49,432 bases of DNA from a bacterium (GTDB lineage: Bacteria; Patescibacteriota; Patescibacteriia; UBA1558; S5-K13). The stretch covers positions 1 to 49,432 of the forward strand of contig JAKPTO010000003.1 in NCBI GenBank assembly GCA_029555085.1, given 5' to 3'. The position numbers and the translations under genes are program-made. Below, piece after piece: positions 1-49,432 of this stretch; the first letter of the stretch is position 1; each line of letters opens with the position of its first letter. Below the pieces are notes generated by a model. That model searched no databases. It was not told the DNA's origin and saw only the letters and a program-made list of their open reading frames with translations.

Positions 1-1
1 T

Positions 2-133
2 AAAGATGTTAATATTATTAATAGATACTTATCAAGATACTTAAAATACTATAATGAAGAAAGATTACATCTTGGTATTAATCTAAAAACACCTAGTCAA
101 ATGATTGCTAAGTGTTGCCAAGCTATTGGATAG
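2..133 (+). mobile_element. 3' end of an IS transposase (integrase core C-terminus)
   Basis: The frame is open from the window edge to TAG at 131-133 and gives 43 residues. It contains YYNEERLHLGINLKTPSQM, the typical end of the rve/DDE integrase core in IS481/IS3-like transposases (Y-N-x-x-R-x-H-x-G-I ... T-P). The 5' part lies outside the window. A hairpin with stem GCTTTAAT/ATTAAAGC follows at about 170-190 and may end the element's transcript. The terminal inverted repeat was not identified. An ORF start resembling the same kind of transposase sits at the other end of the window, so both edges may be IS copies. Confidence 0.75.
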
Positions 134-333
134 AAGACGCACAATATTGTTATTTAATATAATATTATAGCTTTAATAAATATTAAAGCATATATATAAA
201 AATTTTTGTCAATAAGCGGATATGTAAACAAAAAATTATATTAAAATGCAATATCAGTAGCTAGTATCAATTATAAACTTAATTAGAATTATTTACAAGT
301 ATTATAAACAATACCAAAATAAACAATAAAAAT
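134..333. other. Intergenic, IS downstream flank
   Basis: This is very AT-rich sequence between the transposase stop and the DUF333 gene. Besides the GCTTTAAT/ATTAAAGC hairpin near 170-190 I see no gene. It probably contains the right end of the insertion sequence, but I could not place the boundary. Confidence 0.5.
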
Positions 334-660
334 CTATTGGTTATTTTGACACTCGCCTCTAAAAAATGCCCACTCTTCACAACTTAATCCATTTTCAAAA
401 ACACAATATCCTGCGACTTCTCCGTTCTCATCTGTCCTCGCTTCCAATTTTCCTCCCTGCTCTATACAATAAACAGAAGATGGATTTGCGACTTGAATTT
501 CATTGTCTTGTAAAGTTTGGTTCAATTCTTGTTTTATAAGATCAATATTTTCTTGCTGTTTTTGTGGTGTTGGATTCTTTTTTTCTAAATAAATTCCATA
601 CACAGCAAGACCAACAATGACAATAATTAAAATGGTAAATACTATAATTATTTTTTTCAT
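334..660 (-). CDS. DUF333-domain protein with N-terminal membrane anchor
   Basis: A 108-residue protein. Residues 1-24 form one hydrophobic segment (MKKIIIVFTILIIVIVGLAV), either a membrane anchor or an uncleaved signal. After a Gln-rich linker, residues 59-104 match the DUF333 family: NPSSVYCIEQGGKLEAR, then G-YCVFENGLSCEEWAFFRGEC. Four cysteines are placed as in that family and may form disulfides outside the membrane. DUF333 proteins are small envelope proteins of unknown role, sometimes labelled putative hemolysin without good evidence. The gene ends in the low-complexity region next to the IS and follows rdgB on the same strand with a 13-base gap. Confidence 0.8.
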   Translation of the reverse strand: MKKIIIVFTILIIVIVGLAVYGIYLEKKNPTPQKQQENIDLIKQELNQTLQDNEIQVANPSSVYCIEQGGKLEARTDENGEVAGYCVFENGLSCEEWAFFRGECQNNQ

Positions 661-673
661 AATTTTATTCTAA

Positions 674-1204
674 TTATTTCAAAAACTCTTTTAATTTGTT
701 TAGTGCATTTCTTCTCATACTGATTTCATTTTTCTCCTGAGTTGTCATCTGCGCAAAAGTTTTCTCTTGGATTTCTGGCATAAATATATTATCCCAACCA
801 AATCCATTTTCACCAATTGGTGAAACAATTTTTCCATTTAAAACTCCTTCAAAAAAATTTATTTCTCCATTTTTATCAATATAACCAATAATTGTTTTTG
901 CTTGAGCACGATTATTTTTTAATTTTTCTGTAATTTCAAACAAACCCTGATTTCCAATCGTTTTCAAAAACCATTTTATAAATGGACCAGGAAGTCCATT
1001 TAAACAATCCAAATATAGAGAAGTATCCTCTACTATAAAATTTTCTTGTTTATGTTTGAGAGCCTCATGTAATTTATTTTTTATAATTTCTTTTGCATCA
1101 ATTTCTTGAATTTCTGGCAAGTCAATATCAAATTGCTCGACATTTTCCAAAATTGATTGAACTTCTCTAAATTTATCTTTATTTCCTGTTATAAAATAAA
1201 TCAT
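674..1204 (-). CDS. rdgB: Non-canonical purine NTP pyrophosphatase (RdgB/HAM1 family)
   Basis: A 176-residue protein. It should hydrolyse dITP, ITP and XTP to monophosphates, keeping deaminated purines out of DNA and RNA in the cytoplasm. The N-terminus FITGNKDKFREV is the family's nucleotide-binding motif, with conserved Asn and Lys. VEDTSLYLDCLNGLPGPFIKWF at about 57-78 holds the metal-binding Glu/Asp and the G-x-P-G turn. GFGWDNIFMPE at about 135-145 corresponds to the usual GFGYDPIF base-recognition loop, and MTTQEKNEISMRRNA matches the E-K-x-x-x-S-H-R-x-x-A motif with Met in place of His. The length is slightly short for the family (190-200). I take the start at the first Met because the fold begins there. 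Confidence 0.9.
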   Translation of the reverse strand: MIYFITGNKDKFREVQSILENVEQFDIDLPEIQEIDAKEIIKNKLHEALKHKQENFIVEDTSLYLDCLNGLPGPFIKWFLKTIGNQGLFEITEKLKNNRAQAKTIIGYIDKNGEINFFEGVLNGKIVSPIGENGFGWDNIFMPEIQEKTFAQMTTQEKNEISMRRNALNKLKEFLK

Positions 1205-1261
1205 ATTATTTTACTTAAATTTCCAATTAGAAACCTTGCTTCTGCAAATTACCATTTTCAT

Positions 1262-1289
1262 TTGATTATTTTATAAAATCTGTTAATAT
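1262..1289 (+). promoter_or_regulatory. Putative sigma70 promoter of the 1296-1560 RNA
   Basis: TTGATT at 1262-1267 and TAATAT at 1284-1289 are separated by 16 bases. TG stands one base upstream of the -10 box (TGTTAATAT), the extended -10 form also seen at several other promoters in this window. It faces the structured region that follows. Confidence 0.45.
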
Positions 1290-1295
1290 AAATTT

Positions 1296-1560
1296 AACAT
1301 AGTCCCACACTGCTCCTTATATATATGCAAATAAAATCCGTATTCTGGGGACTAATGTCCGAACAATGTTCTTCCCGAGGAAGTAATATTCTCCTCATTG
1401 ATTGTTTGGATGACTCACAATTGGGATTTGGTCTACCCTTTTGACTCTCCAGGAAGGGAGTGACACGAGTATTGACTAACCGCAAGATTTCAATAGGTCT
1501 AGTAGCGACGAGCGAAAAACCCTGTACAAAAAACTTGAAAAAACTTGCGGTTTTTTCTTT
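1296..1560 (+). ncRNA. Putative structured RNA with a 23S-rRNA-like loop
   Basis: About 265 bases without a convincing gene but with many helices in one direction. AGTCCC 1301-1306 pairs with GGGACT 1348-1353. TCCGAACAAT 1358-1367 pairs with ATTGTTTGGA 1401-1410 (one G-U). ACTCTC 1444-1449 pairs with GGGAGT 1456-1461. AACCGCAAG 1478-1486 pairs with CTTGCGGTT 1544-1552 and is followed by a T-run, which gives the strand. Bases 1501-1516 (AGTAGCGACGAGCGAA) differ by one base from the conserved 23S rRNA domain I sequence AGTAGCGGCGAGCGAA. CCCGAGGAA (1374-1382) and CCGCAAGATT just upstream also resemble that domain. It could be a new RNA family or a decayed rRNA piece. It does not look like tmRNA, SRP RNA or 6S RNA to me. 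Confidence 0.5.
1544..1560 (+). terminator. Terminator arm closing the 1296-1560 RNA
   Basis: CTTGCGGTT at 1544-1552 runs into TTTTTTCTTTT. It pairs with AACCGCAAG at 1478-1486. The long loop means the helix may be both the 3' domain of the RNA and its terminator. Confidence 0.45.
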
Positions 1561-1943
1561 TAATGTAAAATTTCTGGGATTCTTTCTCTTGGTATTTTTC
1601 TTACAACAACTGTTTTATTTCCTTGTATATATGCTTTTGTTAATCTATGTAATCCATCGAGTAACAACCATTTACCATTATTTTCCATAATATCTAATGG
1701 ATATTTTAAATCGCAAAGCATTATTCTTTCATATTCTTTTTTATGTTTCTTTGGATTGTTTATTACTACTCCTGGAGTGAGATTATAATCTCCATTTTCA
1801 CACCAAAATGGTATATCAAAATGCCATTCTAATTCTTTTATATCCATTTCTGATATTGGCTCATCAAGTTTCCAAACCTTGCCTTCATCCCAAGAAAAGT
1901 CAAATCCAACATCTTTTATAATTTGTGGTAATTCTTTTTGCAT
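1560..1943 (-). CDS. ParB/sulfiredoxin-fold domain protein
   Basis: A 127-residue protein. WLLLDGLHRLTKAYIQG at about 91-107 is the signature loop of the ParB N-terminal/sulfiredoxin fold (D-G-x-H-R-x-x-A), which in ParB relatives binds nucleotide. YPLDIMENNG precedes it as the usual strand-helix element. There is no helix-turn-helix DNA-binding part, so it is not a chromosome-partition ParB but a stand-alone single domain. Function is unknown. It lies 11 bases downstream of the S66 peptidase gene on the same strand and converges with the putative RNA. Confidence 0.55.
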   Translation of the reverse strand: MQKELPQIIKDVGFDFSWDEGKVWKLDEPISEMDIKELEWHFDIPFWCENGDYNLTPGVVINNPKKHKKEYERIMLCDLKYPLDIMENNGKWLLLDGLHRLTKAYIQGNKTVVVRKIPRERIPEILH

Positions 1944-1954
1944 AAAAATTAAAA

Positions 1955-2944
1955 TTAATGCTCAATTATTCTAAAATCAACTTTGTTGTTTTTTACAGAT
2001 ATTTTTGCAATTCCACCAATTGGAAATGTAATCATTGGATTTGTATGACCAAAATCAACATTTGCAATGATTGGAATATTATTTAGTTCTTCTTTTGTTT
2101 GTAAAATATATCTTAATTTTTCTTCCGTTATATCTACATTTTTCTGAAATCTACCTATTAAAAGAGCACGCACTGTATTAAAATTTGGCTGATGAATTAA
2201 TGATTGTAAATTTCTATCGAATTCAACACTAAAATTGTCACCAGTTGCATCATCATCCTCAATAAAAAAAATTGAATCTTTTATATCTGGCATAAACTCC
2301 GTTCCCTTAAGTAAATTAAATGTGCAAAGGTTTCCGCCCAATATTTTTCCATGTGCTTCTCCTTGGTTTATAATTAAATAACCTAAATTTTCTTTAATAT
2401 CTCTATTTTCCTGATCTATATACCAAGCATCATCTGACCATGTTTTTGATGGCTCAACACTAAACCCATCATTGCTCGTTAAACATTTTTTAAAATATTC
2501 TATATTGTATTCAGATTCTTTTTGCATTGCTAAAGTAGAAAAATGTAATCCTGAATAAGTAATAATATCTGTTTTGTGGGTTATAGCATTTGCAATGGCA
2601 GTAATATCTGAATATCCACAAAAAATTTTTGGATTACTTCTTATTAAATCATAATCAAGATATTTAAGTAATTGATTGGAATTAAATCCACCAATTATAG
2701 TAAAAATTGCTTTTACATTTTTATCTGAGAATGCTTCGTGAATATCATCTATTCTAGATTTTACAGAAGAAGAAATCATAATATCTCTTTCTTTACAATT
2801 TTTTGAAAATGTGACTATAAAACCAAGATCTTCTAATTTTTCTTTTGCTAATTGAACATTTGTTTCTGACACCAAAGACAAACTTAACGATGGGGCAATT
2901 ACTCTTATCTCATCTCCTTTTTGAAGTTTTTTTGGAATTATCAT
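1955..2944 (-). CDS. S66 peptidase: LD-carboxypeptidase / MccF-like
   Basis: A 329-residue protein of peptidase family S66. The Ser-Glu-His triad is visible: Ser112 in the nucleophile elbow CGYSDITA, Glu229 in FFIEDDD, and His300 in DFGHTNPM. The N-terminus KLQKGDEIRVIAPS is the family's usual opening. Members either remove the terminal D-Ala from murein tetrapeptides during recycling (LdcA) or cleave amide-linked peptide-nucleotide antibiotics such as microcin C (MccF). The length and the GHTNPM(I/T)P ending favour the MccF-like branch, but I cannot decide between them. There is no signal peptide, so it should be cytoplasmic. Confidence 0.85.
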   Translation of the reverse strand: MIIPKKLQKGDEIRVIAPSLSLSLVSETNVQLAKEKLEDLGFIVTFSKNCKERDIMISSSVKSRIDDIHEAFSDKNVKAIFTIIGGFNSNQLLKYLDYDLIRSNPKIFCGYSDITAIANAITHKTDIITYSGLHFSTLAMQKESEYNIEYFKKCLTSNDGFSVEPSKTWSDDAWYIDQENRDIKENLGYLIINQGEAHGKILGGNLCTFNLLKGTEFMPDIKDSIFFIEDDDATGDNFSVEFDRNLQSLIHQPNFNTVRALLIGRFQKNVDITEEKLRYILQTKEELNNIPIIANVDFGHTNPMITFPIGGIAKISVKNNKVDFRIIEH

Positions 2945-2989
2945 AATTTTTTAATTAAAAATGAGGTCTTATGGGTCTTTAAATTTATA

Positions 2990-5767
2990 TTATTCATCTC
3001 TACCGCAACACTTTTTATATTTCTTTCCTGACCCGCAAGGACAAGGATCGTTTCTCCCAATTTTGGATCCATATTTTTTCACTTCTTTGTTTTTTAGTGT
3101 TGACACATTGTGCGACTGCTCATTTGAAGCCCCTTCTTGCGCCATAGATCTAGCTAAACTAAATTGTTTACTTTCTGTTGGATCATTTGTAACAACCGGG
3201 GTATTATTTTTTACTGAAGAAAGAATATTTATTGCTGGCATTACTTTGTAAATACTATAAACAACTTGTTTTTCAATATTATTTAAAAGCTCTACAAATA
3301 ATTGATATGTTTCTCTTTTGTATTCAACTAGTGGATCTGTTTGCGCATATCCACGGAGACCTATTCCTGTACGCAAATGATCAATATTATCTAAATGCTC
3401 AATCCACAAACTATCAATCGAGCGAAGTAAAATCCCCTTCTCAATCTCTCCTATTGGATTTTTTATATTTTCAATTCCTTCAATTTTTGAAATTCTGGTC
3501 TTTAATTCTTCGTATTTAATTTTTGCTAAATTTGAAAAATACTCTATTATGTTTGTTCGCTTTTGCGCTTCAGCTAATTTTTCATCCTTTTCATCTCTTT
3601 TCATTAATTCATTAAATTTTTCAATCTCTTCATCTGTTAATGGATAAATCGTTTTAACTGATTCGAAAATTTCATTTATATTCCAAACTGTTCCGTGATC
3701 ACTCGCTGTATGAAATGAAACAATTTCATTTATTTCAGTTTCAATCATTTCCATCACATAATCAGAGAGTGTTTCATAATTTTCAAATTTTTTCCCCTCT
3801 GACAACAATAGAATTCCTTTTCTTTTTTTATAAATTGTTTCACGCTGTTTGTTCATCACATCATCATACTCAACCAAATGCTTTCTCATATCAAAATTAT
3901 GCCCCTCAACATTCATTTGTGATTTTTCTATTGACTTTGAAACTAACTTATTTTCAATAGGTATGTCATCTGGAATTTTTAATGTATTCATAACGCTCTT
4001 TATCCTATCAGATCCAAAAATCCTCATTAGATCATCATCCATTGAAACATAAAAACATGAAAGTCCTGGATCTCCCTGACGACCACTGCGTCCTCTTAAC
4101 TGATTATCAATACGACGAGATTCATGCCTTTCTGTTCCAAGCACATATAGTCCGCCAACATCAACCACTTTTTTATACTCTGCTTCATTGTATGGACTAC
4201 CGCCTAAAATTATATCAACTCCACGACCAGCCATGTTTGTAGCAACTGTAACTGCTCCCACACGACCAGCCTGAGCAATTATTTCAGCTTCCTTCGCATG
4301 ATGCTTTGCATTTAAGATATTATGTGGAATTCCCTCCCTTTTTAAAAATTCTGATAATAGTTCATTTTTTTCAATTGAGATTGTGCCTATTAAAACTGGT
4401 TGTCCTTTTTCGTGTTTTTCTTTAACCTCGCGAACTATTGCTTGAAATTTGGCTTCTTCTGACTTGTAAATTTTATCATTTAAATCACGCCTTATCACTG
4501 GTTTATTTGTTGGAATTACATTTACCTCTAAATTATAAATTTTCATAAACTCCTCTGCTTCTGTTTGTGCAGTACCAGTCATACCAGCTAATTTTTCATA
4601 CATTCTAAAATAATTTTGAAAAGTGATAGTTGCGAGCGTTAAACTCTCTCTTTGAACATTTACTCCTTCTTTTGCTTCTATTGCCTGATGAAGCCCCTCT
4701 GAATATCTTCTTCCGGGCATAAGACGACCAGTAAATTCATCAACAATTACTACCTCTCCGTCTTTAACTATGTAATCTTTATCTCGTTTAAAAAGTAATC
4801 TTGCTTTAAGCGCTGCCTCCAAATGAAAAATTGAATTAAAGTCAGCATTTGCCCATGGATCAAATGCTAATTTATTTGCAATATAATTCTGCCCATCTTC
4901 CGTAAAAGTAACTGATCTCATTTTTTCATCAATATTATAATGAACATTTTCCTCAACATCACTCACAACACTTGCAAATTTTTTATACTTATCGGTTGAT
5001 TCAGCATCAGCAGAACTAATTATTAAAGGAGTTCTGGCCTCATCAATTAAAACACTATCAACTTCATCGATAATACAATAATAATATCCCCTCTGACATA
5101 ATTCAGAAGTTGATTGTTTCATATTGTCACGCAAATAATCAAAGCCGAATTCATTATTGGTTCCATAAACTATATCTGCTTTGTATGCTTCTTGTCTTGA
5201 AACAGGGCGAAGATAATCCTCAACAATTGTAATATTGTTTGGTTTTCCGTCTTCTGTTTGAATATGTGACGCATCGTAAACATAAGATGCTTCGTGTTCA
5301 ATTGCAGCAACGGTTAATCCCAAATAATCATAAATTTGCCCCATCCACACACAGTCTCTTTTTCCTAAATAATCATTTACTGTAACCAAATGAACTGGTT
5401 TTCCAGTTAGCGCATTTAAATAAAGCGGAAGCGTTGAAGAAAGAGTTTTACCTTCACCAGTTTTCATTTCAGAAATTCTTCCTTTGTGAAGTGTTATTCC
5501 AGAAATCAATTGAACATCATAGTGACGCTGATTTAATGTTCTTTTTGCAGCTTCTCTAACCATAGCAAAACACTCAGGCAAAATTTCATCAAGCGTTGTT
5601 TTGTTATTTTTTAAATCTTCTTGAAATTTTTTAGTTTTTGCGCGAAGTTCTTCTTTTGTTAATTTTTCTAAATCTTTTTCAAGCGAATTAATGGTTTCTA
5701 TAATTGGCGAAAGAGAATCAATATATTTTTGATTTGGATCTCCAAATATTTTTGAAAGTAGCGACAT
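2990..5767 (-). CDS. secA: Preprotein translocase ATPase SecA
   Basis: A 925-residue protein. It is the motor that drives unfolded preproteins through SecYEG at the inner face of the membrane. Walker A is MKTGEGKT (101-108), the DEAD-like Walker B region is IIDEVDSVLIDEAR, and motif VI is QLRGRSGRQGDPG. The preprotein cross-linking domain sits between the two nucleotide-binding folds. The C-terminus carries an intact SEC-C zinc motif (NDPCPCGSGKKYKKCC, about 908-923), the SecB/ribosome-binding tail. Length is normal for the family. It follows hpf by 62 bases and is probably co-transcribed from the promoter at 6165-6193. Confidence 0.97.
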   Translation of the reverse strand: MSLLSKIFGDPNQKYIDSLSPIIETINSLEKDLEKLTKEELRAKTKKFQEDLKNNKTTLDEILPECFAMVREAAKRTLNQRHYDVQLISGITLHKGRISEMKTGEGKTLSSTLPLYLNALTGKPVHLVTVNDYLGKRDCVWMGQIYDYLGLTVAAIEHEASYVYDASHIQTEDGKPNNITIVEDYLRPVSRQEAYKADIVYGTNNEFGFDYLRDNMKQSTSELCQRGYYYCIIDEVDSVLIDEARTPLIISSADAESTDKYKKFASVVSDVEENVHYNIDEKMRSVTFTEDGQNYIANKLAFDPWANADFNSIFHLEAALKARLLFKRDKDYIVKDGEVVIVDEFTGRLMPGRRYSEGLHQAIEAKEGVNVQRESLTLATITFQNYFRMYEKLAGMTGTAQTEAEEFMKIYNLEVNVIPTNKPVIRRDLNDKIYKSEEAKFQAIVREVKEKHEKGQPVLIGTISIEKNELLSEFLKREGIPHNILNAKHHAKEAEIIAQAGRVGAVTVATNMAGRGVDIILGGSPYNEAEYKKVVDVGGLYVLGTERHESRRIDNQLRGRSGRQGDPGLSCFYVSMDDDLMRIFGSDRIKSVMNTLKIPDDIPIENKLVSKSIEKSQMNVEGHNFDMRKHLVEYDDVMNKQRETIYKKRKGILLLSEGKKFENYETLSDYVMEMIETEINEIVSFHTASDHGTVWNINEIFESVKTIYPLTDEEIEKFNELMKRDEKDEKLAEAQKRTNIIEYFSNLAKIKYEELKTRISKIEGIENIKNPIGEIEKGILLRSIDSLWIEHLDNIDHLRTGIGLRGYAQTDPLVEYKRETYQLFVELLNNIEKQVVYSIYKVMPAINILSSVKNNTPVVTNDPTESKQFSLARSMAQEGASNEQSHNVSTLKNKEVKKYGSKIGRNDPCPCGSGKKYKKCCGRDE

Positions 5768-5829
5768 ATTTTTAAATTCGTAAATAAAAAATTAATTGAA
5801 AATAGTAAATTTCAAATTGAAAACTAATT

Positions 5830-6132
5830 TTATCTTTTTATTTTATCTTTTATTTTTGTTATTTGTGTTTCTAATTTATCTCTCACGATTTCAACAGATG
5901 ACATTATATCCCCTGCCCTTGCCTCTGCTCTTATCATTTTATTACCCAGAATTGTCATATTCGCTTCAAATCTAAAAACATCGCCCTTTTGATGACGAGA
6001 GTCTTTTGAAATATCAACTCTCACAGAAGAAAAATTAAGCCCATATTTATCAAGGGCTCCTATTTTTTCTTGTACATAATCCTTAATTCTTTCTGTTAAA
6101 TCCACATTTTTTGCGTAAAATTGGATATTCAT
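5830..6132 (-). CDS. hpf: Ribosome hibernation promoting factor, short form (HPF/RaiA)
   Basis: A 100-residue protein that matches the short HPF/YfiA family across its full length. It starts MNIQFYAKNVDLTERIKDYV, and the second half has RAEARAGDIMSSVEIVRDKLE with the K-x-K-x-K-x-K-like basic C-terminal helix (QITKIKDKIKR). These proteins bind the 30S mRNA/tRNA channel and inactivate ribosomes when growth slows. The long-form dimerisation domain is absent. It is the first gene before secA, an arrangement also found in Firmicutes. Confidence 0.92.
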   Translation of the reverse strand: MNIQFYAKNVDLTERIKDYVQEKIGALDKYGLNFSSVRVDISKDSRHQKGDVFRFEANMTILGNKMIRAEARAGDIMSSVEIVRDKLETQITKIKDKIKR

Positions 6133-6164
6133 TTTTTTATTTTTAAATATTTAAATCTACTTTT

Positions 6165-6193
6165 ATATTATCAATAAAAAACTCATTTGACAA
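6165..6193 (-). promoter_or_regulatory. Putative sigma70 promoter of hpf-secA
   Basis: On the minus strand, TTGTCA (6193-6188) and TAATAT (6170-6165) are 17 bases apart, with an extended -10 TGA before the TAATAT. It reads into hpf, whose start codon lies about 33 bases downstream of the -10 box. It is back to back with the plus-strand promoter at 6215. Confidence 0.55.
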
Positions 6194-6214
6194 CTATACA
6201 AAATACATTTTTTA

Positions 6215-6242
6215 TTGACATTTTAATAAATTAAACTATAAT
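6215..6242 (+). promoter_or_regulatory. Consensus sigma70 promoter of the 6249-6633 transcript
   Basis: TTGACA at 6215-6220 and TATAAT at 6237-6242, both perfect consensus, with a 16-base spacer. No protein gene of normal size follows, so its strength suggests a functional short transcript. Confidence 0.75.
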
Positions 6243-6373
6243 AAAAGTAATAGTAAAAATCATAATCAAAATCAAAATAAAAGGAGGATCTTATGTAGAA
6301 GATCAAAAAACAAAGAGCACTGCCTCTAAACAAACAAAAGATAAGTGAAATTAGAAAAATAAGAGGTAAAAAT

Positions 6374-6400
6374 ATGGAACGATTATTTTTTTATAATTAG
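6374..6400 (+). CDS. Micro-ORF MERLFFYN in the 6249-6633 transcript
   Basis: An 8-codon ORF whose ATG follows an AAGAGGT Shine-Dalgarno with good spacing. CCTCT at about 6332 upstream can pair with that Shine-Dalgarno. This could be a leader peptide or chance. Confidence 0.2.
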   Translation: MERLFFYN

Positions 6401-6412
6401 CAGAGAGCACAA

Positions 6413-6547
6413 ATGGTGCAAAAAGAACATTTTCAAAGGATTAAAAAAATACAATTCAAAGCTCAGGAAGAGGTCTTTTGGACTAAAATTTATTTGCTTC
6501 TTCAAAAAAGAAACATCTATTCAAAAGTCCATAGACTTAAATACTAA
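6413..6547 (+). CDS. Possible small protein, 44 residues
   Basis: The frame ATG (6413-6415) to TAA (6545-6547) encodes a basic peptide starting MVQKEHFQRIKKIQFKAQEE and ending YSKVHRLKY. Only AGAGAG precedes it, a weak ribosome site, inside a short GCAC/GTGC hairpin that also covers the ATG. It has no recognisable domain. It is the longest reading frame of the orphan transcript, which leaves open that this is a small-protein gene and not an RNA gene. Confidence 0.3.
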   Translation: MVQKEHFQRIKKIQFKAQEEVFWTKIYLLLQKRNIYSKVHRLKY

Positions 6548-6605
6548 TTAATAAATATAAACCAAACAAAAGAGTGGTCTAAAAACCACTCAATCCTCCT
6601 AGGTA

Positions 6606-6633
6606 GCGTCGAGTCTTAACTCGACGCTTTTTT
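6606..6633 (+). terminator. Rho-independent terminator of the 6249-6633 transcript
   Basis: GCGTCGAG (6606-6613) and CTCGACGC (6620-6627) form a perfect 8-bp stem with a 6-base loop, followed by TTTTTT. The stem is unusually GC-rich for this genome. Confidence 0.9.
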
Positions 6634-6723
6634 ATTTTAATAAACAATTTTATAGCTACAAAATCCTACAAGAAATCAAAATCTGTTATAAAAACTCCTT
6701 GTAAAAATAAAATGGGACAAATT

Positions 6724-7674
6724 TTAAACTTCAAACTCGCCAATAAATTGAACTTCTGGTTCTAAATTTATTTTATATTTTTCAAAAATTATTTCTTGAA
6801 TTTTTTTTGAAAGATTATAAATATCAATAGCCATAGACCTGTCATAATTTATTAAAAAATTCGCGTGTTTTTCTGAAACACTCGCTCCACCAACTTTCAA
6901 TCCCTTTAAGCCCGCTTTTTCTATTAAAAATCCAGCTGGAATAACTCCACTCTTTTCAAATATTGAAATATCTAAATTCCTTAGATTGTTTCTTATTTCA
7001 TTAGTTAATTTAATATTTTTAAAAAAGCTTCCAGCATTTGGATATTCAAGCGGTTGTTTGCTGTTTCTATCTTCAATTGATTTTTTAATTATTTGTTTTG
7101 AATTTTCTACATCACCTCTTTCCAAAAAAATTCTTGTGCTAAATATTATGTATTTATTTTGTTTAAAAACACTATTTCTGTAATCAAATTTACAATCTTG
7201 TTTTTCCATTTCTACAATTTCTCCACCTCTTGTTACGCACAAAACCGAATTTACAATATCGCAAATACTTTTATTATAAGCTCCTGCATTTCCATAAATT
7301 GCCCCACCCATGGTACCTGGAATTCCAGCTAAAAATTCCGCTCCTACATAACCTTTATCAAGTGTAAATTGTAAAAAATTATTGAGCATCACACCTGCGG
7401 AAACTGTAAAAATATTATTTTCTAATTCTATACCCTGAGATTTTATTTTAATAACTAATCCAGGAAATCCATTATCACTTATTAAAATATTACTACCTCC
7501 GCCTAAAATCAAAAAATCAATACTATTTTTATTACAATATTTTATACAAACTTGTAATTCGTTAATATTTAATATTTCTAAAAAATATTTTGCGCTGCCC
7601 CCAACTTTAAAAGTTGTAAGCTCTTTTAAACTTTTATTTAACTCAATGTTTTTAAATTGTTCTTGAATATTCAT
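6724..7674 (-). CDS. murB: UDP-N-acetylenolpyruvoylglucosamine reductase MurB
   Basis: A 316-residue FAD enzyme that uses NADPH to reduce UDP-GlcNAc-enolpyruvate to UDP-MurNAc in the cytoplasm. The FAD-binding part shows FKVGGSAKYFLEI near the start, LILGGGSNILISDNGFPG, and IPGTMGGAIYGNAGAY. NAGSFFKN carries the catalytic serine that protonates the intermediate, and EKHANFLINY is the conserved C-terminal element. Its structure is that of type II MurB (YNAGSFFKNP form). It is the last gene of the mur run and is separated from murC by an 80-base inverted-repeat element. Confidence 0.95.
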   Translation of the reverse strand: MNIQEQFKNIELNKSLKELTTFKVGGSAKYFLEILNINELQVCIKYCNKNSIDFLILGGGSNILISDNGFPGLVIKIKSQGIELENNIFTVSAGVMLNNFLQFTLDKGYVGAEFLAGIPGTMGGAIYGNAGAYNKSICDIVNSVLCVTRGGEIVEMEKQDCKFDYRNSVFKQNKYIIFSTRIFLERGDVENSKQIIKKSIEDRNSKQPLEYPNAGSFFKNIKLTNEIRNNLRNLDISIFEKSGVIPAGFLIEKAGLKGLKVGGASVSEKHANFLINYDRSMAIDIYNLSKKIQEIIFEKYKINLEPEVQFIGEFEV

Positions 7675-7698
7675 AATAATTTTTTAAATTTTACATTC

Positions 7699-7778
7699 AT
7701 GTCATCCTGAACCTAATTCAGAATCCTGATGTTTTTCATTTTCTCAATGGAATTTTGAAATAAATTCAAAAATGACAT
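7699..7778. repeat. Intergenic palindromic repeat (MITE-like)
   Basis: The element starts ATGTCATCCTGAACC and ends ATGACAT, giving exact 7-bp inverted ends. The match continues imperfectly for about 28 bases: ATGTCATCCTGAACCTAATT on one side, and ATGTCATTTTTGAATTTATT on the complement of the other. Each arm also contains its own TGAA..TTCA palindrome. GTCATCCTGAA..TTCAGGAT elements are common dispersed repeats in other bacteria. Only this copy was noticed in the window. Confidence 0.55.
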
Positions 7779-7798
7779 CGCGACTCTATATAAAAATT

Positions 7799-9178
7799 TT
7801 ATTTACATTCTAATACTCTAACAAAATTATCAATATCTCCCGCTCCTGTAATTATTATTACATTATCCCTAAATCTTGATAATGTTTTTTTAAGCTCTTT
7901 AAAATCTTTAGTGTAATAAATTTTTTGATTTGATTTTAAATAATTTTTTTTAATTTCTTTATATAAATCATAAGAATTTTTCTTATGAACGCTTCTTCTC
8001 CCTGATACTTGATAAACTGGATATAAAATTATATTATCAGCTAATTCAAAACAAGTTAAAAATTCATCGAATAATTGTTCTGTTCTGTCTTCCTGATGTG
8101 GTTGAAAAACTATTGTTATTTTTTTGTTTGAGTAAAATCCTCTTGCGCCAGACAAAAGTGATTTTATTGCTGTTGGATGATGAGCATAATCAGAAAAAAT
8201 TAAATTTTTATGCCACTCTCCAATAAATTCAAATCTGCGCCACAATCCTCTGAATTTTCTTATTGATTCTGAAATTATGCTAGGTTTTATACCTAATTTT
8301 ATAGCTATAGCGCAAGCAATTAAAATATTATAAATATTATAACAACCCGGCAAGGGTGTCTCTATTTTACATAATTTTTTATTTTTCAAGCATAGATCAA
8401 ATGTTTGTTTTTTGTTAGCATGTGAAACATTTTCAACATACAAATCACTATTATTTGTTAAACCAACAGAAAAAGAGTCTCTTCCTAATTTTAAATCTTT
8501 TATATTTATATCATCGCCATTATAAACAAGGTTTGTTTTTGATTTTAATTTATCAATAAACTCTTGAAATGAATCTTTTATATTTTTTAAATTTTTATAA
8601 ATATCTAAATGATCTCTATCTAGGGATGTAAGTCCTATAAACTTAGGATGAAGTTTTAACATTTTTCTATTATATTCATCAGCTTCAATAACTAGATACT
8701 TACTCTTCCCCAAAACAAAATTTGAATTTAATTTAAAAATTTTTGTTCCAACAAAAACCGTTGGATCCATATTTGCTTTTATCATTATCATAGAAAGAAT
8801 AGATGTCGTAGTTGATTTTCCGTGAGTTCCTGATATTGCAATTGTTGTATAATCTTTTGACAATTCTCCTAAAAAATCAAAATGCGATAAGCATTCTATT
8901 TTTAATTTTCTTGCGAGTTTTAATTCTGGATTATCACTTGGAATTGCTGGGGAATATACAACTAAATCACAAAGTTTGTCTAAATTTTTTTCATTATGTT
9001 CATAGAAAATTTTTATTCCTAAATTTTCTAAATCTTTTGTAAATTGATTTTTTACCAAATCCGAACCTCTTAAATTTTTTTTCAATTCAAACATCATTTT
9101 TGCAATTGCGGAAATCCCAACTCCACCCACACCAATCAAATGAACATTTTTTATTTTTTTAAGATCCATAAATTTCAA
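7799..9178 (-). CDS. murC: UDP-N-acetylmuramate--L-alanine ligase MurC
   Basis: A 459-residue ATP-dependent ligase that adds the first amino acid to UDP-MurNAc. The N-terminal Rossmann motif is HLIGVGGVGISAIAKMM, the ATP loop is ISGTHGKSTTT, and the central region has EADEYNR. SDYAHHPTAIKS marks the C-terminal domain of MurC. The first Met (9178) overlaps murG by 20 bases. The internal Met four codons on (MDLKKIKNVHLIG, 9169) aligns better with family starts, so the true start may be there. The overlap with murG suggests translational coupling. Confidence 0.96.
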   Translation of the reverse strand: MKFMDLKKIKNVHLIGVGGVGISAIAKMMFELKKNLRGSDLVKNQFTKDLENLGIKIFYEHNEKNLDKLCDLVVYSPAIPSDNPELKLARKLKIECLSHFDFLGELSKDYTTIAISGTHGKSTTTSILSMIMIKANMDPTVFVGTKIFKLNSNFVLGKSKYLVIEADEYNRKMLKLHPKFIGLTSLDRDHLDIYKNLKNIKDSFQEFIDKLKSKTNLVYNGDDINIKDLKLGRDSFSVGLTNNSDLYVENVSHANKKQTFDLCLKNKKLCKIETPLPGCYNIYNILIACAIAIKLGIKPSIISESIRKFRGLWRRFEFIGEWHKNLIFSDYAHHPTAIKSLLSGARGFYSNKKITIVFQPHQEDRTEQLFDEFLTCFELADNIILYPVYQVSGRRSVHKKNSYDLYKEIKKNYLKSNQKIYYTKDFKELKKTLSRFRDNVIIITGAGDIDNFVRVLECK

Positions 9179-10217
9179 ATATTATTCTCTTTATTGAATC
9201 ATGTGGCATAATATTGTTTATATTTTTTTCTAATAGTGATTTTTTATTTTGATTTTTGTGAAGCGAAAAAATATTTTCTGTCAAGTTATTTAATTCTGAG
9301 TTATCCACAGCTTCATGTTGTGCAAAATATTTTGCGTTTTCCTCTTGATGTCCAGGAAGTGGCACTATTATTGATGCTTTTGAAAGAAAAGATAATTCAC
9401 TTAGCGTTGCCATTCCAGCACGAGATACAATAATGTCTGCGAGAAACATAAATTCTAATAATTCTTTGTCTAAAAAACTATATTGATAATAATCTTGCTT
9501 TTTCACTATATAATTCTTATTTTCTCCGGTAGAATGAATCACCTGAAATACTTGAATTAATTTATCTAAATCTTGATAAATTTTATCATTTAAAGTTAGC
9601 GCTCCACTTGAGCCACCCAGTATTAAAAGTATTGGTTTACTATTAAAGCAATATTTTTCTTTTATTTTTTCTTTTGATAAATTCAAAATATCAACCCCTG
9701 TAAACCTACTTGGATTACCCGTTAAAACTGCATTTTCGCCAAAATATTGTAATTGTTCTGGAAATGTTACTGTAATTTTATCAGCAAAAAATTTCATAAT
9801 TTTATTTGCGAGACCAATGCGAACATCCTGTTGATGTATTAATATTTTTTTATTCATTAATCTTCCCATGATAACAAGTGGAACACTTACATAGGCGCCA
9901 GCACTGATTATAATATCGGGATTTATTTTTTTTATAATTCTATAACTTTCAAATAGGGCTTTTGTGAAATTAAAAATATCTAAAATATTATATATACTTA
10001 CATATCTTCTTAATTTTGCACTTGATATTTGATGGGTTTTTATGCCCCTAGTATTTAAATAATTATTTTCAATTCCATTTTTTGTTGATACCCAAAAAAT
10101 TTCATCATTTTTGTGATTTTTTCTAATCTCATTTATTATGGCTACAAGTGGCGTTACAGGACCTAGCGTTCCTCCACCTGAAAATAATAATCTCATAATT
10201 TTAACTTCAAAATTCAA
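9159..10217 (-). CDS. murG: UDP-GlcNAc--lipid I GlcNAc transferase MurG
   Basis: A GT28 enzyme that adds GlcNAc to lipid I to form lipid II at the inner face of the membrane. The likely start is the second Met (10196, MRLLFSGGGTLGPVTPL), because the preceding seven residues are outside the fold. The glycine-rich loop reads GGGTLGPVTP where classical MurG has GGTGGHxxP, so the conserved His is missing. HQQDVRIGLANK replaces HEQNxxxGxxNR. The second domain has LLILGGSSGALTLN, SRAGMATLSEL and PLPGHQEENAKYF, all normal MurG positions. The His loss is, to my knowledge, common in CPR MurG proteins. The context ftsW-murG-murC supports the call. Confidence 0.92.
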   Translation of the reverse strand: MNFEVKIMRLLFSGGGTLGPVTPLVAIINEIRKNHKNDEIFWVSTKNGIENNYLNTRGIKTHQISSAKLRRYVSIYNILDIFNFTKALFESYRIIKKINPDIIISAGAYVSVPLVIMGRLMNKKILIHQQDVRIGLANKIMKFFADKITVTFPEQLQYFGENAVLTGNPSRFTGVDILNLSKEKIKEKYCFNSKPILLILGGSSGALTLNDKIYQDLDKLIQVFQVIHSTGENKNYIVKKQDYYQYSFLDKELLEFMFLADIIVSRAGMATLSELSFLSKASIIVPLPGHQEENAKYFAQHEAVDNSELNNLTENIFSLHKNQNKKSLLEKNINNIMPHDSIKRIIFEIYGS

Positions 10218-10220
10218 TAA

Positions 10221-11378
10221 TTATTTTGTGTATTTTGATATATTAACAAGTATTCCCATGGCAGACAAACTCATTATCATTGCTGTTCCTCCATAACTCA
10301 CAAATGGAAGAGGTATTCCTGTCATAGGCATCAATCCTATCATTGAACAAATATTAATAAAACTCTGAAAACCAATCCAGGAAATTATCCCGGCTGACAA
10401 TACTTTTCCATAAACACTTTTTGTCCTGCTTACAACTCTAAATCCCAAATATATCAAAACAAATATTCCTAAAATATATATAAAACAAGGTATAAATCCA
10501 AGTTCTTCTCCAATTATTGCAAAAATTGAATCTCCAGATACTTCTGGGATATAGCCATATTTCTGTCTTGATCGTCCAAGTCCCACACCAAAAATCCCAC
10601 CAGAACCTATTGCAATAAGAGATTGATTAAGATGATATGCAATTCCCTGAACATCTGAACTTGGATTCAAAAAAACATTCAATCTAGCCAATCTATATGG
10701 CGCTGTTTTTATTGCTATTAAAAATAAAAAAAACGAAGACAAAATTAGAACTAATATATGTTTAATACTGCCCCCACCTATAAAAAATCCTGTAATTGCA
10801 ATTATAAATACAATTAGAAGTGTTCCCAAATCTGGCTCTAAAAATATAAGAAAACAAATAACTACTAAAAGCACGATAAAGGGCACAAAACCCTCAGAAA
10901 AGCTTTTTATTTTATCTCCTCGAGACTCTATCCATCCAGCAAGATATATTAAATAGGTTAATTTTACAATCTCAGAGGGTTGCACGGACATACCAAAAAT
11001 ATTGATCCAACTTTGAGCATCTTTTCCATAATCAGTGCCAAGTCCTGGAACAAAAACAAGAACCAAAAGTATTATGGATACAAGCAACATTAAAAATGAA
11101 TACTTTTTTAATGAATTGAAATTTATTTTTGAAAAAATATAAAACAATATTGATCCCGGTAATACCCCAAACAAAAATTGATGCCAAAAAATATGATAAG
11201 TGTTTCCATATTTTTTATACGACAAAACTGGACTCGCAGACAATAAAACAATGAGTCCGAATAAAACCAAAATCCATAAAATTATTATAATTAAATAATC
11301 AGGACTATGTTCTGATTTATTTTTTCTAAAAAATGACCTAAAAAATGATTGAATTTTATTTTCTCTACTTGGTCTCAT
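10221..11378 (-). CDS. ftsW: SEDS-family peptidoglycan polymerase FtsW
   Basis: A 385-residue polytopic membrane protein with about ten hydrophobic segments, starting at residue 27. It shows the SEDS signatures QPSEIVKL, FLEPDLGTLLIVF, YHLNQSLIAIGSGG..GVGLG and the C-terminal GMIPMTGIPLPFVSYGGTA-like stretch (GLMPMTGIPLPFVSYGG). SEDS proteins polymerise lipid II into glycan strands with a partner class B PBP. I choose FtsW over RodA because it lies between murD and murG, as in the classical division and wall cluster. The only PBP2-type gene in the window is in the mre cluster. The start overlaps the end of murD by 14 bases. Confidence 0.92.
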   Translation of the reverse strand: MRPSRENKIQSFFRSFFRKNKSEHSPDYLIIIILWILVLFGLIVLLSASPVLSYKKYGNTYHIFWHQFLFGVLPGSILFYIFSKINFNSLKKYSFLMLLVSIILLVLVFVPGLGTDYGKDAQSWINIFGMSVQPSEIVKLTYLIYLAGWIESRGDKIKSFSEGFVPFIVLLVVICFLIFLEPDLGTLLIVFIIAITGFFIGGGSIKHILVLILSSFFLFLIAIKTAPYRLARLNVFLNPSSDVQGIAYHLNQSLIAIGSGGIFGVGLGRSRQKYGYIPEVSGDSIFAIIGEELGFIPCFIYILGIFVLIYLGFRVVSRTKSVYGKVLSAGIISWIGFQSFINICSMIGLMPMTGIPLPFVSYGGTAMIMSLSAMGILVNISKYTK

Positions 11379-12687
11379 TTTTTATTTTATTAACAATTTG
11401 ATTAAATTGATTTCCTCTATCAAATTCATTTACAAACAATCCGAAACTTGCGCATCCTGGGGATAATAGAATTATATCATTTTCGTTTGCTATTTTATAT
11501 AAATCATAAACAGCTCGTTCAAAATTATCATAAATACCTAAAACCAAATCTTTGTCTTTCTTATCAATTAATTCTTTTAATTTTAAGGAATCCTCTCCTT
11601 TGAGGAGTGCAATCTTTTTTGCTTTTTTTAAAATTGTATCTGCAAAATTATCAAGTGGTAAATTTTTTGTTGCTCCGCCAGCTAAAAGCAATACTTTTTT
11701 ATCAAAAGAATTTAAAGCCATAATTCCAGCATCCGGTGATGTACTCGCGCTATCATTAATAAAAATTATTTTATTTATTTCATTTACTTTTTCTAATCTA
11801 AACTCTACTCCTCTAAAATTAGAAATTGCCTCTTTGATAATATTTTCCGAAACTCCTATCTCAAGAGCAATTTTTCTTGCGCAGGCTATATTTTCTAAAT
11901 TATGTTTTCCTATTAAATTCGTATTATAATTTTTAAAATCATTCTTAGAATAATAAACTATTTTAGATTTTGCTTGTTTTTCAAATTCATAAAAATACTT
12001 ATCTTTTTTGTCTTTATTTATAAACAAAACCCCATTTTTATCTTGAAATTTATAAATACATTTTTTGTCGTCAACATAATCATCCATTGATTTATATCTA
12101 TTGAGATGATCTCTATATATATTTGTTATAGCAGAATATTGAGGAGAAATTTTTTCATCTCTAAATCCCTCTAATTGCCAAGATGATAACTCCAAAACAA
12201 GATAGGAATTTTTGTTTAATCTGTCTAAAAGTGGAAGAGTTGCAGTTCCTCTGATATTCCCGGATAAATATACATCAAACCCAGCATGTTTTAAAATTTC
12301 ATAAATCAATGTTGCTGTTGTAGTTTTACCTCTTGTCCCAGTAATTCCTATAATTTTTGCATCTGTTAATGTAGTCGCGTATGAATCATCCATTATTATT
12401 TTTCTTTTATTATTTCTCGCTATTTGTAAAAATTTTGAATCTTCCGGAATTGCAGGATTCCTTACTATAATATCGTTTTCAACAAAATCTTTCTCAATGT
12501 GCCCACCTAAATGTAATTTAATATTTTTATTTTTAAGCTCTTCAATTGAATTTTCGAGTTCATTCTCGGTTTTTAAATCAGTCACAGTTACAATCGCGCC
12601 TTTATCATAAAAAAACAAAGCGTCTTTCAAACCCTTTCCAATAGTACCAAGTCCCATTATTAAAACTCTTTTTCCCTTAAAATCCAT
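11365..12687 (-). CDS. murD: UDP-MurNAc-L-alanine--D-glutamate ligase MurD
   Basis: A 440-residue Mur ligase. The N-terminal domain opens with KRVLIMGLGTIGKGL, the ATP loop is GITGTRGKTTTATL, YLVLELSSWQLEGF is the MurD-specific central motif, and FINDSASTSPDAGIMAL is its version of the third-domain signature. It ends with LLLAGGATKNLP and LSPGCASFGLFVNEFDRGNQF, typical of MurD. It adds D-Glu to UDP-MurNAc-L-Ala in the cytoplasm. It overlaps ftsW and follows mraY after 69 bases. Confidence 0.95.
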   Translation of the reverse strand: MDFKGKRVLIMGLGTIGKGLKDALFFYDKGAIVTVTDLKTENELENSIEELKNKNIKLHLGGHIEKDFVENDIIVRNPAIPEDSKFLQIARNNKRKIIMDDSYATTLTDAKIIGITGTRGKTTTATLIYEILKHAGFDVYLSGNIRGTATLPLLDRLNKNSYLVLELSSWQLEGFRDEKISPQYSAITNIYRDHLNRYKSMDDYVDDKKCIYKFQDKNGVLFINKDKKDKYFYEFEKQAKSKIVYYSKNDFKNYNTNLIGKHNLENIACARKIALEIGVSENIIKEAISNFRGVEFRLEKVNEINKIIFINDSASTSPDAGIMALNSFDKKVLLLAGGATKNLPLDNFADTILKKAKKIALLKGEDSLKLKELIDKKDKDLVLGIYDNFERAVYDLYKIANENDIILLSPGCASFGLFVNEFDRGNQFNQIVNKIKNETK

Positions 12688-12756
12688 AAAAAATTAATTA
12701 TTGATAAAAATAGGGCTCCAAATAATAATCAATGATTAAATTCTAATCAATTTTGT

Positions 12757-13806
12757 TTAAATCGCCTTATCAAATAAATAAATAATAAGCGTTGATACTG
12801 CAAGAATTCCGCTTAATAACCAAGCTCGCATTACAATTTTAGATTCTGGCCAACCAATTGCTTCTAAATGATGATGAATCGGTGTTGAGATAAAAAGTTT
12901 TTTCCCACAATGCGTTTTTTTATAAATCGTCTGAATTATAACTGAAAGCGATTCAACAAGAAATATAAATGCAAAAATTGGTAAATAAAGCAATGTATTT
13001 GTAAGCATTGCTATTATTCCAAGAGTTACGCCCAGACTCATGGATCCAGTATCTCCCATAAAAAATCTTGCTGGTGGGATATTAAACCACAAAAAACTTA
13101 CCAGCGCGCCCACAATGACTGCACAAAATGCGCATAAATCAAATTTTCCCTGTAAAAAACAAATAACGCCAAGCGCCGCAAAACAAACCAAGAGCAAACC
13201 ACCCACGAGTCCATCAAGCCCATCCGTTTCATTGACTGAAAAAGATGTTGCCGATACAACAAATACAAATATAGGAATAATCCACAAACCCACATTAAAA
13301 TTTCCAATAAAAGGAATGTGTAATACATCCCAATCCAATCTAAAATAAAACCACAATGCCCCACACAAAGATAAAGCAAAATAAATTAAAATTTTTTGTT
13401 TCACGCTTAATCCACCACCCTTTGGACCAATTCTTTTTACGCCCATATAGTCATCAATTAAACCAAACAACGCGGAGACAATTAGAGCGCCCAGCGGTAA
13501 TAATGTTTGTGATCTTGAAAAAAAGTTTAAAATAGATATTTTTGTATCAGGAAAAATGACAGAAATAACATAAAATAACCCAATAACCAAAAGCACGGTA
13601 AGCCAAATTATTATCCCACCCATTGTTGGGGTTCCTTCTTTACTCTTATGTAATTGAAAATAAACAGGCGCGTCGCTTTCTGATCTTAATTGTTTCCTGA
13701 ATTTATGTTTGTATAAAAAATAACTTACAGAAGGGGTAATCAAAAAAGCTATAATAGCAGAAAAAATTGTAAGTATAAAAACTTTTAATATAATAATATT
13801 TATCAT
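12757..13806 (-). CDS. mraY: Phospho-MurNAc-pentapeptide transferase MraY
   Basis: A 349-residue membrane enzyme with about ten hydrophobic segments that transfers phospho-MurNAc-pentapeptide to undecaprenyl phosphate to make lipid I. Visible signatures are KEGTPTMGG, LFGLIDDYMGVKR with the catalytic Asp pair, NETDGLDGLVGG, FMGDTGSMSLG and the periplasm-distant HHHLEAIGWPE loop. Length is normal. It starts one base after the end of the upstream three-TM gene, so the two are probably co-translated. Confidence 0.96.
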   Translation of the reverse strand: MINIIILKVFILTIFSAIIAFLITPSVSYFLYKHKFRKQLRSESDAPVYFQLHKSKEGTPTMGGIIIWLTVLLVIGLFYVISVIFPDTKISILNFFSRSQTLLPLGALIVSALFGLIDDYMGVKRIGPKGGGLSVKQKILIYFALSLCGALWFYFRLDWDVLHIPFIGNFNVGLWIIPIFVFVVSATSFSVNETDGLDGLVGGLLLVCFAALGVICFLQGKFDLCAFCAVIVGALVSFLWFNIPPARFFMGDTGSMSLGVTLGIIAMLTNTLLYLPIFAFIFLVESLSVIIQTIYKKTHCGKKLFISTPIHHHLEAIGWPESKIVMRAWLLSGILAVSTLIIYLFDKAI

Positions 13807-13807
13807 A

Positions 13808-14167
13808 TCAATATTCTATTGAAATTATTTTTAATAAATAAATTAATAAACATGAATTCAAAAACACACTTGAAGAAACTAAAATATATGGCAATACTAA
13901 TGAATCTTTTTTTAAATTATAAAAATATCCTAAAAGAAAATTTATTAATATAAATACAAGACCTAAAATCGGAGCAAATAAAATATACTTTGCCTCATTT
14001 AAATAATCTATTCCAAAATAAAAATTATAATGTAAAACATGCATTGTCTTTGTAAAATCTATAACTTTATAAACAATTATCCAAATTGATGCATTTATTA
14101 TGATAGAAAAAATCATAGGAATAATTATCCAAGTTTTTCTAAAAAAAATTTTTAATTTATGAAACAT
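13808..14167 (-). CDS. Hypothetical three-TM membrane protein
   Basis: A 119-residue protein with three clear hydrophobic segments, about 13-34, 59-83 and 91-113, and a basic N-terminus, so the N-terminus is probably cytoplasmic. No motif is recognised. It sits tightly between iscS (2 bases) and mraY (1 base). Proteins of this size and topology are frequent next to mraY or iscS in CPR genomes, but the function is unknown to me. Confidence 0.7.
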   Translation of the reverse strand: MFHKLKIFFRKTWIIIPMIFSIIINASIWIIVYKVIDFTKTMHVLHYNFYFGIDYLNEAKYILFAPILGLVFILINFLLGYFYNLKKDSLVLPYILVSSSVFLNSCLLIYLLKIISIEY

Positions 14168-14169
14168 AA

Positions 14170-15342
14170 TTATTTAAAGGGTGAAAATTTTCTTAATTGT
14201 ATAACTGATTTTTTTAAAATCATAACAAATTTTTTTGCTTCTTCCATTGTATTGTACTTTCCCAAACTAATTCTAAGAGATCCATGAGCATTCTCTGGTT
14301 TTATTCCCATTGAAAGCAATGCATGAGAAGCACTAAGAGATCCAGACGCGCAAGCTGAACCAGTAGAGCACGCAACACCGCACAAATCTAATTTTAATAA
14401 TAAACTTTCTCCTTCTACATTTTCAAATAATAAATTTATATTATTTTCTAATCTCTTGTCTTTGTCCCCATTTAGAGAAACTCCTTTTATTTTTAGGGCT
14501 TCTTTTATTATATAATCTCTAATTTTTTTCATTTTCTCTATTATTTTTTTGTGATCTTTGCTGGAAATTAATTGAATTGCTTTTCCAAATCCCACAATTG
14601 CGGGAACATTATATGTTCCTGGTCTTATGCCATACTCCTGCTGTCCTCCATACATTAGTGGAGATAATTTTGCGCGTTCGCTCATAAAAAACGCGCCGAC
14701 TCCTTTTGGTCCATATATTTTATGCGAGGAAATTGATACAAAATCAGCTCTTAATTTTTTAACATCCATATCTCTAAAATAACAGGCCTGAACAGCATCA
14801 CTATGAAATAAAATTTTATTAGTTCTTTTTTCATTTATCTCAGCTAATTTTTTACCAATATGAGCTATGTTTGAAACCGTGCCAACTTCATTATTTGCAT
14901 ACATTATAGAAATTAATCTTGTATTTTCCTTTATTGCTCTAAAAATTTTTTGCGGATCAATTATTCCATTTTTCTCTGGTGCGATAAAAGTTACATCTAC
15001 TCCTCTTCTCGAAAGATACTTTGCAGTTTCTAAAACGCATGGATGTTCAAACATCGTTGTAATTAAATGACCCTTAAAATCAGAAAAAACGCCCTGGAGT
15101 ATTGTATTATTACTCTCTGTTGCGCCCGAAGTAAAAATTATCTCATTTGGTTTACAATTTAAAAATTTCGAGATAATATATTTTGCATTTAAAACTCCAG
15201 CTTCTGCTTTTTGTCCGAATTCGTGAATAGAAGAAGCATTTCCGAATTGTAAATTAAAATAAGGAATCATTTCCTTTAGAACCTCCTTGTCGATTTGCGT
15301 TGTTGCGGAATTGTCAAAATATATTTTGTTTTGTTTTTTCAT
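14170..15342 (-). CDS. iscS: Cysteine desulfurase (IscS/NifS family)
   Basis: A 390-residue PLP enzyme that converts cysteine to alanine and passes persulfide sulfur to the IscU scaffold. The PLP lysine is Lys208 in SSHKIYGPKG, TSGATESNN binds the cofactor phosphate, and HSDAVQA carries the cofactor-stacking region. The catalytic cysteine is Cys331 in STGSACASG on the mobile loop. RPGTYNVPAIVGFGKA is the conserved C-terminal element. It overlaps the nfu gene by 4 bases (ATG/TGA type coupling) and forms an Fe-S unit with nfu and iscU. Confidence 0.94.
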   Translation of the reverse strand: MKKQNKIYFDNSATTQIDKEVLKEMIPYFNLQFGNASSIHEFGQKAEAGVLNAKYIISKFLNCKPNEIIFTSGATESNNTILQGVFSDFKGHLITTMFEHPCVLETAKYLSRRGVDVTFIAPEKNGIIDPQKIFRAIKENTRLISIMYANNEVGTVSNIAHIGKKLAEINEKRTNKILFHSDAVQACYFRDMDVKKLRADFVSISSHKIYGPKGVGAFFMSERAKLSPLMYGGQQEYGIRPGTYNVPAIVGFGKAIQLISSKDHKKIIEKMKKIRDYIIKEALKIKGVSLNGDKDKRLENNINLLFENVEGESLLLKLDLCGVACSTGSACASGSLSASHALLSMGIKPENAHGSLRISLGKYNTMEEAKKFVMILKKSVIQLRKFSPFK

Positions 15343-15566
15343 ATTCTATCTCTTTTTACGATAATATTTGGTATAACTTTTCTAAGTTCTTCTTGTATAA
15401 ATCCTGTTATAGTCATTTCAGCCATCGGACAATGCTGACACACGCCAAGAAGCTTTATTGTTATAATATTTTTTTTCGTATCAAAACTGACAACCTCTAA
15501 ATCTCCCCCGTCAATACTCAGAGATTTTCTAATTTTTTCTATTGCTTTTTCTAGATTTTTTGTCAT
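15339..15566 (-). CDS. NifU C-terminal-like (Nfu) Fe-S carrier
   Basis: A 75-residue single-domain protein of the NifU C-terminal family. LSIDGGDLEVVSFDTKKN is the usual opening, and GVCQHCPMAEMT contains the CxxC pair (Cys43, Cys46) that bridges a [4Fe-4S] cluster between two subunits. It delivers clusters to target enzymes. Its start overlaps the end of iscU by 38 bases in another frame, an unusually long overlap. Its end overlaps iscS by 4. Confidence 0.88.
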   Translation of the reverse strand: MTKNLEKAIEKIRKSLSIDGGDLEVVSFDTKKNIITIKLLGVCQHCPMAEMTITGFIQEELRKVIPNIIVKRDRI

Positions 15567-15939
15567 TGGTTTTTTTTAAATAATCATTTATTGCCTTGTG
15601 AAGCGCTTCAATAGAAAGCATTGAGCAGTGAACTTTTTGCGGAGGCAATCCTCCTAATTTTTTTAAAATTATACTCTTATCTATTTTTAAAGCGTTTTCT
15701 AATGTTTTTCCCTTTGCTTCTTGTGTAACAACAGAAGAACATGCAATAGCAGCTCCGCATCCAAGAGTTTCAAATTTTATATCTTTAATTTTATTCAATT
15801 TTTTATCTATTTTTAAATAGATTTTCATTATATCACCACAAACAGGATTCCCAACTTGGGATGTGGCATCTGGATTCGATATTTTGCCTTGATTTCTAGG
15901 ATTTTGAAAATGATCCAAAACCTGTTTTGAATATAGCAT
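15529..15939 (-). CDS. iscU: Fe-S cluster scaffold IscU/NifU N-terminal type
   Basis: A 136-residue scaffold protein. The three cluster ligands are visible: Cys34 in GNPVCGDIMKI (with the conserved Asp36), Cys61 in LGCGAAIACSS, and Cys105 in KVHCSMLSIEAL. The first residues, YSKQVLDHFQNPRNQG, are the typical family start. It assembles Fe-S clusters with sulfur from the IscS-type enzyme encoded two genes downstream. The Lys-rich tail (KKTNDKKSRKSNRKN) is the part that overlaps nfu and is likely not part of the fold. Confidence 0.93.
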   Translation of the reverse strand: MLYSKQVLDHFQNPRNQGKISNPDATSQVGNPVCGDIMKIYLKIDKKLNKIKDIKFETLGCGAAIACSSVVTQEAKGKTLENALKIDKSIILKKLGGLPPQKVHCSMLSIEALHKAINDYLKKTNDKKSRKSNRKN

Positions 15940-15998
15940 ATATAAATGTATTTAAATTTTGAATTCTTTACTATATATATTATCACTCAAATACATAT

Positions 15999-16026
15999 TT
16001 GACAATATCAATATTTTTGATATAAT
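15999..16026 (+). promoter_or_regulatory. Promoter of rpmA
   Basis: TTGACA at 15999-16004 and TATAAT at 16021-16026, with a 16-base spacer and an extended -10 (TGATATAAT). It reads into rpmA with a leader of about 80 bases. No obvious structure is visible in the leader. Confidence 0.8.
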
Positions 16027-16113
16027 TTTGTAAGTTATCAATAAAAATAGCAATTAGTCATTGGCTATTATATAATAAAAATAGTAGCTAAAACTAACAA
16101 CTAACAAAAATAT

Positions 16114-16398
16114 ATGGCACATAAAAAATCTGGCGGTTCTACTCAGCTAGGAAGAGATTCTAGACCAAAAATGCTAGGTGTAAAAATGCAACACGGACAA
16201 AGTGTAAAACCCGGACAAGTCATCATAAAACAACGCGGTACAAAATATCACGCAGGAAAAAATGTTAGAAAAGGAGCCGATGATACACTTTATTCTTCAA
16301 AATCTGGCATAATACAATTTTCAAAGAAAAAAGTAAAAGCATTTGACGGAAACTTAAAATTAAGAACATTTGTAGCTGTTGAAGAGTCCAAAAAATAA
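16114..16398 (+). CDS. rpmA: 50S ribosomal protein L27
   Basis: A 94-residue protein. It starts MAHKKSGGSTQLGRDSRPK, where the family has AHKKGxGSxxNGRDSxxKRLG. It continues with QRGTKYHAGKNVRKGADDTLYS. The N-terminal tail of L27 reaches the peptidyl-transferase centre. No Firmicutes-style cleavable N-terminal extension is present. It stands alone, with its own promoter and terminator and without rplU next to it. Confidence 0.97.
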   Translation: MAHKKSGGSTQLGRDSRPKMLGVKMQHGQSVKPGQVIIKQRGTKYHAGKNVRKGADDTLYSSKSGIIQFSKKKVKAFDGNLKLRTFVAVEESKK

Positions 16399-16412
16399 AT
16401 ATCATAAATATA

Positions 16413-16443
16413 AAATCCACCCCGACTAATGGGGTGGATTTTT
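16413..16443 (+). terminator. Terminator of rpmA (possibly bidirectional)
   Basis: AAATCCACCCC (16413-16423) pairs perfectly with GGGGTGGATTT (16431-16441), followed by Ts. The A-run on the other side means it may also end the minus-strand ftsEX transcript, which stops at 16459. Confidence 0.85.
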
Positions 16444-16458
16444 GATTTTAAAATATAT

Positions 16459-17388
16459 TTAAAATTTTAAATATCTCTTTATTGAAACAAGCGCACTTAT
16501 AGTTGAAAAAATACAAGAAATCAATAATTGACCAATGAAAATTAAAACAAAATTAGAATTAAAATACGAAATCATATTGACCGTATAACCTGCGAATAAT
16601 CTATCCACTAATGGTTGTAAAAATGTTAAGCCCACATAGACTATAACAATAATTAAAATGAGAGCAGTTATATTATAAAAAATAATATTCAATATAAATG
16701 GCGCTTTAATAAAATTTTCTGTTGCGCCAACTAACTTCATAATACTTATTTCATCTTTTTTTGTGTATATAGATATTTTAATTGTATTAAAAACCATCAT
16801 AAAAGCTATCAACATAAATATTGCTGAAATCATATAAGCAACAAATCTAATTTTCTCTGAAATATTATTCAATCTTTGTGTCATAACTGTGTAATCCTGA
16901 AATTCAGCTTCGTCTATTTCAAACATATCGGCGTATTGACTCTCTTTTAATTCTTTTAAAATATTTTCATACATTGATATATCCTTGGCTTTTATTTTCA
17001 AACTCGGAGAAAATATAGTTGAATTATCTTTTTTTAACTCCTCTATGGCAGATAAAAGATCTTCATCTTGTTTATGGTTTAATTTAAAATTTTCTAAAGC
17101 TTCTTCCGAGGAAACATATACAACGGAATTAATATAGTTAGATGAGGAAATTTTTTGTTTTAAACCCTCTATTTGTTCTATACTTGTCTCTGGTTTAAAA
17201 TAAACACTAACATCGATTTTATCTTTTATAACATGAACTACATTGTTGGTAAATAAATTAAAAATTATTAAAAAATTAATCGCTAAAAGAGCCAAAACTA
17301 AAATAGTTATATTGACTATTGAAAACCAAATATTTCTTACAAAGTCCTGAAATGCGAATTTGAATACTCTTACAAAATTTACTAGCAT
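16459..17388 (-). CDS. ftsX: Cell division protein FtsX
   Basis: A 309-residue membrane protein of the FtsX/permease type. TM1 is at about 22-47, and an extracytoplasmic region of about 125 residues contains the usual opening VKDKIDVSVYFKPETS. Three TM segments follow between about 180 and 305. With FtsE it forms the complex that activates peptidoglycan hydrolases at the septum by an ATP-driven conformational change. TKKDEISIMKLVGATENFIKAPF is the coupling motif that contacts FtsE. It lies 97 bases downstream of ftsE. Confidence 0.93.
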   Translation of the reverse strand: MLVNFVRVFKFAFQDFVRNIWFSIVNITILVLALLAINFLIIFNLFTNNVVHVIKDKIDVSVYFKPETSIEQIEGLKQKISSSNYINSVVYVSSEEALENFKLNHKQDEDLLSAIEELKKDNSTIFSPSLKIKAKDISMYENILKELKESQYADMFEIDEAEFQDYTVMTQRLNNISEKIRFVAYMISAIFMLIAFMMVFNTIKISIYTKKDEISIMKLVGATENFIKAPFILNIIFYNITALILIIVIVYVGLTFLQPLVDRLFAGYTVNMISYFNSNFVLIFIGQLLISCIFSTISALVSIKRYLKF

Positions 17389-17485
17389 ATTTTAAATCTT
17401 AAATGATAAATTTAAAACTTTGAATAAATAATATGATTGTTGAATTATACAAATTATTAATTATTCAAAATTCAAAATTGTTAAA

Positions 17486-18166
17486 TTATAATATATAGCG
17501 CCCTCTCCTCTGATCGCTTATAACTCTGCCACCCTCCATTGTTATGACTCTTTTATTTAAACTATTTACAATATCTCTATTATGTGTAACTAAAATTACA
17601 GTAGTATTTAAATTATTAATTCTTACAAGTAAATCAATTATTTCTCTAGAATTGATTGAATCCAAATTTCCAGTTGGTTCATCTGCTATAAGTAATTTTG
17701 GTTGATGCACTAACGCGCGAGCTATTGCAGCTCTCTGCTGTTCTCCACCAGAAAGCTGATTAGGATATCTTCCGGCCTTGTATTGGAGTCCAACAATTTT
17801 TAAAATCTGTGGCAAGACATTTTTAATTCTATCTTCGCTAATACCAGATGTTTGCATGGCAAAACTTATATTTTCGTAAACATTTTTTTTGGGTAATAAT
17901 TTAAAATCTTGAAATATAAATCCTATCTGCCGTCTTAAATATGGAATTTCATATTGTTTAATATCTGTTATGTCCCAACCGCCTATTTCTATTCTTCCTT
18001 CTGTTGGTGGTTCTTCTGCGAATAAAATTTTTGCCAATGTGCTTTTTCCTGTGCCAGATTGCCCAACAATAGAAACAAATTCCCCTGGTTCAATATCAAG
18101 AGATACTTTATTTAGAGCCCACACATCTGGCTTATAAAATTTTGAAACACCATTTAATTTAATCAT
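17486..18166 (-). CDS. ftsE: Cell division ATP-binding protein FtsE
   Basis: A 226-residue ABC ATPase. Walker A is GQSGTGKST, the Q-loop region is FIFQDFKLLPKKNVYENI (the FtsE-type LLP motif), the signature is LSGGEQQRAAIARAL, Walker B is LLIADEPTGNLD, and the H-loop is LVTHN. It is the cytoplasmic motor partner of FtsX. Length and order (ftsE then ftsX) are canonical. Confidence 0.96.
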   Translation of the reverse strand: MIKLNGVSKFYKPDVWALNKVSLDIEPGEFVSIVGQSGTGKSTLAKILFAEEPPTEGRIEIGGWDITDIKQYEIPYLRRQIGFIFQDFKLLPKKNVYENISFAMQTSGISEDRIKNVLPQILKIVGLQYKAGRYPNQLSGGEQQRAAIARALVHQPKLLIADEPTGNLDSINSREIIDLLVRINNLNTTVILVTHNRDIVNSLNKRVITMEGGRVISDQRRGRYIL

Positions 18167-18230
18167 TTTGTTTTTATTTCTATAATATATTTTACTATAT
18201 TTTTATGTTTTTGACTAAAATTATAAATAC

Positions 18231-19175
18231 TTATCCTTCTATCTTTGGAAATTCGCCTTTAGGTATGTCAGCGTTTTGAAAATAAATCAAATCTTCTAAT
18301 TGTAAATTATTTTCAATACCCAATCTCTCTGCTAGACCTTTAATGCAATAATAAAAAGTATAATAATGTCTCAACAGAGATAAATCTATGTCCTGTTTAA
18401 TATTTTTATTCCAATACTCTATAGACCCAGGCATTATTACATCTAACAAATGAAAGCTTGGATTATTATCTTTATCCATAAACATTGTTATATTATTGGG
18501 ACCAAAAATATCCAACATTGATCCTGTTTTTTTAGTATATTGAATAATTTTTTTGGTAATCTTTTTAATTAATTCTAAATATTTATAATTAGTTGACTTT
18601 TCATTAAGAAATGTTTGCGAAAAGGTTTCTATTTTAGATAGTGCTTCTTGAATATTTATACTATTTCTAAAATTGTCTTCTGTAATTATATTCGTGCTAT
18701 AGTCCTCAGTCTGAAAATATTTTGGATCTTGAATTTCCTTGGCTATTTCTTGCGTACGGATCAGCATTTCAATTTCATAATTTTTATCATCATCAAGACG
18801 ATCAACTAGGCACAATCTATTTTCACCAAGTATATCAATAATAAGCTCTTTATTTAGCGGTATCTTTGAACGAAACACTCCCATATCTAAAACATGTTCA
18901 TCGCCAAAAATCTCCTTAATATCGTTTTGTTGCTTATTGTATTCCTGAATTTTTTCCTTTTGATATGTATGATTGCTAATATTGTTTGTATCTAAATTTT
19001 TTAATAAATCAAAAATTTTAGATCTCAAAACTCCCAAATCCACCTTAATTAATTTTTTTACACTTGCGCTAGTTTCAAAGCAAACATTTTCTGCGCCAAT
19101 ACCAACAAACTTTAAACTATATTGTTTTAATGGATCAGATTCGATTATACTATCAAGATTAGCTGGTTTTTCCAT
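18231..19175 (-). CDS. Divergent protein-kinase-like fold protein
   Basis: A 314-residue protein that I do not recognise as a named family. Features suggest a very divergent kinase/aminoglycoside-phosphotransferase fold. Near the N-terminus, KFVGIGAENVCFET resembles a glycine-rich loop, and KLIKVD resembles the following lysine strand. Around 217-245, GSMLDIFGPNNITMFMD resembles the catalytic loop (D..G..N), followed by FHLLDVIMPG in the place of the metal-binding DFG/D segment. No signal peptide. It starts 10 bases after the HExxH protein gene ends and is likely co-transcribed with it. The assignment is by eye and uncertain. Confidence 0.4.
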   Translation of the reverse strand: MEKPANLDSIIESDPLKQYSLKFVGIGAENVCFETSASVKKLIKVDLGVLRSKIFDLLKNLDTNNISNHTYQKEKIQEYNKQQNDIKEIFGDEHVLDMGVFRSKIPLNKELIIDILGENRLCLVDRLDDDKNYEIEMLIRTQEIAKEIQDPKYFQTEDYSTNIITEDNFRNSINIQEALSKIETFSQTFLNEKSTNYKYLELIKKITKKIIQYTKKTGSMLDIFGPNNITMFMDKDNNPSFHLLDVIMPGSIEYWNKNIKQDIDLSLLRHYYTFYYCIKGLAERLGIENNLQLEDLIYFQNADIPKGEFPKIEG

Positions 19176-19185
19176 AAATCATATA

Positions 19186-20058
19186 TCAACTCAATAAAAT
19201 ATCTTTATTATTTAATAAAAAAGTTTCAAAATCAACTGCTTTTTCTAGTTCTTGTTCCGTATATTTTTGGAATAAATAATAAATTTTATTACCTAATTCA
19301 AAATTTTTAAATCCACCTGCATATTTTTCACTATCATGTTTAAAAAAATCATTATAAATTCTAATAATTGATTCGCACATTAAACTCTCAAAATGATCAC
19401 CATAATCTTTTTTTAAATCTAGATGAATAATTTCTTTTAATTTATTTTTTTCAAAATTTGTTAATTGTTCTGATAATTTATCAACAATGGGGTTGATAAT
19501 TGTATGTAAAAATTCGTGATCAAAATTATCCTTATTATCACTATGAGATAATATGAAAACATCCCGATCTATTGTTATTGCCCTACCAGAATTTTTTGAC
19601 ACTATATTATCAGAGTAAACTTTTATAATTTTTGTAATTCTTGATTCAAAATCAATAGGCTGAAAATAATCTATTAATTTTTTTACTCTTTCTTCGTATC
19701 CACTATTTGCGTCTTCTAAATCCACTTCACTATTTTGTGATATATTTTCATTTTTATATAATGATAAAATATCAAACAATCTCTTTTGAATATCGCTAAT
19801 GTCTTTAATATGTTCTTTTTGTTCCTGTATTCTATTAAAAACATCTTTCTCTCTTTCTGGGTGATTAAATGTCATAGTTAGCCAATAAATCGTTTCTTCA
19901 TCAGCCAAATCTAATAATCCTAACAATTCCCTACTTTTATCTTTACCATTCAAAAGCTTACTAATAATTTCTAAATTTTGTTCCCTTCTATATTCTATTT
20001 GTGGATAAAATAATTCTTTTGTTTCTTGCTTTTCAAAATTTTGTAATTCAAAATTCAT
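19186..20058 (-). CDS. Hypothetical protein with HExxH metalloprotease-like motif
   Basis: A 290-residue protein of unknown family. DNFDHEFLHTIINPIV at about 180-195 carries HEFLH, a zinc-binding HExxH. About 40 residues later, HFESLMCESIIR could supply the third (Glu) ligand, as in gluzincin-type peptidases. The N-terminal half is charged and probably helical. No signal peptide or TM segment, so any protease would act in the cytoplasm. It immediately precedes the kinase-like gene. Confidence 0.45.
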   Translation of the reverse strand: MNFELQNFEKQETKELFYPQIEYRREQNLEIISKLLNGKDKSRELLGLLDLADEETIYWLTMTFNHPEREKDVFNRIQEQKEHIKDISDIQKRLFDILSLYKNENISQNSEVDLEDANSGYEERVKKLIDYFQPIDFESRITKIIKVYSDNIVSKNSGRAITIDRDVFILSHSDNKDNFDHEFLHTIINPIVDKLSEQLTNFEKNKLKEIIHLDLKKDYGDHFESLMCESIIRIYNDFFKHDSEKYAGGFKNFELGNKIYYLFQKYTEQELEKAVDFETFLLNNKDILLS

Positions 20059-20114
20059 ATTTTTAACTTATATTTAATCGAGAACTATAGGCGAATCAAA
20101 CTAGATAAATCAAA

Positions 20115-20190
20115 TGGAGCCGGGAACAGGAGTCGAACCTGCGATCTTTGGTTTACGATACCACTGCTTTGCCAACTAAGCTACCCCGGC
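20115..20190 (-). tRNA. tRNA-Thr(CGT)
   Basis: A full cloverleaf read on the minus strand. The acceptor stem is GCCGGGG/TCCCGGC with one G-U, the D arm is GCTT AGTTGGCA AAGC, the anticodon loop is ATCGTAA (anticodon CGT, reads ACG), and the T arm is GCAGG TTCGACT CCTGT. The discriminator is T and the CCA is encoded. The anticodon stem GTGGT/ACCAA has one mismatch at its outer pair. A CGT isoacceptor implies another Thr tRNA elsewhere. Confidence 0.93.
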
Positions 20191-20244
20191 ACAAAATATT
20201 TAATATAATAAACCCCCTAAAAAACTAAAATTACTCTGACAAAA

Positions 20245-21117
20245 TTACGGAACCAAAACTTTAAACTTTCCATTAGTTAAATATTCATTTATGTAATCAT
20301 TTAGATTTTTTGTTGGGAAAAATATTTGACTTATTTCATAAAAATTCTGATTTTTTTGATCATCAACTAAAATAGATTCGATTTTATAAACATGATAACC
20401 CGAGGTGCTTTGTAAAACAGGAGAAATATCCCCAACTTTCATATTATCTATTAAATCAGCTAATCCTGATGGTAAATCATCTTTAGACAACCATCCTATT
20501 TTTTTTATTGGCGCTATATTTTTATCATTATACCTCTCTGAATATTCTGTAAATCTATCAATGTTTTTTACTACATCTGAATAAACTTCATCAATTTTTT
20601 TTCTCTGATTTCTATTTTCATCTATGGTTAAAAGTTTTTCTGAAATTTTCATTCTACAAAATGCCGGAAAAACAACATATTCCTCAAATTTTTCTTGTTT
20701 GAAATTTAAATTATAAGATAATTTTTTTATGGTATTTTCATCTATACTATTTTGAGCATAAAAACCTTTTTTAAAATTAATATACTCTGTATCTTTATCA
20801 CAATTCACATTAAACTTTTTCTGCATTTTTTCTATAAAATTAATTCCGAGCATCTGTTTTATAGCGCTGTTTATGTATTTATCCTCCTCTATATTCTTAT
20901 TAAACAAAAAATAAATTTTATAATCTTCTACAAATTTTTCATAATTATAAAAAGATATGAAACTACCATTGGAATAAATTGCCGGAAACGGGATTATTTT
21001 TGAACAAAAAGCGCCCACAAAAAGATTTTGTTTAAAAACATATATATCCAACGCGGAAACAATCAACAAAAAAAACACAAGTATAATAAATAACAATAAG
21101 ATTCTTCTAAATTTCAT
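20245..21117 (-). CDS. Membrane-anchored parvulin-like peptidyl-prolyl isomerase
   Basis: A 290-residue protein. Residues 5-25 form an N-terminal TM anchor. The region about 203-253, KKIGWLSKDDLPSGLADLI then MKVGDISPVLQSTSGYHVYKIESI, matches a PpiC/rotamase domain (G-W-.. DLP, VGDISPPV.S..GYHI.K). The preceding helical stretch resembles the SurA/PrsA chaperone N-domain. It likely helps fold exported proteins outside the membrane. The domain is truncated at its N-terminal strand relative to full parvulins, so it may be a chaperone more than an enzyme. It follows the FtsB-like gene by 2 bases. Confidence 0.75.
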   Translation of the reverse strand: MKFRRILLLFIILVFFLLIVSALDIYVFKQNLFVGAFCSKIIPFPAIYSNGSFISFYNYEKFVEDYKIYFLFNKNIEEDKYINSAIKQMLGINFIEKMQKKFNVNCDKDTEYINFKKGFYAQNSIDENTIKKLSYNLNFKQEKFEEYVVFPAFCRMKISEKLLTIDENRNQRKKIDEVYSDVVKNIDRFTEYSERYNDKNIAPIKKIGWLSKDDLPSGLADLIDNMKVGDISPVLQSTSGYHVYKIESILVDDQKNQNFYEISQIFFPTKNLNDYINEYLTNGKFKVLVP

Positions 21118-21119
21118 AA

Positions 21120-21521
21120 TTATTGATTATTATTTGAAAAAAAATAAGCCCACCAAGATTTTATATTTTCATAAACCTTTAATTTTTCATTATCTTGATT
21201 TGTTATACTTTGCACTTCTTCCTCTTTTGGAAAAACTATTACTGTTTCTCCTGATTTCTTAAAACCTAACTTCTCTCTTGAAAATGACTCAACATATTCA
21301 TCTGTTTCAAAATAGCTAATAAGATTTTTTAAATCTGAATTTTGTTTTTCTATACTATCAATTTGTGATTTTAAATTATTAATTTCATTTTTTACACGCC
21401 TTCTTTGTTGTAATTCTTTATATAAATTAGTAGCTAAATATATAGACAAAATTAACACAAATACAAAAAATATTTTTGATGAAAAAATTCTGAAAAATAG
21501 TGGTTCTTGTTTTCTTGCCAT
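21120..21521 (-). CDS. FtsB/DivIC-type septum formation initiator
   Basis: A 133-residue bitopic protein. A short cytoplasmic N-terminus is followed by a TM segment (about 15-30) and a coiled coil (about 31-68, RRRVKNEINNLKSQIDSIEK). FETDEYVESFSREKLGFKKSGETVIVFP is the conserved C-terminal motif of the FtsB/DivIC family. It would act in the FtsQLB-like divisome subcomplex. No ftsL or ftsQ is next to it. Confidence 0.85.
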   Translation of the reverse strand: MARKQEPLFFRIFSSKIFFVFVLILSIYLATNLYKELQQRRRVKNEINNLKSQIDSIEKQNSDLKNLISYFETDEYVESFSREKLGFKKSGETVIVFPKEEEVQSITNQDNEKLKVYENIKSWWAYFFSNNNQ

Positions 21522-21557
21522 GCTTATATTATAACGAAAAAATATAATACATTCAAA

Positions 21558-22037
21558 CTAAACACGCGCTTCCAAAATAAGATTTTTTATACGTTTGGCA
21601 TTAAATACAGAGTCAAAATAAACATCTTGTCCGTTTTTTAAATCAATGACTAAATTTCCAATTTTTAAAATTTTCAAAAAGCCACAACTATATTCTATAT
21701 CTATATTAGATATGCTATTAAGAGAAAATTCATGCATATTATTTTTAATAATCTCCCAATAACATAAAATACATTTCTTATTTGTAAGCACCAAACAATC
21801 ATATTCCCATTTTTTATAAACTATATAACTTGAAATTATACAAAAAAATATTATTAATAAAAAAAGTATTAATCCATAAATACCTAATTTCATAATAGGC
21901 ACCATAAAGAAAAAAGCGCATAAAAATACAAAAAAACGAAGCCCTATCTTTAAAAAAAGTAAAAAAAATGAATAATGAAATATTTCAAGCACTTCTTCAT
22001 TTTCTAACAAATATCTGCTAAAATATTTATACGACAT
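21558..22037 (-). CDS. PH-domain (YdbS/bPH2-like) membrane protein
   Basis: A 159-residue protein. It has two hydrophobic segments (about 24-45 and 51-75), then DCLVLTNKKCILCYWEIIKNNMHEFSLNSISNIDIEYS, the pattern of bacterial PH domains (LTN.R.....G......I.L..I..I). Function is unknown. Such proteins are common in CPR and Gram-positive genomes. The start codon lies 6 bases from the start of the divergent small ORF at 22044. Confidence 0.65.
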   Translation of the reverse strand: MSYKYFSRYLLENEEVLEIFHYSFFLLFLKIGLRFFVFLCAFFFMVPIMKLGIYGLILFLLIIFFCIISSYIVYKKWEYDCLVLTNKKCILCYWEIIKNNMHEFSLNSISNIDIEYSCGFLKILKIGNLVIDLKNGQDVYFDSVFNAKRIKNLILEARV

Positions 22038-22043
22038 AACATT

Positions 22044-22145
22044 ATGAAAAAAAATAAAGCAACAAAAATATTCTGGATAATAACTGCTATAATTGTTATA
22101 TTTACCATGTTAGCATGGGCAGTTGGAGTTAATTATTTATACTAA
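22044..22145 (+). CDS. Small single-TM protein, 33 residues
   Basis: ATG at 22044 to TAA at 22143-22145 encodes a peptide starting MKKNKATKIFWIITAIIVIF and ending AWAVGVNYLY. This is a basic N-terminus followed by one hydrophobic segment, a plausible small membrane protein. No clear Shine-Dalgarno is present, so it would be leaderless or weakly translated. Its last 4 bases overlap the end of lepA on the other strand, and it fills a gap otherwise empty of genes. Similar short one-TM proteins occur in CPR genomes. Confidence 0.4.
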   Translation: MKKNKATKIFWIITAIIVIFTMLAWAVGVNYLY

Positions 22146-23953
22146 TCTCTTTTTAATACAGATAAATAAACATCTTGAGGCAATTCAACTCTACCAGTGG
22201 ATTGCATTCTTTTTTTGCCTTCCTTCTGTTTGGCAAGAAGTTTTTTCTTTCTACTCACATCTCCTCCGTACAATTTCGCTGTAACATCTTTTCTTAGCGC
22301 GCTTAATCTCTCCGCTGCAATAACTTTTGAACCTATTGATGCTTGAATTTTTACTACAAATTGCTGACGAGATATTGTTTCTTTCAATCTATCAACAATT
22401 GATCTGCCAACTCTATATGCTTCATCTTTATACACAAAGGACGACAATGGTTCAATAAGTTCATCTGCTATATAAATATCAAGTCTTACCAAATCAACTC
22501 TCTCATATCTGACAAATTCATAATTTAAGGACGCATATCCACGACTTACACTTTTTAATTTATCATAAAAATCAACCAAAATTGGAGTCAGTGGAATTTC
22601 GTATTGTAAAACCACCAAATCTTTATCTAAATATTCTGTGTTAATATATACCCCGCGTCTATCAGTTGCTAAACCCATAACAGAACCAATATATTCTGAC
22701 GGAGTTACAATATCCATTTTCACAATTGGTTCTTCTATAAAATTAATAAATTGCTCTTCAAGTTCAGCTGGTTTCGTGAGTTGAATATAACTACCAGCAC
22801 TATCTTTTAATATATCACCTTTAAATTTATGAATCATTTCGTTTTTCAAATAAGCTTTGTATGCAACAGATGGAATCGTAACTACTAAATCCAAATCATA
22901 TTCTCTTCTTAGACGTTGTAAAAATATATCGAGATGGAGTAATCCCAAGAATCCACATCTAAAACCAAAACCAAAAACCAATGACGAGTCCTTCTGAATT
23001 TCTATTGATGAGTCATTTAATTTTAATTTTTCAACAGCATCGCGAAGCTCTTCATAATTATCACCTCCTTTAGAATAAACTCCGGCAAAAACCATTGGTT
23101 TAACAATTTTATAACCCGGTAGAGGTTCGTTGGTTTCTAAAATAGAAGAAATCGTATCTCCAACTCTCACACTGCGCAAATCCCTTTCGCCTGTTATAAT
23201 ATAGCCAATTTCCCCACTTTTTAATTCATCTGTTTTTTCATGTTTTATCTTAAAACATCCTACTTCTAAAACATCTGATGTTTTTTCTGTTCCTAAAAAT
23301 TTAATTTTATCACCTCTTTTGAAACTGCCCTCAAAAACCCGAACATAGCTTATAATTCCCTTATATTCATCATAAACAGAGTCAAAAATAAGCGCTCTAT
23401 TTTTTGAAAAATTAATTTCCGGAGCAGGGATTTTCTCTATCACCTGATTTAATAATTTTTCTACATTTAAACCTGTTTTTGCAGAAATTCCAATTATATC
23501 ATCTGGATTACAATGAATTAAATTAACAATTTCTTCTTTTGTTTTTTCTACATCAGCGGTTTGTAAATCAACTTTATTTATTACTGGCACTATTGTGAGA
23601 TTTTGTTCTTGTACAAAACGCAAATTTACAAGTGTTTGCGCTTGAATTCCTTTTGTAGCATCAACTACTAAAATTGCGCCCTCTACACAGGCAATAGAGC
23701 GAGATACTTCGTAACTAAAATCCATATGACCCGGAGTATCAATTAGATTGAGAATATAATCTCCATATTTCATTCTAACTGGTTGCAATTTTATAGTTAT
23801 ACCTCTCTCACGCTCTAGATCCATATTATCGAGTAACTGGTTTTTCATTTCACGACTAGAAACTGTGTTAGTAATTTCTAAAAATCTATCTGCTAATGTA
23901 GATTTGCCATGATCAATATGAGCTATAATACAAAAATTTCTAATATTTGACAT
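22142..23953 (-). CDS. lepA: Elongation factor 4 (LepA)
   Basis: A 603-residue GTPase. G1 is AHIDHGKSTLADRFL, G3 is DTPGHMDFSYEVSR, G4 is NKVD, and G5 is GISAKTG. The LepA-specific C-terminus ends with YGGDVSRKKKLLAKQKEGKKRM, and domain IV/V motifs are present. It binds the ribosome and affects stalled or back-translocating complexes. Length is canonical (about 600). Confidence 0.96.
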   Translation of the reverse strand: MSNIRNFCIIAHIDHGKSTLADRFLEITNTVSSREMKNQLLDNMDLERERGITIKLQPVRMKYGDYILNLIDTPGHMDFSYEVSRSIACVEGAILVVDATKGIQAQTLVNLRFVQEQNLTIVPVINKVDLQTADVEKTKEEIVNLIHCNPDDIIGISAKTGLNVEKLLNQVIEKIPAPEINFSKNRALIFDSVYDEYKGIISYVRVFEGSFKRGDKIKFLGTEKTSDVLEVGCFKIKHEKTDELKSGEIGYIITGERDLRSVRVGDTISSILETNEPLPGYKIVKPMVFAGVYSKGGDNYEELRDAVEKLKLNDSSIEIQKDSSLVFGFGFRCGFLGLLHLDIFLQRLRREYDLDLVVTIPSVAYKAYLKNEMIHKFKGDILKDSAGSYIQLTKPAELEEQFINFIEEPIVKMDIVTPSEYIGSVMGLATDRRGVYINTEYLDKDLVVLQYEIPLTPILVDFYDKLKSVSRGYASLNYEFVRYERVDLVRLDIYIADELIEPLSSFVYKDEAYRVGRSIVDRLKETISRQQFVVKIQASIGSKVIAAERLSALRKDVTAKLYGGDVSRKKKLLAKQKEGKKRMQSTGRVELPQDVYLSVLKRD

Positions 23954-23980
23954 AATTTTAATTTAAACAAAGTCAGCGGT

Positions 23981-25552
23981 TTATTTAATTTTTATAAATT
24001 TCTTAAAAAATACTTTTATAAATTGAACTTCTTCCAATTTTTCAAAAACCGAAATAAAATAATACAAAACAAAAACTATTATAAATAAAATAATAAATTC
24101 TGTAAATAATTTTATAAACGATTCAATTCCAATATATTTTATATAAAAAAATCTAAAACCATAAATTAAAATAAAAATTATCACGCAGTTAAAAAATATT
24201 TTTAAAAAATATGATAAAAAACTTCTGACATTAAAAACTTTATATTTTATTGAAATAGTTATTAGAAGCAATAAACAATTTAAAATATTGCTAATTGAAA
24301 ATCCTAGAGCTATTCCCATTATTCCCATTATTTTCGACAAGGCAAAACAAAATATTATATTTATGACCAAACTAATTATCGCAATTATAACAGGTGTTTT
24401 TGTATTTTCATAAGCATAAAATGCGCGCGCAACTATTGCTGAAATACATTGAAATATAAGTGATATACAAAAAATCCCCAAGATGTTAGCAGTATAATTA
24501 ACATTTTGTAAATTAAAATTTCCAGCTCCTAAAATAATTTTTACTATTTCAAATTTTGTCAAAATCATAAACATAGATATTGGCAATACGAAAAATGTAA
24601 TTTTTCTTAAATTTTTTTCTAAATAAATTTTAAAATCTTCATGATTATCATTTCCAACAAATTCTGATAAAACCGGGAATATGGCCACAGCAATAGAAAC
24701 CCCGAAAATACTCACAACAAATGATTGTAAATTCAAACCAAAATAAAATACAGAAATACTTCCTGCAACAAGCGATGAGGCGATCATAGTAATAACAACT
24801 TGATTAATCTGATTTACAACAAGTCCAAAAGTTCTTGGAATCATTAACTTAAAAATTCTTAAAACATTTTTATCTTTCAGGTGAAATACAAATTCATATT
24901 TCCATTTTAATTTCAAAACCTCTACTAATTGGACTAAAAAGTGAAGTCCGGAACCAAGCACAACCCCCCACGCAAGCATGTCATAACCAAAATATTTTGA
25001 TAAAATTATTCCTATTATAAGTCCTATGTTATAAAAAACTGGCGCGATACTGTATGTAATATAGGTTTTTTTTGCATTTAGTATTGAACTCATTACACTA
25101 GAAAATCCAAAAAAAACCACACTTATTAACATTATTGATGTAAGACGAGATGTTAGTTGTAATTGAAAAAAATCAAATCCAGGAGCCAATATTTTTACTA
25201 AAAAATCAACATTTAAAAACGCAATGAAACACAAAACTGATAAAATTATTGTAACAATATTCAAAACTGAATTTGATACTTTTATGGCATATTTTTCATC
25301 TTCTTTACTTAATTTTACAAAAACAGGCACAAATGCAGAAGCCAATGATCCTAAAATTAAAGAATTAAAAATAAAATCCGGAATTCTAAAAGCAGCAAAA
25401 TAACAATCTAAAACCTGACCAGCTCCAAAACTTGCCGCAAGCATTCTATCCCTAACAAGTCCCAAAATCTTACTTAAAACAGAAAAAACGCTAATTAGTA
25501 TAGCGCCACCCAGAACCGTCTTATTTAATCTTTTTAATATACTTTTTACCAT
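23981..25552 (-). CDS. murJ: Lipid II flippase MurJ (MviN)
   Basis: A 523-residue polytopic protein with about 14 TM segments of the MOP exporter superfamily. N-terminal signatures are SKILGLVRDRMLAASFGAG and DCYFAAFRIPDFIFN, followed by GSLASAFVPVF and LMIPRTFGLVVNQIN, all typical of MurJ. It flips lipid II to the outer face for FtsW/PBP polymerisation. It precedes lepA on the strand with a 27-base gap. Confidence 0.94.
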   Translation of the reverse strand: MVKSILKRLNKTVLGGAILISVFSVLSKILGLVRDRMLAASFGAGQVLDCYFAAFRIPDFIFNSLILGSLASAFVPVFVKLSKEDEKYAIKVSNSVLNIVTIILSVLCFIAFLNVDFLVKILAPGFDFFQLQLTSRLTSIMLISVVFFGFSSVMSSILNAKKTYITYSIAPVFYNIGLIIGIILSKYFGYDMLAWGVVLGSGLHFLVQLVEVLKLKWKYEFVFHLKDKNVLRIFKLMIPRTFGLVVNQINQVVITMIASSLVAGSISVFYFGLNLQSFVVSIFGVSIAVAIFPVLSEFVGNDNHEDFKIYLEKNLRKITFFVLPISMFMILTKFEIVKIILGAGNFNLQNVNYTANILGIFCISLIFQCISAIVARAFYAYENTKTPVIIAIISLVINIIFCFALSKIMGIMGIALGFSISNILNCLLLLITISIKYKVFNVRSFLSYFLKIFFNCVIIFILIYGFRFFYIKYIGIESFIKLFTEFIILFIIVFVLYYFISVFEKLEEVQFIKVFFKKFIKIK

Positions 25553-25583
25553 AATTAACTATAATTATAACAAAATATAGCAT

Positions 25584-25630
25584 AAAAAAAAGCCCTAATT
25601 TAAAATCAACCATAATGGTTGATTTTAAAT
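25584..25630 (-). terminator. Terminator after the DUF975-like gene
   Basis: A 14-bp perfect stem, ATTTAAAATCAACC (25598-25611)/GGTTGATTTTAAAT (25617-25630). On the minus strand it is followed by TAGGGCTTTTTTTT. It separates the DUF975-like gene from murJ. Confidence 0.75.
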
Positions 25631-25646
25631 ATTATATATAAAAATA

Positions 25647-26411
25647 TTAAGCTTGTGAATTTTCTGATTTAATTTCTGGTGTAGCTGAATTATTAAAATT
25701 AGCTTCTTTTATTTTTTTATAAACATAAGTCATTGCAATATATGAAATTGGAACTGTTACCAAAAGTCCAACACCAAGACAAAGCAATCCTAATAAATTA
25801 ATTAACCCCAAAACAAAACCTAAAACAACAAGAGACCAAACTAATTTTTTCGTAATTTTATAACTATTTTTTAATGATTCTACAATTCCAAATCCCTCAA
25901 CTATAAAATATGGATAAAAACTCAATCTTACTGAATATATAATCATAAAAATAAGAAACGCAACGCCTAAAATACACAATATAATCCTAATAATATAGAC
26001 GATAGTATTTACTTTCAACGCAAATGTTAAAATAAAAAATGCTAAAATAGTTCCAGGAAACAAGAAAATAAAAACACTATACAAAATAGAGGTCAACAAA
26101 TATTTAATAAACAAATTAGAATTCAAAAACAAATTTTTTATTTTTGGTTTTTCTGTTTTTTCATAAACAATATCAAGACACACCCGTACTATACCGATTG
26201 AAACAAGAATTTGTAAAAACCAAAATACTAAATAAAATAAAAATCCCACAACAGATAGTTCGTCTTCTTTTATTACAAATTCATTAATAAATTCTGGGGT
26301 ATAAGATATTAAAAAAACTATAAAAAACATCAGGATAAAAAACCCTAAATGTTTTTTTACTTTTTCCCAGGAATAATTTACGACCTCCTTGATTGTAAAA
26401 ATGTTTGTCAT
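25647..26411 (-). CDS. DUF975-like polytopic membrane protein
   Basis: A 254-residue protein with six predicted TM segments. It opens with FTIKEVVNYSWEKVKKHLGFFIL, and the middle has RLSFYPYFIVEGFGIVESLKNSYKITKK. That last motif (Y..YPYFIVE.. GI.ESLK.S...TK) resembles DUF975/glycerophosphodiester-phosphodiesterase membrane-domain proteins, which are integral membrane proteins of unknown role. It is flanked upstream by the DUF4012 gene and downstream by a terminator. Confidence 0.6.
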   Translation of the reverse strand: MTNIFTIKEVVNYSWEKVKKHLGFFILMFFIVFLISYTPEFINEFVIKEDELSVVGFLFYLVFWFLQILVSIGIVRVCLDIVYEKTEKPKIKNLFLNSNLFIKYLLTSILYSVFIFLFPGTILAFFILTFALKVNTIVYIIRIILCILGVAFLIFMIIYSVRLSFYPYFIVEGFGIVESLKNSYKITKKLVWSLVVLGFVLGLINLLGLLCLGVGLLVTVPISYIAMTYVYKKIKEANFNNSATPEIKSENSQA

Positions 26412-26480
26412 ATTTTTATTTACTAGCTTTATCAGCTATTAATTATTATTTATATTAATTAAATTAATATGTCTTAAAAA

Positions 26481-29294
26481 CTATTTCTTATCAAGAATAA
26501 ATCCATTTACGAAATCTCTCGAAAAATCTACACTTGAATTAAAATTATCGAGATTAGACCAGATCAATTTTAATGTATCTGACCATGTATAATTAAACTC
26601 TATTTCTGAATCCACTCCAGATTGTTTTTGATAAATTATAGAATAGCTATTCATTCCATATTCCTCATCTTTAAATAATCTATTTAAAAATGATTTTAAT
26701 GATTCAAAATTTAACCGAAATGGCAATTGATATTTTACATATACAATTTTTTCTTCTCCAGGTTTTATTTCTTGCCATCCAGCAAAAGTAGTTTTACCAA
26801 GTTCCTCAAATATTTCAATTCCAGACGCTTTATCAATTGAAATTCTACCCTGCAATTCTAAAAGTTTTCCAAATTCCTGTGACCCATATGCTGGCTTTAC
26901 ATAATCTTTTTCTGGAAAACTATCAAACCCACCGGCTTCTATTAGTTTACTTCCAAGTGGTACATAAATCCTAATATAATTTTTATTTTCTACTTGTGCA
27001 AAAGAATTATTTTCTACTTTATTAAACTTTCTTACAATTTTTACAGTATCAATGATATTACCATTGGATAAAACATCAACATTGTGATAAATTTTTTGGT
27101 TTATAAATTCATCTGTTTTCCCACCACCTATATTTGTATTTATAACAGATAAATAATCTTTTGAAGTTTCTTTAATTGAACCAGACCATCCATAATTATC
27201 AATAACTGATTCAAGAGACGAATCACTAAAATACATTTGTATATCTTTATTAGACAAACTTTTATCAAAAAGTTTTGCCATATCAAGATAATTTAAGTTT
27301 TTATCATTAAACAATCTGTCAATGATTTTTTCCATCATCTCACCTATAACTTTTTTTGGTTTGTTTTCTGCTTTGTCATAACGAAATTCTACAATATCTT
27401 GAATTTCTTTATAAAAATTTTTTTCTGTTATGTCTAAATCATATTCATCAATATGAACTGGACCTGTTAATTTTAAAACATCTAACATTACATCGCTATT
27501 TATTGATATAATTCCATCAACAGTTGTGCCACCAGCGCGTTCAAAATTCTCCATTATTGTATAATAAGAAGTAGGCGCATCATACCACCAATTCATATCC
27601 CAAAAATAAAAATTAGGATTTATAAGCCACATTGGTTTAGGAGCTATAAAACTGTCTGTTATGCCGGCTCTATAATCATAAGGCCCTCCACCGGGAACAT
27701 TTATATTTTTTATTTCTCCATTTTGTATATCAACTATAGCAAGAGATCCTATAAAACCACCGGTTGGACGAACTTCATTGTTGTTTTGAAATAAAAATAA
27801 ATATCTCTTAATTGTGCCATTTCCTAAAATTTTATTTGTTACATCAAAAAGCGATGTCAAACTATCAATGTTTGATGTAAGTAATGGGAATTTCTCCTTC
27901 ATCAACAAAAATTTATCTCTATATTCTTTTGGTAAAACATCTGCGTCGATTGAGGAAATTTTTTCTCCAGCACTTTTTAAATTATTTTTTGATTTTTCTA
28001 AATTTTCCTGAATTAATCTAATTTTCTGTGTTAATGTAAGTCCTTCTTGCTCTGCAAGAGCTGAATTAATATAAACTGCTGATTCTGATAATAACCTTCC
28101 GGCTTCAAGCAATTTTTCACCATAATCAATCTGTTTTCCCTGGTTAGGAATCAACTTTAATATTTGATTTATAATTTCTCCATTGTCTGATATTTGATTT
28201 TGAGCTTCTATAAATTTTTGATTAGCGTCCGAAAAATTTACCTGCGCATTTTCAAAGTCATAACCAACCATTGATTTAATTCCACTTTCTAAATTATGAT
28301 ATGCTTGTTCAGAAATACCCAATACTCTTCCCCTTGTTTCTTTTAATTGATTTGCAAATGCGGAAAAATTAATTATCACAATAATTAAAACAGCTGTTAT
28401 TACAAATGCAAAAATTTTCTTATAAAAAGTTAGACCACTACGACTAAACAATTTTGATGGTTCAATTTTCAAAACTTCAGACTTAATTTCTTTATACCTA
28501 CTTTTTGTTGGCTTCTTTTCAGTAACAACAAATAGTTTATAAACTCCTCGTCCCAAAAGATCAATCGATGCAACAAGAGAAACTCCAGCATGAACAATAC
28601 CATTTACTACCCACTTTATTGGATAAAGCGAATAAACAAAAAAATTATTAGCTCCTTCGCCCAAAAAGTAAACCAATTTTACAAATTTATTTTTTAATAG
28701 TATGTTTGCGATTTCTCTAAAATAAACCTTAGAAACCCGACCCAATGTTTTCTTTTTTGGAATTTCAAATCTTAATTCATTTTGTAACTTTTCTTTTTGT
28801 TCTTGTTTTTGTTTTAAATTTACTACATACTGAGAATTTTTATTTACCCCCGTAGTTCCAATTACTCTTGAGTTGCTAGAATCATCTTCATTAATCTTTA
28901 TTTTATAATTAAAATTTTGCCTTAAAAATGCTGAATCAACAACATCTTGTTGTATAATTTTCTCAATTTCATTAAGTTCTTTTGAGGTCTCAATATTTTT
29001 CTCATCCTCAGATGTGTCTTTTTTATCTAAAAAATTGGGCGAGTATCCTATTTCAGCTTGCTCCAAAAATGAATCCAAATTATCTAAAATCTCATCATTA
29101 CTATAATACAAAAAATTATCCTCGTTTTGTAATAAAGAATTTTCTTGCTGTATTTGTTCAAAACCCGCAATTGGTTCTGATTGTTTTTCTACTTTAGGAG
29201 TTATGGGTTTTGATTTCTTTTTTATAACAGAAAATTTCTTCCTAGAAACACTTTTTTTAGGAAGTTTTTTCTGCGAGACATTAGTCTTTTTCAT
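26481..29294 (-). CDS. DUF4012-domain giant membrane-anchored protein
   Basis: A 937-residue protein. Residues 1-190 are charged, Lys-rich and low-complexity, probably cytoplasmic and disordered. One strong TM segment follows at about 293-312. Beyond it lies an extracytoplasmic part with a coiled-coil stretch (about 330-480) and the DUF4012 domain: KRYLFLFQNNNEVRPTGGFIG (about 495-515), NVPGGGPYDYRAG and a C-terminal beta-rich part. DUF4012 proteins are common in CPR and Actinobacteria, often within polysaccharide loci, and resemble LytR-CpsA-Psr substrates in context. No catalytic role is established. It neighbours the glycosyltransferase cluster. Confidence 0.85.
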   Translation of the reverse strand: MKKTNVSQKKLPKKSVSRKKFSVIKKKSKPITPKVEKQSEPIAGFEQIQQENSLLQNEDNFLYYSNDEILDNLDSFLEQAEIGYSPNFLDKKDTSEDEKNIETSKELNEIEKIIQQDVVDSAFLRQNFNYKIKINEDDSSNSRVIGTTGVNKNSQYVVNLKQKQEQKEKLQNELRFEIPKKKTLGRVSKVYFREIANILLKNKFVKLVYFLGEGANNFFVYSLYPIKWVVNGIVHAGVSLVASIDLLGRGVYKLFVVTEKKPTKSRYKEIKSEVLKIEPSKLFSRSGLTFYKKIFAFVITAVLIIVIINFSAFANQLKETRGRVLGISEQAYHNLESGIKSMVGYDFENAQVNFSDANQKFIEAQNQISDNGEIINQILKLIPNQGKQIDYGEKLLEAGRLLSESAVYINSALAEQEGLTLTQKIRLIQENLEKSKNNLKSAGEKISSIDADVLPKEYRDKFLLMKEKFPLLTSNIDSLTSLFDVTNKILGNGTIKRYLFLFQNNNEVRPTGGFIGSLAIVDIQNGEIKNINVPGGGPYDYRAGITDSFIAPKPMWLINPNFYFWDMNWWYDAPTSYYTIMENFERAGGTTVDGIISINSDVMLDVLKLTGPVHIDEYDLDITEKNFYKEIQDIVEFRYDKAENKPKKVIGEMMEKIIDRLFNDKNLNYLDMAKLFDKSLSNKDIQMYFSDSSLESVIDNYGWSGSIKETSKDYLSVINTNIGGGKTDEFINQKIYHNVDVLSNGNIIDTVKIVRKFNKVENNSFAQVENKNYIRIYVPLGSKLIEAGGFDSFPEKDYVKPAYGSQEFGKLLELQGRISIDKASGIEIFEELGKTTFAGWQEIKPGEEKIVYVKYQLPFRLNFESLKSFLNRLFKDEEYGMNSYSIIYQKQSGVDSEIEFNYTWSDTLKLIWSNLDNFNSSVDFSRDFVNGFILDKK

Positions 29295-29450
29295 ATACTA
29301 TATTATACAACCTTTTTACGATTTTGAGAAATGTTTTTATGGAAAATTTTATAAAAAAAGCACCTCGTTGCCAAGGTGCCCATCAAAAAGATATAAACGC
29401 AACACCTATTCAGTGTTGACTTTATACCTTTTTAAAACTTTATATATCCT
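29295..29450. other. Intergenic with two hairpins
   Basis: Between the DUF4012 start and the orphan two-TM gene. It holds the terminator at 29353-29379 and a second inverted repeat, CAACAC (29400-29405)/GTGTTG (29413-29418). No gene is seen. Confidence 0.5.
29353..29379 (-). terminator. Terminator of the 29451-29705 gene
   Basis: On the minus strand, GCACCT and AGGTGC (29360-29379) form a 6-bp stem around an 8-base loop, followed by TTTTTTT. Confidence 0.8.
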
Positions 29451-29705
29451 TCAAATTTTCAATTGGAGGATTGTAAAAAAACTCAGGACCACTCCGATCG
29501 CGAAGCAACTCCCAACAATTAGGACAAAATCTAGAATACTCATTAATCTTGTCCAACTCGAAAATACACAGACAACAACGCCCACAAAGGCGAGGATACA
29601 GGCTGGAAGTCCAAGAACTTGATGCAAGTCTATTCCTTCAATTAGCCTGTTAAACCTTTGATAACCCAGGGCATTAAATTTGGGTTTAAAAAAGATCGGG
29701 ATCAT
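29451..29705 (-). CDS. Orphan two-TM small membrane protein
   Basis: An 84-residue protein starting MIPIFFKPKFNALGYQRFNR. I choose this ATG (29703-29705) because it has a near-perfect Shine-Dalgarno, GAGGAGGAAAA; the upstream ATG at 29735 has none. Two hydrophobic segments (about 34-50 and 56-80) flank a short polar loop (SSWTRLMS). No family is recognised. It is a single-gene unit with its own consensus promoter and terminator, which is unusual in this operon-dense window. G+C is higher than in its neighbours. Confidence 0.65.
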   Translation of the reverse strand: MIPIFFKPKFNALGYQRFNRLIEGIDLHQVLGLPACILAFVGVVVCVFSSWTRLMSILDFVLIVGSCFAIGVVLSFFTILQLKI

Positions 29706-29735
29706 TTTTCCTCCTCGGAATATTTTGTTAACCAA

Positions 29736-29764
29736 ATAATATCACAATATTAATATTTTGTCAA
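29736..29764 (-). promoter_or_regulatory. Promoter of the 29451-29705 gene
   Basis: On the minus strand, TTGACA (29764-29759), a 17-base spacer and TATTAT (29741-29736), with an extended -10 TGA. It is followed by the gene's strong Shine-Dalgarno. Confidence 0.75.
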
Positions 29765-29817
29765 TCATTTACAAAAAACAAAAAAGTGATCTAATTATAA
29801 TCATTTTTACATATTAA

Positions 29818-30921
29818 TTAATTATAAATCTCTAATGTCTGCTCTGCCATTTTCTCCCAACTATAATTTTTCAACAATTCTTGGGATTTGGCTCTTAGAT
29901 CTTGTTTTAAATCATTATTACCTAAAATCTGACTTAATTTATCATTAAAATCACTTTCATCTTTTGGATTAAAATAAATTGCGCAATCTTTTAATATTTC
30001 TGGCAAACAAGAATAATTACTTGATAATACAACTGCTCCATTTGTCATGGCCTCAAGAGGCGGAAGTCCAAATCCCTCACAAAGCGAAGGAAAAACATAA
30101 ACACTACATCTTTTATATAAAACGCTCAAATTTTCATCATCAACAAATCCTGTAAAAATTATATTTTTAAAATTATTCTGAATTACAAAATTTTTTAGTC
30201 GCTTATAAAAATAATCCTCTTTCCCAACTAATACTAATTCATAATTTTCAAAATTCTTAAATTTATTAAAAGCTGAAATCAAAAATTCTAAATTTTTATG
30301 TGGATAGGCGTTTCCCACATAAAGTAAAAAATCCTTTTTTGTGTTTAAATTCTCTAAAATATTATTATTTTCATTACTATTGACTAGGGCTCGGGAAACG
30401 CCTTCGTAGGTAACAAAAACTTTATCTCCTTTTATCTTAAAAAATTTTACAATATCGAGCTTTGTGAATTCAGACACTGCTATAATTGCTTTTGATCTTT
30501 TTACCGCATGAGAAATTATAATTCTATATAACAAATTTTTTAAAAAATATTTTATTGGCGAAAGAGTTGTTGCTCTAATAGACGGATATCTGGTCAGAAT
30601 TAAATCGTGAATTGTTACAATAAACGGAAACTTTGAAAATATTGGCACATTAAAATGTGGGAAATGCACTAAATCTGGTTTTATTTTATTTAAAACTTTT
30701 GGAATTTCAATTTGTTCCCTTATTCCATACCAAGGAATATCGACTACTACTTTTGTAAAAGATGGATTATTTGAAATATATTTATTTTCATTTTCTTTAT
30801 TTATTAAAATAAAATATTGATTATTGTAATCAATATTTTCCAAATTAAAAATTAATTCACTGACATATCTGCCAATTCCAGTTGCCGTTCCCATAAACCT
30901 AGCGTCAATTGCTATTCTCAT
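29818..30921 (-). CDS. GT4 glycosyltransferase
   Basis: A 367-residue GT-B enzyme of family GT4. The N-terminal domain opens MRIAIDARFMGTATGIGRYV. The second domain has YVGNAYPHKNLEFLISAF (nucleotide-sugar loop), and SLCEGFGLPPLEAMTNGAVV carries the retaining E-x7-E motif. It would add a hexose from a nucleotide donor to a lipid-linked surface glycan at the cytoplasmic face. Substrate cannot be told. It follows the next GT4 by 4 bases. Confidence 0.88.
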   Translation of the reverse strand: MRIAIDARFMGTATGIGRYVSELIFNLENIDYNNQYFILINKENENKYISNNPSFTKVVVDIPWYGIREQIEIPKVLNKIKPDLVHFPHFNVPIFSKFPFIVTIHDLILTRYPSIRATTLSPIKYFLKNLLYRIIISHAVKRSKAIIAVSEFTKLDIVKFFKIKGDKVFVTYEGVSRALVNSNENNNILENLNTKKDFLLYVGNAYPHKNLEFLISAFNKFKNFENYELVLVGKEDYFYKRLKNFVIQNNFKNIIFTGFVDDENLSVLYKRCSVYVFPSLCEGFGLPPLEAMTNGAVVLSSNYSCLPEILKDCAIYFNPKDESDFNDKLSQILGNNDLKQDLRAKSQELLKNYSWEKMAEQTLEIYN

Positions 30922-30925
30922 AATT

Positions 30926-32068
30926 TTAAAACATTTTTAATAAATCTTCTGCACAAACTCTCCAATTATTATAATAATCTTCACTGATTTTTTTATTTTT
31001 ATAAAAATTATATAATTCTTCATTTTCTAGTAGAGATTTTACGCCGGTATAAAATGATTGAATATTATAAGCTTCACATAGTATTGCGTTTTTCCCCAGA
31101 ACCTCCGGCATTGAAGAGTTATTTGAGGAAACTACTGGCAAATTACATGCAAGAGCTTCAAGTGGTGGCAATCCAAATCCCTCATAAAACGAGGGCCAAA
31201 TAAATATTTTTGCGCTATTATATAATTTTGGCAATTCATCATCATTTATATATCCTAAAAATTTTATTTTGGATTTAATAGGTTCTTTCAATTTATTAAA
31301 AACATAATCGAATTTACGCTTTGCCCAACCAAAATCACCACAAATTACAAGCTCTAAATCATGAAAATCGCACGACAACTTTTCAAAAACACTTAAAACG
31401 CAATCTAAATTTTTTCTTGGTTCAATTGTGCCGACATATAACAAAAAATTATCATTTAAATTATATTTATCTTTAAAATCCTGAATTTCTGAATCTTCCA
31501 ATTTTCTATATATATTGGATATTCCTAGGCGATTTACGACTATTTTTTCTTTCTTTATATTAAAAAAATTTATTAAATCAAATTTTGTATTTTCTGAAAC
31601 ACAAATAATCTTATCTGCTCTTTTTATAAGTTTTTTAGGGCGTACAAAAAAGTGCCACAAATTTCTTTTAAAATCAAAAAAATGTTTAAACATTACAAAG
31701 CTAAGATCATGAATTGTGAGAATGAATCTGGTTTTTTTTGACAAAGCACATGAGGAAATATTTGGCATCCAAAAACAATCCAATTGTATATTTTTTTTCT
31801 TTGAAATTAGTTTATCAATTTTGGGATAATTTAAAAAAAAACTTGTAAAAAGAATAAGTTTACTAGGTATACCAAAATGAATATGGGAAACATTTTTATA
31901 TTTTGAAATATCAAAATTAATATTAATATTTTTTTTACCAAAACTCACAAGATAGTATTCGTTTTCATTATCTATTTCAAAAAGACACTCTAAAACACTT
32001 TTTAGGTATCGGCCAATTCCACTAATATTTTCCTGTCTCAATGGTGTTATATCAATTCCTATTTTCAT
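30926..32068 (-). CDS. GT4 glycosyltransferase
   Basis: A 380-residue GT-B protein. The start MKIGIDITPLRQENISGIGRY is typical of the mannosyl/rhamnosyl-type GT4 group. The second domain shows YVGTIEPRKNLDCVLSVF and PSFYEGFGLPPLEALACNLP with E-x7-E. It overlaps the upstream GT4 gene by 17 bases, so the three GT4 genes form one operon. It is diverged from its neighbour (29818-30921) but shares the same layout, consistent with paralogy. Confidence 0.88.
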   Translation of the reverse strand: MKIGIDITPLRQENISGIGRYLKSVLECLFEIDNENEYYLVSFGKKNININFDISKYKNVSHIHFGIPSKLILFTSFFLNYPKIDKLISKKKNIQLDCFWMPNISSCALSKKTRFILTIHDLSFVMFKHFFDFKRNLWHFFVRPKKLIKRADKIICVSENTKFDLINFFNIKKEKIVVNRLGISNIYRKLEDSEIQDFKDKYNLNDNFLLYVGTIEPRKNLDCVLSVFEKLSCDFHDLELVICGDFGWAKRKFDYVFNKLKEPIKSKIKFLGYINDDELPKLYNSAKIFIWPSFYEGFGLPPLEALACNLPVVSSNNSSMPEVLGKNAILCEAYNIQSFYTGVKSLLENEELYNFYKNKKISEDYYNNWRVCAEDLLKMF

Positions 32069-33185
32069 TCAATTTTTCATTTATGTAATTTGCAATTTCT
32101 GTTTCAAATCTTTCTTTAGAAAAACTCTGTGCATGATTTTTTATAAAATCATGATCAAAGTTCATTTTATTAAAATCTAAAATTGCTTCGGCAAGTGATG
32201 GCCAATTTTGTTCTTCAAAAAATACTCCGGTTTTCCCATCTACCATTGTTTCAAGCGCTCCGCCTTTTTTATATGCAATCACTGGACATCCTGAAGCAAG
32301 CGCCTCAACAAGTGAAATTCCAAAATCCTCTTCTTGTGGATGAATAAATGCTTTAGCTCGAGATAAATATTTAAATTTCTCTTCATCTCCAATCTCTCCT
32401 AAAAATTCTATGTTATTTTTTGCTTTGCTTTTATAATAATTAATATCTCCTCCGCCAATAATTTTTAATGGCAATTTTAATTGATTAAATGCTTGAATCG
32501 CTAAATCAATTTTTTTATACGGTCTAAGACGAGAAACTAAAATATAATAATTTTCTTTTGTATCAGAATAAAAATTTTCAACATCAACTGGTGGATAGAT
32601 AACATGAGATTCTTTGTTATAATATTTTTTAATTCTCTGAGCTATAAATTTTGAATTTGCAATAAAATAATCAACCTCTTGAGCTTTTTTATAATCCCAT
32701 TCTTTCATGTTTTCTAAAATATTTATAAGTATTGATCTCAAAAATCCCGGGACTCTCAATCCATCAACATATTCCTCCATATCGCTCCATAAATATCTTG
32801 TCGGTGTATGACAATAACAAAAATGCGTAGCGTTTTTTGGTTTTACTATTCCCTTTGCAAAAGCAGAGGCAGAAGAAAGAATTACATCATATTCGCTAAA
32901 ATCAAAACTCTCCCATGCTTTTGGCATGAGAGTTAAAAATAACTTAAAGAGCTTTGTTGATAAAGGAATTTTCTGAATATATGAAGTTCTAATATCACAA
33001 CCACTCAAAAATTCTCTACTTCTTTTATTGCAAATTAGTGTATAAATTGGACTTTTTGGATAAATTTTATGAAATTCCAAAAGCACTCTTTCTGCTCCAC
33101 CAATTTGAAATAAATGATCATGAGTTATTGCTAGTTTCCTATCTTTCATATCAAGCATTATAAAAAATATAACAACATTAGTCAA
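32052..33185 (-). CDS. GT4 glycosyltransferase (WbaZ-like)
   Basis: A GT4 enzyme. The likely start is the Met at 33149 (MKDRKLAITHDHLFQIGGAE), since the residues before it lie outside the fold. HDHLFQIGGAERVLLEF and FCYCHTPTRYLW are features of the WbaZ-like branch (mannosyl/GlcNAc-type). YILVSRLRPYKKIDLAIQAF and PQEEDFGISLVEALASGCPV are the donor-site motifs. It is first of the three GT4 genes after the sugar transferase. Confidence 0.87.
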   Translation of the reverse strand: MTNVVIFFIMLDMKDRKLAITHDHLFQIGGAERVLLEFHKIYPKSPIYTLICNKRSREFLSGCDIRTSYIQKIPLSTKLFKLFLTLMPKAWESFDFSEYDVILSSASAFAKGIVKPKNATHFCYCHTPTRYLWSDMEEYVDGLRVPGFLRSILINILENMKEWDYKKAQEVDYFIANSKFIAQRIKKYYNKESHVIYPPVDVENFYSDTKENYYILVSRLRPYKKIDLAIQAFNQLKLPLKIIGGGDINYYKSKAKNNIEFLGEIGDEEKFKYLSRAKAFIHPQEEDFGISLVEALASGCPVIAYKKGGALETMVDGKTGVFFEEQNWPSLAEAILDFNKMNFDHDFIKNHAQSFSKERFETEIANYINEKLNENRN

Positions 33186-33229
33186 ACAAAAAATAGACGA
33201 AAAAAATCTTTCTAGTAAAATTTTTTTAT

Positions 33230-34612
33230 TTAAACAGCTTCTTTTTTAAACAAAACTCTTATTGTTTTAAGAAGTATTCTAAGATCAAGCATTAAACTCC
33301 AATTTTCTATATAATAAACATCCAATCTCACCTCATCCTCAAATTTTAAATTAGACCTGCCTGAAACTTGTGCCATTCCCGTAATCCCTGGTTTTATTAC
33401 AAGTAATTGCATTTGCTCATCTTTGTACTGAGCTACCTCACGAGGCTCATGAGCACGAGGCCCAACTAAACTCATTTGTCCCATTAAAACATTTAAAATT
33501 TGTGGTATTTCATCAATCGAAGTGCGTCTTAAAAACTTACCAACTCGAGTAATTCTAGGATCGTTTTTCATTTTAAACAATGGGCCATCATTTCTTTCGT
33601 TGAATTTTATAAGTTCATCTTTCATTTTCTCAGCATTAACCACCATTGATCTAAACTTATACATTTTAAATTCTTTATTTCTCACTCCAATTCTTGTAAG
33701 TTTCACAAGTATCGGCCCACGAGAATCAAGTTTTATAATAATTCCAATAATTATATAGATGGGAATAAAAAATATTAATCCTATAATTGCAAGACTCAAA
33801 TCAAAAACTCTTTTCCAAATTCTTCCCCAGCCCTGAAGTCTAGTTCTTTTTATTTCTACAATTGGAATTCCTGCAACATCATCTACTTCAAAATTAATTA
33901 CTCTTGTTTCAAGTAATGATGCTGTATATTTATAAACAATGTGTTTTACATTACATAAATTAATAATGGAAGAGACAAAATCTTTTTCAGCGTATGGATC
34001 TGTTAAGATTATTTCATCTATTTCATTATTTGAAATATAATTTTCAATTTCATAAATAGTATTTTCATTTATCGAAAATTGCTTTACAACTTCATATCCG
34101 TAAGTTTTATCAGTTTCAAATTTCGCTTTTAGAATTTCCGTATTTTCATTATTTCCAACGAGAATAATTTTTGTCTTTATGATTCCCTTTTTTGCTAAAA
34201 TTCTTCTTGTAATATCAAGTGCTATTCTTTCAACCAATAACAATATCATTCCTATAATCCAATAAATTACCACTATAAATCTTGAAGAAAATAATCTCTG
34301 TTCAAAGAAAAAGGCAATTACAAGTATTAAAATAAAAGTTGAACAAGCGGAAAAAACTTTCGTAAACTTTTGATAAACTGTTCTTTTTTCAAAACTATAA
34401 AGTCCTGAAATCATGAAAACAATAATTGCAACAAATGAAGTTCCGACCAATATTTGTAAAAATAAAAAAAACGGTAATTCAAAAATTACCGGCCTGTATT
34501 TTGTTACAAATTCTGCAAATCTCAAATAATAAGCAATTATACCCGATACAATAAGTAAAATAAAATCAAGTGGAATTTCTATTACATTTAAAAAGAGTTT
34601 ATTTTTTACCAT
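33230..34612 (-). CDS. Polyprenyl-phosphate glycosyl-1-phosphate transferase (WcaJ/WbaP-like)
   Basis: A 460-residue protein with an N-terminal half of four TM segments and a nucleotide-binding CoA-like fold (LVGNNENTEILK). A further TM (about 274-297) and the C-terminal bacterial sugar transferase domain follow: KMYKFRSMVVNAE, RRTSIDEIPQILNVLMGQMS, LVGPRAHEP and KPGITGMAQVSGRS. It starts an O-unit or capsule by moving a sugar-1-phosphate onto undecaprenyl phosphate. It is the natural first gene for the downstream GT4 operon. Confidence 0.93.
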   Translation of the reverse strand: MVKNKLFLNVIEIPLDFILLIVSGIIAYYLRFAEFVTKYRPVIFELPFFLFLQILVGTSFVAIIVFMISGLYSFEKRTVYQKFTKVFSACSTFILILVIAFFFEQRLFSSRFIVVIYWIIGMILLLVERIALDITRRILAKKGIIKTKIILVGNNENTEILKAKFETDKTYGYEVVKQFSINENTIYEIENYISNNEIDEIILTDPYAEKDFVSSIINLCNVKHIVYKYTASLLETRVINFEVDDVAGIPIVEIKRTRLQGWGRIWKRVFDLSLAIIGLIFFIPIYIIIGIIIKLDSRGPILVKLTRIGVRNKEFKMYKFRSMVVNAEKMKDELIKFNERNDGPLFKMKNDPRITRVGKFLRRTSIDEIPQILNVLMGQMSLVGPRAHEPREVAQYKDEQMQLLVIKPGITGMAQVSGRSNLKFEDEVRLDVYYIENWSLMLDLRILLKTIRVLFKKEAV

Positions 34613-34633
34613 AAACTAAATATAATAAATTTT

Positions 34634-35020
34634 GCTAAATTAGTTATAAGCCGAATTCTGTTTCCTCCAAAGGAGGCGATGATCATCTATCTTGTCTATT
34701 TATCACTAAATAGATCTAGCAACTTACCACTCCCGCGAATGGGATTTCTTAGTTTTGCACCGAATAGAGTTTACCTCTTCTCTATTGTCACCAATAGAGC
34801 GTCTGAGCTAATTATCTCAGAATTTCACCCTTAGATAATCAAATTAGTTAAGCTAATCAGATTATCAGGAATTTTTTCTGTTGCACTTGTCCTCTTTTAA
34901 AATCACTTTTAAAAGGGTTGCTGTTAGCAACTATTCCTAAGTTATAAAACTTAGCAAAATGGTGTTCGGACTTTCCTCGATAAACCATAATAGTCTATCG
35001 CGATCATCCACTAATCTAGC
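34634..35020 (-). ncRNA. rnpB: RNase P RNA
   Basis: Read on the minus strand. Near the 5' end is GAGGAAAGTCCGAACACC, the conserved P4/J region, and the 3' end has ACAGAATTCGGCTTAT, the universal P4 partner and end. Outer helix P1 is GCTAGATTAGT (35020-35010) with ACTAATTTAGC (34644-34634), one G-U. About 387 bases. This is the catalytic RNA that removes tRNA 5' leaders. The encoded protein partner rnpA is not in the window. No strong terminator is seen. Confidence 0.97.
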
Positions 35021-35028
35021 TTATATAT

Positions 35029-35055
35029 ATTATAACAATTATTTAATTTTGTCAA
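35029..35055 (-). promoter_or_regulatory. Promoter of rnpB
   Basis: On the minus strand, TTGACA (35055-35050) and TATAAT (35034-35029) with a 15-base spacer and an extended -10 TGT. The -10 lies about 9 bases before the P1 helix. Confidence 0.75.
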
Positions 35056-35065
35056 ATAAAAAGGT

Positions 35066-36004
35066 TTATTTTCCCCTAGCAAGTTCTTTAAAGAAATTCA
35101 AAACATTATCATTTTCATACCAAGATCTCTTTTTCGAATCGCTTAAAATGTTCTCCCTAAAAGATTTCATTTCTTCTTGATCATTTAAATCTTTGAAAAA
35201 ATCTAGAATTCTTTCATACTCTCTTGCCACATCTTTTTGATTTACACTATTTGCATATTCAACAAAATATTCTAATTGCAATATTATTTGATCTATAATA
35301 ATTAAACGAAATGGATGATTGATAAGTTTTTCATTACTTCCTTTTTCATTATTCATTGTGGCTCTCCACAATCTTATTACGCTTTCTAAATTAATCATAT
35401 CAATCCCTATAATAAGCTTTGGAATATTTTCTAAAGATAATTTATCTGAATTCTCTGACTTAAAGTATTTCACATTTGCTAGTCTTCCATTTGTAATATC
35501 CCTTTTGATTGTGTTTATCTTTTTTGTTAATGCATCTGTATTAGAAGTAAGTGTCGCGTCATAAGCCAATGCTAAATGTTTATATTCATCTGATTCTTCT
35601 GGTAATAACTCCATCACGGTATCAACCTTATTATGATAATCATCATACTTACAAGTACTAATTGTATGCACATTCATACCAAGTATTAAATTTTGCTCTA
35701 TTTGATTATACAAAAGAGCCTCTAAAATTGTACCTATTTTTTTATTTTTTTTTGCTAAATCACTATTCGATTGATCAAAATCTTTTTCAAGGGCTTGTAC
35801 ATATTTTTTATCTTCATTTATTTGACTCTGTTCATATATAGTCAAAAAAGCTGGATCATCCATATCTATTGTATCAATCCCGAGCTGCTCAAGTGCAATT
35901 TTATAACATTCTTCTAAATATTCTGGATTTCTAAATGTTTCGTTGCTACGCTTAACCCTCTCTGCTTCTTTTAAGAGTCTATTTACACTACTTTCAAATG
36001 TCAT
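35066..36004 (-). CDS. Hypothetical protein with possible PD-(D/E)XK-like segment
   Basis: I take the start at the Met at 36004 (MTFESSVNRLLKEAERVKRS), giving 312 residues. The upstream 20 codons would add a hydrophobic stretch of the AT-rich leader. A segment at about residues 85-140 has LEALLYNQIEQNLILG, then TCKYDDYHNKVDTVMEL. The order E..(Q/E)..D..V D.V.E resembles the core of PD-(D/E)XK nuclease-like proteins and of small CPR families with KYDDYxNGVD. The rest is helical and charged. Function is unknown. It is co-oriented with rnpB and separated from it by 45 bases. Confidence 0.4.
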   Translation of the reverse strand: MTFESSVNRLLKEAERVKRSNETFRNPEYLEECYKIALEQLGIDTIDMDDPAFLTIYEQSQINEDKKYVQALEKDFDQSNSDLAKKNKKIGTILEALLYNQIEQNLILGMNVHTISTCKYDDYHNKVDTVMELLPEESDEYKHLALAYDATLTSNTDALTKKINTIKRDITNGRLANVKYFKSENSDKLSLENIPKLIIGIDMINLESVIRLWRATMNNEKGSNEKLINHPFRLIIIDQIILQLEYFVEYANSVNQKDVAREYERILDFFKDLNDQEEMKSFRENILSDSKKRSWYENDNVLNFFKELARGK

Positions 36005-36073
36005 ATTATTTTTATTAATTATAAATATTATTATTAATATACTATATAAATTAATTATAGGCAAAATTAAGTA

Positions 36074-36101
36074 TTGACAAAAATAAATGGTATGCTATAA
36101 T
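36074..36101 (+). promoter_or_regulatory. Promoter of the 36134-36415 gene
   Basis: TTGACA at 36074-36079 and TATAAT at 36096-36101 with a 16-base spacer, plus an extended -10 (TGCTATAAT). Confidence 0.85.
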
Positions 36102-36133
36102 ATGAGTTCCTAAAAATTCTAAAGGGGGAAAAT

Positions 36134-36415
36134 ATGATATTTATCAAAAATCCACTGGAAAAAAAATTGGTTATGAATTTTATGGATGACTCGTGGATTA
36201 AAAAGCTTTTAATTTGGATTATAAATCACAGGGGCGATCTAGAGATTCATATTGACTGGGGATGGGAATATAAAACAATCAAACCCACCCTATCAAATCC
36301 AATAAGAATAATTGGATTAAAAAATTCAACAATGATTTTCTGGGATGAATTTTTGTGTCTCAACAAAAACGACAACCCAATTAAATTCATTAAAGAGTTA
36401 GTGAAGGATTTATAG
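36134..36415 (+). CDS. Orphan 93-residue protein
   Basis: The start MIFIKNPLEKKLVMNFMDDS has a strong G-rich ribosome site (AAAGGGGG, 6 bases upstream). The protein is rich in Trp and Ile (KKLLIWIINHRGDLEIHIDW, then TMIFWDEFLCL) and looks soluble and amphipathic. No family is recognised. It is one of only a few plus-strand genes and is a one-gene unit with consensus promoter and terminator. It is inserted between rnpB-linked and glycosyltransferase genes. The wholly monocistronic layout parallels the 29451 gene and the 6249 transcript. Confidence 0.7.
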   Translation: MIFIKNPLEKKLVMNFMDDSWIKKLLIWIINHRGDLEIHIDWGWEYKTIKPTLSNPIRIIGLKNSTMIFWDEFLCLNKNDNPIKFIKELVKDL

Positions 36416-36453
36416 AGCTAGGATTCTAAAAAGAATTTCAGCTCTATTTTTTT
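36414..36453 (+). terminator. Terminator of the 36134-36415 gene
   Basis: AGAGCT (36414-36419) pairs with AGCTCT (36440-36445). An inner stem GATTCT/AGAATT and a run of Ts follow. The stem overlaps both the stop codon and the stop of the minus-strand GT4 gene. Confidence 0.8.
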
Positions 36454-37547
36454 ATAGAATTAAAAACTTCAATTGTTTTTCTCGCTGTATTTTCCCATGT
36501 ATAATTATCTAAAATCTGATAATTTTTTTCAACTAAATAATTTCTAAACTCTTTATCCACTAATATTTTCATGGCCTTTTTTATAGCGTCTTTTGAAAAA
36601 TCTTGAGTGTAACAATTTTCATCTAAACCTATTTCTCTGAAAACTTCTATATCAGAAATCAAAAGTGGGACTTTTGAAATCACTGCCTCAAGTATTGTCA
36701 TTCCAAATCCTTCAAAATTTGAAAAGTTCAAATACAAAGAGCAGTTTTTGAGAATTTGAATTTTCTCTTCTTCATTTACATAACCCAAAATTTTTATATT
36801 ATCTTTAAACCTTGAATTATCGATTCTTAATTTTATTTTATCATACCCATATCCAAACTTGCCAATTAAAACCAATTCATAATCTGTGCCAAATTCATTG
36901 CAATAATTTTCATAAAAATCTATAAGACCAACTATATTTTTCTTTGTTTCTAATCTTCCGATATATACAAAATATTTTTTTAAATTAAATTTTTCCAATA
37001 CTCCTCTATCTTCGATTATATTATATTTTTCAAAATCAATTCCATGCTCAATAACTTTAACTTTATTTTCATCAATTTTATAAAATTTTACTATGTCCTT
37101 TTTTGTAAATTCCGATGGAGAAATTATAATATCTGCTTTTTTTAATTTTTTTGCGCCTAATTTAAGTGATAATAATTGTAATTTTGAATAATATTTCGGG
37201 TAATACTCATAACCCAAATCGTGCCATGTAATAATTTTTTTGAATTTACATGCTGGTAAATTATGAGCTGGGGAAAAAAATAAATCTAAATTATATTTTT
37301 TAATTCCTGAACTTAATTTTATAATTGTCCAAAATTTTTTTATTGGCCAATTTAAAATAACATTTTCTACATTTTCAAATTTAGTAAATTCTTCGCTTAA
37401 TTTCTCCCTGGAAAATAAAAAATATTGATTTTCTCTATCAATATTTAAAATATTTTTAACAACATAATAAGAATACCACTCCGTGCCAGTTTTCTCTTTT
37501 ATTTCAATTCTTGAACAATCAATTCCAATATTCATAATTTTAGCCAA
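36444..37547 (-). CDS. GT4 glycosyltransferase
   Basis: A GT-B protein. The likely start is the Met at 37535 (MNIGIDCSRIEIKEKTGTEW). The donor-binding part has YIGRLETKKNIVGLIDFY, and the E-x7-E motif is in NFEGFGMTILEAVISKVPLL. It lies outside the main glycosyltransferase run, downstream of the second mreB, and has its own codon-for-codon divergence from the other three. Acceptor unknown. Confidence 0.85.
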   Translation of the reverse strand: MAKIMNIGIDCSRIEIKEKTGTEWYSYYVVKNILNIDRENQYFLFSREKLSEEFTKFENVENVILNWPIKKFWTIIKLSSGIKKYNLDLFFSPAHNLPACKFKKIITWHDLGYEYYPKYYSKLQLLSLKLGAKKLKKADIIISPSEFTKKDIVKFYKIDENKVKVIEHGIDFEKYNIIEDRGVLEKFNLKKYFVYIGRLETKKNIVGLIDFYENYCNEFGTDYELVLIGKFGYGYDKIKLRIDNSRFKDNIKILGYVNEEEKIQILKNCSLYLNFSNFEGFGMTILEAVISKVPLLISDIEVFREIGLDENCYTQDFSKDAIKKAMKILVDKEFRNYLVEKNYQILDNYTWENTARKTIEVFNSIKK

Positions 37548-37595
37548 CTTTGGACTGTTAGTTTTTAGTTTCCAAAAATTAATTACTAAAAAATA

Positions 37596-38609
37596 CTACT
37601 TCGAGGATAATAAGCTTCTCTTATATGATTCTAAATTTTCAAGTGCGATTCCAGTTCCTTTTGCTACACAAAGATATGGATGATCAGATACATATGTTGG
37701 AACTCCTGTTGTCTGAGTAAATAATTTATCAAGATTTCTAAGCTGAGCCGTGCCTCCAGACAAAATCATTCCTTTATCCATTACATCAGCGGATAATTCC
37801 GGAGGAGTATCAAATAAAACTGATTTTATTGCTGAAATAATACCGTAAATATCATTTTGCAATGCTTCTGTTATATCATCTGATGTTATTCTTAAAATTC
37901 TTGGAAGTCCGGTTATCATATCTCTACCTTTTATTTGCATGCTCATTTTCTCTTTATCATCTAGAAATAAAGCTGAACCAATTTTAATCTTTGATTGTTC
38001 TGATGTTGATTCACCTATTGCTAATCCATATTTTTTCTTTATGTGCTCCATTATAGCTAAATCAAATCTAGTACCACCAATTCTAACAGATTTACAAGTT
38101 ACTATTCCACCAAGCGATATAACGGCTATTTCTGTTGTACCACCACCAAGTTCAACTATCATATGTCCTGAAGCTGATCCAATTGGAATTTCCGCACCTA
38201 TCGCGGCTGAGAGTGGTTGTTTAATTATATAAGCAGCTTTTGCTCCAGCAGAAATTGTAGCGCCGATAACAGCCCTTCTTTCTGTTGAAGTAATCCCAGC
38301 TGGAACAGATATCATAATTTCAGGTCTAAATATTTTAATTCCCGAAAGCGCTTTGTTGATAAAATATCTCAACATACTCTCGGTGGTTTTATAATCAGCT
38401 ATAACTCCATCTTTCAATGGTCTGTATGCCATTATAGAATCTGGGGTTCGACCAATCATTTCCTTGGCTTCATTTCCAACAGCCAGTACTTTTTTGTCTA
38501 TTGTTGAAATAGCAACAACAGAAGGTTCATTTATTATAATTCCCTTTTTTGGTACATAAACTAATGTTGTTGTTGTACCAAGATCTATTGCAATTTTTTT
38601 TCTAAACAT
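37596..38609 (-). CDS. mreB: MreB-like actin homologue (second copy)
   Basis: A 337-residue protein. The phosphate-1 loop is KIAIDLGTTTTLVYVP and the phosphate-2 loop is MIVELGGGTTEIAVIS. The adenosine region is GMILSGGTAQLRNLD, with connecting motifs FRPEIMISVPAGITSTERRAV. It polymerises at the membrane to guide elongation. It differs from the 350-residue copy at 42415-43467 throughout, so this is an old paralogue and not a recent copy. Its start overlaps the end of greA by one base. Confidence 0.93.
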   Translation of the reverse strand: MFRKKIAIDLGTTTTLVYVPKKGIIINEPSVVAISTIDKKVLAVGNEAKEMIGRTPDSIMAYRPLKDGVIADYKTTESMLRYFINKALSGIKIFRPEIMISVPAGITSTERRAVIGATISAGAKAAYIIKQPLSAAIGAEIPIGSASGHMIVELGGGTTEIAVISLGGIVTCKSVRIGGTRFDLAIMEHIKKKYGLAIGESTSEQSKIKIGSALFLDDKEKMSMQIKGRDMITGLPRILRITSDDITEALQNDIYGIISAIKSVLFDTPPELSADVMDKGMILSGGTAQLRNLDKLFTQTTGVPTYVSDHPYLCVAKGTGIALENLESYKRSLLSSK

Positions 38610-39088
38610 TATTTTATATCTAAAATTTTACACTTTATTATGCCCCTTGGAACATCTACTTCAAACTCATCTCCTTTGGATTTTCCCACAAACGATTTAC
38701 CAAGTGGAGAATTATAAGAAATTAATCCTTTTAGTGGATCGCTATCAGTGGCTCCGACAATTTCAAACTCCTTTCTCTCTCCATCAAAATCAACAACGAT
38801 TTTTGATCCAATACCAATAGCATCACCCCTTGAAGAGACTGATGTGTCTACGACACTAGATGTTTTAAAAAGATGCTCAATTTCTAAAATTCTGCCCTCT
38901 ATAAAAGCTTGTTCTTCCTTTGCATCTTGATATTCTGCATTTTCAGATAAATCCCCAAATTCTCTTGCTTTATCTATTCTTTTTGCCACTTCCAATCTTT
39001 TCGTCTTTTTTAAATATTCAAGCTCTTCTTTTAATTTTTTATATCCATCTTCTGTTAGAAAACTTTTATTTACCATAAATTTGTTCAT
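38609..39088 (-). CDS. greA: Transcription elongation factor GreA
   Basis: A 159-residue protein. The N-terminal coiled coil includes FLTEDGYKKLKEELEYLKK and the tip DKAREFGDLSENAEYQDAKE, whose acidic residues enter the RNA polymerase secondary channel and stimulate cleavage of backtracked RNA. The C-terminal domain ends SPLGKSFVGKSKGDEFEVDVP. Length is standard. The start could be Met1 or Met5. Confidence 0.96.
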   Translation of the reverse strand: MNKFMVNKSFLTEDGYKKLKEELEYLKKTKRLEVAKRIDKAREFGDLSENAEYQDAKEEQAFIEGRILEIEHLFKTSSVVDTSVSSRGDAIGIGSKIVVDFDGERKEFEIVGATDSDPLKGLISYNSPLGKSFVGKSKGDEFEVDVPRGIIKCKILDIK

Positions 39089-39134
39089 TTTAATAGAAAA
39101 ACTAGACAGCGCAAAAGCTCCCTATCACAATTAT

Positions 39135-41078
39135 TCAAGGCAAAACTTCGTTTTGCCTATCTTCAAGATACCATAATAAAATATCTCTAGCAAGTGGAAC
39201 AGCAACACTACTACCCTCTCCACCACCCTCTATTATAATTGTAATAACTATTTCTGGATTTTCATATGGCGCATAACCAGTAAACCAAGCGTGTGTTTTC
39301 CCCTCGTTGCCAAATTGCGCTGTTCCTGTTTTACCAGCTGTTGCAAAAGGAAGAGTATTTAAAAATCTAGAACTACCAGAAATAACCCCCTCTCTCATAC
39401 CATCCTGAACTATCGCAATATTTTCTTTACTAATAAAATTGGAATTTTTTATATTTATCGGCATTTTATTTACTGCGCCAGTATTTTCAACTATTGAATC
39501 AACTATCTTTGGCTCGTACAAAATACCACCATTTGCAATTACACTTGTCATCATTGCTACTTGAAGTGGTGTAACAAGCGCATCTCCCTGTCCAATACTT
39601 AAATGATATGTATCTCCTATATACCACGCCTCATTTTTTGTTTCTTTTTTCCACTTTTCTGTTGGTAAAAACCCATCAGCCTCAGATGGTAAATCAACTC
39701 CAAGTTTCTCCGATAAACCAAATTTTTTTCCATATTCTACTATTTTTTCAAGTCCAAGTCCTTGAAAATCATTATTACCACCACCAACAATATAAAAAAA
39801 TGTATTAACTGATTCTGCAATGGCCTTTTTTACATTGGTAATTCCGTGACCTCCAGATTTCCAATCAGGAAAAAACCATTGTCCAAATCTAATGCCACCA
39901 GTACTCAAAAAGCTAGTTTTTGTATCAATTATTTTTTCTTGCAAACCAGCACAAGCAACTATTAACTTAAAAGTTGAACCAGGGGGATACTCCCCTGAAA
40001 TTGCCCTGAAAAACATTGGAAAATTTTCATCCTCTACAAGTTGTTTATATTTCTCGTTATCTAATTTTTCAGAAAAAATATTATTATCATAAGAAGGTAA
40101 TGATAAAATAGACAAAATTCTTCCATTTCTCGGATCAACAGCTACAATACTTGCTTTCTTAAACCCGGTTTTATTTAAAACATTTGATAATAATTCATAA
40201 ATTTTTGTCTGCAAATCCCAATCAAGCGACAATACAAGATTTTTACCATCAATAGGTTTTTCATAGGCAACTTCCTTAATTTCCTGCCCCAATGAATTGA
40301 CTTCAATTTTTCTTTTTCCAAACTTACCACGTAAATAATTTTCATATGAATATTCTAGACCAGTTTGTCCTATTTTATCATCAAGATAATAATCACTATC
40401 TTTTAATTTTAAATATTCATTCTCTGAAATTTTACCCATATATCCTAAAATATGAGAAAGCATTTCCTTATAAATATATTCTCTCTTATTTTTTATAACA
40501 ACAGAAACTCCATTTAAATTTTTTATAGTCACCATCAACTTCATGGCATCATCATAATCTAGGGACTCTTTTATAATTCTCGGCTGAAAATTTTCAAGAG
40601 TATTATCCGAAACATATTTTGATAAATCCAACTCATTGTCCCTAAGAGCTTGTCTTAAAATATTTTGTACTTTTAAAAATTCATCATTATTCTCAGGAAG
40701 ATCTATTGGCACAATCTGTAAAGAAAAACTTGCCCCATTTTTTAAAAGTGGCTTTAAATTTTTATCATAAATAATCCCCCTATTTGGCTCAACTCTTTTT
40801 ATTCTAATTCTATTTTTATCTGCAAAAATTCTATAATCATCTCCTCTTATAACCTGTAAATAAAAAACTCTACCAAGAATCAATACCCATATACCAATCA
40901 TAAAAATAATCATTATTGAAAATCTATACTTATTTAATAAAACTCCTATGCTACTACCACCATCAAATGTATTTAAAAAATCCCCCATTTCTTTTTTGTG
41001 GGAATAGTCTTTTATTATAGAATTTTTTTTATCTGGTCTGGATTTTAAATCTAGATCAGATATTTCAAAATAATCCAT
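39135..41078 (-). CDS. mrdA: Penicillin-binding protein 2 (MrdA)
   Basis: A 647-residue class B PBP. A TM at about 54-75 is followed by the dimerisation/pedestal domain. The transpeptidase shows the active serine in PPGSTFKL (Ser368, Lys371), SVN at 423-425 (ESVNTFFY) and KTGTAQ at 583-588. It cross-links peptidoglycan during elongation with a SEDS partner. The cytoplasmic N-terminal tail is about 50 residues longer than usual. It lies between mreD and greA, as expected for the elongasome cluster. Confidence 0.94.
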   Translation of the reverse strand: MDYFEISDLDLKSRPDKKNSIIKDYSHKKEMGDFLNTFDGGSSIGVLLNKYRFSIMIIFMIGIWVLILGRVFYLQVIRGDDYRIFADKNRIRIKRVEPNRGIIYDKNLKPLLKNGASFSLQIVPIDLPENNDEFLKVQNILRQALRDNELDLSKYVSDNTLENFQPRIIKESLDYDDAMKLMVTIKNLNGVSVVIKNKREYIYKEMLSHILGYMGKISENEYLKLKDSDYYLDDKIGQTGLEYSYENYLRGKFGKRKIEVNSLGQEIKEVAYEKPIDGKNLVLSLDWDLQTKIYELLSNVLNKTGFKKASIVAVDPRNGRILSILSLPSYDNNIFSEKLDNEKYKQLVEDENFPMFFRAISGEYPPGSTFKLIVACAGLQEKIIDTKTSFLSTGGIRFGQWFFPDWKSGGHGITNVKKAIAESVNTFFYIVGGGNNDFQGLGLEKIVEYGKKFGLSEKLGVDLPSEADGFLPTEKWKKETKNEAWYIGDTYHLSIGQGDALVTPLQVAMMTSVIANGGILYEPKIVDSIVENTGAVNKMPINIKNSNFISKENIAIVQDGMREGVISGSSRFLNTLPFATAGKTGTAQFGNEGKTHAWFTGYAPYENPEIVITIIIEGGGEGSSVAVPLARDILLWYLEDRQNEVLP

Positions 41079-41079
41079 A

Positions 41080-41589
41080 TCATCCTATCGAAATAAATCT
41101 ATTTTTAGTTTTACGAGAGAATATATTAGTAAAAAAATAAAGTATAGAAGCAACAATTACATTAAAAAACATTCCTTCAAGCAACATAATCAGATGCTTT
41201 TTAAAATTTATATTATACATTCCCCAACCAAGACTCTTTATTAATATATTAAAAACTGGAAAAAGAATAAACAACAAAACAACTCCTATTAAATTCATCC
41301 AAACATAAGTAGAAAACCTATCATTAGGCAATAACTCCTTTTCTATATAATAAAGCGCTGTAAAAATTAATAAAAAAGAAAAAATATAAGCTCCAAAATT
41401 TATTGCAAAAAAATCTAAGATTAATCCACCCAAAAAAGCCATTAACAATGCGTCATTTGGTCCATAAAAAAATAGAATATAAATAAAAAATATAAGCGAA
41501 ATATTTAAATTAAAAATTCCAAAATCGAAACTAGATTGTATTATAGAAAAAATCAAACATAGGAAAATTATAAGAATTTTAAATCTCAT
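41080..41589 (-). CDS. mreD: Rod shape-determining protein MreD
   Basis: A 169-residue polytopic protein with five to six TM segments, FYGPNDALLMAFLGGLILDFF matching the MreD family. It anchors the elongation complex. Its ATG overlaps the last bases of mreC, and it stops one base before mrdA starts. Confidence 0.85.
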   Translation of the reverse strand: MRFKILIIFLCLIFSIIQSSFDFGIFNLNISLIFFIYILFFYGPNDALLMAFLGGLILDFFAINFGAYIFSFLLIFTALYYIEKELLPNDRFSTYVWMNLIGVVLLFILFPVFNILIKSLGWGMYNINFKKHLIMLLEGMFFNVIVASILYFFTNIFSRKTKNRFISIG

Positions 41590-42386
41590 TGAATTATCAT
41601 AACATTAACAAAGTTTAAAAAATTGATATCAAAAAATGGATATATAATAGCTGTTTTAAAATAATCTCCATCTGAAAAAGACAATTCTTTTATATGTCCA
41701 ATAACCAAACCTCTTGGGATATGCTCCTCAAAACCAGAGCTTATTATAATATCACCCTGTTTAACTTTAGAATCAAGCGGTATATAATGCATTTCCATTG
41801 CATTTGCTAAATTACCACTCAATATTCCCGAAATTTTTTCCTCTCCTAAAATTGAAACGCTAATTAAACTATTTCTATCAGATAAAAGCATTACATCTGA
41901 AAAATGATCGTCTGCTTTTAGTATTGTTCCTATTAGAACACCATTATATAAAACTGGTAAATCGTCAAAAACTCCATCTTCTTTTCCTATATTTATTCTT
42001 ACAATATTACCACTATCTAAATTAAATCCCGACACAACCTCTCCTGTTACAAATTTAAAATTCGAGCTCTTGACATAAGCTAATTCATTTTTCAATACCG
42101 CGTTCTCTTCTTTTAATTGCTCTAATTGAGCATAGTCAATTATTTTTTCAGATAACTGTTTATTTATATCCTCTATTTTATTTTTAATTTCCTTATAGTG
42201 AAAAACATAATAAAAATAAGAATCCATGCCTTGACTTAAATCATAAGAAGCTGATCTTGGTTTCTCCGTAATTCTAAAAAAAAAGTTTTTAATTGGGGAG
42301 AGTAATTTATTATAGTTAAGAATGATAAATAATACTGAGATTATTATAATCCATAAAAATAACTTTCTTTTTATTGGTTTTCTCAT
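41586..42386 (-). CDS. mreC: Rod shape-determining protein MreC
   Basis: A 266-residue bitopic protein. TM at about 11-25, then a coiled coil (about 65-105) and the beta-rich domain with NIGKEDGVFDDLPVLYNGVLI, VMLLSDRNSLISV and GDIIISSGFEEHIPRGLVIG. The last two are family hallmarks. It links MreB/MreD with PBP2 outside the membrane. Confidence 0.92.
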   Translation of the reverse strand: MRKPIKRKLFLWIIIISVLFIILNYNKLLSPIKNFFFRITEKPRSASYDLSQGMDSYFYYVFHYKEIKNKIEDINKQLSEKIIDYAQLEQLKEENAVLKNELAYVKSSNFKFVTGEVVSGFNLDSGNIVRINIGKEDGVFDDLPVLYNGVLIGTILKADDHFSDVMLLSDRNSLISVSILGEEKISGILSGNLANAMEMHYIPLDSKVKQGDIIISSGFEEHIPRGLVIGHIKELSFSDGDYFKTAIIYPFFDINFLNFVNVMIIQ

Positions 42387-42414
42387 ATATTTATTTTATA
42401 TCTTCAAAAAAATC

Positions 42415-43467
42415 CTATCTTTTTTTGTAGTCAGAAGTAGAAGGTAGTAGTAGGTCTTTTAAATTATCAAAATCTTCTAAAACTATCCCTATGCCTCTAG
42501 CAACAGTAGTCAATGAATCATCAGCTATCACAACCGGAATTAAAGTTTCTTCATATATGAGTTTATCTAAACCTCTTAATCCAGCACCGCCACCAGATAA
42601 AATCATACCTCTTTGATAAAGATCGGCAACAATTTCTGGAGGTGTTTGTTCTATAACATCTTTTATTGCAATGATTATGGAATCCACGGATCTTTTTATG
42701 GCGTCTCTTATTTCATCACTCTTTATTACTATTTCTTTCGGCAATCCATTCAATAAATTTCTACCTCTAATTTTTATTCTCAATCCTTTTTCAAGTGGTA
42801 AAACACTGCCTATTTTTATTTTTGCCTGTTCTGCAGATCTAGGACCGAGCAATATATTATATTTTTCCCTTATGTATTCAATTATATCATTGTCTAATTT
42901 TTCTCCGGCAATTTTTAATGATTTTGATGAAACTATTCCACCAAGCGAAATAACTGCAATTTCTGTTTTACCACCACCCATTTCAACAACCATACTACCA
43001 TTAGCTTCCTGTATTGGTAATCTAGCGCCTATTGAGGTGGCGATTGGTTGTTCAATAAGGTGCACTGCTCTAGCTCCTGCTGAAATTGCAACATCTTCTA
43101 CTGCTTTTCTTTCTACCTCTGTTATATCAAGTGGAACGCCGATTATTATTCTAGGACGAGGTGCGAAGGAAAATGATTCTTTATGGATTTTATCAACAAA
43201 ATATTTCATCATTTTTTCTGCAACTTCAAAATCAGAAATGATGCCATTTCTCAATGGCTGAACAGCTGAAATATGTTGAGGTGTTTTCCCTAGCATGCGC
43301 CTTGCTTCTTCACCAACTGATAAAATTTGATCTGTTCTTAAATTTATTGCAACAACAGATGGTTCATTTATTACAATGCCTTTGGTTTTTAAATAAACTA
43401 GAGTGTTTGATGTCCCCAGATCAACACCTATGCCTTTTGATAATTTTCCAAAAAAATTTTTCAACAT
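42415..43467 (-). CDS. mreB: Rod shape-determining protein MreB
   Basis: A 350-residue actin-like ATPase. GIGVDLGTSNTLVYLKTKG is the phosphate-1 loop, MVVEMGGGKTEIAVISLGG the phosphate-2 loop, and GMILSGGGAGLRGLDKLI the adenosine motif. RPRIIIGVPLDITEVERKAV is conserved. It directs the wall synthesis machinery along the cell body. It is the first gene of mreB-mreC-mreD-mrdA and so the main copy; a second lies at 37596-38609. Confidence 0.95.
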   Translation of the reverse strand: MLKNFFGKLSKGIGVDLGTSNTLVYLKTKGIVINEPSVVAINLRTDQILSVGEEARRMLGKTPQHISAVQPLRNGIISDFEVAEKMMKYFVDKIHKESFSFAPRPRIIIGVPLDITEVERKAVEDVAISAGARAVHLIEQPIATSIGARLPIQEANGSMVVEMGGGKTEIAVISLGGIVSSKSLKIAGEKLDNDIIEYIREKYNILLGPRSAEQAKIKIGSVLPLEKGLRIKIRGRNLLNGLPKEIVIKSDEIRDAIKRSVDSIIIAIKDVIEQTPPEIVADLYQRGMILSGGGAGLRGLDKLIYEETLIPVVIADDSLTTVARGIGIVLEDFDNLKDLLLPSTSDYKKR

Positions 43468-43468
43468 A

Positions 43469-43708
43469 TTATTTAAAAAATTCTTTATTTAATAATTGCA
43501 AAGATTCTTTTTGTGATATTATTGTGCCTACTTTTTCATCTCTTTTTTTTACTTCAATCTTATCTCCCAATTTATCACTTAACACAAATCTATAATAAAT
43601 TCCAATTAAATCAGAGTCATTAAATTTCACTCCAGCATTTTCATTTCTATCATCATATAGTACTTCAATATTATTTTTTTGTAAAATGTCATAAAATTGA
43701 TAATTCAC
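43469..43708 (-). pseudogene. ProRS anticodon-binding domain fragment (proS remnant or stand-alone domain)
   Basis: 79 residues match only the end of the anticodon-binding domain of prolyl-tRNA synthetase: IEVLYDDRNENAGVKFNDSDLIGIYYRFVLSDK then GDKIEVKKRDEK. In intact ProRS this domain follows the class II catalytic core, which is entirely absent here: upstream is a different gene with only a 16-base gap. The order rseP-proS is known from many bacteria, so this looks like the stub of a former proS at its ancestral place. The reading frame is intact and sits directly before mreB, so a retained small RNA- or protein-binding domain is possible. Confidence 0.7.
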
Positions 43709-43724
43709 TACTTAAGTATATAAT

Positions 43725-44024
43725 TCAAATATATTTTGACATTACATTCAATATTCTTTTAATTTCCTTATTTACATTTTCATCATCATAATCTCCACTA
43801 TGAGCAGTATGTCCCTTATAAGATGCTTTTTTCTGATCTAGATGCAAATCAAACTCATGCAAATCTTTATTTTTTTTAAAATATAAATGCCATCTAGGGT
43901 AGAATCCGATATTTGACAATCTTCTTATGTAACTATTCTCGTATCTTGGGTGCAAATGATAACCACAATCTCTCAAAATGGTATTTAAATTTTCTTTAAA
44001 TTCTGCTTTTACTTGAAATTTCAT
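43725..44024 (-). CDS. Conserved hypothetical protein, 99 residues
   Basis: A small His-rich soluble protein, starting MKFQVKAEFKENLNTILRDC and containing HLDQKKASYKGHTAHSGDYD. I believe similar short proteins are common in CPR genomes (LHLDQKxxSYKGxxAHSGEYD) but know no function. The conserved His/Asp residues suggest a possible metal site. It starts one base after rseP ends, so it is part of that operon. Confidence 0.65.
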   Translation of the reverse strand: MKFQVKAEFKENLNTILRDCGYHLHPRYENSYIRRLSNIGFYPRWHLYFKKNKDLHEFDLHLDQKKASYKGHTAHSGDYDDENVNKEIKRILNVMSKYI

Positions 44025-45104
44025 TTATTTATGAAAAATATATTTTAAAACATCTTTATATGTAACTAAAACCATGAGTAGCATTAAAAGACCAAATCCA
44101 ATGTTATGAACAATTGCTTCAATTTTTTGATTATTTGGTTTTCTTCTGATTTTTTCAATTAGTAAAAATAAAAGTCTCCCGCCATCAAGAGCTGGAAAAG
44201 GGAATATATTTATAATGGCTAAATTTATTGATAAAAGCGCCGTAAAATTTAATAAGTACTCAAATCCCATTGCAATAGCATGTTTAGTAAAAACAGCAAC
44301 GCCGATTGGACCAGAAACATTTTCTGTTCCTCCGCCATGAAATAGTTCAGCAATGAAATTATAAAATGCCTGCACAATAACAATAGTTAAATTTATTCCA
44401 GCCTTAAACCCATAAAACAATGCCTTGTGTATAGGATAAGAAACAAGCCCAACATCAACCAGAGACACGCCAAAAACCTTACTATCTGTTACGCCGTCTA
44501 TACTCTCTGGCTTAATATTTACAGTTTTATTATTTCCTTCACTAATTAACAGTACCTCTATATCATTATCTTGATTATTCTGGATATAATCGATAGCATT
44601 TTTTGAATTATCAAAATTATTACCATCAAGAGATATTATATAATCTCCCAATTTAACGCCTGCTTTTTCTGCTGAAGAACCCGGATATATTTCTATAATC
44701 TGAATTTTTTTGTCCCTAATTTTAGCATCTGCTGAAACTCCATCAAGTGATGTTGGTATTCCTATAACAAACCCAATACCAAGAGCGACACATGCTAAAA
44801 CAAAATTCATAAAAACACCAGCAAAAAGAACTATTGCCCTTTTCCAAATTGGTTGATTTATAAAACTATCTGGATCGTTACTTTCTCCTGATTCACCTTT
44901 AATTTTTACAAACCCTCCTATTGGAATCAAATTTACTGAATACATTATTCCATTCTTTTTTATACCAAAAATTCGTGGAGGAAAACCAAAACCAAATTCC
45001 TCTACTCCAATACCGAGTTTTCTTGCTGTATAAAAATGCCCAAGTTCATGGACAAAAACTATTACACCTAAAATTAAAAAAAATATTACTAAAGTTAAAA
45101 TCAT
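44025..45104 (-). CDS. rseP: Site-2 intramembrane metalloprotease RseP (M50)
   Basis: A 359-residue membrane protease. HELGH at 19-23 in TM1 binds zinc, and FPFPALDGGRLLFLLIE near the C-terminus supplies the third ligand (NxxPxxxxDGG). A PDZ domain lies between about 115 and 200 (IYPGSSAEKAGVKLGDYIISLDG). It cleaves TM segments of anti-sigma factors or leftover signal peptides. Next to frr, as in many bacteria. Confidence 0.94.
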   Translation of the reverse strand: MILTLVIFFLILGVIVFVHELGHFYTARKLGIGVEEFGFGFPPRIFGIKKNGIMYSVNLIPIGGFVKIKGESGESNDPDSFINQPIWKRAIVLFAGVFMNFVLACVALGIGFVIGIPTSLDGVSADAKIRDKKIQIIEIYPGSSAEKAGVKLGDYIISLDGNNFDNSKNAIDYIQNNQDNDIEVLLISEGNNKTVNIKPESIDGVTDSKVFGVSLVDVGLVSYPIHKALFYGFKAGINLTIVIVQAFYNFIAELFHGGGTENVSGPIGVAVFTKHAIAMGFEYLLNFTALLSINLAIINIFPFPALDGGRLLFLLIEKIRRKPNNQKIEAIVHNIGFGLLMLLMVLVTYKDVLKYIFHK

Positions 45105-45195
45105 ATTATTATTTATAAAGTTAAAAAATTACAAAACATAAAACATTAAAAACAAATATTTTAAACTTTATGAATAAGCATCTTAAAACCTATTT

Positions 45196-45750
45196 TTAAA
45201 TTTTCATTATATCTTCTTCTTTTACTTTTGCTAAATCATCAATTTCTTGCGTTTTATCTCTTGTAAGTTTATCCAATTCTTCAATAAAAGAAAATTTTTC
45301 ATCTTGAGAAATTTCCTTATCTCTCTCTTGTCTTTCAATTTCTTTTTTAATTTTTTCCCTCAATTGTCTTAGTATAATTTTTGCATCCTCTTTTTTTTCA
45401 TTTAAAATTTTTATTATTTGTTTCCTTTTTTCTTCTGTTAATGCAGGAATTCTTGCTCTAATAGTGCTTCCCGCAACAGAAATACTCAAATCTAAATTCG
45501 CCTCAGATAATGCTTTTTCAATTTCTTTTATAATGCTTTTATCCCAAGGTTCTATTTGAAGCAACGATGCTTCGGGAACACCAATTGAAGCAACCTGTTT
45601 GAGTGGAGTTTTTACTCCGTAACATTCTACAAATACATCCTCTATCATAGATGAATGTGCTCTACCGGCTTTTAATTTATCCATCTCCTCGCGGAAATGT
45701 GAAATTGCCTTATTGTAATCTTCTAAAAATGATTCTATAAATTGTGACAT
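45196..45750 (-). CDS. frr: Ribosome recycling factor
   Basis: A 184-residue protein of standard length. GRAHSSMIEDVFVECYG carries the conserved R-(A/T)-x-(P/H)-x-(L/M)-(L/I) element near the hinge, EIEKALSEANLDLSISVAGSTIRARIPALTEEKRKQ is typical of domain II and the helix tail, and the C-terminal helices are coiled. It splits post-termination ribosomes with EF-G. Confidence 0.96.
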   Translation of the reverse strand: MSQFIESFLEDYNKAISHFREEMDKLKAGRAHSSMIEDVFVECYGVKTPLKQVASIGVPEASLLQIEPWDKSIIKEIEKALSEANLDLSISVAGSTIRARIPALTEEKRKQIIKILNEKKEDAKIILRQLREKIKKEIERQERDKEISQDEKFSFIEELDKLTRDKTQEIDDLAKVKEEDIMKI

Positions 45751-45796
45751 AAATATTTTTTTCGCAATAGCGAAATAAGTTAATTATTAATTATTA

Positions 45797-46867
45797 TTAA
45801 TTTGCTAATTTTACGGCCATAAAAATACTATTAACATTTGCATGATCAACTATCATATCAATCGGAATCTGATTGGTTGTTAATGTTTTAGCGGTCCAAG
45901 TATTGCCACCATCTAAACTTTTGTAAAATTTCTTATAAATTGTATAGTAAATTTCTTTAGGGTTATTTGGATTAGATGTTATGGAATAAATATCAACACT
46001 GCCTGGTTTTGAAAGAAGATTTAGAACATTCCAAGTATTACCACCATCCTGAGAATAAAAAATTCCATATTTGTTAGCATAAAAAAATGCGTCATCTTTT
46101 GATAAATCAAATTCAAAATCCTTGTATTCTTTTATACCAGCCAATTGTTTACCATCTCCTAAATTAATATTATCCGCTATATTTATCCAATCAACTCCTT
46201 CATTCTCTGATTTAAAAATTCCACTCCAAAATGTACACACATAAAGTATTCCTGGATTTTTATGATTCATTACTAATTTCGATACTGCAATATTATCAAA
46301 ACTTTTTATCATACTCCATCTACCACCAAAATCTTCACTTTTATACAACCTACCATCTCCGGTTATGGCGTATACTTTATTTGTATTTATGTGGTCAACT
46401 ACAACAGATCTAAAGTTTTGATTATTTGAATCAACATGAATTTCTCTCCAATTCCTTCCACAATCTTCTGATTTATAAATTCTTCTATTAACTGCTGAAT
46501 ACCAGGTACACCTATACTTACTATCTATTGAAACATCATACACCACGCCTTTATTGGATAATGTTTTTTGCCACCCAAGACCACCATCAAAAGAATATAA
46601 TAATCCATCCTGTAGCGTTCCTACATAAATTGCTTTTGGATCGTTTAAATCTTGCTTTATAAAAGTTGATTGTCCGCTTTTAAAAAACGATCTGTTTGGA
46701 CCAACATTCAAAAACTCTACTTTCTGTGTCCATGTTTCTCCCTTATCATAACTTATATACACCCCCGAATCATCACCAGTTTTTTTATTAGATCCAAGTT
46801 GTATTGAACATCCTGTTAAAACAAAACTTAAAACAATTATTAAAAAAATTTTTATTTTTGTATTCAT
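45797..46867 (-). CDS. BNR/Ycf48-like repeat lipoprotein
   Basis: A 356-residue lipoprotein. The lipobox LSFVLTGC at 13-20 gives Cys20 as the modified residue. The rest is a beta-propeller built from BNR/sortilin-like repeats: YISYDKGETWTQK, YSFDGGLGWQKTL, KSEDCGRNWREI, KSEDFGGRWSMI, KSENEGVDWINI, SQDGGNTWNVL and KSLDGGNTWTAK, i.e. seven Asp-box units. Such proteins are frequent in CPR and may bind surface ligands or glycans; no enzyme role is shown. Confidence 0.85.
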   Translation of the reverse strand: MNTKIKIFLIIVLSFVLTGCSIQLGSNKKTGDDSGVYISYDKGETWTQKVEFLNVGPNRSFFKSGQSTFIKQDLNDPKAIYVGTLQDGLLYSFDGGLGWQKTLSNKGVVYDVSIDSKYRCTWYSAVNRRIYKSEDCGRNWREIHVDSNNQNFRSVVVDHINTNKVYAITGDGRLYKSEDFGGRWSMIKSFDNIAVSKLVMNHKNPGILYVCTFWSGIFKSENEGVDWINIADNINLGDGKQLAGIKEYKDFEFDLSKDDAFFYANKYGIFYSQDGGNTWNVLNLLSKPGSVDIYSITSNPNNPKEIYYTIYKKFYKSLDGGNTWTAKTLTTNQIPIDMIVDHANVNSIFMAVKLAN

Positions 46868-46919
46868 AGGATTAGATTGATCAAGCTAGATTAAGCTAAA
46901 CTCAATCAGCTCGATTTAT

Positions 46920-47951
46920 TTATATTATTAATAAATTTTCAAAAATTAATTTTGGATTTATATTATTATAAATAATATTTCTTGATTTGTTTGCAAAATT
47001 ATAAAATTCCAAAAATTGTTCCATTTTATATTTATGTGCGATATCCCTTATTTTGTCTTGTAAAAAAACATGAATTAATTCAGCATGCTCATCTGTTTTT
47101 AAAACACATATATCTCTTCCTATCCTCATAAAATCAATCAATGTTTTTGATAGGATGTTATAAGAATCTGCACTTTTTGACTTATTAACTAATTTTTCAA
47201 CCCACTTAAATTTATCATTTATTGAACTATCGATTATCTCTACGGTATCATATAAATCTTGTTTTCTTCTCTCCCATTCCTTGGGATTTTTTAAATATGC
47301 TATTGCGACACCAGGAGCGCCTCCAGAAAATTTTGACAACTCAAAACTTAAATTTTTGTCAGCACCATTATTTAATAAATAATCATAAATTTCTTTTTGT
47401 TTAACGCCTCCAAAAATAATATTCTGAGAACGAGATTTAATTGTTGGTAAAATTTTATCAACATCCTGTGCTATCAAAATTACAAATGAATTTTTTGGTG
47501 GCTCTTCTATTATTTTTAAAAGTGCATTTGATGACTCTTGACTGAGTCTATCCGCACCATTTATTATACCAACTTTAAATTGTGAACGCATTGGCGTTAA
47601 AGAAAATTTTTCCCTAAAATCCCTAACTTGATCTATTCCTATATCTCTTTTATTTTCCAAAAGAGACACTTGTATTAAATCTGGATGTATTCCGTTTTTT
47701 AACTCCAAACAATCACCGCACTTATTACATGGAATACTCTCTTGATCTTTGCAAAATATAGACTGAATAAAATATTTTGCAATTGTTTTTTTACCCACAT
47801 CCTCTGGTCCGGAAAAAAGATAAGTATTTAAAAAATTTTTCGTTTTTAAAATTTTTTGTAAATGTTTTATTATATTTTCATGACCTAAAACATTCCAATT
47901 ATACAAAAATTTATCTTCCTTCATGTAGCTTAGAAGTTTTATGTTTAACAA
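46920..47951 (-). CDS. holB: DNA polymerase III delta-prime-like clamp-loader subunit
   Basis: A 343-residue AAA+ protein. Walker A is SGPEDVGKKTIAKY (about 48-57). The zinc module is CKDQESIPCNKCGDC, the sensor-1 region is GADRLSQESSNALLKIIEEPP, and the arginine-finger SRSQ follows. Walker B is weak. It loads the sliding clamp with the DnaX subunits. A start at the second Met (47924, MKEDKFLYNWNVLGHENI) fits the family better. It is the last conserved gene before the unusual 48-49 kb region. Confidence 0.85.
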   Translation of the reverse strand: MLNIKLLSYMKEDKFLYNWNVLGHENIIKHLQKILKTKNFLNTYLFSGPEDVGKKTIAKYFIQSIFCKDQESIPCNKCGDCLELKNGIHPDLIQVSLLENKRDIGIDQVRDFREKFSLTPMRSQFKVGIINGADRLSQESSNALLKIIEEPPKNSFVILIAQDVDKILPTIKSRSQNIIFGGVKQKEIYDYLLNNGADKNLSFELSKFSGGAPGVAIAYLKNPKEWERRKQDLYDTVEIIDSSINDKFKWVEKLVNKSKSADSYNILSKTLIDFMRIGRDICVLKTDEHAELIHVFLQDKIRDIAHKYKMEQFLEFYNFANKSRNIIYNNINPKLIFENLLII

Positions 47952-48005
47952 ATTAAGAATATCAAATTTTTAAGGTTTTTTCAATGTAAAAAATAATATA
48001 AAAAG

Positions 48006-48014
48006 TTATCCACA
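48006..48014 (+). promoter_or_regulatory. DnaA-box-like TTATCCACA
   Basis: An exact 9-base consensus DnaA box just upstream of the 48023 promoter. A one-mismatch copy on the other strand is at 48773-48781. A single perfect box can arise by chance in AT-rich DNA (another lies inside murG near 9300), so this is noted without claiming an origin. Confidence 0.3.
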
Positions 48015-48022
48015 GCCTACTC

Positions 48023-48050
48023 TTGACAAATTTTACAGATATGATATACT
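48023..48050 (+). promoter_or_regulatory. Near-consensus extended -10 promoter of the 48-49 kb transcript
   Basis: TTGACA at 48023-48028 and TATACT at 48045-48050, with a 16-base spacer and TGA before the -10 (TGATATACT). The expected transcript start is near 48057. Confidence 0.8.
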
Positions 48051-48106
48051 CATCAATCAACATTAAGAATGCAATTTGAAAATTTATAAATATTTTGGAT
48101 CTGTAA

Positions 48107-48218
48107 AGGGCAGAATTATGCAGAAGAAAAGCGATAAATTAGCTATAAAAGAGCAAAAATATATAAAATGGCTCTATTTATAAAAGCGAACTATCTTTCT
48201 TCTACATAATTCTGCCCT
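48107..48218 (+). repeat. 112-nt inverted repeat / leader hairpin
   Basis: AGGGCAGAATTATG (48107-48120) pairs perfectly with CATAATTCTGCCCT (48205-48218). After a single mismatch, AGAAGAAA (48122-48129) pairs with TTTCTTCT (48196-48203), giving 22 of 23 bp. An inner stem AGAGC (48150-48154)/GCTCT (48171-48175) lies in the loop. It could be a MITE-like insertion or part of the RNA leader. Confidence 0.7.
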
Positions 48219-48251
48219 ATAAAAGGGTAAATAAGTAAAAAGGAGTTTATC

Positions 48252-48296
48252 ATGGACCCTCCTTACAAAAAAGACCGGCCTAAAAAACGCCGGTAA
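48252..48296 (+). CDS. Mini-ORF MDPPYKKDRPKKRR
   Basis: A 14-codon ORF with AAGGAG six bases before ATG. CTCCTT (48259-48265 area) inside the ORF can pair back onto the Shine-Dalgarno. Its last codons form the ACCGGC/GCCGGT hairpin (48274-48294) that includes the stop. The peptide is very basic at its end. A leader peptide or ribosome-docking signal is possible. Confidence 0.35.
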   Translation: MDPPYKKDRPKKRR

Positions 48297-48370
48297 CCCT
48301 AAAAAGGTACATCGTTAAAGAGAGTGGGGAATTTTTACCCACTCTCACAAAAAGCCAACAAACACCCCCC

Positions 48371-48990
48371 GGGAGGAACAATGTACTCAGGTTTTACCTA
48401 GCTAGAGCCCTCCCTAAAGGGCTCGATCCAAAATACAAAAAAACCGTAGTCACTCCGCATGGCAAGCTCGGACCCCAACATAAAAGCGTTCCGAGCAAAA
48501 TGCCCACACCGTTCGTGCCATTGCTGAAAACACAAAAGAACACGAACGATGTGCCTATATTATTGACTACGGAAATCCCCTCAATGGCTCATTGGGATGG
48601 ACCCCGGCTGGTTAATAATCACCCGGGCATATCATCCCCTAATCAGCGCCCTCCCTTTATAAGGGAACTCGCGCTACTCAATTCGCCATTGTGGGGAAAT
48701 TGAATGGGGCAACGAAAACAGCCCCAGATGAGCTAGTTCACATAAGCTCATTTCCTCCGCGGGGGAATCAACTGTGGATATGTGCACTGGAGTGGCCACC
48801 CGGTGCAAGAAAAAAAGTGCCATTAAAAATCTCAGCTCCTTTCTATGAGGCCCTCTTCTGCACAAGGACCCAAGGAGCTGAGACACCGATGGTAGAGGTG
48901 CTCTTTTTAGCGAAAAGCTGAAAACTGCCTGGTATGACATTATGAGGGAAATCCTCGGTCCAATGCCTAGCTAAATTGAGCCCTCTCCAC
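48371..48990 (+). ncRNA. Large, highly structured RNA of unknown class
   Basis: About 600 bases of markedly higher G+C (48601-48660 is 32/60, against 16/60 at 47041-47100) packed with perfect helices. These are GAGCCCT/AGGGCTC (48405-48411/48418-48424), CCGTAGTC/GACTACGG (48444-48451/48565-48572), GCTCGGA/TCCGAGC (48466-48472/48490-48496), and CACACCGTTCGTG/CACGAACGATGTG (48505-48517/48541-48553, one mismatch). Further on are AGCGC/GCGCT around TCCCTT/AAGGGA (48645-48675), GGGGC/GCCCC (48696-48700/48721-48725), ATGAGCT/AGCTCAT (48728-48734/48745-48751), GCACTGG/CCGGTGC (48784-48806) and CTCAGCTCCTT/AAGGAGCTGAG (48831-48841/48872-48882). The motif CCTAGCTA..GAGCCCTC occurs at both ends (48397 and 48966). 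I do not recognise tmRNA, rRNA, a group I/II intron, ROOL, GOLLD or OLE, although class membership cannot be excluded by eye. Confidence 0.7.
48381..48401 (+). CDS. Mini-ORF MYSGFT
   Basis: ATG at 48381 is preceded by GGGAGGAACA, a strong Shine-Dalgarno; the stop is at 48399-48401. GGGAGG can pair with CCTCCC at 48409-48414. It marks the 5' edge of the structured core. Confidence 0.3.
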   Translation: MYSGFT

Positions 48991-49015
48991 GGTTAAGTAA
49001 GAAAAAAAACTAAGT

Positions 49016-49080
49016 CCGGCACCCCACACACCTCTGATTCACAAGAATAAAAACTACTCATCGGGGTGCCGGCATCTTTT
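49016..49080 (+). terminator. GC-rich hairpin with TTTT, possible terminator
   Basis: CCGGCACCCC (49016-49025) pairs perfectly with GGGGTGCCGG (49063-49072) around a 37-base loop, and CATCTTTT follows. The loop is long and the T-run short, so it may be an RNA domain and not a terminator. Confidence 0.45.
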
Positions 49081-49094
49081 CAAAGGAGGAAAAG

Positions 49095-49115
49095 ATGAAT
49101 AAAAAAATTGATTAA
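49095..49115 (+). CDS. Mini-ORF MNKKID
   Basis: A 6-codon ORF with a very strong AAAGGAGG seven bases upstream; the stop is at 49113-49115. The terminator hairpin starts two bases after the stop, so a ribosome terminating here would cover it. This resembles an attenuation leader without a downstream gene. Confidence 0.35.
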   Translation: MNKKID

Positions 49116-49116
49116 T

Positions 49117-49167
49117 GCTCCGGTAAGATAAGGCGCAATGCTGATGCTACCGGAGCTCATATTTTTT
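49117..49167 (+). terminator. Terminator hairpin of the 48-49 kb transcript
   Basis: GCTCCGGTA (49117-49125) pairs perfectly with TACCGGAGC (49148-49156). Six Ts follow at 49162-49167. Confidence 0.65.
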
Positions 49168-49174
49168 ATAAATC

Positions 49175-49202
49175 AAAACAATCTAAATGTATTGTTTTTT
49201 TT
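49175..49202 (+). terminator. Second terminator
   Basis: AAAACAAT (49175-49182) pairs with ATTGTTTT (49191-49198) and runs into further Ts. It is AT-rich but has the classical form, backing up the preceding hairpin. Confidence 0.5.
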
Positions 49203-49229
49203 GTTTATTAAAATTGACCAAGTTCAGAT

Positions 49230-49280
49230 ACATATTGGACTCATAAATAGAAAACAATTATTTGTCCAATATATACTGAC
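49230..49280. repeat. Inverted repeat ATATTGGAC / GTCCAATAT
   Basis: A perfect 9-bp inverted repeat with a 23-base spacer, between the last terminator and the transposase start. It could be an operator, a hairpin or part of the left end of the insertion sequence. Confidence 0.5.
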
Positions 49281-49327
49281 TAATACAAAAAGCGTACTAT
49301 TCTAAATAAATATGCGACATAGAAAAT

Positions 49328-49335
49328 GATATAAT
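49328..49335 (+). promoter_or_regulatory. Extended -10 element of the transposase
   Basis: TGATATAAT ends at 49335, about 34 bases before the transposase ATG. No -35 box is recognised. Confidence 0.45.
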
Positions 49336-49368
49336 TGATATGCATATAACAATTAAATATCAAAATCT

Positions 49369-49432
49369 ATGTCACAATATGATTCTATCACAAAAATAAG
49401 GATTTGTTGGAGCCTTTATCAAAATAACATAC
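49369..49432 (+). mobile_element. 5' start of a transposase-like ORF, cut by window end
   Basis: The frame begins MSQYDSITKIRICWSLYQNN and runs off the window. KIRICWSLYQNN(I) looks like the helix-turn-helix start of IS481-type integrase/transposases (K-I-x-I-C-W-x-L-Y-x-x). Together with the 3' transposase end at 2-133, it suggests the window is bounded by copies of one IS, or that an assembly break fell in a repeated IS. Confidence 0.6.

Follow-up and report, generated by a model that had tools for sequence, protein, structure and literature searches.

Few classes of bacterial RNA are known that reach a comparable size and complexity, and for most of them the function has yet to be established. 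ROOL, which occurs in phages, prophages, and rumen-type bacteria, has roughly half the length of the ~1,110-nt unit analyzed here. GOLLD combines a conserved 3' region with a less conserved 5' region (PMC12286853). OLE (~600 nt) is well conserved and occurs mostly in Bacillota (PMC12054373).

In the present study, we analyzed a locus near the end of a 49,432-nt contig (the window) from the genome, G000, of an ultra-small, uncultured member of the Patescibacteria. The first-pass annotation had proposed a large, ornate RNA, its class unknown, beside the DNA-replication gene holB, and this is the best-supported reading of our results: no Rfam match was obtained, the reading frames are not conserved outside a short core, and the counterparts in related genomes keep a promoter, a 5' hairpin, and a terminator. 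We put a probability of roughly 0.82 on the locus encoding a large noncoding RNA (~1,110 nt) that is structured, is transcribed on its own, and founds a new family, so far confined to one Komeilibacteria (Patescibacteria) family. It likely represents a lineage-restricted, fast-evolving new class of giant bacterial RNA.

Limits and composition of the candidate transcript

The slot between holB and rnhA is occupied by units of the same orientation in three genomes: G000, G001 (same genus), and G002 (a second genus of the same family, Komeilibacteria). In the window, the candidate transcript spans ~48057-49169 on the + strand (~1,110 nt) and reads away from holB; its limits are set by a promoter, a 5' hairpin, and a terminator-like stem. 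The segment 48371-48990, to which the RNA had originally been assigned, is structured but too short, being the middle of this unit. The G+C-rich island described in the first-pass annotation was recovered, with a G+C content of 0.45-0.50 at 48250-49150 vs 0.22-0.30 in the flanks, and the A-T skew is positive on the + strand across the island (48.0-49.2 kb, contig end). The promoter reported upstream was likewise found, and the transcription start, as placed from it, would lie at ~48057. Of the terminators reported downstream, a terminator-like hairpin followed by a T run was located; it was read by eye, its loop exceeding the scanner's permitted length. Internal repeats (a CRISPR- or attC-like array) were sought in the unit, and none was found.

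A DnaA-box-like TTATCCACA is present 6-8 nt upstream of the -35 element of the RNA promoter in 3/3 genomes, inverted in G002, and one such site upstream of holB also occurs in G018 (L049). The 9-mer may equally serve the divergent holB promoter. A replication origin is not argued here, since the strand of the genes does not switch across the locus.

Table 1 Features of the large-RNA unit and its borders. Positions refer to the window unless another locus is named.
Feature	Position	Strand	Remarks
DnaA-box-like 9-mer TTATCCACA	48006-48014	+	just upstream of -35
DnaA-box-like 9-mers in relatives	G001 (L006) 3020-3028; G002 (L069) 1388-1396		beside RNA promoter
Sigma-70-type promoter TTGACA-N16-TATACT	48023-48050	+	11/12 consensus match; similar motif in G001, G002
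P1, long 5' hairpin	48107-48218	+	22 pairs, 14 and 8 bp on either side of a single C.A mismatch; counterparts in G001, G002
Mini-ORF MDPPYKKDRPKKRR-stop	48252-48296	+	behind AAGGAG
Central variable domain closed by GGTAC (48306-48310)/GTGCC (48817-48821)	48306-48821	+	predicted, P 0.54
Long-range helix CCCCCGGGAGGA with TCCTCCGCGGGGG	48366-48377 / 48753-48765	+	predicted, P 0.94-0.95
Mini-ORF MYSGFT-stop	48381-48401	+	strong Shine-Dalgarno
Subdomain closed by CCGTAGTCA/TGACTACGG, two hairpins inside	48444-48572	+	predicted, P 0.98
Subdomain closed by TCCCC/GGGGA and CAATGGC/GCCATTG, inner stems	48576-48697	+	predicted, P 0.97-1.0
Perfect 12-bp stem TCTCAGCTCCTT/AAGGAGCTGAGA	48830-48883	+	predicted fold
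3' conserved core, contains AGCGAAAAGCTGAAAACTGCC	48880-48996	+	alignment with G001
3' stem CCGGCACCCC/GGGGTGCCGG	49016-49072	+	equivalent stem in G001, changes on both sides
9-bp hairpin, AAAGGAG in loop	49073-49097	+	predicted fold
Mini-ORF MNKKID-stop	49095-49115	+	strong Shine-Dalgarno
Intrinsic-terminator-like hairpin GCTCCGGTA/TACCGGAGC then TCATATTTTTTA	49117-49169	+	stem 49117-49156, then six T (U6)

Fold stability and predicted helices

The minimum free energy (MFE) of the unit was -395.1 kcal/mol, compared with -270 +/- 8 in dinucleotide shuffles (z -14.9), and that of 48371-48990 alone was -228.6 vs -172.7 +/- 6.3 (z -8.8). Among 11 control windows of 620 nt, 10 gave z values from +1.3 to -4.2 on either strand, mostly between -2 and +1; the exceptional one overlaps the RNase P RNA (z -5.8/-5.4), which itself scored -6.4. 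The fold is thus far more stable than that of shuffled sequence, as in a structured RNA. The z values of the G001 and G002 units were -6.7 to -7.9 and -12.6, respectively. The predicted helices of at least 5 bp numbered 35 in the window unit, 24 in G001, and 39 in G002, and mean pairing probabilities of at least 0.8 were obtained for 32, 18, and 36 of them, respectively. The reverse strand of the unit is likewise strongly structured (z -7.5). We take the + strand as the sense strand because one-sided changes in helices mostly give G-U pairs on that strand, which also carries the promoter, the terminators, and A-rich hairpin loops.

The outer helix CCGTAGTC/GACTACGG (48444-48451/48565-48572) described in the first-pass annotation is predicted with 9 bp and a mean pairing probability of 0.98. 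The central variable domain is ~515 nt long in the window vs ~200 nt in G001. Its closing helix, GGTAC/GTGCC, keeps its pairing in G001 through two one-sided changes if so aligned, and it is absent from the G001 MFE structure. In the core, an H-type pseudoknot (GAGACACC/GGTGCTC with GGTAG/CTGCC, by eye) is possible; the alternative is an irregular nested helix that pairs 48885-48903 with ~48978-48993, and the G001 MFE structure pairs part of the core differently.

Counterparts and conservation in related genomes

G001, the sole other genome of the genus in the comparison, has a unit of ~780 nt in which the promoter, the 5' hairpin, the core, and the 3' stem recur, with a middle part that varies and a terminator of its own. 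The G002 unit (~1,390 nt) has a similar promoter, a 23-pair 5' hairpin, and a clean terminator of its own; the terminators of both relatives are U-tailed stems unlike that of the window. The P1 apex TGYAGAAGA/TCTTCTACA is common to the window and G002. Sequence comparison gave E 0.004 between G001 and G002 and nothing below 0.29 between the window and G002. The proposed homology of the G002 unit is based on position and layout, clear similarity ending at the promoter and the 5' hairpin.

Within the genus, only the ~120-nt 3' core and the 5' part can be aligned. The core (117-120 nt) showed a mean column identity of 90% with G001 (E 2e-29), and the body was hardly alignable. All 22 proposed core pairs (22/22) are kept between the window and G001, with two double and two one-sided changes; in this two-sequence comparison, core pairing did not exceed the shuffle control (133/500). 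In hand alignments, P1 showed 4 double changes against G002 with the hairpin kept, and the 3' stem was changed on both sides against G001 with the stem kept. Paired changes thus occur in three helices (the core hairpin, P1, and the 3' stem), in 2-3 sequences and without statistical covariation. Pairing maintained through such changes fits selection on the RNA fold, short of statistical proof.

A 46-nt stretch of the core (48890-48935) is identical in the window and G001 despite the unalignable bodies, suggesting a bound or catalytic surface. The RNA may accordingly be a ribonucleoprotein scaffold or a ribozyme, its protein partner being encoded at another locus, a possibility that we regard as doubtful, since no conserved partner gene adjoins the unit and the ribozyme models gave no similarity.

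In G003, the contig carrying holB ends at the slot, and rnhA lies on another contig, preceded by other genes. None of the remaining genomes examined in the order carries the RNA; most have rnhA close behind holB, and a few have different sequence in the holB-rnhA gap, which in several looks protein-coding. The core covariance model, applied to 31 genomes from the order and 381 from the class, detected G000 and G001 only, and the G002 unit, used as a DNA query against the order, phages, and plasmids, retrieved only itself. A family-wide contig search via holB gave no loci beyond G001 and G002, and no phage relatives of the RNA were found, including by viral-contig pattern searches. In the plasmid search, the window unit gave one 55-nt match (E 2e-3), to a Klebsiella plasmid, which was disregarded, and the G002 unit gave none. 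A DNA match in G355 (E 3.5e-7) lies inside a queA gene and was taken as chance; a short match at L003 falls where a methyltransferase-like gene starts, including its ribosome-binding site, and another in G031 covers 35 nt.

Several other elements were observed around the slot. In the genus, the interval from the large RNA to rnhA contains a second, separate small RNA candidate of ~150 nt (L094, G000:C25, 140-335; L006, G001, 3850-4045). It has a TTGACA promoter and a terminator-like end, its mean column identity is 79% between G000 and G001, and it had no Rfam match. The window contig apparently ends in one IS-element end (49313-49432). At the start of contig C25 of G000, on which rnhA lies, are the tail of an integrase-core transposase (rve_3) and the matching ATGTCGCAT (L094 1-149). 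An IS therefore probably lies between the large and the small RNA in G000. At the end of G003:C7 (L042 2610-2738), an apparent transposase tail was seen by eye at the holB-adjacent slot of a third genus, and this slot looks like an insertion hotspot. In G002, TCCAGAAGTCCT (L069 2685-2778) can pair either locally, in a hairpin with TTCTGGAC, or with the downstream AGGACTTCTGGA; these two mutually exclusive predicted folds are possibly a switch.

The unit could also be what is left of a mobile element or gene in decay, folding by chance: the slot is filled with other sequence in related genomes, divergence is fast, and IS ends adjoin the slot in G000 and, by eye, in G003. We consider this improbable, however, since the large RNA is single copy and without a transposase of its own, and the promoter, the 5' hairpin, and the highly stable fold are kept across genera.

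Reading frames and mini-ORFs

The overlapping ORFs had been described as lacking a recognizable domain, and no Pfam domain was found in the open frames. These frames reach 139 codons, and the longest ones modestly exceed those of shuffled sequence (P 0.04 for the window unit and P 0.013 for G001). Together with a 21-residue antisense match between the window and G001, their length is what favors one or more protein-coding genes in overlapping open frames. This explanation is nevertheless highly improbable: the match is the sole shared peptide and lies wholly inside the RNA core, which is nearly identical in both, the two units have their longest frames on opposite strands, and no frame is conserved between the genomes outside the core.

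The window unit contains three mini-ORFs with a Shine-Dalgarno (SD) sequence and ATG, against an expectation of 0.15 from letter shuffles (P 0.002, for a pattern found post hoc), and AAAGGAG is presented in a predicted hairpin loop. The RNA might thus engage ribosomes, its SD motifs and mini-ORFs titrating or regulating them. This is quite unlikely, given that such mini-ORFs are absent from G001 and that G002 has one unrelated example (MSIRGQP); moreover, a helix predicted with confidence sequesters the SD at 48371. Although not conserved, the mini-ORFs suggest that this species' RNA may contact ribosomes.

Comparison with known RNA classes

No Rfam 15 family reached its curated score at the window, G001, or G002 loci, in agreement with the unknown class assigned at first, and matches up to E 10 were sub-threshold noise. 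The GOLLD model gave no match at the gathering threshold or at E<=10 at the three loci, the ROOL, OLE, group I intron, and group II intron models were not matched there either, and ARAGORN found no tmRNA at the large-RNA locus. Like GOLLD, the RNA is very large and ornate, with a conserved 3' core (48880-48996) and a variable body, a likeness of layout only; GOLLD, however, occupies phage or prophage sites, often near tRNAs, whereas the large RNA here is chromosomal, in the holB-rnhA slot. Its neighbors are housekeeping genes, and the only tRNA of the window is at 20118. ROOL resembles it in being large, with many long stems and without an adjoining partner gene, but differs in its hosts and phages, its smaller size, and the lack of a model match at these loci. 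OLE is also a large, chromosomal, structured RNA, but it is shorter, well conserved, and mostly from Bacillota, and its model was not matched. The tmRNA and RNase P RNA are stable folded chromosomal RNAs as well, but both are encoded elsewhere in the genome, the former at G000:C5 58738-59128 (and in 4/4 family genomes) and the latter at 34631-35019 of the window. A literature search retrieved no paper on noncoding RNAs of large size or marked structure in Patescibacteria/CPR, which is not proof of absence.

The size of the RNA, its number of perfect stems, its A-rich loops, the lack of an adjoining conserved protein partner, and a conserved 3' part with a variable body, as in GOLLD (PMC12286853), would be compatible with self-assembly into a dimer or cage, by analogy with GOLLD, ROOL, and OLE. 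We judge this unlikely. The models of all three are unmatched, the locus lies among housekeeping genes and is neither prophage nor tRNA-adjacent, and no kissing loops (complementary hairpin loops of at least 5 nt) were found in the window unit or G001; the same screen in G002 gave one palindromic loop only.

Taken as a noncoding structured RNA gene, the locus would found a new family within the loose kind "large ornate bacterial RNA," in which its length, its fixed chromosomal location, and its speed of change are unusual.

Proposed function and significance

Both the transcription of the unit and its action as a folded RNA are predictions. In the mechanism that we propose, the conserved 3' core and 5' hairpin would hold a rapidly changing multi-branched body, and the RNA would be a scaffold, assembling with itself, proteins, or ribosomes, and not an antisense regulator or messenger. 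This is our leading guess, made by analogy and held at well under even odds. A scaffold-type RNA is favored over an mRNA-pairing regulator because the layout is GOLLD-like, with the identical 46-nt stretch and a freely changing middle. A bolder idea, which we hold with little confidence, is that a giant RNA class (0.8-1.4 kb) builds an RNA-only particle or catalytic machine in Patescibacteria with their minimal genomes, with nearly all of its sequence changing between neighboring genera.

If the noncoding RNA reading is true, these RNAs of 0.8-1.4 kb would be among the largest folded noncoding bacterial RNAs after rRNA. The retention of >1 kb of noncoding DNA in Patescibacteria genomes of ~1 Mb would argue for a real role. 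Because they diverge so strongly, RNAs of this kind would probably escape surveys that depend on homology, whereas gene position combined with fold stability can detect them.
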